A DNA stretch of 35,945 nucleotides, from positions 1 to 35,945 of the IMG/VR virus record IMGVR_UViG_3300047494_000056; one strand, 5' to 3'. Source of the stretch: a virus. Below the pieces are notes generated by a model, which saw only the letters and a list, made by a program, of their open reading frames with translations, was not told the origin of the DNA and made no database searches. Of this stretch, positions 1 through 35,945 are shown piece by piece. A program made the position numbers and the translations under genes. Position 1 is the first letter of the stretch, and each line of letters opens with the position of its first letter.

Positions 1-2
1 GC

Positions 3-110
3 GCCCTACAAGCCGCCCGCGCCCGGCGGAGACAGGTGGAGGGCGCTCGCTTCAGCAATCCGATCACTGATCAAGGCGATCTCTTTGCGGCTGAGGGGGC
101 GTCCGAGTGA
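3..110 (+). CDS. C-terminal end of an unidentified phage protein (5' truncated)
   Basis: An open frame enters from the left edge and ends in TGA, giving the last 35 residues of a protein whose start lies outside the window. The tail contains DQGDLFAAEG. The pentapeptide QGDLF fits the loose QxxLF form of bacterial sliding-clamp-binding peptides, which commonly sit at protein C-termini, so a DNA-metabolism protein is possible. The stop overlaps the next start (GTGA), so it belongs to the same operon. Too little is visible to name the family. Confidence 0.55.
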   Translation, partial: ALQAARARRRQVEGARFSNPITDQGDLFAAEGASE

Positions 111-247
111 CCTCCAGCCGCCGCCGCTTGACTGACATCGCCTGCAGCGTCTGTGGCTCGGATCGCGGCCACTACGTCCATACGGCCAACCGCCGGATCG
201 TGGCGCGGTACTGCGCCGCGCACCTGCCCGCATGGTGGCCGCTATGA
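107..247 (+). CDS. Small putative zinc-binding protein (46 aa)
   Basis: A 46-residue frame with a GTG start overlaps the preceding stop in GTGA, and its own stop overlaps the next start in ATGA. It has CSVCG at residues 13-17 and CAAH at 36-39, a CxxC...CxxH spacing typical of a small zinc ribbon or treble-clef finger. Such mini-proteins are common in early phage operons and usually bind nucleic acid or a host protein. The family is not recognised; the call rests on tight overlaps and the Cys/His pattern. Confidence 0.6.
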   Translation: MTSSRRRLTDIACSVCGSDRGHYVHTANRRIVARYCAAHLPAWWPL

Positions 248-414
248 GCCGCGCCGCGCGTATAGACGCCGCCGTCCGCGAGGCGATTCCTGGCCGCATT
301 GCCGAGCTGAAGGATCGACGCCGCGTCGGCATGCCCGACCCCAAGCCCGATCCAAGCCTCTACGGGACGATCCGCGCACACGTCCTGCGAATATGGCGCC
401 GAGGCGCGTCATGA
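244..414 (+). CDS. Hypothetical small basic protein (56 aa)
   Basis: I chose ATG 244 because it overlaps the upstream stop in ATGA; an in-frame ATG twelve bases earlier is also possible. The product is Arg-rich and probably helical in its first half (AARIDAAVREAIPGRIAELK), ending in a basic tail. No domain is recognised. Its stop overlaps the next ATG (ATGA), as in the rest of this operon. Confidence 0.55.
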   Translation: MSRAARIDAAVREAIPGRIAELKDRRRVGMPDPKPDPSLYGTIRAHVLRIWRRGAS

Positions 415-647
415 GCGACCACGTCTTCGATTGCACCGCGTGTGTGAACCTGACCACGCATCCCGAGCCGTCGCAACCGTTCCACCATTGGCGGTGCGCG
501 GCGAACGGCATGTGTGTCGGCCCGACCGTCATGAATTGCAGCCGCTTTCGCCGGCGCATCGTCGGGACGTGTCCACCCAAAGCCGACGTGAGCGCCTTCG
601 TCTGGCGCCCAGAAGCGAACCCACAACCACCCGCGCAAGCGGCCTGA
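411..647 (+). CDS. Small cysteine-rich protein (78 aa)
   Basis: The frame begins at an ATG that overlaps the previous stop and encodes six cysteines (C8, C11, C29, C35, C43, C54). The CTAC pair followed by spaced cysteines suggests a metal-binding knuckle with a structural role. The C-terminal 20 residues are Pro/Ala-rich and probably disordered. Function is unknown. It is the last gene before a 49-bp gap holding a hairpin, after which the operon continues. Confidence 0.6.
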   Translation: MSDHVFDCTACVNLTTHPEPSQPFHHWRCAANGMCVGPTVMNCSRFRRRIVGTCPPKADVSAFVWRPEANPQPPAQAA

Positions 648-655
648 CGGGACCC

Positions 656-677
656 GGCCGCGCCCGATCTCGCGGCC
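656..677 (+). promoter_or_regulatory. GC-rich stem-loop between early genes
   Basis: A perfect 7-bp inverted repeat, GGCCGCG and CGCGGCC, flanks an 8-nt loop in the gap between two early genes. No U-tract follows; a purine-rich ribosome site (AGAGGGGA) does. It could attenuate transcription, stabilise mRNA or insulate translation. I infer a modest regulatory role only. Confidence 0.4.
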
Positions 678-696
678 CGAAAAGAGGGGAAGAGCC

Positions 697-1035
697 TTGA
701 GACTGATCACCGACGTCCTGCGGGACATCCGCAAGGGGCGTGTTGTGGACGCCGCCAGCGAGGAGCTAGCCGCCGTCGTCCGCGCTGTCCTGGACACCGA
801 CAAGGCCGGCGAACTGACCCTGAAACTCAAGGTCAAGCCGCAGGGGAAGGGCGACAACGCCGTGATCGTCTCGGTCGCGGTGGCTTCGAAGCGCCCGCAA
901 GCCGACCTGCCCGACGCACTGTTCTTCGCCGATCTCGACGGCGACCTGCTCCGCGATGATCCCACTCAACAGCGAATGTTCGCAGACGCCGGCACGATCT
1001 TCGATCCGAAGACCGGCGAAATCAAGGAGGCCTGA
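697..1035 (+). CDS. Conserved-looking phage protein of unknown function (112 aa)
   Basis: A TTG start lies just after a good Shine-Dalgarno stretch (AGAGGGGAAGAG), and no better ATG is available. The product begins with a helix (ITDVLRDIRKGRVVDAASEEL), then strands (ELTLKLKVKPQGKGDNAVIVSVAV), and ends in DDPTQQRMF and FDPKTGEIKEA. The mixed alpha/beta layout looks like a small globular protein. It sits 3 bp before the DUF2303 gene, and the two are probably co-translated and may act together. I do not recognise a named family. Confidence 0.7.
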   Translation: MRLITDVLRDIRKGRVVDAASEELAAVVRAVLDTDKAGELTLKLKVKPQGKGDNAVIVSVAVASKRPQADLPDALFFADLDGDLLRDDPTQQRMFADAGTIFDPKTGEIKEA

Positions 1036-1038
1036 GCC

Positions 1039-1845
1039 ATGACCACCGAAGTCAAGACCATCGCCGATCTCGCCGTCGCCGCGAGCGGCAAGCCCGAAAC
1101 CATCGTGACCGAGGGCGGCCGGGAGTTTCTGATCACGCCCGACGGCCTGAAGGTCCAAGAGGTCACCGAACCAGGCGCCAAGCTGCTGCCTGATCACATC
1201 GTCCAGGGCGTTACGCTCCAAACCGTCGACTCCATCGTCGACTATGCCGAGCGCTTCAAAACCGACACCTCGGTTCTGTTCGCCGACATCGAGCACAACA
1301 CGATCGTAGCGGCGATCGACTATCACGCGCCTGCCGCCGCTGGTCACGTCCAGCATTCCGCGAAGATGGCTCTCCCCCACTCTGTCGAGTGGAAGGCCTG
1401 GGCCGGCATCAACGGCAAGATGATGGAGCAACTGGAGTTCGCTCGCTTCCTTGAAGAGAACGCGGCGGATATCGAAGCCCCGTCCGGCGCCGACGTTCTG
1501 GAAGCCTGTCGCGATCTCCAAGCGCGCCGCAAGGTAAACTTCATCAAGGCCGTTCGGACGTCGAGCGACAATGAGAACTTCGAGTTCACCGACGAGACAG
1601 AAGCCCGAACCAAGGGCGGCGTGGAGCTGCCCGCGAAGTTCAAGCTATCGATCCCCGTCTATTTCGACGACGCCCCGCACGAGCTGTTCGCCTTCCTGCG
1701 TTGGCGGCTCGATGACGGGTCGCTGAAACTCGGCATCGCGCTTCATCGCGCCGAGCACGTCCGTCAGGCCGTGTTCAAAAGCATCGTGACCGATGTCGCC
1801 GAGCGCACGGCTCTGACCGCCGTCTTCGGCCGCCTGAACGCCTGA
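1039..1845 (+). CDS. DUF2303 (YfdQ-like) family protein
   Basis: The 268-residue product has the look of the DUF2303/YfdQ family found in prophages such as E. coli CPS-53: an N-terminal strand-rich part with FADIEHNTIVAAIDYH near residues 80-95, a helical centre (MEQLEFARFLEENAADI), and a C-terminal barrel-like part with PVYFDDAPHELFAFLRWRL. The family's biochemical role is not established; it usually lies with recombination and early replication genes, as here. A ribosome site (AAGGAGG) precedes ATG 1039. Length is normal for the family. Confidence 0.8.
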   Translation: MTTEVKTIADLAVAASGKPETIVTEGGREFLITPDGLKVQEVTEPGAKLLPDHIVQGVTLQTVDSIVDYAERFKTDTSVLFADIEHNTIVAAIDYHAPAAAGHVQHSAKMALPHSVEWKAWAGINGKMMEQLEFARFLEENAADIEAPSGADVLEACRDLQARRKVNFIKAVRTSSDNENFEFTDETEARTKGGVELPAKFKLSIPVYFDDAPHELFAFLRWRLDDGSLKLGIALHRAEHVRQAVFKSIVTDVAERTALTAVFGRLNA

Positions 1846-1850
1846 CGATC

Positions 1851-2021
1851 ATGCGCGCGGGGAGGGTTCTACTCATCGGCTGGCCGACGGCTCCGAACCC
1901 GATTCCGGAGCCGAAACCGGCCACCGCCAGCGAGGCGGCCAGGACGCTCGCGCTGGCCCCGCGCACCGCGAGGGAGCGCCGGGATGCCATCCACCGCGAC
2001 TTGGCCGGGGTGAAGACGTGA
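1851..2021 (+). CDS. Small hypothetical protein (56 aa)
   Basis: This short frame fills the gap between the DUF2303 gene and the nuclease gene, starting at ATG 1851 and ending in a GTGA overlap with the next start. The product has a Pro/Ala-rich first half and a basic helical end (ARTLALAPRTARERRDAIHR). No Shine-Dalgarno is clear and no family is recognised. The overlap and gap-filling position are the main evidence. Confidence 0.45.
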   Translation: MRAGRVLLIGWPTAPNPIPEPKPATASEAARTLALAPRTARERRDAIHRDLAGVKT

Positions 2022-2491
2022 GCACCTTGCGCGTCCGATCCCTGGCCGAACTGCGGCGACCGGCATCCGCCAAGCCGTTCAAGCTTCGCGCTCCACAGCG
2101 CCGGGATGAGCAACTGATCCAGGAAACGGCCGTTCGCCGCCTCGATCTCTATCTGCCCGAACAGGTCGTGTTCTGCGGCTCCATCAACGGGATGAAGCTC
2201 GAGCCGAAGTATCTCCCACGTCTGAAGGCCATGGGGGTCCGCAAGGGCTTCCTCGACCTCCAGTTCATCTGCCTGCTCAATGGCGAGCGGCTGGATATCG
2301 AGGTCAAGACCGCGATGGGCGAGCCGACACCGGAACAGGCCGCCATCCTGGCCGCCCTCGGCGACAAGGCCGCGATCTGCCGGTCGGCCGACGAGATCAT
2401 TAGCGCCGTGGCTGCCTGGATGGCGCCGTTCGGCCTGCGGATGCTCACCGATTCCGAAGCTGTCCGGCGAACCCTGCGGAGGGCGGCATGA
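2018..2491 (+). CDS. VRR-NUC domain nuclease
   Basis: The 157-residue product carries the PD-(D/E)XK nuclease signature in its VRR-NUC form: GVRKGFLDLQF with catalytic-type D80, then LDIEVK with E95 and K97, and the downstream TPEQ motif (residues 104-107). These phage proteins are compact Holliday-junction-resolvase-like or structure-specific endonucleases used in replication or recombination. The N-terminal 35 residues are basic. The GTG start overlaps the previous stop. The key D, E and K are all present, so activity is expected; the substrate is inferred from the family. Confidence 0.85.
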   Translation: MSTLRVRSLAELRRPASAKPFKLRAPQRRDEQLIQETAVRRLDLYLPEQVVFCGSINGMKLEPKYLPRLKAMGVRKGFLDLQFICLLNGERLDIEVKTAMGEPTPEQAAILAALGDKAAICRSADEIISAVAAWMAPFGLRMLTDSEAVRRTLRRAA

Positions 2492-2709
2492 CCCCCCAGG
2501 AGACCCGCCGCGTCGGCAGGATCGGCGCCGACGTCCTCACACCACAAGAGCGGCGCTTGGCCATCCGCGAGGCCGACGCCTGGGCCGACCTCCGCCATCG
2601 CCGGACGTTCCTCTATGGCGACGCCGACGCACGCTTGGTGGCCGCCGCGCCTGATCTCGCCAAGTGGAACGCCCTCGGCGACCCGATCCGGACCGAGGCG
2701 CAGACATGA
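2488..2709 (+). CDS. Hypothetical protein between nuclease and helicase-methylase (73 aa)
   Basis: ATG 2488 overlaps the nuclease stop, and the stop overlaps the next ATG, so the gene is translationally coupled on both sides. The product is charged and helical (QERRLAIREADAWADLRHRR) with no transmembrane segment or metal motif. I do not recognise it. Confidence 0.6.
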   Translation: MTPQETRRVGRIGADVLTPQERRLAIREADAWADLRHRRTFLYGDADARLVAAAPDLAKWNALGDPIRTEAQT

Positions 2710-5324
2710 CCGACGCCTATCAGGCCTTTCTCGAAGCCAAGGCGCCGGTGGCCGTCTCGCGCGGCCTCGCGCTCGACATCAGCGCCATCAATCCGATCCT
2801 GAAGCCGCACCAAGCCGCAATCGTCCGTTGGATGGTCGAGGGTGGTCGCCGCGCCTGTTTCGCGGCCTTCGGGCTCGGCAAGACGATCATGCAACTCGAG
2901 GCCATGCGGCTGATCTTGGAGCGCGAAGAGGGCCGCGGTCTGATCGTACTCCCTCTCGGCGTCCGCCAGGAGTTCGCTGAAGATGCGGCAAAGCTCGGCA
3001 TGAAGGTCAGGTTCATCCGCCGCATCGAGGAGGTTGACGACGACTGTAGGCTCTACCTCACCAACTACGAGACGATCCGCGACGGCAAGATCGACCCGGC
3101 CCACTTCGTCGCCGCCAGCCTGGACGAGGCGAGCGCGCTTCGCGGGTTTGGCGGAACAAAGACCTTTCGCGAGTTCATGGCGCACTTCGCCGGAGACGAT
3201 CGCAAGGCTGGGACCAAGAGCGCGGGGCTGAAATATCGCTTCGTCGCCACCGCGACGCCCTCGCCGAACCAATACATCGAGCTGCTCGCCTATGCGGCCT
3301 TCCTGGGCATCATGGATGTCGGCGAGGCGAAGACGAGGTTTTTCAAGCGTAACAGCGAACACGCCGACCAGCTCACGATCCACCCGCACAAAGAGCGCGA
3401 GTTCTGGCTTTGGATCGCGAGTTGGGCGGTCTTCATCCAGAAGCCATCGGACCTCGGCTTTGACGATACTGGATACGACATGCCGCCCCTCGACGTGCGG
3501 TGGCATGAAGTCCCGACCGATCACACGACGGGCGCCGGTTTTGAGCGCGACGGCCAAGCCCGGCTGCTGCGCAACTCGGCGATCGGAATAACGAATGCCG
3601 CGCGGGAGAAGCGCGATAGCCTCGGCTCGCGCATCGCCAGGATGGAAGCCATCCGCGCCGAAGAGCCGGACGAGCATCGGATCATCTGGCACGACCTCGA
3701 GGCCGAGCGCCGCGCCATCGAAGCTGCGATACCGAGCGCGGTGACCGTCTACGGCTCGATGAGCGACGACGACCGGGAGGCCGCGATCATCGGTTTCCGG
3801 AACGGCGAGGTCGCCGAGATGGCGGGCAAGCCGGTGATGATCGGCTCCGGCTGCAATTTTCAGAAGCACTGCGCCCGGGCGATCTTCCTCGGGATCGGCT
3901 TCAAGTTCAACGATTTCATCCAGGCGATCTACCGTATCCAGCGCTTCGGCCAGCTGCGCGACGTGCGGATCGACATCATCTACACGGAAGCCGAGCGCGA
4001 GGTCCGCCGCGCCCTGGAAGACAAGTGGACCCGGCACAACGAAGCCGCCGCCATCATGGGCGACATCATCCGCGAGTACGGGCTTTCCAGCGGTGCGCTG
4101 GTCGGCGCGATGACGCGCTCGATCGGCTGTGAGCGCCAAGAGGTTCGGGGCGACAACTACAGGGTGATCCTCAACGACACCGTGGTCGAGTGCCGCGACA
4201 TGCCGTCCGACAGCATGGACCTGATCGTCACCTCGATTCCCTTCGGCACGCAGTACGAATATTCGCCCAGCTACAACGACTTCGGCCACACCGACGACGA
4301 CGTCCACTTCTGGCGTCAGATGGATTTTCTCACGCCGAACCTATTGCGGGTGCTTAGGCCAGGTCGTGTGGCCGCCATCCACGTCAAGGATCGGATCGTT
4401 CCCGGGGGCATCAACGGGCTGGGCTTTCAGACCGTCAGTCCGTTCTCGGATGATTGCGTCGCCCACTTCCGCAAGCACGGCTTCGCATTCCTCGCGCGGC
4501 GCACGATCGTCACCGACGTGGTGCGGGAGAACAACCAGACCTACCGACTGGGCTGGACCGAGCAACTCAAAGACGGCTCGCGAATGGGCGCCGGCATGCC
4601 GGAATACGTCCTGCTCTTCCGCAAGCCGCCGACGGACTTGTCGAACGGGTACGCCGATGATCCGGTCGTCAAGGCGCGGCCGGACTATGTGACCAACGAC
4701 GGAGACTCGGTCGCCTATGACGGCCGGCGTCGGGACATCAAACCCGTTCAAGGTACGGGCTACAGCCGCGGTCGCTGGCAACTCGACGCTCACGGGTTCT
4801 GGCGCTCATCTGGCGATCGACTTCTAACCGCCGACGACCTGAAGGGCCTGGACGCCTCGACGATCTACAAGGTCTGGCGCGAGCGGAGCCTGACGGAACC
4901 TTACGACCACGAAGGCCACGTCGCGGTGTGCGAAGGCCTGGACGCGCGCGGAAGCCTGCCGCCCGACTTCATGCTGTTGCCTCCGGCGTCCTGGCATCCG
5001 GACGTCTGGACCGACGTGACACGCATGCTGACGCTCAACGGTCAGCAATACGCCAAGGGCCAAGAGGCGCACCTTTGCCCCCTACAATTCGACATCGTCG
5101 ATCGGCTGATCCGCCAGCACTCGATGCCAGGCGAGACGGTGTTCGATCCATTCGGGGGCCTGATGACCGTGCCGTACCGGGCATTGAGGCTCGGCCGGAA
5201 GGGCGTCGGCGTCGAGCTCGACATCAAGGCGTTTCGCGATGGCGCCGCTTACTGCGAGGCGATGGCTCGTGAGCTTTCGACACCCAGCCTGTTCGATCTT
5301 CTCGAAACGCGCGAGGCCGCATGA
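2706..5324 (+). CDS. SNF2-like ATPase fused to an N4/N6 DNA methyltransferase (872 aa)
   Basis: I chose ATG 2706, which overlaps the previous stop. The N-terminal half is a SNF2/superfamily 2 ATPase: Walker A AFGLGKT (about 54-60), DEAS box (140-143), ATATPSP motif III (181-187) and the arginine-finger motif QAIYRIQRFGQ (406-416). The C-terminal half is a methyltransferase with its motifs in permuted order: the catalytic loop TSIPFG (509-514) comes before the S-adenosylmethionine loop VFDPFGG (812-818), as in beta-class or N4-cytosine enzymes. The loop reads SIPF where most enzymes have (D/N/S)PPY. Likely roles are modification of phage DNA coupled to DNA tracking, perhaps to evade restriction or to methylate during replication. 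No nuclease domain is visible. Confidence 0.85.
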   Translation: MTDAYQAFLEAKAPVAVSRGLALDISAINPILKPHQAAIVRWMVEGGRRACFAAFGLGKTIMQLEAMRLILEREEGRGLIVLPLGVRQEFAEDAAKLGMKVRFIRRIEEVDDDCRLYLTNYETIRDGKIDPAHFVAASLDEASALRGFGGTKTFREFMAHFAGDDRKAGTKSAGLKYRFVATATPSPNQYIELLAYAAFLGIMDVGEAKTRFFKRNSEHADQLTIHPHKEREFWLWIASWAVFIQKPSDLGFDDTGYDMPPLDVRWHEVPTDHTTGAGFERDGQARLLRNSAIGITNAAREKRDSLGSRIARMEAIRAEEPDEHRIIWHDLEAERRAIEAAIPSAVTVYGSMSDDDREAAIIGFRNGEVAEMAGKPVMIGSGCNFQKHCARAIFLGIGFKFNDFIQAIYRIQRFGQLRDVRIDIIYTEAEREVRRALEDKWTRHNEAAAIMGDIIREYGLSSGALVGAMTRSIGCERQEVRGDNYRVILNDTVVECRDMPSDSMDLIVTSIPFGTQYEYSPSYNDFGHTDDDVHFWRQMDFLTPNLLRVLRPGRVAAIHVKDRIVPGGINGLGFQTVSPFSDDCVAHFRKHGFAFLARRTIVTDVVRENNQTYRLGWTEQLKDGSRMGAGMPEYVLLFRKPPTDLSNGYADDPVVKARPDYVTNDGDSVAYDGRRRDIKPVQGTGYSRGRWQLDAHGFWRSSGDRLLTADDLKGLDASTIYKVWRERSLTEPYDHEGHVAVCEGLDARGSLPPDFMLLPPASWHPDVWTDVTRMLTLNGQQYAKGQEAHLCPLQFDIVDRLIRQHSMPGETVFDPFGGLMTVPYRALRLGRKGVGVELDIKAFRDGAAYCEAMARELSTPSLFDLLETREAA

Positions 5325-6739
5325 GAGCGACCGCATACGGGGCCGTCGCTCGCCGGTTCGAGGGTGCGCCGATCGATACGGCGCGCGCGAGGGGTCTGGC
5401 CGCGAGCAATCCCGCCCTCGCGGAGGGGCGCACGATCTTCCGGGCTTCGGTGACGCCTTCCCTCGAAAGCCCGCGGTTTCTGGTGTCGGGCGCGAACAAT
5501 CCCAAGCTCGGCGCCAAGGTGATCAAAGGCCCTCGCGCGGGCTGGCCGATTTTCCATCTCACGCTCGAAGAGCGGGCGACCTGTCCGCGATCGTGTCACG
5601 CGTGGAGCGCCTGTTACGGCAACAGCATGCCGCTCGCGCGTAGGCATACGCCCGATGCGGACTTCCTCGAGTTCCTGGAAGCCGAGATCATCACCGTGGC
5701 GCGGCAGTATCCCAAGGGGCTTCTGATCCGGCTGCACACCCTGGGCGACTTCTATTCGCTGACCTACGTCCGGATGTGGCTCCGCCTGATGGTCAAGCTG
5801 CCGCAGCTGCACGTCTTCGGTTACACCGCGCGGAGCGAGGACGTCGGCGACGACGATAGCCGCGCCATGGCCGCGCTGATCCGGCGGATGACCGATGAAG
5901 ACTGGGAGCGGTTCGCGATCCGGTTCTCGCGCGCGGAAGCCGTTCCCCAAGGCTCGATGATCGTCGACCAGGATCCCGGTCTGCCCGACGTCATCGTCTG
6001 CCCGGCGCAAACCAAGAAGACCGAGGCCTGCGCGAGCTGTGGGCTGTGCTGGGCAGAGGCGGCGCGGGACAAGACTATCGCCTTCCTACGCCATGGGATG
6101 AAGAGCGGCGTCGGCGTTCTGAGGCCGAGGCAAGAGCGCGCCGCGAAGGCTCCGCGCGATCCGATCGAGCGGGGGAGAACCGGGGTCAACAAGCTGGCCC
6201 CGGGCTTGAGCCTCGCCGATCGAAACCTCGCGAAGCTCCGCGCGGCCCTGCCGGCGATCTTCGAAGCGTGGCCCTCCGGCGCGACGACGACAGGGCTGGC
6301 GAAACGCACTGGCCTGACGAACGCCCAGGTCGGGGTAGCCGTCCGCCAACTCCACCGCGAGGGCGTCTGTATCTGGAAGGCGCGGCCCAGCGTTGGCGGC
6401 CTGCTGTTCCGGCCCGGACATGATGCCCCCAAGGCTCCCGACGCCCGTCACCGCCCTCCGGCGCCATTGCGCTCGACCCTGCCCAGTCCCGGCCCCAGGC
6501 CGGTCTCCCGCGTCATTCCGGTCGCGGCTCGCGGGGAGCGGGAGGGTCTGGGCGACATCCTCGCTGTCCCGTTCCAGCGCCACACGATCAGGCGCGTCGC
6601 CTCGGACGGCGCGCTCACGCGGCGACTGATGGGCGACCCCGAGCCCGGCCGCCTAACCCCCTCGGAAATGGGCGCGGCCGACATCGCCCGCCACAACGCC
6701 GCGCTGCTGGCGCGGCTGCGCGGGGGTCCTCCGGTATGA
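5321..6739 (+). CDS. Gp88-like cysteine-rich protein with winged-helix domain (472 aa)
   Basis: The first 265 residues resemble the Gp88 family known from mycobacteriophages and plasmids, with two Cys clusters: CPRSCHAWSACYG (C88, C92, C98) and CPAQ...CASCGLCW (C227, C237, C240, C243), plus RLHTLGDFYSLTYVRMW (137-153). Seven cysteines suggest an Fe-S cluster or zinc; the biochemical role is not known to me. Residues about 300-362 form a winged helix (LAKRTGLTNAQVGVAVRQLH), and a low-complexity Pro/Arg linker precedes a helical tail. It is coupled to the SNF2-methyltransferase by ATGA, so the two may cooperate. The winged helix suggests nucleic-acid binding. Confidence 0.7.
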   Translation: MRATAYGAVARRFEGAPIDTARARGLAASNPALAEGRTIFRASVTPSLESPRFLVSGANNPKLGAKVIKGPRAGWPIFHLTLEERATCPRSCHAWSACYGNSMPLARRHTPDADFLEFLEAEIITVARQYPKGLLIRLHTLGDFYSLTYVRMWLRLMVKLPQLHVFGYTARSEDVGDDDSRAMAALIRRMTDEDWERFAIRFSRAEAVPQGSMIVDQDPGLPDVIVCPAQTKKTEACASCGLCWAEAARDKTIAFLRHGMKSGVGVLRPRQERAAKAPRDPIERGRTGVNKLAPGLSLADRNLAKLRAALPAIFEAWPSGATTTGLAKRTGLTNAQVGVAVRQLHREGVCIWKARPSVGGLLFRPGHDAPKAPDARHRPPAPLRSTLPSPGPRPVSRVIPVAARGEREGLGDILAVPFQRHTIRRVASDGALTRRLMGDPEPGRLTPSEMGAADIARHNAALLARLRGGPPV

Positions 6740-6972
6740 CCGCGTTGCCGCAACATCGCCCCCCGCTTTCCCGCGCCCAACTCTACGCCCGCACCTGCCG
6801 GGCCATGGACGCCCTGATCGAAGCGACCGCCAGGGACGGAGGATTGACCCCGCGCGAGGCGGCGATCCTTGTCCACCGCGCGGCCGCGATCAAGCTGGGC
6901 CCGGCGCTCGGCCCGACCGTTGCCAGCCATCATGTTCGCCGCGTCGCCGGCGAAATCGACGGGCGCGGCTGA
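6736..6972 (+). CDS. Hypothetical protein (78 aa)
   Basis: The start overlaps the previous stop (ATGA) and the stop overlaps the helicase ATG (TGATG). The product is mostly helical and mildly basic (ALIEATARDGGLTPREAAIL), with no recognised domain. Position directly before DnaB suggests a small replication accessory role, which is only inference. Confidence 0.55.
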   Translation: MTALPQHRPPLSRAQLYARTCRAMDALIEATARDGGLTPREAAILVHRAAAIKLGPALGPTVASHHVRRVAGEIDGRG

Positions 6973-8474
6973 TGGGTCTCGCTCCCCTCCTAGATCTTCG
7001 CCCCGCGCCCGACCCGGCGCTGGATTGGCGACGTGCGTCGGGCACTCTCGACAGCGGCGCACCCGCGCCCGTCGACATTCCCCATGTCCCGGCCAACATC
7101 GAGGCCGAGCAGGCGCTCCTGGGCATCCTGCTCTACGACAACGCGGCGTTCGAGCGGGTCGAGGACCTGGCCGGCGAGCATTTCTATGAACACTTCCACG
7201 GTCGCCTGTTCGACGCGATCGCGGACGCCGTTCGTCGCAACGTCCTGGCCGAGCCGATCTTGCTTGCCGAGCGCTTCAAGGACGATCCGGCATATATCGA
7301 GCTCGGAAGCGTCCGATACCTCGCCAATCTGGTCGATGTGGCCCCGCCGTCGTCCAACGCGGCGGACTACGCGCGGGCGATCCGCGAGACCCATCGGCGG
7401 CGGGAAATCCTCAACGTCGCCTACGACATGGCCTTGGCCGCCAAAAGCGGGGCCACCGAATCCATCGAGATCATCGAAGCGGCCGAGCGACAGCTGTTCG
7501 ATCTCACCGAGACGCGCGCGAAGACCTCGGGGTTCTCGGCTCTGGCCGGCTCCCTCCATGCCGCGATGTCCTCGGCCAAGGCGGCCTACGAACGCGGCGG
7601 CGGGATCACCGGGATCACGACCGGTCTGATCGATCTCGACCGGAAGCTGGGCGGCCTCCACGATTCCGACCTCATCATCATCGCTTCCCGGCCCTCGATG
7701 GGGAAGACATCGCTCGGCCTGAACATCGCCGACGCCGCCGCCAAGTCCGGCCGGGACGTCGGGTTCAATTCTCTCGAGATGTCGGACGAGCAGCTGGCCC
7801 TGCGCCTTCTCGCGGAGAAGGCCTCGATCCCGTCGGACGTCATCCGCCGCGGTGCTTTGCAGGGCCGGGACTTCTATCGCCTAGAAGAGGCGGCGGAGCG
7901 GCTGGAGACGCTTCGCATCCACATCGATCCGACCGGCGCCATCCCAATCTCCAAGATCGCGGCCCGCGCCCGTCGCTTGAAGCGCACCAAGGGTCTCGAC
8001 CTCCTCATCGTGGACTATCTGCAGTTGGCCACGAATGGCGGCAAGCCGGAGAACCGCGTCCAAGAGGTCTCCGCCATCTCGGCCGGGCTGAAGGCGATCG
8101 CCAAGGATCTATCGATCCCCGTGGTCGCCCTGGCCCAGCTCTCCCGACAGGTCGAAAGCCGAGACGACAAGCGGCCGAACCTCGCCGACCTCAGGGATAG
8201 CGGCAGCATCGAGCAAGACGCCGACGTCGTCATCTTCATCTACCGCGAGGCCTACTACCTGGCCCGCTCAGAGCCTGCCGAGGGAACCGAAAAGCACGTC
8301 GATTGGCAGGAGAAGATGGAGCGCTGCCGCAACGTCGCGGACCTCATCATCGCCAAGCAGAGGCACGGTCCGATCGGCACGGTCAAGGTCTCTTTCGACG
8401 AGGCCCTGACCAAGTTCGGCAACCTCGCGAGAGACGATCCCCATCCGCCGTATAATCCGGGGGCGGGGGGGTGA
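6972..8474 (+). CDS. dnaB: Replicative DNA helicase, DnaB family
   Basis: The 500-residue product matches DnaB from end to end. The N-terminal DnaB domain starts at IEAEQALLGILL (43-54) and a linker-helix region precedes the RecA-like motor. Walker A SRPSMGKT is at 239-246, SLEMS with catalytic E269, Walker B LLIVDYLQL at 344-352, the sensor ALAQLSRQVESR at 387-398, and the DLRDSGSIEQDADVV block near 407-420. It would unwind DNA at the phage fork as a hexamer. The first 35 residues are an extra Pro/Ala-rich extension. It is coupled to its neighbours on both sides, and the loader-like gene lies 1.1 kb downstream. Confidence 0.97.
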   Translation: MGLAPLLDLRPAPDPALDWRRASGTLDSGAPAPVDIPHVPANIEAEQALLGILLYDNAAFERVEDLAGEHFYEHFHGRLFDAIADAVRRNVLAEPILLAERFKDDPAYIELGSVRYLANLVDVAPPSSNAADYARAIRETHRRREILNVAYDMALAAKSGATESIEIIEAAERQLFDLTETRAKTSGFSALAGSLHAAMSSAKAAYERGGGITGITTGLIDLDRKLGGLHDSDLIIIASRPSMGKTSLGLNIADAAAKSGRDVGFNSLEMSDEQLALRLLAEKASIPSDVIRRGALQGRDFYRLEEAAERLETLRIHIDPTGAIPISKIAARARRLKRTKGLDLLIVDYLQLATNGGKPENRVQEVSAISAGLKAIAKDLSIPVVALAQLSRQVESRDDKRPNLADLRDSGSIEQDADVVIFIYREAYYLARSEPAEGTEKHVDWQEKMERCRNVADLIIAKQRHGPIGTVKVSFDEALTKFGNLARDDPHPPYNPGAGG

Positions 8475-9364
8475 GCATCCATCTTCACCACGACGGCCTA
8501 TCGCGCCCGCTGGACAGTCCGCAGCTCCGCCTGTTGAGCCTCGGCGTCGGTGTCCAGTCCACGACGCTGGCGTTCATGGCCGCGCGCGGCGACGTCGGCC
8601 CGATGCCTGATGCGGCGATCTTCGCCGACACCCAGGCCGAGCCGGCGCACGTCTATCGCTACCTCGCCTGGCTCGCGCCCCAACTGCCGTACCCGGTCAT
8701 CATCGCGAGCGCGGGAGACCTGGAAGCCGACACCCTCGCAGGGTTCAATTCGACCGGACAGCGCTACGCCAGCATTCCGGCCTTCGTGCTCAATGAAGCT
8801 GGCAAGGTCGGGATCACGCGTCGCCAGTGCACCAAGGAATATAAGCTGGAGCCCATCGTCGCCGAGACCCGGCGCATGCTCGGCTTGGCCAAGGGCCGCT
8901 CGATCCGCCACCACCTGAAGCTCAAGCGCGCCGAGCCGACACCACGCATCGTGGAACAGTGGATCGGCATCTCGACGGATGAGATCGAGCGCATGGCGCG
9001 GAGCCGGACGCCCTACATCCACAATCGCCACCCGCTAATCGAGGCGCGGATGTCGCGCCGTGACTGCGAGGCCTACCTCGCGGAGCGCCAGATCAGGGTT
9101 CCGAAAAAGTCGGCCTGCGTCTTCTGCCCCTTCAAGACGAACGCCGAATGGCTCGACCTTCAGGTCAGCGAGCCGGAGGACTTCGCCCGGGCCGTGACCG
9201 TGGATCGAGCTATCCGCAACGGCAACCCGTCCAAGGGGATGCGCGCCACCGTGATGGCGCTCCACCGCTCCCTTCGGCCCCTGGAAGAGATCGACTTCGC
9301 CGCCGAGCAGGAAGACCCCCGCTTCGGCTTCGCGAATGAGTGTCTCGGGATGTGCGGCGTATGA
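8471..9364 (+). CDS. PAPS-reductase-like PP-loop protein
   Basis: The product begins with the pyrophosphate-loop LSLGVGVQSTT (22-32), then the FADTQAEP segment and a conserved RRQCTKEYKLEP motif (C120). A CVFCP pair follows at C216/C219, and the protein ends in NECLGMCGV (C291, C295), an ending I associate with phage proteins annotated as phosphoadenosine phosphosulfate reductase. Such enzymes adenylate a substrate and are related to DndC and other sulfur-transfer enzymes; the phage substrate is unknown. A basic insertion sits at about 146-160. GTG 8471 overlaps the dnaB stop. True sulfate assimilation is unlikely in this setting; base or tRNA modification is a reasonable guess. Confidence 0.8.
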   Translation: MSIHLHHDGLSRPLDSPQLRLLSLGVGVQSTTLAFMAARGDVGPMPDAAIFADTQAEPAHVYRYLAWLAPQLPYPVIIASAGDLEADTLAGFNSTGQRYASIPAFVLNEAGKVGITRRQCTKEYKLEPIVAETRRMLGLAKGRSIRHHLKLKRAEPTPRIVEQWIGISTDEIERMARSRTPYIHNRHPLIEARMSRRDCEAYLAERQIRVPKKSACVFCPFKTNAEWLDLQVSEPEDFARAVTVDRAIRNGNPSKGMRATVMALHRSLRPLEEIDFAAEQEDPRFGFANECLGMCGV

Positions 9365-9579
9365 CCGACCATCAGCGCGCCGTCGCCGAAGCTCTTTCGC
9401 GGTGTTCATTCCTCCCCGGATCGCACGATAAGCGCTTTGCCCGCGATATGGGCGCGAGCGCCCGTCAGACGCCGACACCCGATCTCACCGAGCGCCAAGC
9501 CACCCACCTCGATCGTCTCGCCTTCAAGTACCGGCGCCAGATGCCGGCGCACCTCGTGCCCAGTGAGAAACCACAGTGA
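9361..9579 (+). CDS. Hypothetical protein (72 aa)
   Basis: ATG 9361 overlaps the upstream stop and the gene ends in a GTGA overlap with the replication protein gene. The product is basic and polar, with RQATHLDRLAFKYRRQMPAH near the C-terminus and no metal-binding or membrane motif. A small accessory factor of the replication cluster is plausible but not shown. Confidence 0.6.
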   Translation: MTDHQRAVAEALSRCSFLPGSHDKRFARDMGASARQTPTPDLTERQATHLDRLAFKYRRQMPAHLVPSEKPQ

Positions 9580-10364
9580 CCGTCGAAGCCCTCCGCAAGA
9601 TGGCCGATATGGGTCTGTCGCTTCAACAAGCCATCGAGATCATCGAGGCGATGGGGACACGCGAGCGTTCCAAGGGGGCCGCGCGTCAGGCCCGCTATCG
9701 AGAGCGCCTAAAGGGCGAAGGTCGAGACGTCACAAGTGACGTAACGCGTGACGATAACGGTGACGGTAACAGTGACGCGTCACCAACCCTTCCCCTTGCT
9801 CCCGAGACAAAAACTTCCCCCGGACCCCCTAAAAAAACTCAACCCTCAAACCCTAACCCACACCCCCCTATAGTCCCCCCGCTCCCTGAAAAGCCCTTCG
9901 ACAAGTTCTGGTCGGCCTACCCGGCGAAGAAGGCGAAGCGGCAGGCCGAGGCGGCGTTCGACCGGGCGCTGAAGCGCGGGTCGCTAACGGCGATGCTGGC
10001 GGGGATTGAGGCTGCCAAGGCGAGCCGCGAGTGGCGAGAAGGGTTCATCCCGCACCCGGCGACATGGCTGAACGGCGACAGGTGGCTCGACGAGGCCGAG
10101 GCGGATGTCGCCGAGCCGACCCTCGCCCTGACCCCGCCCTGGCCCGGCCCACCCGAAATTCGAGCGGCCATCGTCGCGGCGAAAGGCGAAGCTTTCGCCA
10201 GGTCCTGGCTCGACCCCTGCGGGTGGATCAACGGACCCGTTCGCGAGATCAGGACGAAAACCGGCGTGGCCGCGGACCGAATCAATCAGGAGGTCGGGCA
10301 CGTCCTGGCCGAGCTGAAGACACGCGCCGTCCACGAGGCGAAGGGGGGAGGGCCGCCCGGATGA
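9576..10364 (+). CDS. Replisome organiser / helicase-loader-like protein
   Basis: The 262-residue product has three parts. An N-terminal helical segment (LRKMADMGLSLQQAIEIIEAMG) is followed by a basic stretch, SKGAARQARYRERLKGEG. A Pro-rich linker spans roughly 64-105. A C-terminal domain opens with FDKFWSAYPAKKAKRQAEAAF and contains FIPHPATWLNGDRW, a motif I associate with phage replication proteins encoded near dnaB. The likely job is binding the origin and delivering DnaB. The gene itself carries a four-copy 12-bp repeat and a strongly asymmetric C/A-rich tract, described separately, like lambda O, whose gene contains ori. GTG start, overlapping the previous stop. Confidence 0.7.
   Translation: MTVEALRKMADMGLSLQQAIEIIEAMGTRERSKGAARQARYRERLKGEGRDVTSDVTRDDNGDGNSDASPTLPLAPETKTSPGPPKKTQPSNPNPHPPIVPPLPEKPFDKFWSAYPAKKAKRQAEAAFDRALKRGSLTAMLAGIEAAKASREWREGFIPHPATWLNGDRWLDEAEADVAEPTLALTPPWPGPPEIRAAIVAAKGEAFARSWLDPCGWINGPVREIRTKTGVAADRINQEVGHVLAELKTRAVHEAKGGGPPG
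9736..9783 (+). repeat. Four tandem 12-bp iterons (GTGACG-TAAC type), candidate origin core
   Basis: Four direct copies begin at 9736, 9748, 9760 and 9772 with exact 12-bp spacing: GTGACGTAACGC, GTGACGATAACG, GTGACGGTAACA and GTGACGCGTCAC. All share GTGACG; the first three also share TAAC. The last copy is a perfect 12-bp palindrome, and the first is half of an inverted repeat with ACGTCAC at 9727-9733. The period equals one helical turn plus about 1.5 bp and keeps the reading frame (SDVT RDDN GDGN SDAS). Such arrays are typical binding sites for origin-binding proteins. Confidence 0.65.
9784..9886 (+). other. C/A-rich, G-poor tract next to the iterons
   Basis: About 100 bases downstream of the iterons are almost free of G on the + strand, with runs of C5-C6 and an A7 run, and telomere-like phrases such as CCCTCAAACCCTAACCC. 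It encodes the Pro/Lys/Asn-rich linker of the replication protein. The composition differs sharply from the surrounding GC-balanced coding DNA. A strand-asymmetric tract beside iterons is what a melting region or primer-loading zone could look like; codon constraints of a Pro-rich linker are the alternative. Confidence 0.5.
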
Positions 10365-10765
10365 GCCCCCAGCCGTGCCCCCGATGCGCCGAGCTCGCCG
10401 AGGATAACCGCTGGCTGCGCCGCCAGTTGGAAGCCGAAGGCGCCGCGGATGATGTCGCCAAAATCAGGGAGGTCTTTCACGTCACGCCGTCAGAGGCCCG
10501 GATGCTCGAGCTTCTCCACCGCCGATATCCCCGCGTCGTCAGCAAGGGAGCGATCATGGACGCCCTGTACGGCGATGCCGAGGAAGAGCCCAAGGCGAAG
10601 ATCATCGATGTGTTTCTCTGCAAGATCAAAAAGCGGCTCGGCCGCGACACGATTCAAACGGTTTGGGGCCAGGGCCTGCGCCTCAGCGAGCCCTTCCACC
10701 TTCAGATGTCGGAAACAATCGCGGCCGACCATAACGCCGATCGCAGGGGAACTCAGAGAACATGA
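10361..10765 (+). CDS. CtrA-like DNA-binding domain protein without receiver (134 aa)
   Basis: Residues about 41-110 form an OmpR/PhoB-type winged helix. The segment EPKAKIIDVFLCKIKKRL (76-93) followed by IQTVWGQGLRL (98-108) closely follows the recognition region of the alphaproteobacterial cell-cycle regulator CtrA, which I recall as ELKIIDVFICKLRKKL ... IETVWGRGY. The phosphorylatable receiver domain is absent; instead there is a CPRC pair (C6, C9) and a short helix, perhaps for metal-assisted or coiled-coil dimerisation. It likely binds CtrA-type sites and could switch on late genes or interfere with the host cell cycle. ATG 10361 overlaps the previous stop; its stop overlaps the next ATG. 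Confidence 0.8.
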   Translation: MSPQPCPRCAELAEDNRWLRRQLEAEGAADDVAKIREVFHVTPSEARMLELLHRRYPRVVSKGAIMDALYGDAEEEPKAKIIDVFLCKIKKRLGRDTIQTVWGQGLRLSEPFHLQMSETIAADHNADRRGTQRT

Positions 10766-11424
10766 ACACCGACACACTCGCGCGACCGCCGTTGTCCAAT
10801 GCCCAGCGCAAGCGCCTCCGCAAGGAACGTCAAGCCAGCACCAAGTGGGAGGCGAAGACCGGCGCCAAGGCCATCAAAGCCCCGAGTGCTGCAGCCGATG
10901 CCCAACCCCATCCTGGCATTGATCCCGAGAGCGTCGCGCTGCCTGTCAATGGCGACATCCGACTCAACCGCGACGCTGCACACCGCATCGTCCGCGCCCG
11001 ACGCCAGGACGTCTTCGATCTCTTCCAGGCTCGCGGCAAGCTGAGCCCCGGCGCCTATGACGCAGTTCGTCGGCTGCAGGATGACATCGCCGTCCTCCAC
11101 AAAGTGGTCAGTGGAGGAGGAGACCTCACGCCGCGCGTTGATCGAACGTCCAAGCCACAGTCGTTCACTGACGCTCGGCTCGCGGCTGGTGCTAGGATCG
11201 AGGAAGTCCTTAACCGCGCCGGCCCCGCCAGCGCGCGCCTCCTGGTCGCCCTGTGCGAGCCCGCCGTCGTCGAGGGTAGGGGAGCTGACTGGCGCGAAGT
11301 CGTGGCCAGGGTCACCGGAGAGCGCCTCCCTGACGCCCAGGGCGCTATCCTCCGTGTCGCTTGCGAAAATCTCGCCGGAGCTTATCAGCATGCGTCAAGC
11401 CGCCGCACCCAACCCAATATATAG
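10762..11424 (+). CDS. Conserved-looking phage protein, end of early operon (220 aa)
   Basis: The product has a basic Lys/Arg-rich N-terminus (AQRKRLRKERQASTKWEAK), a middle segment with RIVRARRQDVFDLFQARGKL, and a compact helical C-terminal domain containing FTDARLAAGARIEEVLNRAG and WREVVARVTGE. Similar C-terminal blocks occur in alphaproteobacterial phage proteins, but I cannot name a function. The basic start suggests nucleic-acid binding. It is coupled to the CtrA-like gene by an ATGA overlap and is the last gene before the junction region. Confidence 0.65.
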   Translation: MNTDTLARPPLSNAQRKRLRKERQASTKWEAKTGAKAIKAPSAAADAQPHPGIDPESVALPVNGDIRLNRDAAHRIVRARRQDVFDLFQARGKLSPGAYDAVRRLQDDIAVLHKVVSGGGDLTPRVDRTSKPQSFTDARLAAGARIEEVLNRAGPASARLLVALCEPAVVEGRGADWREVVARVTGERLPDAQGAILRVACENLAGAYQHASSRRTQPNI

Positions 11425-11437
11425 CGCTTGACCAACC

Positions 11438-11479
11438 GGGCGAACAACTACATGCAGATTCATGTGTCGCGGTTCGCCC
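11438..11479 (+). promoter_or_regulatory. Two-part inverted repeat after the early operon
   Basis: An outer stem GGGCGAAC/GTTCGCCC (11438-11445 with 11472-11479) encloses an inner stem ACATG/CATGT (11450-11454 with 11461-11465) around a 6-nt loop. It begins 14 bp after the last early stop. No U-tract follows, so a simple intrinsic terminator is not certain; it could also be a protein-binding or processing site before the tRNA. Confidence 0.5.
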
Positions 11480-11528
11480 CGATCACACAAGCCTCCGCTC
11501 CGGCGTCGAGGTCTGATCCAACTCTTGA

Positions 11529-11605
11529 TGCGGGATAGAGCAGTCCGGTAGCTCGTCTGACTCATAATCAGAAGGTCGTCGGTTCAAACCCGACTCCCGC
11601 ACCCA
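11529..11605 (+). tRNA. tRNA with anticodon CAU (Met-type, initiator-derived body)
   Basis: A full cloverleaf is visible: acceptor TGCGGGA/TCCCGCA (7 pairs), D stem GAGC/GCTC, anticodon stem TCTGA/TCAGA with loop CTCATAA (CAT at 11563-11565), variable AGGTC, T stem GTCGG/CCGAC with loop TTCAAAC, then C73 and an encoded CCA. Length is 77 nt. The body resembles bacterial initiator tRNA, including A11:U24 and A72. However, position 1 is U, so 1:72 is paired, and two of the three G:C pairs of the initiator anticodon stem are lost (U29:A41, A31:U39). It therefore probably works in elongation, or as Ile-CAU if modified. Confidence 0.93.
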
Positions 11606-11754
11606 CCCAAACAGCGCCCGGCAACGCGACGCCCTCCAGCGCCCGCTATACGCCCGCGCAACCTCAGCCGTTGGCCGTGGCGCTGTTCACCTTCTGTTTC
11701 AGGATTGAACGCCGCCCCAGCGGCTCGCTCCAGGTTGAGAAAGCCGCTAGCAAT
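11606..11754. other. Leader region before the terminase genes; no gene seen
   Basis: This stretch between the tRNA and terminase small subunit has no supported gene. An in-frame upstream extension of the terminase frame reaches 11671 but its residues look unlike a terminase start. No clear promoter was found. A cos or pac site would be expected in or near here, but I cannot identify one by eye. Confidence 0.4.
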
Positions 11755-12252
11755 ATGACGGCCAAGAAAACGCCAGAGCAGAAGGCGGAATCAAACCCGG
11801 TGGGTCGCCCGAGCAAATACGACCCGGCGTTCTGCGTCACCGCCATGGAGATCATGGGGCAGGGTTATTCCGAGACTGTCCTGGCCGGAGAGATCGGCGT
11901 CTGCATCGACACGATCACTGATTGGAAGAAGGCGCATCCCGAATTTTCCGCATCCGTTCACGTGGCGCGCGCGAAAGGCCTTCGATTTTGGGAGGATCGA
12001 CTTCGTCACGTCGCTGAGAAGGGCGGCGGTCCGGGCACTGCTCAGGCGGTCATATTCGGCTTGCGAAACAGGGCGCCGGAATCATGGAGCGACACGCAAC
12101 GCCGCGAACTGAGCGGTCCGAACGGCGGACCTATTGAGCACGCCGCAGACGGTGACTTCCTCGCTGTCGCCCGAGCGTTGGGCGGCCATGCGGCCGGACC
12201 AGCAAGCAGCGCTGGGGATGATGGCCCAATGGAGAGCGGCCGCAAGACCTGA
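11755..12252 (+). CDS. terS: Terminase small subunit
   Basis: I chose ATG 11755 (MTAKKTPEQK) because the protein then begins directly before the typical VGRPSKYDPAFC segment. The N-terminal half holds a helix-turn-helix (YSETVLAGEIGVCIDTITDW, about 38-57) for recognising the packaging site. The middle (WEDRLRHVAEKGGGPGTAQ...FGLRNRAPESW) is typical of phage terminase small subunits. It would bind phage DNA and recruit the large subunit, whose gene overlaps its 3' end by up to 119 bp. The Shine-Dalgarno is weak. Confidence 0.85.
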   Translation: MTAKKTPEQKAESNPVGRPSKYDPAFCVTAMEIMGQGYSETVLAGEIGVCIDTITDWKKAHPEFSASVHVARAKGLRFWEDRLRHVAEKGGGPGTAQAVIFGLRNRAPESWSDTQRRELSGPNGGPIEHAADGDFLAVARALGGHAAGPASSAGDDGPMESGRKT

Positions 12253-13429
12253 TCAGCTGACGCCGGTCGGCGAGTGGCTGGTCTGGCTCATTCAGGCGGG
12301 CCGCGGTTGGGGGAAGACCCGGACCGGCGCGCAGGACGCGGCGATCTTCGGCCTGGCCAATCCGGGGTCCAGGCTCGCGGTTGTAGCGCCGACCTATTCG
12401 GACGCGAGAGACACCTGCGTTGAGGGCGACAGCGGACTACTCGGCATCCTCCCGCAGGTTTGTGTGAGGGCGTGGAATAGGTCGCTCGGCGAGCTGATCT
12501 TGGTAAACGATACCCGCTACAAGCTGTTCTCGGCGGACGAGCCGGAGCGTCTTCGCGGGCCACAGCATCACCGGGCATGGGCAGACGAGGTTGGCGCCTG
12601 GCGCTATCCGGAGACGTGGGATCAACTCCTCTTCGGTCTGAGACTGGGGCGATCGCCGAGGGTCGTGGCCACCACGACGCCGCGCCCTACGAAACTGATC
12701 CGCTCTTTGGTGGACTCGCCCACGACGATCATCACGCGCGGGTCGACGTTCGACAATGCCGCCAATCTTGCGGCATCGACGCTGGCGAGCCTAAAAGCGA
12801 GGTACGAGGGTACGCGGCTAGGTCGCCAGGAATTGGCCGGCGAGCTTCTCGGCGACACGCCGGGCGCCCTCTGGACGCTTGAGCGAATAGACGAGCTTCG
12901 CATCGACTTTCTGCCGAAGCTTCGAAGGATAGTCGTCGCGATCGACCCCGCCGTCACCTCAGGTGAGGATGCCGACGAGAGCGGGATCATCGTAGCCGGA
13001 ATCGGTATGGAGAACCCGCCGCACGGCTACGTCCTTGAAGATTGCAGCATTCGAGGAACGCCCGACGAGGTGTGCCGACGCGCGGTCAGGGCTTACCATC
13101 AATGGGGAGCGGACCGCGTGGTCGCGGAAGCGAACAACGGCGGCGACTGGATCGAGTCTCTTCTTCGAACAGCCGATCCAGATATCAGCTTCCGCAAGGT
13201 GACCGCGAGCCGGGGGAAGGTGACGCGAGCCGAGCCGTGCAGTTCGCTTTACGAGCAGGGTCGGTTCCACCATTGCGGGACGTTCCCGGCCCTGGAAGAC
13301 CAGCAGACAGCCTTCACGACGGACTTCGACGCGAAGAAAGCCGGCTACAGCCCGGATCGAGTCGATGGCCTTGTTTGGGCGCAAACCGAGCTATTCGGCG
13401 GGACGGGGATGAGCTTCTCGACGCTGTAG
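12134..13429 (+). CDS. terL: Terminase large subunit (packaging ATPase-nuclease)
   Basis: The protein carries the packaging motor and headful/cos nuclease. From the TTG at 12134, Walker A GRGWGKT is at 56-62, Walker B AWADE ends at D151-E152, the coupling motif ATTTPRP follows at 179-185, and the RNase-H-like nuclease shows VVAIDPAV (D271), VVAEANNGGD and the late acidic PDRVDGLVW (D408, D411). It docks on the portal. The start is uncertain: GTG 12152 and ATG 12188 are in frame; I kept the earlier start because SPERWAAM...WRAAARPDQLTP fits the family's N-terminus. That makes an unusually long overlap with terS. Confidence 0.95.
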   Translation: MSTPQTVTSSLSPERWAAMRPDQQAALGMMAQWRAAARPDQLTPVGEWLVWLIQAGRGWGKTRTGAQDAAIFGLANPGSRLAVVAPTYSDARDTCVEGDSGLLGILPQVCVRAWNRSLGELILVNDTRYKLFSADEPERLRGPQHHRAWADEVGAWRYPETWDQLLFGLRLGRSPRVVATTTPRPTKLIRSLVDSPTTIITRGSTFDNAANLAASTLASLKARYEGTRLGRQELAGELLGDTPGALWTLERIDELRIDFLPKLRRIVVAIDPAVTSGEDADESGIIVAGIGMENPPHGYVLEDCSIRGTPDEVCRRAVRAYHQWGADRVVAEANNGGDWIESLLRTADPDISFRKVTASRGKVTRAEPCSSLYEQGRFHHCGTFPALEDQQTAFTTDFDAKKAGYSPDRVDGLVWAQTELFGGTGMSFSTL

Positions 13430-13453
13430 GCCGACTCAGCCTAGCGATCTGGC

Positions 13454-13639
13454 ATGGACAACACGCCCGAGAAAGTCGCCTTCGATCTGCTTATCCAAAT
13501 CGCGGTCGCGGAAGAAAAGACAATCTATGCGGGCCCGACTTTGGGCGGCGACAAGCCTGACCGCAAATGGATTCTCGACACCTATGCTGACTGCCTCAGG
13601 GTGGTGAGGACAGCGATAAAACCATCTAGCGCTTCTTAA
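13454..13639 (+). CDS. Small hypothetical protein after terL (61 aa)
   Basis: The product (VAFDLLIQIAVAEEKTI...PDRKWILDTYADCLRVV) is mildly acidic and helical, with no signal or membrane segment. It lies 24 bp after terL and its 3' end overlaps the convergent minus-strand gene by 14 bp. No family recognised. The position resembles small ORFs that often sit between terminase and portal. Confidence 0.6.
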   Translation: MDNTPEKVAFDLLIQIAVAEEKTIYAGPTLGGDKPDRKWILDTYADCLRVVRTAIKPSSAS

Positions 13640-13874
13640 GGCGAGAGCCGGGCGCTGCCTTTGGAGCGCCGACACCGATATCCTCTACGGGTTTAGGTGA
13701 TATCGGCTTCGGCTTAGCGGATATCGCTTTCGCGGCCTCGGTTTGTGCAAGAATCGCCTCGAGGTATTCAGCCCGTGATAGACCGCCGCGCCGCTTGTCC
13801 AGCGTTGAGAGCGCGGACGGAAGCATGCGGAGCGAGATCAGCGTCCTGACGACTTCGGGTTTCGGGCGCGGCAT
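13626..13874 (-). CDS. Ribbon-helix-helix-like DNA-binding protein (82 aa)
   Basis: Read on the minus strand, the first 50 residues fit a ribbon-helix-helix fold: a strand (VVRTLISLRM), helix A (PSALSTLDKRRG) and helix B (SRAEYLEAILAQTEA). The C-terminal 30 residues are a Lys/Pro-rich low-complexity tail. Such proteins are dimeric repressors, often antitoxins or autoregulators. The start overlaps the stop of the gene before it (TAATG), so the pair is co-translated. Likely operators, the repeated GATATC sites in the promoter and within this gene's own 3' part, are described separately. Acting against the flow of late transcription, it looks like a moron. Confidence 0.65.
   Translation of the reverse strand: MPRPKPEVVRTLISLRMLPSALSTLDKRRGGLSRAEYLEAILAQTEAAKAISAKPKPISPKPVEDIGVGAPKAAPGSRLKKR
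13675..13725. repeat. Three intragenic GATATC sites in the RHH gene
   Basis: GATATC occurs at 13677-13682, 13699-13704 and 13720-13725, in the contexts CACCGATATCCTC, GGTGATATCGGC and GCGGATATCGC, spaced 22 and 21 bp (about two helical turns). They encode parts of the AIS/PIS/EDI tail. Together with three copies in the promoter they make six in about 460 bp. They may be auxiliary operators; coding coincidence from the repetitive tail is the alternative. Confidence 0.5.
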
Positions 13875-14068
13875 TAGACGGTCCAATCCTTTTCTAAGCC
13901 GTGGTGCGGTGTGAAGGTGTACTTCGCGCCCGTCTTTGGGTTCCATAGCCGGTAGGCGTCGGGGCGGAAGTCGCCGGGCGTCGGGATGCCCTCCACCACT
14001 TCGAGGGTTAGGAAGCCGACCTTCACCGTGGCTCCGGCGGTCCAGTCTTGGCGGCTGCGAGTGATCAT
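13874..14068 (-). CDS. Small protein of unknown function, first gene of the minus-strand island (64 aa)
   Basis: I chose the ATG at 14068 because it follows a good ribosome site (GGAGA) a few bases upstream; longer versions read back through the promoter. The product starts MITRSRQDWTAG, then has strands (ATVKVGFLTLEVVEGIPTPG) and ends with NPKTGAKYTFTPHHGLEKDW, which suggests a small beta-barrel. Its stop overlaps the downstream RHH start. I do not recognise it. It may be the effector partner of the RHH protein (toxin, anti-host or exclusion factor), which is inference from gene order alone. Confidence 0.6.
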   Translation of the reverse strand: MITRSRQDWTAGATVKVGFLTLEVVEGIPTPGDFRPDAYRLWNPKTGAKYTFTPHHGLEKDWTV

Positions 14069-14085
14069 CGGGCTTCTCCGTTGTC

Positions 14086-14133
14086 GATATCCACAACGTA
14101 GCCGATATCCAGAATGTGTCAATAGCCGATATC
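14086..14133. promoter_or_regulatory. Three GATATC operator-like sites straddling the promoter
   Basis: GATATC occurs at 14086-14091 (downstream of the -10), 14104-14109 (inside the spacer) and 14128-14133 (just upstream of the -35), with contexts GTCGATATCCAC, GCCGATATCCAG and GCCGATATCGAC. The arrangement is what autorepression would require. The natural candidate binder is the ribbon-helix-helix protein encoded in the same operon. Confidence 0.6.
14095..14122 (-). promoter_or_regulatory. Promoter of the minus-strand island
   Basis: On the minus strand, TTGACAC (14122-14116) is followed after 13 bp by GCTACGTT (14102-14095). This fits the Caulobacter housekeeping sigma consensus as I recall it, TTGACGS, a 10-14 bp gap, GCTANAWC. 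Read the E. coli way, the -35 is perfect TTGACA and the -10 is weak. It lies 27 bp upstream of the first ATG, which has a GGAGA ribosome site. Confidence 0.65.
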
Positions 14134-14171
14134 GACTAAAAAGCCGGTTTCGCTGAAAATCGGAGGCGCGA

Positions 14172-15506
14172 TTGGCATGGTATGATCGCGTCCTGAACGT
14201 CGGGCGGAAGCGCAACGCCCCGGTTCGGGACACCACGATCTATCCCAGGCTGATGAGCATCGGCGGGTTTGATCGATCCCGCGATCGGCCGCTGATCAAG
14301 CCGACGCCGGCGAACCTTAGGCGCTTCAGCCGGACCACGTACGCCCGCCGCGCCATCCGTTCGGTCAAGGACCCGATCGCGATGCTCGATTGGGAGTTCT
14401 CGCCGAAGGAGAACGTCGAGAGCAACCCGGAAATCGACAGGCAGATCGCAGTCTGCACCGAATGCTTCGGCAAGCCCAACCGAGACGACAGCTTCTCGAC
14501 CCTGATCGAGCAGATCGTCGAGGATCTTCTGGTCTGTGGTCAAGGCGCAATGGAGCATCAGCTCGGCGGCGATCCAACCCGACCGCTGTGGATGTGGCCG
14601 GTCGACGGCATGTCGATCCAGGTCTTTCCGGGCTGGGACGGAGACAACAACGATCCGCGGTACTGGCAGTCACTGGGCTCTAGCAACATCGGGGGCACGA
14701 ACGGCAAGGCTCTCAGAAACGACGAACTCGTCTTCATCCGCGTCGATCCGAACACCGAAGGGCCATTCGGCATTGGAGCGATCGAGATCGCCTTCAATGC
14801 GATCAACAATCTCATGGGCGCCCAGTCCTACGCCGGGAAGGTCGCTTCGAACGCGACGCCAGAGAACCTGCTGTTCTTCGAAGGCTCCTCTTCCGAGGAC
14901 CTAGACCGCATACGCTCGTACTGGCGCAATGAGATCGAGGGTCAGGGCAACGTCCCGATCTTTGGGGGCGAAAAAGACAGCGAAGCTGTCGCGGTCAAGC
15001 TGCGGGGCTCTGACGACGACGCGCTGTTCCTGAAATATCAGGAAGTCCTGATCCGCGAAATCTTCGCCGCTGTGGGCATGAGCCCTCAGAACGCCGGCAT
15101 TGAGAAAGACGTCAACCGGAACACCAGCGAGGTCGCCGAGGATCGCGACTGGCGCATGACGATCGTCCCAACGGCCGAACGGATCGCCATGTACCTCAAC
15201 CGCGAGGTCATAGACGGCAAGCTCGGCTTCTCCCAGATCCAGTTCAAGTGGGTCGGTCTGGAGCGCGAAGACGAAGACGCGGCGGCCAAGCGATACGAGA
15301 CTAGGTATAAGTGGAACGCCACGACTCCAAATGAAGAGCGGGCCAGGCTCAACCAGCCGCCTTCGAACAACCCCTTTGCCGACATGCTCTACGCCGACGT
15401 GCAGATCGCCATCGAGGCGGCGCGCGGCTCCAAGGTCGTTGACGATCCGAACCTCACCGAAAACAAGGCGGCAAGCCCGCCACCCTCCTCCGACAAGGAC
15501 GACTGA
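14172..15506 (+). CDS. Portal protein
   Basis: The 444-residue product matches phage portal proteins: RRAIRSVKDPIAMLDWEF near 60-77, the LVCGQGAMEH stretch, a PFGIGAIEIAFNAIN segment (about 200-213), and a C-terminal crown/clip region with VGMSPQNAGIEKDVNRNTSE. The dodecameric portal forms the DNA channel at one head vertex and docks the terminase. The TTG start at 14172 is supported by GGAGG six bases upstream; the nearby ATG is out of frame. The C-terminal 25 residues are polar and disordered. It begins the head operon right after the divergent minus-strand island. Confidence 0.92.
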   Translation: MAWYDRVLNVGRKRNAPVRDTTIYPRLMSIGGFDRSRDRPLIKPTPANLRRFSRTTYARRAIRSVKDPIAMLDWEFSPKENVESNPEIDRQIAVCTECFGKPNRDDSFSTLIEQIVEDLLVCGQGAMEHQLGGDPTRPLWMWPVDGMSIQVFPGWDGDNNDPRYWQSLGSSNIGGTNGKALRNDELVFIRVDPNTEGPFGIGAIEIAFNAINNLMGAQSYAGKVASNATPENLLFFEGSSSEDLDRIRSYWRNEIEGQGNVPIFGGEKDSEAVAVKLRGSDDDALFLKYQEVLIREIFAAVGMSPQNAGIEKDVNRNTSEVAEDRDWRMTIVPTAERIAMYLNREVIDGKLGFSQIQFKWVGLEREDEDAAAKRYETRYKWNATTPNEERARLNQPPSNNPFADMLYADVQIAIEAARGSKVVDDPNLTENKAASPPPSSDKDD

Positions 15507-15509
15507 CCG

Positions 15510-16307
15510 ATGGGCCTCAACAACCACATCCTGACGCGGGCGCGAGGCTCTAACGCCTTCTCGCAACAGGATCGCATCGCCATGGGAGCGATTTCCCAGC
15601 TGGCATATCCGGCTGGAAATGGTGACCCCAGCGCGGTAGCGGCTGGAACGCCTGGTCTGGGCTACGCGTCGATCCCCACCGCTGCCTTCGCCAACGCCGG
15701 TTCCGGTTCTGGGGCCACCGTCGCGGCGCTCATGGGGGTCGAGGCCAACCCCGCGATCGCCGCCGCTGGCACGGGCGGCACGAATGGCGCGGTGACCCTA
15801 ACCGGCACGACGGGCACGGGTACGAAGTTCCAAATCACCGGCACCATCGCCGGCGGCGTCTTGACCGCGATCACCGGAGTGACAGTCGCCGGGTCCTATT
15901 CCGTCATGCCGACGACCCTCGCGGCCGAGCCGGTCACCGGCGGATCGCTCACCGGCGCCACCGTCAATCTTTCCGCCGTCATGGGCGTTGTCGGCTACAG
16001 CCTGGGCGGCGCGTCCAATCACCAGTACGCCCAAGGCGCGTCCGTGGCGCTCACCGGGGGCACGCCCAGCGTCGCGGCGGTACCGGGCGCGGTCACCGTG
16101 AACAGCGTGGCCGGGCAGGGCTCCAGCGTCGTCGTCAACAACCTCAGCCTGCCGGGCGCCTTCTGTCTCGCGTTCGGCGACGTCGGCCAGCCCGGCGACG
16201 TCTACTCCACCAACCGCAACCGCTCCGGTTTCACCGTCAACATCGTGCCGGGCTTGGCCTCTCAGGTCCTCGCCGCCGGCGCGATCGACATCATCTTCTT
16301 TCACTAG
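15510..16307 (+). CDS. Repeat-built virion protein, probable decoration or accessory head protein
   Basis: The 265-residue product is rich in Gly, Ala, Thr and Val and looks all-beta. Two related units are visible: GYASIPTAAF...GSGSGATVAALMGV (51-77) and SYSVMPTTLA...GGSLTGATVNLSAVMGV (129-160). A segment AGGVLTAITGVTVAG (114-128) is like one found in the sheath protein of this phage. The C-terminal half (GDVYSTNRNRSGFTVN...GAIDIIFFH) may be the anchoring domain. The position directly after portal suggests a head-surface or neck role. Function not established; no signal peptide. Confidence 0.5.
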   Translation: MGLNNHILTRARGSNAFSQQDRIAMGAISQLAYPAGNGDPSAVAAGTPGLGYASIPTAAFANAGSGSGATVAALMGVEANPAIAAAGTGGTNGAVTLTGTTGTGTKFQITGTIAGGVLTAITGVTVAGSYSVMPTTLAAEPVTGGSLTGATVNLSAVMGVVGYSLGGASNHQYAQGASVALTGGTPSVAAVPGAVTVNSVAGQGSSVVVNNLSLPGAFCLAFGDVGQPGDVYSTNRNRSGFTVNIVPGLASQVLAAGAIDIIFFH

Positions 16308-16318
16308 GAACACCGAAC

Positions 16319-16666
16319 ATGCCCGTTGAAAACGGTTCCGATGCCCCGCAGGGCGAAAAGCTACCGCCCGAAATCCCGATTGGTGATCACCGCGGAACGG
16401 AAGCGGAGAAGAGCGCGGTCATCGAGACCTCCGCGAAGCCCGGCATCGCCAGCGCGCCCGTCGTGGCCGTTGCCAGCCCCCCGGCGCAACCCAAGGCCCC
16501 CGGCGCTCCGGCCCTTGACGCTCACATCTCCGGCGGCACTCCGGAGCACACCGAAGAGCGCGTCAAGGTGTGGCTCGGCGAGACGAAGTATTTCCTCTCG
16601 CAGCTTCACCACGACGTCGGCGGTGAAGCGGGTGAGATCATCGCCTACCTCAAGGCCAAGCTGTAA
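16319..16666 (+). CDS. Hypothetical head-module protein (115 aa)
   Basis: The first 75 residues are Pro/Ala-rich and probably disordered, followed by a compact helical end (EERVKVWLGETKYFLSQLHHDVGGEAGEIIAYLKAKL region). A flexible arm with a helical foot fits a small virion or assembly factor, but the family is not recognised. It begins 11 bp after the previous gene and its stop overlaps the next ATG (TAATG). Confidence 0.55.
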   Translation: MPVENGSDAPQGEKLPPEIPIGDHRGTEAEKSAVIETSAKPGIASAPVVAVASPPAQPKAPGAPALDAHISGGTPEHTEERVKVWLGETKYFLSQLHHDVGGEAGEIIAYLKAKL

Positions 16667-17100
16667 TGCCGAGGGGACAGTACGCTCGCAAGCCGCATGG
16701 GGCCAAGCCTCACGCGCAGCATGCGGCTGCCCCCTTGCCTCGCGGCTATCCGCTGGCCACCACCGACGCCGCAGAACAGCCGTCTCCGGCGACTGAGGCG
16801 CGCGCCGCAACCGACTTCGGAAAACTGGCAGAAACACTGCGTCGGATCGACGATGAGCAGCCGGAACCGCTCGAGATCGTCGCCATCGACCAAAGCGTCG
16901 CGATCAAGTCCCGTCGCCTGGGCGATCTGATCGCAAACGAGATCAGGCTTCTCAACATCGCCGGACGCCATGCCGACGCTGGGGCGCTCGAAACCCTAGC
17001 GGTGCGGTCCGGCGAGTTCGTCAATGCTCTACGGGTCGCAGAGCCCTTCGCATCGGACGTCCTAGCGTCTGAGTTGCGCCGGTTCAGCGAAGGGCTCTGA
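16666..17100 (+). CDS. Hypothetical head-module protein (144 aa)
   Basis: ATG 16666 overlaps the previous stop. The first 45 residues are basic and His/Ala/Pro-rich (GQYARKPHGAKPHAQHAA), followed by a helical region (DFGKLAETLRRIDDEQPEPLE, ANEIRLLNIAGRHADAGALE). The sequence looks like a DNA- or capsid-associated accessory factor, but no motif allows a firm call. Confidence 0.5.
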   Translation: MPRGQYARKPHGAKPHAQHAAAPLPRGYPLATTDAAEQPSPATEARAATDFGKLAETLRRIDDEQPEPLEIVAIDQSVAIKSRRLGDLIANEIRLLNIAGRHADAGALETLAVRSGEFVNALRVAEPFASDVLASELRRFSEGL

Positions 17101-17111
17101 GGGGTTCGACG

Positions 17112-18488
17112 ATGGGCCTGACGAAAGCTTCGCGCGACGCGCTCGCCCTCGACGACTTCGCTGTTCCCGAGACCCGCGCGCTGCCGATTCCGGATGAACG
17201 CCATTGCGAAATGGCCTGGCAATCGCTCGAGGCGGCAAAGGGGCTGACCGAAGAGACGAGGTCGAACGCCCGGCATCGGATCCTCGAACGCGCCAAATCA
17301 CTCGGCATGGACACCTCGAGCTGGTCCACCATCAAGACCATGGCTTTCGAAGCCATGTCGCTGAACGTCCCGAAGACTGAGGGCCACCCGAACAAGGTTC
17401 CGTTCAGCGGCATCCTGACCCGCCTGGACCAACCCTCAGACGCGCCGCCGCACGGTTCGGGTGGCCGCAGAGTCATGCTGACCAAGACGGCCGCCGAGGC
17501 CGCCCTCGCTACGCTGCTCGGCATGGCGGTCGATTACACTCCGGGCTTCAACGGGCATGACGCGCAGAAGAAGATCGGCGTCATCACCGCCGCCACGATC
17601 GACGGCGACGCCATCCACATCGAAGGCCTGCTTTGGGCCGCCGATTTTCCAGACGCCACCGCGCGCATTCAGGCCACCAAGGACATCCTCGGATTCTCCT
17701 ACGAGATGAAGAACGTCCATGTGGTCGATCCGGGCGCGGACACCCTGGTCATCGAGAGTTGCGACTTCACCGGCGCCGCCATCCTGAAAAAGACTGACGC
17801 CGCCTACCACACCACATCACTCGCCGCGTCGCACGACCGGCAACAGGAACCCATCGACATGACCAAGGAAGAACTGGAAGCGGTGCTCGCCACGGCTCTC
17901 GCTCCGCTCAACACCGAGATCGCGGCCCTCAAGGCCTCGACCGCCGGCATCACCACCGACCTCGCCGCTTCGAAGGAAGCTCAGGGCAAGGTCAAGCCGC
18001 ACGCCGACGCGCTCCGCGCCTGCGCCGACGGCATGCAGGCCGCCGCCATCGGCAACCACCCGACGATGGGCCACGTCGTGCGCCTCAACAAGATGGCCGA
18101 CTCCATGGAAGCCTCAGCCGCGATGGGGAACATCCCGCACCTCTACCGCGACCACGACTTCACGGTCGACGCGGGTAAGGACGGCGGCAAGGATACCGCG
18201 GCCGCCGATCCGGCCATCGCCAAGCTGGAGGCCGGTATCGCCAGCCTCACGACCATGGTCACCGACCTGAAGACCAAGGCCTTCAACGCCGCGGGCGCTC
18301 CGGAACGCAAGACGGTCCCCGCCGATGTCGCGACCCTGTTGAAGAAGCACGGCCTCGACGCTTCGGGCGACACCAAAATCTCCGCCGACAAGCTCGGCGA
18401 GATCGCCACCAAGTCCGGCATGACCCGCGAAGCCGTCATGGCCCTCAAGCTGGAAGCGATGAGCTCCGGCCTCCTGGAAGCCGCGTAA
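17112..18488 (+). CDS. Prohead protease fused to scaffolding domain
   Basis: Residues about 15-70 (RALPIPDERHCEMAWQSLE) resemble a small domain often found in front of phage head proteases. Residues about 90-225 look like a head-maturation serine protease of the HK97 type: candidate His is H149 (PGFNGHDAQKK) and candidate Ser is S196 (DILGFSYEM), with the closing strand VIESCDFTGAAIL. After residue 240 comes a Lys/Glu/Ala-rich helical scaffold with coiled-coil character. The enzyme would direct head assembly, then cleave scaffold and coat. A possible internal scaffold start lies inside (see separate entry). Catalytic assignments are by eye. Confidence 0.75.
   Translation: MGLTKASRDALALDDFAVPETRALPIPDERHCEMAWQSLEAAKGLTEETRSNARHRILERAKSLGMDTSSWSTIKTMAFEAMSLNVPKTEGHPNKVPFSGILTRLDQPSDAPPHGSGGRRVMLTKTAAEAALATLLGMAVDYTPGFNGHDAQKKIGVITAATIDGDAIHIEGLLWAADFPDATARIQATKDILGFSYEMKNVHVVDPGADTLVIESCDFTGAAILKKTDAAYHTTSLAASHDRQQEPIDMTKEELEAVLATALAPLNTEIAALKASTAGITTDLAASKEAQGKVKPHADALRACADGMQAAAIGNHPTMGHVVRLNKMADSMEASAAMGNIPHLYRDHDFTVDAGKDGGKDTAAADPAIAKLEAGIASLTTMVTDLKTKAFNAAGAPERKTVPADVATLLKKHGLDASGDTKISADKLGEIATKSGMTREAVMALKLEAMSSGLLEAA
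17859..18488 (+). CDS. Possible internally initiated scaffolding protein
   Basis: Within the protease-scaffold gene, the in-frame ATG at codon 250 (MTKEELEAVLATALAPLNTE) begins exactly at the helical scaffold. It is preceded by AGGAA at 17845-17849, nine bases upstream. Nested scaffold genes, such as lambda Nu3 inside C, work this way. It would give a 209-residue free scaffold. This is an inference from the ribosome site and domain boundary. Confidence 0.45.
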   Translation: MTKEELEAVLATALAPLNTEIAALKASTAGITTDLAASKEAQGKVKPHADALRACADGMQAAAIGNHPTMGHVVRLNKMADSMEASAAMGNIPHLYRDHDFTVDAGKDGGKDTAAADPAIAKLEAGIASLTTMVTDLKTKAFNAAGAPERKTVPADVATLLKKHGLDASGDTKISADKLGEIATKSGMTREAVMALKLEAMSSGLLEAA

Positions 18489-18525
18489 GCGCGCCTCCTC
18501 AGCAACAGATTCAGGACACACGCCA

Positions 18526-19533
18526 ATGCAAGCCCAATCCATGGACCTCGCCGCCGCCGCCGACTACATCGGTCCCGGCGCGATCGAGGTTCCGGTCTTC
18601 GAGTCCGAGATTCTCGACATGGTGCGCCGCGAGGCGTCGCCGTCCATCCAGCGCGCCAAGACCGTTCGCGCGACTGGCCACCCGCACCGTTACTTCGAAC
18701 AGACCGCCATCGCTCAGGCAGGATCCGTCGACCCCCGCAACATCACCGCGACCGTCACCGGCCCGACCCGCGTCGAGCGCCCCGTGTTCATCAAGGCCGA
18801 GACGGCCCAGACGAACATCGGCCTGTTCGACAAGGACGTGACGGAACAGCAAGGCCTGTTCTCGGAGGTGGTCGCCAAGGACATCGACGACGTCCTCTCC
18901 GCGATCGTCCAATGGCGGAACTTCATGTTCTGGAACGGCTCGGACACCTCACTGACCGCGCCGACGACCCTCCAGTGGATGGGCGGCCTCGCGCAGCTCT
19001 ATGCCGCCGGCTGCCCGACCGCGACCGTGGGCGCCGGAGCCTCCATCATCGACGCGCTGAAGTCCGAAGTGGCGGCGCTGATGGCGAGCACCACCTACAA
19101 GGTCAAGCCGTCGGCGATCGCGCTCAACCCGCTTCTGATCGACATGATCGAGCAAGAAGCGAAGGCGTCGCACATTGAGTTCGGCAACGTCGAGATCGTC
19201 GCCGGCGTCACCGTTCGCGCCCTTGCGACCCAGGCGGGACTTCTGCCGCTGATCCCCGACCCGTGGATGCCGACCGACGCGACCGCTCGCTTCGGATTCG
19301 CCGCTCCACCCACGGTCAACGGCGTTCAGACGAAGAACTACTACGCCGTCATCATGTCGGAAAAGGAAGTCGAAATTCCCGTCGTGAGCGGCAAGACCTA
19401 CGATCCGAAGCCGCGTTTGTTCCAACTGGGATTGACCGGCCCGCTCAACGGCCAGTTCGTCGGGGTGATGTTCGATGCCCTGGTCTTCAAGGGCGCGGCT
19501 TACGCCTTCGCCATGGTGGCCGTGAACCGATAG
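18526..19533 (+). CDS. Major capsid protein (HK97 fold)
   Basis: The 335-residue product reads as a HK97-fold coat protein: an N-arm, an E-loop-like region (YFEQTAIAQAGSVDPRNITATVT), the spine-helix region FSEVVAKDIDDVLSAIVQWRN, the P-domain SAIALNPLLIDMIEQEA, and a final strand set EVEIPVVSGKTYDP...FDALVFKGAAYAFAMV. Gene position after protease-scaffold fits. It lacks the fused 100-residue delta domain, the scaffold being part of the protease gene. A strong hairpin follows the gene. Confidence 0.85.
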   Translation: MQAQSMDLAAAADYIGPGAIEVPVFESEILDMVRREASPSIQRAKTVRATGHPHRYFEQTAIAQAGSVDPRNITATVTGPTRVERPVFIKAETAQTNIGLFDKDVTEQQGLFSEVVAKDIDDVLSAIVQWRNFMFWNGSDTSLTAPTTLQWMGGLAQLYAAGCPTATVGAGASIIDALKSEVAALMASTTYKVKPSAIALNPLLIDMIEQEAKASHIEFGNVEIVAGVTVRALATQAGLLPLIPDPWMPTDATARFGFAAPPTVNGVQTKNYYAVIMSEKEVEIPVVSGKTYDPKPRLFQLGLTGPLNGQFVGVMFDALVFKGAAYAFAMVAVNR

Positions 19534-19540
19534 AGCCTCT

Positions 19541-19566
19541 GGGCGCCGGCCTGAAAACCGGCGCCT
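19541..19566 (+). terminator. Strong stem-loop after the capsid gene
   Basis: GGCGCCGG and CCGGCGCC pair perfectly over 8 bp around an 8-nt loop (CCTGAAAA), extended by a G-T pair. It lies 8 bp past the capsid stop. No U-run follows, so it may be an attenuator or mRNA-stability element that keeps capsid mRNA abundant relative to downstream genes. Confidence 0.55.
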
Positions 19567-19602
19567 CACGCCTCGCTCTTCACCACCAAGCGGAGGCGGC
19601 GG

Positions 19603-19851
19603 ATGCGCGTCTATGTCTCGGAACACCGCTCGCACACGGTCTATGTGAGTCCGGCGCGGGGACCGCACGGCGAAACCCTCGAAGGCATGTCGCAGTGGAA
19701 GACACCGGATGGTGAGCCCCAAATGCAGACGGTCCGCTTCAAGGATCGCGTGGCGGAAGTCGACGCTCACCTTGGGCAATGGCTGATCAAGCACGGTTAC
19801 GCTAGGCGAACGCGGCTGATCATCCCTGACATGTCGCTCATTCTCGCGTGA
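19603..19851 (+). CDS. Small hypothetical protein after capsid gene (82 aa)
   Basis: A good ribosome site (GGAGGCGGCGG) precedes ATG 19603. The product looks like a small alpha/beta protein (MRVYVSEHRSHTVYVSP, TVRFKDRVAEVDAHLGQWL), with no named domain known to me. It is coupled to the next gene by a GTGA overlap. In this position, head-tail joining or decoration factors are common. Confidence 0.6.
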   Translation: MRVYVSEHRSHTVYVSPARGPHGETLEGMSQWKTPDGEPQMQTVRFKDRVAEVDAHLGQWLIKHGYARRTRLIIPDMSLILA

Positions 19852-20780
19852 GCTCGCTCTACATCCAGTCGGAAGACTACGCGACCTACGGACTGGCGAA
19901 CACCACGACAGCCGCTCAGGTCACTCAGGCGTCGACCACGATCGACAGTTACCTGAAGCGGCCGGAAGGCCTGATCTGGACGCCCGACGAGTTGGGCAAT
20001 CCGTGCTTCATGGCGGCGGCAAATCCAAGCCTGACGCTGACGTCGCCGTTCTCCATCATACCGGGCTTGAACGTCACCGTTCTGGTCACCGGCCCGATGG
20101 CGATGATGCAGCCTGGCGATGTCTTGATCCTGGACCGCGCCAACCCCACCGCCGTGGAAGCGGTGGTGATTAACTCCACCACGCCGGCTGGCCCTGGTGT
20201 TTCCGCAAGCCTCGGCTTCCAATCGGTCGTGAATACCCACGGGCCCGGCGCCCTGCTTGACGCCGGGATGGTCATCCAGGACCAGCGCGCCCTACCGGAT
20301 GGCCGCCCGCTCACGCAACTTAGCCGGACCCCTGTCGCGCGCCTCGTCTCAGGGGCCGGTCGCTACAGCTTCGGCCGCCGATCCAGCCCGGCCAACGCCT
20401 ATGTCGATGACTACAATCTATTGTCCTCGGTCGCACAGTTCGCGGGCCTTGGCGGTCCTCCGATCTGGGAGGGCTTCAACACCTCGCTGACCGACGTCAA
20501 TCCGGCCACGGGAGAGGTCTGGATCCCGTCCGGCATGCTGGCGACCTACTACACCGAAGTGAAGCTACGCTACCTTGCCGGCTTCTCGGCGGCGTCGCTA
20601 CCATCGGACATCAAGCTCGCCACCGCCCAACTGGTCCAAGCCATCGCCGACGCCCCGAACCTGGGCGCGGTGAAGAGCTACAAGGCCGGCGACACGGCGA
20701 TCACCCGCTTCGCCGACACGATGATCAGCGGCGACACGAAGCGCCTGCTAGAGCCCTACCGGGCGAGCATGTTCCGCTAG
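19848..20780 (+). CDS. Probable head-tail connector (adaptor) protein
   Basis: The 310-residue product starts YIQSEDYATYGLANTTTAAQ...STTIDSYLKRPEG, reminiscent of gp6/gp15-type adaptor helices that begin as a helical bundle. It ends with a long helix, LPSDIKLATAQLVQAIADA, followed by GDTAITRFADTM. The middle contains a beta-rich insertion (NVTVLVTGPMAMMQPGDVLIL). The adaptor ring sits below the portal. GTG start overlaps the previous stop. Assigned mainly by gene order and end motifs. Confidence 0.6.
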   Translation: MSSLYIQSEDYATYGLANTTTAAQVTQASTTIDSYLKRPEGLIWTPDELGNPCFMAAANPSLTLTSPFSIIPGLNVTVLVTGPMAMMQPGDVLILDRANPTAVEAVVINSTTPAGPGVSASLGFQSVVNTHGPGALLDAGMVIQDQRALPDGRPLTQLSRTPVARLVSGAGRYSFGRRSSPANAYVDDYNLLSSVAQFAGLGGPPIWEGFNTSLTDVNPATGEVWIPSGMLATYYTEVKLRYLAGFSAASLPSDIKLATAQLVQAIADAPNLGAVKSYKAGDTAITRFADTMISGDTKRLLEPYRASMFR

Positions 20781-20782
20781 CC

Positions 20783-21142
20783 ATGTCATTCATCTACCCC
20801 AGGGTCGTGGCGATTTCCCGCCCGAACGCCAAGGCTCCAACCCAAGTCGGCGACGTCGGCTACAGCGCCGAGCGCGGGCCGGTGGACGAGACCGTGGTCG
20901 CGACGGGCCTACCGGCCAGCATTCAACTCGACCGATCCGGCCAGCGGAACCCCGAAGGCCTGCCCACCGATGCGCCGTCCGATCCGGTCTGGAAGCTCTT
21001 CATCCCGAAGAGCGCGGCGGCGCTCGGCACGATCCGCTCGAGCGACGTCTGCACCGACGACATGGGCCAGCGCTACGTCATCCAGGCGCCGTACTGGAAT
21101 AGCTTGGGCCACGCCTGTCGGATGATGATGTTGGAGGTCTGA
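20783..21142 (+). CDS. Probable head completion / stopper protein
   Basis: The 119-residue product is mainly beta, beginning with FIYPRVVAISRPNAKAP and containing DETVVATGLPASIQLDRSG and DMGQRYVIQAPYWNSLGHA. Small all-beta stopper proteins that close the neck after packaging are encoded at this position in many phages. It begins 2 bp after the connector gene and ends 1 bp before the next start. No diagnostic motif, so the role comes from order and size. Confidence 0.55.
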   Translation: MSFIYPRVVAISRPNAKAPTQVGDVGYSAERGPVDETVVATGLPASIQLDRSGQRNPEGLPTDAPSDPVWKLFIPKSAAALGTIRSSDVCTDDMGQRYVIQAPYWNSLGHACRMMMLEV

Positions 21143-21143
21143 C

Positions 21144-22010
21144 GTGGCAGACCTCGCCGATGTAGAAACCGCGATCAAGGGACTCTTGGTCGGCGCGATC
21201 TATCCGACCGGCACGGCCAACCCTTCGGCCATCATCTGCCAAGGCGAGCCTGTCCCGGTGAAGGTTGGACGAGGCTGGCCAACGGTTTCCGCTCTTGGCC
21301 CCGACCTCGCCGCCGGCGTCGCCAACGTCACGATCTACAGCCAGCCCGGCTCCGAGCGGAACACGACGCGCTTTCCGAGAGACTGGGCGCCCCTCACGCC
21401 AGCTGCGGCGACGATCACCGTCTTGATCGTCGGTTCGACGATCACCCTGGGCGGAACGATCTCGACGCCGCAGAACGTCGCGATCGTCAACGCCGATGTC
21501 GCTTACGTCTACGCCGTTCAGCCCGGCGACACGCTCGCATCGATCGCATCCTCCCTGGCCGCACAGATCACCGTCAACACGCCCGCGACGTCGAATGGCC
21601 CGGTCATCACGTTATCCGCCCCAACCGGCCTCAGCGCCCGCGCCGGCGGCGTAGGGGCGATGATCCGTGAACTTCGGCGCCAGGAACGCCTCTTCCAAAT
21701 CTCGACGTGGTGCGCGACGCCTGAGCAGCGCGACGCCGTGGCAAGCTTCGTGGACGAGACCTTGGCTGGCATGGGTCTGCCGAACGGGCGCGAGTTCATC
21801 ACCCTGCCGGATGGATCAAAGGGCCGGCTCCTCTACGTCCGCTCCGTCGAGATTGATCGGGACGCCCTGGTCCAATCCTATCGCCGAGACCTCATCGTCA
21901 GCGTCGACTACGCGACCACGGACACCCAAGCGGTCGGCCAGATCGTCACCATCGAGACCACGATCACAACGAACCAAGACTCTTCGCCGGTGATCACCCT
22001 CAATCAGTAG
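21144..22010 (+). CDS. Neck / tail-terminator-like protein with LysM-like insertion
   Basis: The 288-residue product starts with VETAIKGLLVGAIYPTGT, typical of tail-terminator type proteins in this position. The centre has a beta insertion with AYVYAVQPGDTLASIASSLAAQI (about 117-139), which has the shape of a LysM motif. The C-terminal part QERLFQISTWCATPEQRDAVAS...FITLPDGSKGRLLYVRS returns to a terminator-like fold. It probably caps the tube and joins it to the head. Starts at GTG 21144; stop 9 bp before the next start. Confidence 0.6.
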   Translation: MADLADVETAIKGLLVGAIYPTGTANPSAIICQGEPVPVKVGRGWPTVSALGPDLAAGVANVTIYSQPGSERNTTRFPRDWAPLTPAAATITVLIVGSTITLGGTISTPQNVAIVNADVAYVYAVQPGDTLASIASSLAAQITVNTPATSNGPVITLSAPTGLSARAGGVGAMIRELRRQERLFQISTWCATPEQRDAVASFVDETLAGMGLPNGREFITLPDGSKGRLLYVRSVEIDRDALVQSYRRDLIVSVDYATTDTQAVGQIVTIETTITTNQDSSPVITLNQ

Positions 22011-22019
22011 GAGACGCCC

Positions 22020-22250
22020 TTGCGCGCCCTCGTCGTCACCAGCCCCTTCGGCGAATACGCCAAGGGCGATCTCATCACGGATGCCTTCGAAGAGGTCCGC
22101 GCGGCGCACGGCGCCTCCGTCGTGGCGGTTGAGATCGAAGACCCGTCGCCACAGGCTGAGCCGGAGACGGCCGAACAACTGGCCGCCGAACCCGCCATCG
22201 AACACGATCCGGCAGTCGAAGCCGAACCGTCCGTCGAACATCAGGAATAG
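22020..22250 (+). CDS. Small acidic hypothetical protein before the sheath gene (76 aa)
   Basis: A TTG start lies after a good ribosome site (TAGGAGA). The first 45 residues look folded (RALVVTSPFGEYAKGDLITD) and could be a small beta domain; the last 30 are a Glu/Ala/Pro-rich acidic tail that is likely disordered. Comparable small proteins precede sheath genes in some P2/Mu-like phages. Function unknown. Confidence 0.6.
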   Translation: MRALVVTSPFGEYAKGDLITDAFEEVRAAHGASVVAVEIEDPSPQAEPETAEQLAAEPAIEHDPAVEAEPSVEHQE

Positions 22251-22256
22251 CCCGAC

Positions 22257-24017
22257 ATGACGATCTTCCAATACGGTCAGGCCGCCCCTGTCATTCCGGG
22301 CATCGCCGTGGCCATCGTGCCGCCGCAGACCAACTTCCTCAGCCCGGCCCAGACCGATATCCTCGGCATCGTCGGAACCGCGACGTGGGGCCCGGTCAAC
22401 ATGGCGACGCCGGTTGCTGGGGCGGCCGACTATCCGAGCAAGTTCGGCCAGCCTCAGAACCGGCTTTACGATATGGGATTGTCGGTCAACTTCGCGACGC
22501 TTCAGGGTGCTCAAAACGACCGCTGCGTCCGCGTCACCGATGGCACGGACACCGCCGCCACGGGCAAGCTTGGACTGACAGGCGCGCCGACCCTCGTCGC
22601 GGCCGGGACCGGCTTTGCGGCGAACGACACCGTGACCTTCCCGAACGGGGCCGTGATCAAGGTGCTGACGGTCACCGGCGGCGTCATCTCCACCTTCTCC
22701 GTCGTCACTCAGCCGACCGCGACCACGGCGGGCACCCTCGCTCAGACCGCTGCCTCGGGATCAGGCACCGGAGCGTCGTTCAGCTTCGCCTATGCCTACG
22801 GCGCGCTGGCAACCTCGAAATACACCGGTTCCGGCGCGAACACGGACACGGTGACGATCGCAGCCGGCAATGCGGTTGGAACCTGGAAGGTCACGGTGTT
22901 CCGCCAGGGGGTTCCGGCCGAGGTGTTCAACAACCTCGGCGCGGGCCTATCCGGCGCGCCGCTATGGGCCGCTATCGTCGCTGCCGTGAACAACGGCTCG
23001 AGCGCGACGCGCGGCCCCTCCAACCTCGTCATCCTGACGGTCGGCACGAGCACCGCGGCGCCCGTCGCCGGCACGATCACGCTTGCGGGCGGGACCGACG
23101 GCGCGACCACCATCACCTCCGCCATCCTGATCGGCTCGGATGCCACCGGCGCGCGGACCGGCATGTACGCCCTGCGCAAGTCCGGCGCTTCGGTCGGCAT
23201 GCTCGCCGACTGCTCCGATTCCACGACATGGACCGTCCAGGCCGCCTTCGCCCTCTCGGAAGGGCTGGAGATGATCACTTGCGGGCCAGCCGGCGACACG
23301 ATCACCAACGCCACGACCGTGAAGGCCTCGGCCGGCGTCGACACCTATGGCCTGAAAATTCTGTTCGGCGACTGGATCATCGCGAACAGCCCGACGACGG
23401 GGGCTCAGATTCTCGTCAACCCCGCAGCCTTCGCGGCCGGTTGGATCGCGGCGAACCGTCCGCAGCTCTCGCCGCTGAACAAGCCACTCTTCGGCATCGT
23501 CGGAACCCAGAAGGCGCTCACCAACACCTCCTACCAAGCCGATGAACTCGCGCTTCTCCAGGCGGCCGGAATCGACGTCATCATGAACCCGTCGCCGGGC
23601 GGAAACTATTTCAGCTGCGCTTTCGGTCACAACTGCTCCTCCAATCCGGCGATCCGGGGCGATAACTACACGCGGATGACCAACTTCATCGCGGCGACCA
23701 TTTCGGCGGGGCTGGGCGGCTTCATCGGCCAACTGCAGACGCCAGGCGTCCAAGCGCAGGCCAAGGCGACGCTCGATGCCTACTTCAGCAACCTGTGGAC
23801 GGCCTCGCCGCCGGCGATCGGCTCCAGCGACCCGACGGTCACGCCCTGGCTCGTGGTCCTGAACAGTTCGAACAACCCGCAGAGCCAGGTCTCGCTCGGC
23901 AAAATGCTCGCCCAGGTGAAGGTGATCTTCCTCTCGGTGATCGAAGAGTTCGAAGTCGACGTCGAGGGCGGCCAGACCGTCCAGATCACCCGCACCTCCA
24001 CCACCTCCGCTCAATAG
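22257..24017 (+). CDS. Tail sheath protein
   Basis: The 586-residue protein begins with VIPGIAVAIVPPQTNF and carries ILGIVGTATWGPVNMATPV (35-53), a hallmark of contractile sheaths. It ends with VKVIFLSVIEEFEVDVEGGQ, the C-terminal arm that interlocks neighbouring subunits. Residues about 103-180 form an inserted beta module (VTGGVISTFSV, GSGTGASFSFAYAYG) related to the repeat-built protein at 15510. It wraps the tube and contracts on infection. Presence of a sheath establishes a myovirus-type tail. ATG 22257 follows a short gap. Confidence 0.93.
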   Translation: MTIFQYGQAAPVIPGIAVAIVPPQTNFLSPAQTDILGIVGTATWGPVNMATPVAGAADYPSKFGQPQNRLYDMGLSVNFATLQGAQNDRCVRVTDGTDTAATGKLGLTGAPTLVAAGTGFAANDTVTFPNGAVIKVLTVTGGVISTFSVVTQPTATTAGTLAQTAASGSGTGASFSFAYAYGALATSKYTGSGANTDTVTIAAGNAVGTWKVTVFRQGVPAEVFNNLGAGLSGAPLWAAIVAAVNNGSSATRGPSNLVILTVGTSTAAPVAGTITLAGGTDGATTITSAILIGSDATGARTGMYALRKSGASVGMLADCSDSTTWTVQAAFALSEGLEMITCGPAGDTITNATTVKASAGVDTYGLKILFGDWIIANSPTTGAQILVNPAAFAAGWIAANRPQLSPLNKPLFGIVGTQKALTNTSYQADELALLQAAGIDVIMNPSPGGNYFSCAFGHNCSSNPAIRGDNYTRMTNFIAATISAGLGGFIGQLQTPGVQAQAKATLDAYFSNLWTASPPAIGSSDPTVTPWLVVLNSSNNPQSQVSLGKMLAQVKVIFLSVIEEFEVDVEGGQTVQITRTSTTSAQ

Positions 24018-24026
24018 GACTGACCC

Positions 24027-24458
24027 ATGCCGATCTCGGGCTACAACGTCGGGCGCGACGTCAGTCTCGTCCTCTTCACGTCCGCTGGTGTCATCGGCAC
24101 GGCGGCCCTGAAAGACTTCACATCGAAGCAGATTACGACCAAGATTAAACAGATCCTGATCGACGGATCTATGAACCCGCGCAATCTGCCGGAGGGGTGG
24201 GAAGGGTCGTTTACCTTCGCCCGCATCGATTCCAGCATCGACGACTACTTCGCGAACGACGAGGCCAACTACTACAACGGTGGCCAGCCGCCTTCGATCA
24301 CGATCACCGAGACCATCACGAACGTCGACGGATCGATATCCTCGTACGCCTACACGCAGGTCGCGATCGACTTCGCGGATGCGGGATCGTGGGCCGGGAA
24401 TAAGGAGGTCGATGTGAAGATCGACTTCATGGCCGGGCGGCGGGTGAAGAGGTCCTGA
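24027..24458 (+). CDS. Tail tube protein
   Basis: The 143-residue product is beta-rich with the motif order of tube proteins: N-terminal GYNVGRDVSLVLFTSAG, then RNLPEGWEGSFTFARIDSSIDDYFANDE and the closing strands TNVDGSISSYAYTQVAIDFADAGSWAGN. It forms the inner DNA tube. It lies directly after the sheath gene as usual in contractile phages and its stop overlaps the next start. Confidence 0.88.
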   Translation: MPISGYNVGRDVSLVLFTSAGVIGTAALKDFTSKQITTKIKQILIDGSMNPRNLPEGWEGSFTFARIDSSIDDYFANDEANYYNGGQPPSITITETITNVDGSISSYAYTQVAIDFADAGSWAGNKEVDVKIDFMAGRRVKRS

Positions 24459-24850
24459 TGGCGCGGGCGACGATTACGCGTGGCGGCGGCGCCGGCGCGA
24501 AAGAGTCTGCAAGCGCCGCGCTGATTGCCGAGGCGGCTGCCGAAGTCGTCGTGAACACGCCGAATGGCTTGGCGATCACCTTGAAGAAGCCGGGCGTCCT
24601 GGCCCCGTTTCGTCTTGTGAAGATGCTCGGAGAGACCGCGACAAACCAGACCTACATGCGGATGGTGTTGCCGTTCCTGTTCGTCGTGGCGATCGACGGC
24701 GAGCCGCAGCCGTTTCCGCAGTCGGAGCGCGAGATCGAGGCGCTGATCACCCGGCTGGACGAACCCGGTATCGCGATGGTGATGATGTCCGTCCAGGAAC
24801 ATTGGGGCGAGATCGACGCGGAGGCGACCAAAGACGCCATAAAAAAATAG
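24458..24850 (+). CDS. Tail assembly chaperone, upstream (G-type) product
   Basis: The 130-residue product is the short form of the tail assembly chaperone, mostly alpha-helical at the end (EREIEALITRLDEPGIAMVMMSVQEHWGE) after a beta-like first half (NGLAITLKKPGVLAPFRLVKML). It ends in AIKK at an A7 tract followed by TAG. The short form and the frameshifted fusion (separate entry) coat the tape measure during tail assembly. The gene lies between tube and tape measure, as in lambda, P2 and Mu-like phages. Confidence 0.85.
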   Translation: MARATITRGGGAGAKESASAALIAEAAAEVVVNTPNGLAITLKKPGVLAPFRLVKMLGETATNQTYMRMVLPFLFVVAIDGEPQPFPQSEREIEALITRLDEPGIAMVMMSVQEHWGEIDAEATKDAIKK

Positions 24851-25023
24851 TGACGGACCCCGGCATCGGCGAGGCGCTGTTCCTCGTCCATAACGGGGTT
24901 CCGTTCGATCTCGCCTTCGAGCTTCCGGATGAGACCCGGGCGGCCTTCGCCATTAAGTTCTCAGAGTTCGGCGGCGCCGAGTTCGACTGGTCTTCGATGA
25001 CGTTCAAGGAACCGAAGACGTGA
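24458..25023 (+). CDS. Tail assembly chaperone, frameshifted G-T fusion (188 aa)
   Basis: After the slip at 24841-24847 translation continues in the -1 frame with IVTDPGIGEALFLVHNGVPF, giving 58 extra residues to 25023 (130 + 58). The extension has LAFELPDETRAAFAIKFSEFGG and ends in EPKT. The frame has no good independent start: GTG 24850 lacks a ribosome site. Its stop overlaps the next gene's GTG. A G/GT pair with a fixed ratio is conserved in long-tailed phages and sets tape-measure assembly; here it matches that architecture. Confidence 0.8.
24841..24899 (+). other. Programmed -1 ribosomal frameshift site with downstream stem-loop
   Basis: The zero frame reads ATA AAA AAA TAG, giving the slippery heptamer A AAA AAA (24841-24847) directly before the stop. 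A -1 slip puts ribosomes into the frame ending at 25023. Nine bases after the heptamer a structure can form: outer ACCCCG/CGGGGT (24857-24862 with 24894-24899) and inner CGAGG/CCTCG (24870-24874 with 24882-24886). Confidence 0.85.
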
Positions 25024-25508
25024 CCAAGCACCTCGGCGACCTGGGGGAGATGGCGGTAGAATTGCTGGCCATGCGGGTTGGTGTCATCACCGAGCTGCAG
25101 CACGGCCTCGACAAGGTGCTGGAGAAGATCGAGGAGACGGCCAAGGGTGAGTTCGGCGAGTATCAGCCCAATGTCGGACCCTTTCCAGCCTGGGCGGAAC
25201 TCGCGGAAGCTACCAAGGCCGACCGCGCGCACCAAGGCTTTCCAGAAAACGAACCTCTTCTACGAACCGGGGATCTTCAAGACAGCATCGAGCACGAGCG
25301 CGACGGCTTCGAAGGCGTCGTCGGATCGAAAGCCGACATCATGCTCTACCACGAGCTCGGGACAGCCAACATGCCGGCGAGGCCCGTGCTCGGGCCCGCG
25401 GCGTATAGGAACAAGCCTGCGATCGAGAAACTACTCTGCGCCGCGGTAGTTGCGGGGATGATCGGCGGCACGGAAGCGAAAGCGCTCCTCGCCGGATCGT
25501 TCGACTAG
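25020..25508 (+). CDS. Virion morphogenesis protein, gp10/gpG-like
   Basis: The GTG start overlaps the frameshift product's stop. The 162-residue product has helical N-terminal part (MAVELLAMRVGVITELQHGL) and the motif ENEPLLRTGDLQDSIEHERDG with YHELGTANMPARPVLGPA at about 109-127, typical of phage virion-morphogenesis (HK97 gp10-like, Mu gpG-like) proteins. These shape the tail-head joint or tail completion. The stop shares CTAG with the convergent minus-strand gene. Confidence 0.75.
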   Translation: MTKHLGDLGEMAVELLAMRVGVITELQHGLDKVLEKIEETAKGEFGEYQPNVGPFPAWAELAEATKADRAHQGFPENEPLLRTGDLQDSIEHERDGFEGVVGSKADIMLYHELGTANMPARPVLGPAAYRNKPAIEKLLCAAVVAGMIGGTEAKALLAGSFD

Positions 25509-25762
25509 GCCCAGCCCATCGCGGCCTCGACAATCAGCCAAAGCAGCCAGCCGAACCCGATCGCCACTCCGGCGCCCACCAGGATCAAGAGGCCAAGCGG
25601 GACGATCATCGCTCCGGCTGCAAGACGAACGTACCACGGGAAAGTTAGCCGCTTCGGCGGCGACTGAACGAAGCGACGACGACCGTTCTCAGGCATCATC
25701 TCGATGATGACGTCGGGACCGTGCAGGTCGCGGAGGCCGCGCTCGAAAGCTGATCGTCTCAT
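25505..25762 (-). CDS. Small membrane protein on the minus strand (probable moron)
   Basis: Read on the minus strand, the 85-residue product has a polar, basic first half (MRRSAFERGLRDLHG, PENGRRRFVQSPPKR), then about 40 hydrophobic residues (WYVRLAAGAMIVPLGLLILV...GWLLWLIVEAAMGW), one long or two short transmembrane helices. A TTG at 25783 would add 7 residues. It interrupts an otherwise co-directional tail operon between the gp10-like and tape-measure genes. Small inner-membrane proteins in such positions often block superinfection, but this is inference. No convincing promoter is seen upstream. Confidence 0.55.
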   Translation of the reverse strand: MRRSAFERGLRDLHGPDVIIEMMPENGRRRFVQSPPKRLTFPWYVRLAAGAMIVPLGLLILVGAGVAIGFGWLLWLIVEAAMGWA

Positions 25763-25811
25763 TGCGCCAGGACCATAGTCCAAATCACGACGGCGAGATA
25801 GGAGGCGGCGA

Positions 25812-27632
25812 GTGTTCGAAGCCTATTCTGTCGCGATTCGTCTTCGTCTGATCGACGGCGTCACCACGGACCTTCTTCGTCTCTCCCGCCATTTCGGGAA
25901 AGCGAACATCGAGGCGAAAGCGCTTCAGGCCAGCCTCGATGGTATTAAGGGGCGGCTTCTCGCGGGCGGCCTGATGACCGGTGTCGGCCTCGGCATCTTG
26001 GGGATGTTCAAGGCGCCGCTAGACGAGGCGAAGAAGTTTCAGGTTGAGGCGACGCGGTTTGCGCAGTTCGGCCTCGGCGACACCGTGAATGCTCAGGCGA
26101 TCAAGTTCGCCAAGGGCATGAACATCATGGGGTCGAGCTACGTCGACAACATGCGCCTGATGGTCGAGGCGCAGGGCGTCTTTCGTCAGTCGGGCCTCAG
26201 TGGTGATGCGGCGCTTGCCGGCGCCAAACTCGCCGCCCCCGTCCTCGCGCGGATTGACCAGGCGAACGCGGCGCTGAACGATGAGGGCCGAGCGCGGATG
26301 CACGCGCAGGGCCTCGACATGCTGCGCTTCATCGAAATGCGCGGCGGCCTTCAAAGCCCGACGCGGTTCAACGAGATCGCGAACCGGGGCTACAAGGCCA
26401 TCGCGTCGAGCGGCGGAAACGTCAACTGGAGCCAGCTGCGCCAGTTCATGGCGACCGCTGGCGTCTCGGGCCGGGGGATGAGCGACACCGCGCTCTTCGG
26501 CGAGATGGAGCCGATCATCGGCGAACTGAAGGGTATGCGCGCCGGCACCGGCTACATGACCGCCTACAATCGCATGCAGGGACTCATCAAGCTCCCGAAC
26601 CAAGTCGCGCACGAGCTGGTCAAGATGGGCATCTGGGACCCGTCGAAGATCACCTGGAACAGCCAGGGCGGCATCAAACAGATCAACGGCAATCCGCTAC
26701 GCCAAGCCGATCTGTTCTCGCAGTCGCAGTTCGACTTCTACGAGAAGGTCCTTCGCCCCGCTTACGATAAGCTCGGCTACAACCAGGCGCAGCGAGACCG
26801 CGAGAACGCCCTGATCGGCGGACGCACGGGCGGCGCCATGTTCTCACTCTTCGACCGCCAAGCGCCCGTCATCGCGCTGTCCGTAGCGGCGCAGGCCAAG
26901 ACCCTCGGTGTGAACGCCTCCTACAACATCGCCAACCAGACGGCGGCGGGAAAGGAGCTTGCGCTCCGCAAGAAGTGGAACGACCTGATGGAGATCACCG
27001 GAGAGGTGGTCCTGCCGATCGCGGTCCAGGCTCTGCAAACGCTCTTGCCAATCCTCTCAGGGTTCTCCTCTTGGGCGCAATCTAATCGCGGGGCATTCAG
27101 CGGACTGGTCTACATCCTGCTTGGCCTTGGGGCCGCTCTGACCGTCGGCGGCGTCATCACCGGCCTGACCGGCCTAGTCGGCGCCGTGAGGCTCGCCAGC
27201 ACGATCTTCGGCGGACCGGCGGTCGGCGTCATGGTTCGATTGCTGCCTATGGTCGGAACGGCGGTAGAGGCGCTAGGCATCGCCGCCAGTGTCGTTTCAC
27301 TCACGCCCTTCGCCGCGATCGCGTTAGGCATCGGCGTGATCGGAGCGGCGCTGTTCGGCTTCTACAAGATCGTCGAGGCGCTTCCGCAGCATGCGAACCC
27401 GGGCGGCGGCCGGGGAGCGGCTGGCCACCCGGTGGGCAAGGGAGGCGGTTCGCCCTACGTCCACAACGGCTACCGCGACAACACTGACCGCCAGGGAAAC
27501 GTCTACATGGACGGCCGCCTCGTCGGGAAGATCATCAACGGTCACCTGGTCCGCTCGATGAGCGGGCCTTCAGGTGGGCCCTCGCGCTTCGACATGACCC
27601 GCAACTACACGCCCGTCGGCGTGACCGGGTAA
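25812..27632 (+). CDS. Tail tape measure protein
   Basis: GTG 25812 follows a strong ribosome site (AGGAGGCGGCG). The 606-residue product is largely helical and ends with a hydrophobic, glycine-rich membrane-active region (GLVYILLGLGAALTVGGVIT ... AIALGIGVIGAALFGFYKIV, about 430-525), then a Gly-rich linker and a small C-terminal region. It sets tail length; at about 1.5 A per residue it predicts a tail of roughly 90 nm. It lies after the tail chaperone pair in standard order. Confidence 0.88.
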   Translation: MFEAYSVAIRLRLIDGVTTDLLRLSRHFGKANIEAKALQASLDGIKGRLLAGGLMTGVGLGILGMFKAPLDEAKKFQVEATRFAQFGLGDTVNAQAIKFAKGMNIMGSSYVDNMRLMVEAQGVFRQSGLSGDAALAGAKLAAPVLARIDQANAALNDEGRARMHAQGLDMLRFIEMRGGLQSPTRFNEIANRGYKAIASSGGNVNWSQLRQFMATAGVSGRGMSDTALFGEMEPIIGELKGMRAGTGYMTAYNRMQGLIKLPNQVAHELVKMGIWDPSKITWNSQGGIKQINGNPLRQADLFSQSQFDFYEKVLRPAYDKLGYNQAQRDRENALIGGRTGGAMFSLFDRQAPVIALSVAAQAKTLGVNASYNIANQTAAGKELALRKKWNDLMEITGEVVLPIAVQALQTLLPILSGFSSWAQSNRGAFSGLVYILLGLGAALTVGGVITGLTGLVGAVRLASTIFGGPAVGVMVRLLPMVGTAVEALGIAASVVSLTPFAAIALGIGVIGAALFGFYKIVEALPQHANPGGGRGAAGHPVGKGGGSPYVHNGYRDNTDRQGNVYMDGRLVGKIINGHLVRSMSGPSGGPSRFDMTRNYTPVGVTG

Positions 27633-28405
27633 TGCCCGACGTCACCCTCGTCCTCGGCGGCGTCACCTTCTCCGACCTGGAAATCCCCGCTGAGATCGAA
27701 GGCGGCGGCGCCCAGGCCATGCAGGTCCACAAGCTGCTCGGCGGAGCTCGGGTGATCGACGCCCTCGGCCGAGACGACGAGGCGCTTGAGTGGTCAGGTC
27801 GCTTCCAGGGCGGCGACGCGGAAGGCCGGGCGCAGACGCTCGACCAAATCCGGATCGCCGGCCAGCCGGTCCTTCTGACATGGGGCTCGCGCTCCTACAC
27901 CGTGGTCGTCGCCTCGTTTCGTTGGAAGTGGCAGCGGTTCTATCAGATCCTCTATTCGATTTCGTGCGTCGTTCAGGACGACGGAACGACGGCTCCCGCC
28001 TCGTCCAACGCCACGACGGACGATCTGGTCGGCGGCGACATGGACAGTATCGCCGACATCACGCCAAACCTGACCGATTCCACGGTGGCTCCGGCGATCT
28101 CCGGGCTGTCATCCGCCATCGCCGCGCTTGGAACCCTGCAGGGCGCGTCTCTGACGGCGCTAGGCCCCATCGCGACGGCGGCGCAAACCGCGACCACCGT
28201 CCTGGTCGCATCGAACACCACAACCGACCTCGGCATCCTGACGGACACAGGTTCGGTGGCGGGCGTGATCGCAGGCCAGTTCCCCACGATCAGCGTCACG
28301 GCTTTCACGGCTCAAAGTGCGCTGATCAACGAGGAGTGGCAGGCACAGGAAGCCTATTCGCTGGTCAAGCGGGTGGCGACGAACATCGCTCAGGCGACCG
28401 GCTGA
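27632..28405 (+). CDS. gpU-like tail/baseplate protein with extended C-terminus
   Basis: The first ~110 residues resemble P2 gpU-type proteins: VTLVLGGVTFSDLEIP, ALEWSGRFQGGDAEGRAQTLD, PVLLTWGSRSYTVVVASFRW and a strand pair ending YSISCVVQDD. The remaining ~140 residues are Ala/Thr-rich, partly helical, and longer than classical gpU. It would bridge tube end and baseplate. The ATG overlaps the tape-measure stop and its stop overlaps the gpX gene. Confidence 0.7.
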   Translation: MPDVTLVLGGVTFSDLEIPAEIEGGGAQAMQVHKLLGGARVIDALGRDDEALEWSGRFQGGDAEGRAQTLDQIRIAGQPVLLTWGSRSYTVVVASFRWKWQRFYQILYSISCVVQDDGTTAPASSNATTDDLVGGDMDSIADITPNLTDSTVAPAISGLSSAIAALGTLQGASLTALGPIATAAQTATTVLVASNTTTDLGILTDTGSVAGVIAGQFPTISVTAFTAQSALINEEWQAQEAYSLVKRVATNIAQATG

Positions 28406-28614
28406 TGTCGCAAGTCGTCACCGCCATCTCGACACAGACCATCATGGTCACCGGTGGCAACCTGTTCCAACTCGCGGCGAGCTATCTGGGAGACGCGACG
28501 CAATGGTATCGCATCGCCCAACTGAACGGCCTGTCGGACCCTCAGATCGTCGGAACGGTGAAGCTGAAGATACCGCCGGCTGGTTTCGGTAATGGCGGCA
28601 TCCTCGGCCTCTAG
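28405..28614 (+). CDS. Tail protein X (LysM-like), P2 gpX-like
   Basis: The 69-residue protein carries a LysM-type core: VTGGNLFQLAASYLGDATQWYRIAQLN followed by LKIPPAG. P2 gpX proteins of about this size bind at the tail end and baseplate hub. Start ATG 28405 overlaps the preceding stop (TGATG), and the gene overlaps the next by 23 bp. Position between gpU-like and gpD-like genes matches P2. Confidence 0.82.
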   Translation: MSQVVTAISTQTIMVTGGNLFQLAASYLGDATQWYRIAQLNGLSDPQIVGTVKLKIPPAGFGNGGILGL

Positions 28615-29665
28615 CCGCCAGCCGAGCGGGACTGTCCTGATCAACGGAACGTCGGTCCCTTGGCTCGAATGGAGCGTCACGAACAACACCTACTATTCGC
28701 CGGACAAATACAGCCTCACGGTCCCGGCTTCCTCTTTGCCCGCTGGCCTCCAGCGCGCCGACCTCGCCAACATGGCGGAGATGATGATTGAGGTCCGAGC
28801 CTCGCTAGACACCTCTTCCGGAACCAGCCTAATCATCGGCCGCGTCGACGAGATCGAGGACGATCTGGTCAACGGCGTCATCCGTTTCGAGGGCAGGGAC
28901 CGCACCGCGGACTTCATCGAGGCGAAGACGACGGAGAAGTTCGTCAACCAGACCGCCTCGCAGATTGTCACGACGCTCGCCGGGCGCCACGGCCTCACCG
29001 CCGATGTCACCGCGACTTCCACAAAGGCCGGGCGTTACTACGAGATCGACCACGACAAGCTGACCGACCAGTCGACCGAGTGGGACCTTCTCACCTACCT
29101 CGCCCAGAAAGAGGGCTTCAACGTCTGGGTCACCGGCACGACGGTTCAATTCCACCCCGATAGCCAATCGACCTCTTCGCCGATCCCGATCGTTTATTCG
29201 CCGCCCAACGGCTCGCAAGGCGCCCAAGCGACCTTCACGCGGATGTCGATGCACCGCAGCCTGACCCTCGCGTCCGACGTCACGGTCACCGTCTATTCGT
29301 GGAACGCCAAGACCAAGAACGCCTTCAAGGTCACAGCCAAGGCCACGAAGACCAAGGGGCAAAAGTCCAGCGGGTCACCCCAGGTCTACACCTTCCGCGT
29401 ACCCGGCCTGACCAAGGACCAGGCGCAGCAACTCGCACAGAAGCGCGCGGAGGACATCACGCGCCATGAGCGGGTGATCGAAGTGTCGATGCCCGGCGAT
29501 GTGACCACGACGGCCCGCGATCAGCTCGCGCTCACCGGCACCGGCACCGCCTACGACCAGACCTATTGGTTCTCCGAAATCGAGCGGACGATGGCATTCG
29601 AGGGCGGCTTCGAAATGCACCTGAAGGCCAAGAACCACTCTCCACAATCGACCGTCACGGCCTGA
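28592..29665 (+). CDS. Baseplate hub protein, P2 gpD-like
   Basis: The 357-residue product has the gpD/T4 gp27-like layout: an initial beta domain (TVLINGTSVPWLEWSVTNNTYY), a barrel with IIGRVDEIEDDLVNGVIRFEG, a central EWDLLTYLAQKEGFNVWVTG (about 166-185), and a LysM-free second barrel ending EIERTMAFEGGFEMHLKAKNH. It forms the hub onto which the gpV spike docks. It follows gpX and precedes the spike gene, matching P2-like order. Confidence 0.82.
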   Translation: MAASSASSRQPSGTVLINGTSVPWLEWSVTNNTYYSPDKYSLTVPASSLPAGLQRADLANMAEMMIEVRASLDTSSGTSLIIGRVDEIEDDLVNGVIRFEGRDRTADFIEAKTTEKFVNQTASQIVTTLAGRHGLTADVTATSTKAGRYYEIDHDKLTDQSTEWDLLTYLAQKEGFNVWVTGTTVQFHPDSQSTSSPIPIVYSPPNGSQGAQATFTRMSMHRSLTLASDVTVTVYSWNAKTKNAFKVTAKATKTKGQKSSGSPQVYTFRVPGLTKDQAQQLAQKRAEDITRHERVIEVSMPGDVTTTARDQLALTGTGTAYDQTYWFSEIERTMAFEGGFEMHLKAKNHSPQSTVTA

Positions 29666-29667
29666 CC

Positions 29668-32274
29668 TTGGAAGACCTGAAGAACCTCATCCGCAGGGAG
29701 ATCGCGCTCTATCTCACGGGCCGGGCGACGACCCGGATTGGACTCGTCGACAGCTACGATCCGAACACTCATGCCGCCAAGGTGCGGTTTCAGCCGGAGA
29801 ACACCCTCTCGGGATGGATACCGATCGGCGCAGCGGCGACCGGGAACAACTTCGGCGTCCACTTCGCACCGAACATCGAAGACCAGGTGATGGTCCACTT
29901 CCTCGAGGGAGAACACGAGGCCGGCGTTATCGGCATGCGGCTTTATTCCGATCAAGATCGCCCGCTTCCCGTTCCGGCCGGCGAAATGTGGATCGTCCAC
30001 AAGACAGGCTCTGGCCTGACGCTGAAGGGCGACGGCAGCACCAACATCACCGCTCACGGGCTCATGCAGACCACGGTTGGCGACGGGGCCACTTCGGACA
30101 TCACCGGAGACGTCACCACAACGATCAGCGGCTCCAACGCCACGACCGCCGCGTCTCACACCGTCACCGGCGACCTCACGGTCTCCGCCGACAACGCGAT
30201 CAGTTTATCCGCGCCATCCACGGCGATTGACGGTTCCGCCAGCGTTTCCGATGGTCTCGCGGTCACTGGATCATTGACGGTGGACGGCCAGGAAGTCGCG
30301 ACAGCCGACGCCGCCTCTTCGGCAGCAGCGGCCGCCGCCGTCGCACAATCGACGGCGAGCGCCGCTGCTGTGGCCGCCACCGCTGCCCAGACTGCCGCGG
30401 CGGCGGCTCAATCGACGGCTGATGCCGCCGTCGCCACGGGCGCCGAGAACACCGCCAGCGCGGTCACGATCAATGCGACGCTTAGCACGACGATATCTTC
30501 GCTCGACGATCTTACCGCCACCTACGGAAGCACGGCTTCGGCGGCGGCGTCCGCATCGGCCGCGCTGACCTTCGCAAACATCGCCTCTAGCGTTGGAAAC
30601 GTCTCCCTCGTCATCAATCCGGTCTTCGAGGTCTGGCCGGTGGGCGAGACCTCCCCGACGGGCTGGGAAACCTGGATCAGCGGTGGCGCCGCGCCGACTC
30701 AGGGCGCGGGGATTTATTCGCCGTATTCCGCCGTCGTCGCGGGCCCCGCCGGCGTCGCCAGTGGGATCGCCGCAAAGCCTGTTGACGGAAACACCGCGCT
30801 TGCCCCCGGTCAGCTCTCTCAAAACGCATGGGTCGTTCTCGAGGCCGACATCATGCTGGGGTTGGGCAGCCTCACCGGCGCGGGCCTTCAACTCAACGTC
30901 TTCGACGCCTCTTACAGCAGCCTCGGCGCAGTTTCGGTCGACTTCACCGCCGATCAGGACGTGGCGGGAAACGTCAACGGGGCAGGGACTGTCGGACAGG
31001 CCTATCACTTCAGGAAATTGGTTCAGATCACCTTCGCCGGAGCGTCGCAGGGCGAGCTCTATGCGATCGCTCACGGGCCAGGGTTCGGCCACTCAACGGC
31101 CTCTGCAAACAGTGTCGCCTTCGACCGCGCTTCGGTTCGGTTCGCGTCCGGCGCCGAAATCACGGCGCAGCAGGCGAGCGCTAGCGTCGCCACCGCCTTG
31201 GCTTCGATCGCCAGTGAGAGCACGACAAGGGCGGCGGCCGACTTCGCCCTCGGCGAGAGCATCAGCACCGTCTCGACCAGCCTGGGAGACACCAACGCCT
31301 CGGTAGAGATCAATGCCACGGCCCTCTCGACCCTGTCCGGACAGGCCTACGGCTCGCTTAGCCTGACAGCAGATTCCGGCAACAACATCACCGGGTTGCG
31401 GATCCTCTCCGCATCGGGTCCGATCGATCTATCGGCTATCCAACTCGATGCCAACATCATCACCTTCAACGGTGTCCAGCCTCTCGTCTTCAATACAAGT
31501 ACCGGGGTTCTCAGCCTCAAAGACATTGTGCTCTCCAATCCATCAGGCTCGATCACCAACAATCTGAGCGCCGGCCTCTCCGTTCGAAACAACGGCACGA
31601 TCATGGTCGTCGAGGGCCTGGGCTTCGGCGCCAACAGCGACCTCACCTACTGGTACGGACCCTCCATGGCGGTGACCGCCTGCACCAAGGCCAATGGCCT
31701 GGAATGGAACGACGTGGACGGCAATATCTACACCAGCGCGACCCTGTCGGCCGGGACGCTGACGACCAAGGCGGCGACTTCCGACATCAGCGCGTCCGCC
31801 GTCGCGGAGACCGCCGTCTTCGGCTCAAACGGCGGTACGATCACGGTCGTCTTGAGCTATCTGTTCCACAACAGCGGAGGGGTGGCGTACGCCCCCACCA
31901 ACCTGTCGGGCTTCAATGCCGAAAAAGCCACCATTTCTCCGGCCCCAACGAACGACGGATCAGGGAACTGGTCGAACGGAACCAACAGTGAAGCGGCCAC
32001 CACCGTCGACCTGTACCGAAGCCTGAACGGCGCCGCCTACGTCAAAGTCTCGACGCTCTCGGTTAGCGGCTCATGGACCTGGAGCGGCACTCAGCCCGGC
32101 ATCGGCGGCGACCCAGGGTTCAGCAGTCATATCGACAATATCGGAGGGTCGATCACCTTCACCGACCCTGACCACCTCGCCGAGAACCGGCAATACAAAG
32201 GCGTCCTGAACACACGCAGCGCCCATTTCACCGACGCGGTTGCGCAAACCATCACCGTGATCTGCACGGAGTAG
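29668..32274 (+). CDS. gpV-type baseplate spike fused to fibre-like and receptor-type domains (868 aa)
   Basis: I chose TTG 29668 (MEDLKNLIRREIALYL), 2 bp after the hub gene; earlier in-frame codons lie inside that gene. Residues about 20-95 are an OB-fold like gpV (RIGLVDSYDPNTHAAKVRF); 105-205 continue as spike strands with repeated VTG/TIS/LTVDG turns. An Ala-rich coiled-coil-like stretch follows at 207-310. Then comes a beta region starting LVINPVFEVWPVGE (about 313), recalling carbohydrate-binding modules of host-specificity proteins, and long C-terminal strands. Classic gpV proteins are about 200 residues, so roughly 650 residues are extra. It likely punctures the outer membrane and may also bind a receptor. 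Confidence 0.8.
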   Translation: MEDLKNLIRREIALYLTGRATTRIGLVDSYDPNTHAAKVRFQPENTLSGWIPIGAAATGNNFGVHFAPNIEDQVMVHFLEGEHEAGVIGMRLYSDQDRPLPVPAGEMWIVHKTGSGLTLKGDGSTNITAHGLMQTTVGDGATSDITGDVTTTISGSNATTAASHTVTGDLTVSADNAISLSAPSTAIDGSASVSDGLAVTGSLTVDGQEVATADAASSAAAAAAVAQSTASAAAVAATAAQTAAAAAQSTADAAVATGAENTASAVTINATLSTTISSLDDLTATYGSTASAAASASAALTFANIASSVGNVSLVINPVFEVWPVGETSPTGWETWISGGAAPTQGAGIYSPYSAVVAGPAGVASGIAAKPVDGNTALAPGQLSQNAWVVLEADIMLGLGSLTGAGLQLNVFDASYSSLGAVSVDFTADQDVAGNVNGAGTVGQAYHFRKLVQITFAGASQGELYAIAHGPGFGHSTASANSVAFDRASVRFASGAEITAQQASASVATALASIASESTTRAAADFALGESISTVSTSLGDTNASVEINATALSTLSGQAYGSLSLTADSGNNITGLRILSASGPIDLSAIQLDANIITFNGVQPLVFNTSTGVLSLKDIVLSNPSGSITNNLSAGLSVRNNGTIMVVEGLGFGANSDLTYWYGPSMAVTACTKANGLEWNDVDGNIYTSATLSAGTLTTKAATSDISASAVAETAVFGSNGGTITVVLSYLFHNSGGVAYAPTNLSGFNAEKATISPAPTNDGSGNWSNGTNSEAATTVDLYRSLNGAAYVKVSTLSVSGSWTWSGTQPGIGGDPGFSSHIDNIGGSITFTDPDHLAENRQYKGVLNTRSAHFTDAVAQTITVICTE

Positions 32275-32278
32275 TCGG

Positions 32279-32647
32279 ATGCCGGATATCGATCATCTCT
32301 GGGGCAACGATCTCAGCGTCAACGCCACGGGCGACCTTGCCACCGTCGATGGAACATCTCTCGGCGAACAGCGGGTGCTTCGGCGCCTTCTGACGAACCC
32401 GGGGGAGTATATCTGGCATCCGGAGTATGGCGCGGGCCTGCCGCAAAAGGTCGGGTCGCTCCTCGATATCCCGGCGCTGAAAGCCCTGATCACCGCCCAA
32501 ATGTTTCAGGAGGCGGCGGTGTCCCGCACTCCGCTTCCGGTCATCACCGTGAGCCAGACCGACATCTCCACGGCCTCGATCCAGATTTCTTACGTCGACG
32601 CGCAAACCGGCGAGCAGGCCAGCCTTTCCTTCGATTTGAACGGGTAG
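32279..32647 (+). CDS. Baseplate wedge protein, gpW / gp25-like
   Basis: The 122-residue product has the gp25 layout: TGDLATVDGTSLGEQRVLRR, then NPGEYIWHPEYGAGLPQKVG and a final beta region. The GEYIWHPEYG-type motif is characteristic of this lysozyme-related fold without lysozyme activity. It anchors the first sheath ring in the baseplate. It precedes gpJ as in P2 and Mu. Confidence 0.87.
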   Translation: MPDIDHLWGNDLSVNATGDLATVDGTSLGEQRVLRRLLTNPGEYIWHPEYGAGLPQKVGSLLDIPALKALITAQMFQEAAVSRTPLPVITVSQTDISTASIQISYVDAQTGEQASLSFDLNG

Positions 32648-32650
32648 GGC

Positions 32651-33775
32651 ATGAACCTCTCGACCAAGAACTTCGCCACGCTGGTTTCGGACTTCGCCGC
32701 GGCGGTCCAAGGCCGCGCCACGGCTCTTCTCGACTTCACCACGGGATCGATCCTAAGGGCTGTGAGCGAGGCGGTGGCGTCTCAGGCGTTATGGCTCCAA
32801 AGCGTGGCGCTGGCGGTCCTGTCCGTCACCCGGGCGGCCACGTCGGTTGGCCCCGACCTCGATAGCTTCGTCGGCGACTACGGTCTGACGCGTGACCCGG
32901 CGATCGGCGCCATCGGAACGGCCACCTTCGCTCGCTTCACCGCCGCATCATCCGCGCTCCTCCCGGTCGGAACGCAGGTCCAGACGTCGGACGGAACGCA
33001 AACCTTCGCCGTCACGGTCGACACGACAAACCCTAATTGGAGCGCCGGCCAGAACGGCTACGTCATCCCGGCTGGGACGGCGTCGATCACCGTGCCGATT
33101 CAGGCGATCACGGCGGGATCGGCGAGCAATGTCGTCGCGGGCTCGATCACCTTGATCCTCAGCGCCGTGCCTGGCGTCGATACCGTCACCAACGCCGCTC
33201 CACTGGAAAACGGAGAGGACGCGGAAAGCGACACGGCGCTTCGCATTCGCTTCCGCGCCTTCATCGCCAGCTTGGCCAGCGCCACCGAAACCGCCATCGT
33301 CACGGCGGTTCAGGGCGTTCAGACCGGCCTCACGGTCCAGGCGCTATCCAACGTCAACCGCGACGGAAGCGTCCACCTCGGTTACGTCACCGTCATCGTC
33401 GACGACGGGTCGGGCAACCCGCCGGGCTCGCTTCTGGCAGCCGCCGCCACCGCCATCGACGGCGTGATCGGCGAGGGTATTGCCTTCGGTGTCTTCGGGC
33501 CCTCCCTGGTTACCGCCAACGTGGCCGTCGTCCTGACGCTGGCGAGCGGCTACAGCCTGTCCGTCGTCGGGCCGCTCGTCCAGGCCTCGGTCAGCGCCTA
33601 CATGGCCTCGCTCGGTCTCGGCGCGGGCCTGTCCTACACCCGGCTCTATCAGGTGATCTATGACACCTCGCCCGGGATCACCGACGCGACCGGGCTCAGC
33701 GTCAATGCGGGCGCGGTGGACATCGCTGGCCTTCCCGGCGTGGTCATCCGGGCCGGCAGCGTGACAGTCACCTGA
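32651..33775 (+). CDS. Baseplate protein J-like
   Basis: The 374-residue product fits gpJ/gp6: helical start (DFTTGSILRAVSEAVASQAL), DLDSFVGDYGLTRDPAIGA, then the beta part LLPVGTQVQTSDGTQTFAVT and the NGEDAESDTALRIRFRAFIA segment typical of the family. The C-terminal half forms the wedge-linking domain. It begins 3 bp after gpW and overlaps gpI. Classic baseplate order supports it. Confidence 0.9.
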   Translation: MNLSTKNFATLVSDFAAAVQGRATALLDFTTGSILRAVSEAVASQALWLQSVALAVLSVTRAATSVGPDLDSFVGDYGLTRDPAIGAIGTATFARFTAASSALLPVGTQVQTSDGTQTFAVTVDTTNPNWSAGQNGYVIPAGTASITVPIQAITAGSASNVVAGSITLILSAVPGVDTVTNAAPLENGEDAESDTALRIRFRAFIASLASATETAIVTAVQGVQTGLTVQALSNVNRDGSVHLGYVTVIVDDGSGNPPGSLLAAAATAIDGVIGEGIAFGVFGPSLVTANVAVVLTLASGYSLSVVGPLVQASVSAYMASLGLGAGLSYTRLYQVIYDTSPGITDATGLSVNAGAVDIAGLPGVVIRAGSVTVT

Positions 33776-34389
33776 TGATCGGCGACGAAGGCGACTTCCT
33801 CTCACGGCTGCAATCGACAGTACCTGTCTCGTGGTTTTCAGGCTCGGCGAACAACGAACCGGCGGCGCTGACCGGCATCGCGAACCTCGACGCCTTCATC
33901 TACGGCCTGCTCGTCTATGTGAAGAAACAGACCCGGATCAAGACGGCCACAGACGGTTGGCTCGACCTCATCGCCTACGACTTCTTCGGGCTGACTGTGC
34001 AGCGCGCTCCAGGTCAGTCCGACGCCGGGTTTGTAGTGACCATCCTCGCCGCGATCTTCCGACAACGAAACACGCGCAACGCGATCATCTCCGTCCTGAC
34101 CGATCTGACCGGAAGCGCGCCCATCGTGTTCTCGCCCTGGCGCGATGGCTCCTACAACGACGGGCAGGCCTACTACGGGGTTTCGCTCTACGGCGACCCG
34201 ACGATGCCGTTTCAAACCTTCGTGATCGCCTATCGCGGCAGAGGTCTCACCGACGCGCAAATCTACGCAGCGATCGATAGCGTCCGGATGGCGGGGACGA
34301 AACTCTGGGTCCGCATCGTCGATCCCGCCGGGTACGCGCCAGACTTCATCTTAGACACCAGCACCCTTGGAGGGTCGGCTACGATATGA
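33775..34389 (+). CDS. Baseplate protein, gpI-like (tail wedge)
   Basis: The 204-residue product starts DEGDFLSRLQSTVPVSWF and contains YVKKQTRIKTATDGWLDLIAYDFFG and RQRNTRNAIISVLTDLTGSA, in line with P2 gpI/Mu gp48-type proteins that complete the wedge and attach fibres. The ATG overlaps the gpJ stop and its stop overlaps the fibre ATG. Position between gpJ and the fibre gene is as in P2-like phages. Confidence 0.75.
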   Translation: MIGDEGDFLSRLQSTVPVSWFSGSANNEPAALTGIANLDAFIYGLLVYVKKQTRIKTATDGWLDLIAYDFFGLTVQRAPGQSDAGFVVTILAAIFRQRNTRNAIISVLTDLTGSAPIVFSPWRDGSYNDGQAYYGVSLYGDPTMPFQTFVIAYRGRGLTDAQIYAAIDSVRMAGTKLWVRIVDPAGYAPDFILDTSTLGGSATI

Positions 34390-35807
34390 AATCGCTATTC
34401 GCCGCACTGCTGACTTTCTCCTCGCTCTGGGGCGCCGCATGCGCGCAAACCTCGCCGAACTTCAACCCCGGCCAGACCTTGACGGCGGCGCAGCTGAACG
34501 CCGCTATAGCCGGCAAGCAGGACGTTCTAGGGTCCGCGTTACCAAATGCGGCGGCGCGAGGCGCCATGGCATCGACGGACATCCTCGCGGTTGTCCCCGT
34601 CGGGACAGGCGTTCTCGAGCGGAGTTCCCTTGCCGACGTTCAGGCCTTTGTCCTGAGCGGCTTGGGGTCGATCAGCCTGAGCGGCGGTCTCACCGCGGCC
34701 AGCCAAAGCCTGGGCGGGAACGTCAACTGGTCGGGGAACGCCCTGACCGCTCCGAACCTGGTCACCTCGATCTTCGAAAACGCGACCGGGACGTGCACCA
34801 ACATCAATGGCTGTCCGCTCAATATGATCAACGTCAACTCCGATAGCGTAAACGCCTCGGCCAGCGGCGCGGCTCTGCTGATCAATCACCAGTTCGGCGG
34901 GGCGGCCATGGTGGGCAACCGCGCGGCGCTCGGGGTCACCTCCGTTCTGACCGCCAAGAGCGGCAACACCATCGGCCAGAGCTACGGCTCGATTTCCGCC
35001 TACAGTTCCATGCGCGCCAACGACGGGGGAACCGGAACGACAGCGGACCTGTCGCGGGGTCAGGTGCAGACGGTCAATTTTGTCGGCGAACTCCAACCGG
35101 CGGCGACCAATTTCTATCAGGTCTCAGCGGCGGAATTTGACGTGGAAATGCTCGCGGGCTCCAGCGCCTACGAGAAAATCGGCATGGCCATCGTGACCTT
35201 GCCGGTCGATGCCGTGGCGGGTTCGGTGATCGATACGGCCATCAGCATCGCCAACTCGCCGGGTGGGACGAATCCGAACTGGACCAACGCGATCCTCTTC
35301 GGCCGTCCTGACGGAGCGTGGCCCTTCAATGCCGGCTCCACCGCGATCACCTGTTGGTCGACTTGCGGGACGATGACGAGCTTTCTCGACATGCAGAACG
35401 CGACCTTCACCGGGTACTTCCTGCGCGATGCGAACTTCAGCGTCTCCGGCTCTGGTCAGATCACGTCCGCCGTGGCCAACGGTACGCCGCCCCTCGTGGT
35501 CAACTCCGCGACTCAAGTCGCCAACCTGAACGCGACCTACCTAGGGGGGCTCTCGTGGGCCTTTCCGGGGCCGATCGGCACGAACACGCCTCAGGTGATC
35601 GTCGGTACTACCGTCAGCGCGAAGGCCGAGGTGTACCCCGGCACGGGCGGGGCGACGCAAGCGACAGGCGGCCTGTTGGCGGGAACGGGCAATCCGGCGT
35701 CGGGAGTCGGCTCGAACGGCGACTTCTACTTCCGCACCGACTGCACCCATGGCTCGTCGAATTGTGTCTGGCACAAGGAAGCCGGCGCATGGGCTGATGT
35801 GAGCTAG
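34386..35807 (+). CDS. Probable tail fibre protein with N-terminal signal-peptide-like segment
   Basis: The 473-residue product begins MKSLFAALLTFSSLWGAACA then QTSPNF, which reads as a Sec signal peptide with an ACA cleavage site after residue 20. Next is a conserved-looking NPGQTLTAAQLNAAIAGKQD stretch, then long beta/Gly-rich repeats (GSISLSGGLTAASQSLGGNV) of a fibre shaft. The end has SNGDFYFRTDCTHGSSNCVWHK with a Cys pair. It follows gpI, where fibres are expected. Why a virion fibre would be exported is unclear; the segment may instead be an assembly anchor. ATG overlaps the previous stop. Confidence 0.7.
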   Translation: MKSLFAALLTFSSLWGAACAQTSPNFNPGQTLTAAQLNAAIAGKQDVLGSALPNAAARGAMASTDILAVVPVGTGVLERSSLADVQAFVLSGLGSISLSGGLTAASQSLGGNVNWSGNALTAPNLVTSIFENATGTCTNINGCPLNMINVNSDSVNASASGAALLINHQFGGAAMVGNRAALGVTSVLTAKSGNTIGQSYGSISAYSSMRANDGGTGTTADLSRGQVQTVNFVGELQPAATNFYQVSAAEFDVEMLAGSSAYEKIGMAIVTLPVDAVAGSVIDTAISIANSPGGTNPNWTNAILFGRPDGAWPFNAGSTAITCWSTCGTMTSFLDMQNATFTGYFLRDANFSVSGSGQITSAVANGTPPLVVNSATQVANLNATYLGGLSWAFPGPIGTNTPQVIVGTTVSAKAEVYPGTGGATQATGGLLAGTGNPASGVGSNGDFYFRTDCTHGSSNCVWHKEAGAWADVS

Positions 35808-35812
35808 CGCCA

Positions 35813-35945
35813 TGGATCGTGTCATCACCTATCCCATGGCCGGGGTGTCCGACGCGGACGTGCTCAACGGCCAAAAGAACGCCATGCTGGCCATCGGGGC
35901 CGCTCTACAGGCCATTCTCGGCTCCGGCCCCTGGTTCGATGGCCT
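35813..35945 (+). CDS. Start of a phage structural/tail protein (3' truncated)
   Basis: The ATG lies 5 bp after the fibre stop and the frame runs off the window with no stop. The 44 visible residues (MDRVITYPMAGVSDADVLN, AMLAIGAALQAILGSGPW) resemble the beginning of proteins found after fibre genes in alphaproteobacterial phages. Function not determined; a tail-fibre or baseplate accessory is likely from position. Confidence 0.6.

Follow-up and report, generated by a model that had tools for sequence, protein, structure and literature searches.

The phage locus and its tRNA gene

The window, by which we mean the whole stretch of DNA analysed (an IMG/VR virus record of 35,945 bases, 65% G+C), is a 36-kb contig of a contractile-tailed phage, with genes for DnaB helicase, terminase, portal, contractile-tail sheath and baseplate. 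ARAGORN identified a single tRNA gene in it, tRNA-Met (cat), which lies between an open reading frame (ORF) ending at 11424 and the terminase small subunit gene, with the terminase genes starting shortly downstream. The start of the small subunit gene at 11755 was inferred from sequence; the listed ORF begins at 11671. Neither a sigma-70-like promoter nor a terminator was found adjoining the tRNA gene. Features of the locus are given below.

11529..11605, + strand: tRNA(CAU), initiator-type, with encoded CCA (11603-11605) (ARAGORN, Rfam RF00005, cloverleaf fold)
11529, + strand: U1, partner A72 at 11601, a weak pair replacing the usual 1-72 mismatch (sequence)
11539, + strand: A11, partner U24 at 11553, the initiator-specific D-arm pair (sequence)
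11558..11560, + strand: U29 G30 A31, partners U39 C40 A41 at 11568-11570, with G30:C40 the sole remaining G:C of three (sequence)
11563..11565, + strand: anticodon CAU in an unchanged CUCAUAA loop (ARAGORN, sequence)
11601..11602, + strand: A72 and discriminator C73 (sequence)
11755..12252, + strand: terminase small subunit (PHROG 309, E 7e-31, for ORF 11671-12252)
12134..13429, + strand: terminase large subunit (Pfam Terminase_6N and Terminase_6C)

No conserved tRNA-terminase arrangement was found among kin of the phage: ARAGORN detected no tRNA in the examined stretches of 49 terminase relatives or of Komagataeibacter phage phiKX1, the nearest phage by tail genes, and the tRNA gene is therefore not conserved in the lineage. 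Nor was similarity to the terminase large subunit found in seven other contigs carrying similar tRNAs. The one pointer to the host, the Komagataeibacter phage tail genes, hints that it may be alphaproteobacterial. Resembling the window, two other phage contigs (L220 2187 and L004 3994), one of which was assigned to a Bacteroidia MAG, have an initiator-type tRNA adjoining the gene for the terminase large subunit. Elsewhere in the window, an ORF of 886 residues (2664-5324) carries a C-terminal DNA methylase domain, its first 500 residues being without a Pfam match, and a gene at 8471-9364 is related to phage phosphoadenosine phosphosulfate reductase-like proteins (PHROG 424, E 4e-40).

Sequence and class of the tRNA

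The presence of a tRNA-CAU gene at 11529-11605, claimed in a preliminary description of the locus, was borne out by ARAGORN, by a match to the Rfam tRNA family RF00005 (65.8 bits, E 2.6e-12) and by the minimum-free-energy fold, which is a full cloverleaf (-26 kcal/mol, z -2.3 versus shuffles). The bases named there (U1:A72, A11:U24, U29:A41, A31:U39 and C73) were likewise correct throughout. The gene reads TGCGGGA TAGAGCAGTCCGGTAGCTCG TCTGA CTCATAA TCAGA AGGTC GTCGG TTCAAAC CCGAC TCCCGCA C CCA. All stems are fully paired, and each replacement in the anticodon stem is accompanied by a complementary one on the opposite strand, a sign of selection acting on the fold.

Much of the molecule is initiator-like, namely the D arm (GAGC ... 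GCTC), A11:U24, the acceptor pairs G2:C71, C3:G70 and G4:C69, the AGGTC variable loop and the CUCAUAA anticodon loop. Against the E. coli tRNA-fMet sequence, 64 of 77 bases are identical, and blastn against annotated E. coli tRNA-Met genes gave 85.5% over 76 nt. The metY/metZ type of E. coli tRNA-fMet shares the D arm, A11:U24, G2:C71, C3:G70, G4:C69, G30:C40 and the CUCAUAA loop, and differs in having C1xA72 where the window tRNA has U1:A72, G:C pairs where it has U29:A41 and A31:U39, and A73 where it has C73. The closest named relative is a tRNA-Met, noted as tRNA-fMet, of Caulobacter phage CcrSC (MH588547.2, L123; 87.5% over 80 nt), which has in common with the window tRNA the initiator body, U1:A72, U29:A41, G30:C40, C73 and an encoded CCA, but keeps G31:C39 and belongs to a 317-kb jumbo phage.

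Per-position log-odds scores were calculated from 120 initiator-type and 123 elongator-type CAU tRNAs among the matches listed, nearly all from viral contigs. The window tRNA scored 72.5 (initiator median 72.2, elongator median -85.7), and its placement was unchanged when columns fixed by the search patterns were left out (54.9 versus a median of 55.5). There was no overall shift towards elongators, although a few positions, including 31 and 39, lean that way. A11 and U24 occurred in 120/120 initiator-type and 0/123 elongator-type tRNAs listed, as follows from the class definition. With a mid-initiator score and the D arm and acceptor stem kept, the derivation of this tRNA from a bacterial initiator tRNA, as previously proposed, is well supported by sequence comparison.

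Derivation is distinct from membership of the canonical class. Of the canonical initiator features, the tRNA has purine 11 : pyrimidine 24 together with the formylation determinants G2:C71, C3:G70 and G4:C69, and lacks an unpaired 1-72, three G:C pairs at 29-31:39-41 and A73; because these defining features fail, we would not classify it as a canonical tRNA-fMet. Equally, it lacks the strong 1:72 pair and the pyrimidine 11 : purine 24 of elongator tRNA-Met. The A31:U39 pair that is common in elongators is present, though not exclusive to them.

Anticodon stem and acceptor end in relatives

When viral contigs were scanned with a pattern in which positions 29-31 were unconstrained, 83 distinct initiator-type tRNAs were obtained among the matches listed. 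Pair 30:40 was G:C in all 83, while 29:41 (A:U 43, G:C 23, U:A 17) and 31:39 (G:C 73, C:G 8, U:A 1, G:U 1) varied. A second viral scan for the A31:U39 form returned 35 distinct sequences, the window tRNA counted in, and G30:C40 was retained in 34 of them. None of these 35 carried a strong 1:72 pair (G:C or C:G), compared with 71/83 A31:U39 elongator-type tRNAs listed (P = 5e-20); as with all counts and P values from these scans, independence is overstated because viral sequences share ancestry, the scans fix part of the sequence, and some contigs may hold host DNA. Among viral elongator-type CAU tRNAs listed, 1:72 was G:C in 102/123 and A31:U39 was present in 83/123. The most changed anticodon stems of initiator type thus still occur with a weak or mismatched acceptor end, as expected of relaxed initiators and not of elongators.

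The A31:U39 initiator-type pattern matched 39 viral contigs and 3 GTDB contigs, suggesting that such tRNAs are largely a viral feature. The three GTDB matches came from a looser pattern, the strict one giving no match in GTDB contigs; one has terminase and portal genes beside the tRNA and the other two may be cellular. In proteobacterial initiator genes among the matches listed, the anticodon stem was always AGG:CCU or GGG:CCC. The combination of U1:A72, U29:A41, A31:U39 and C73 was seen in the window alone among the sequences gathered.

At the acceptor end, a credible strong (G:C) 1:72 pair was found in none of ~130 distinct viral initiator-type CAU tRNAs among the matches listed, an apparent G1:C72 in one (L088) having been excluded by eye as a misparse. 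U1:A72 was present in 20/128 (~16%) of the distinct initiator-type tRNAs among the matches listed, and a pyrimidine at 73 was enriched alongside it (7/20 versus 6/108, P = 0.0008; the data that suggested this association also served to test it). Proteobacteria were then sampled separately: of 398 genomes, 179 had a match to an initiator pattern leaving out position 1, and U1:A72 initiators were present in two of the 179 (G346 and G352). Their genes (G346:C6:85-157 and G352:C32:95620-95941, L379-L382, the latter genome with three tandem copies) share U1:A72, a pyrimidine at 73 and an encoded CCA with the window tRNA, but have U73 in place of C73 and all three anticodon-stem G:C pairs in an intact GGG:CCC stem. 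In each genome a looser pattern detected exactly as many initiator genes as there are U1:A72 genes, and all copies read carry U73. As U1:A72 initiators were the only ones found in these two genomes, U1:A72 alone does not appear to abolish initiator function.

The earlier remark that C73 is unusual needs qualifying: it is rare, yet natural in initiators, occurring in 4/200 sampled proteobacterial genomes under one initiator pattern (A73: 68/200). In a nearest-neighbour model of the acceptor stem, the probability of 1:72 pairing was 0.73 for U:A with C73, 0.81 for U:A with A73 and 0.998 for an elongator G:C pair. The stem end is made less stable by pyrimidine discriminators, and the formylase recognises initiator tRNA in part through a fold-back induced by U73 (PMC4477674). 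Most simply, pyrimidine 73 would compensate for the weak U1:A72 pair, so that the end can still open.

Possible roles in infected cells

Phage tRNA-fMet is already known as a kind, and the window tRNA adds a new variant to the initiator-type tRNAs encoded by phages. On balance, we favour the view that this phage tRNA, taken from a bacterial initiator, most likely still initiates in infected cells, in a relaxed form. It would be charged with methionine and at least partially formylated, assisted by G2:C71, C3:G70 and A11:U24, which promote formylation (PMC7949028) and are all retained here. It would then enter the ribosomal P site, supplementing or replacing the host initiator. Pairs 30-40 and 29-41 are contacted by A1339 and G1338 of 16S rRNA, and a change of 30:40 to C:G brings a 20-fold loss in vivo (PMC11497404); G30:C40, the pair that A1339 would grip, is the sole anticodon-stem G:C retained. 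The weak U1:A72 pair and pyrimidine 73 should fray the acceptor end somewhat as the usual mismatch does, and a degree of leaky elongation is a plausible by-product. The phage might benefit from a supply of initiator during infection or from replacement of a host initiator cut by, e.g., VapC, both being possible.

Several points stand against initiation. The tRNA lacks two features by which initiators are defined, a 1-72 mismatch and the three G:C pairs. In vitro, the E. coli initiator reportedly became able to elongate once a single base change had closed 1:72 (Seong and RajBhandary, 1987). A73 is a formylation determinant of E. coli tRNA-fMet (PMC9976931), from which C73 departs. Finally, the E. 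coli 3GC mutant (U29C30A31:U39G40A41) is charged and formylated but initiates poorly (PMC2268962); it shares U29:A41 and A31:U39 with the window tRNA, which differs from it by G30:C40, U1:A72 and C73.

More tentatively, with odds that we put a little below even, these tRNAs could form a natural phage class of minimal initiators: selection would retain no more than an openable 1:72, the initiator D arm and G30:C40, with pyrimidine 73 offsetting a weak U1:A72. Of those found, the window tRNA would then be pared back furthest, amounting to a natural 3GC mutant that still has G30:C40. Requirements for initiator tRNA have so far come mainly from mutants of E. coli tRNA-fMet, and phage initiator-type tRNAs offer a natural mutation series, which points to 30:40 and an openable 1:72 as indispensable and to 29:41, 31:39 and base 73 as negotiable. 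If confirmed, the class would provide a direct test of the G30:C40 model and would bear on why phages keep their own start tRNA.

The strongest competitor, which we nevertheless consider unlikely, is an elongator or truly dual-use tRNA-Met, in which U1:A72 allows EF-Tu binding and lowers formylation, the two lost G:C pairs lower P-site preference, and mainly internal AUG codons are read. U1:A72, U29:A41 and A31:U39 do all shift towards elongator tRNA-Met, the last being the majority form in the viral elongators listed. Dual use has a precedent in human mitochondrial tRNA-Met, which likewise has a weakly paired 1-72 end, is partly formylated and serves both roles (PMC7949028), although its pair is G1-U72 and it is the sole tRNA-Met. 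Set against this are the D arm, acceptor stem and G30:C40, which remain initiator-like, and the lack of a strong 1:72 pair in all 35 A31:U39 initiator-type tRNAs as opposed to most of the elongators listed. Conversion to an elongator, as originally suggested, is consequently not favoured over a relaxed initiator: 1:72 is a weak U:A, and G30:C40, A11:U24, G2:C71, C3:G70 and G4:C69 are all kept.

Less probable again is a spare initiator retained because host nucleases that target tRNA-fMet (some VapC toxins, for instance) would fail to cleave it, owing to its altered anticodon stem; this reading concerns purpose and is compatible with continued initiation. An earlier study put forward phage tRNAs as a means of evading tRNA-cutting defences, but its proposal rests on changes in the anticodon loop, and it notes that phages generally avoid encoding tRNA-fMet where it is targeted (PMC10264068). 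The loop is unchanged here, so only the altered stem, in which A31:U39 closes the loop, could confer resistance. A decaying or neutral passenger gene without function would fit the lack of tRNAs in the examined stretches of the terminase relatives and the nearest tail-gene phage, as well as the failure to find a promoter-like site beside the gene; perfect stems and matched anticodon-stem changes make it improbable. Last, the CAU anticodon would allow a tRNA-Ile2 reading AUA through conversion of C34 to lysidine, as had been raised, but A73 is an isoleucine determinant, the tRNA carries C73 on an initiator body, and AUA accounts for ~15 of roughly 10,300 codons in the window (a count that includes one short ORF one base out of frame, ~160/10,294 codons), so this very improbable reading was rejected.

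Other variants were also recorded among the sequences gathered. Four viral initiator-type tRNAs (L138 3360, L142 3764, L143 2801 and L158 4038) combine G1:U72 with A31:U39, recalling the dual-use human mitochondrial tRNA-Met. One tRNA-fMet gene of E. coli strain H2 (L341 20-96) has U39 facing G31, such that a G:U pair replaces one of the three G:C pairs in the anticodon stem. A single viral contig (L098, 1472 and 1548) carries two adjacent initiator-like CAU tRNA genes, with elongator-type CAU tRNAs in the same locus.
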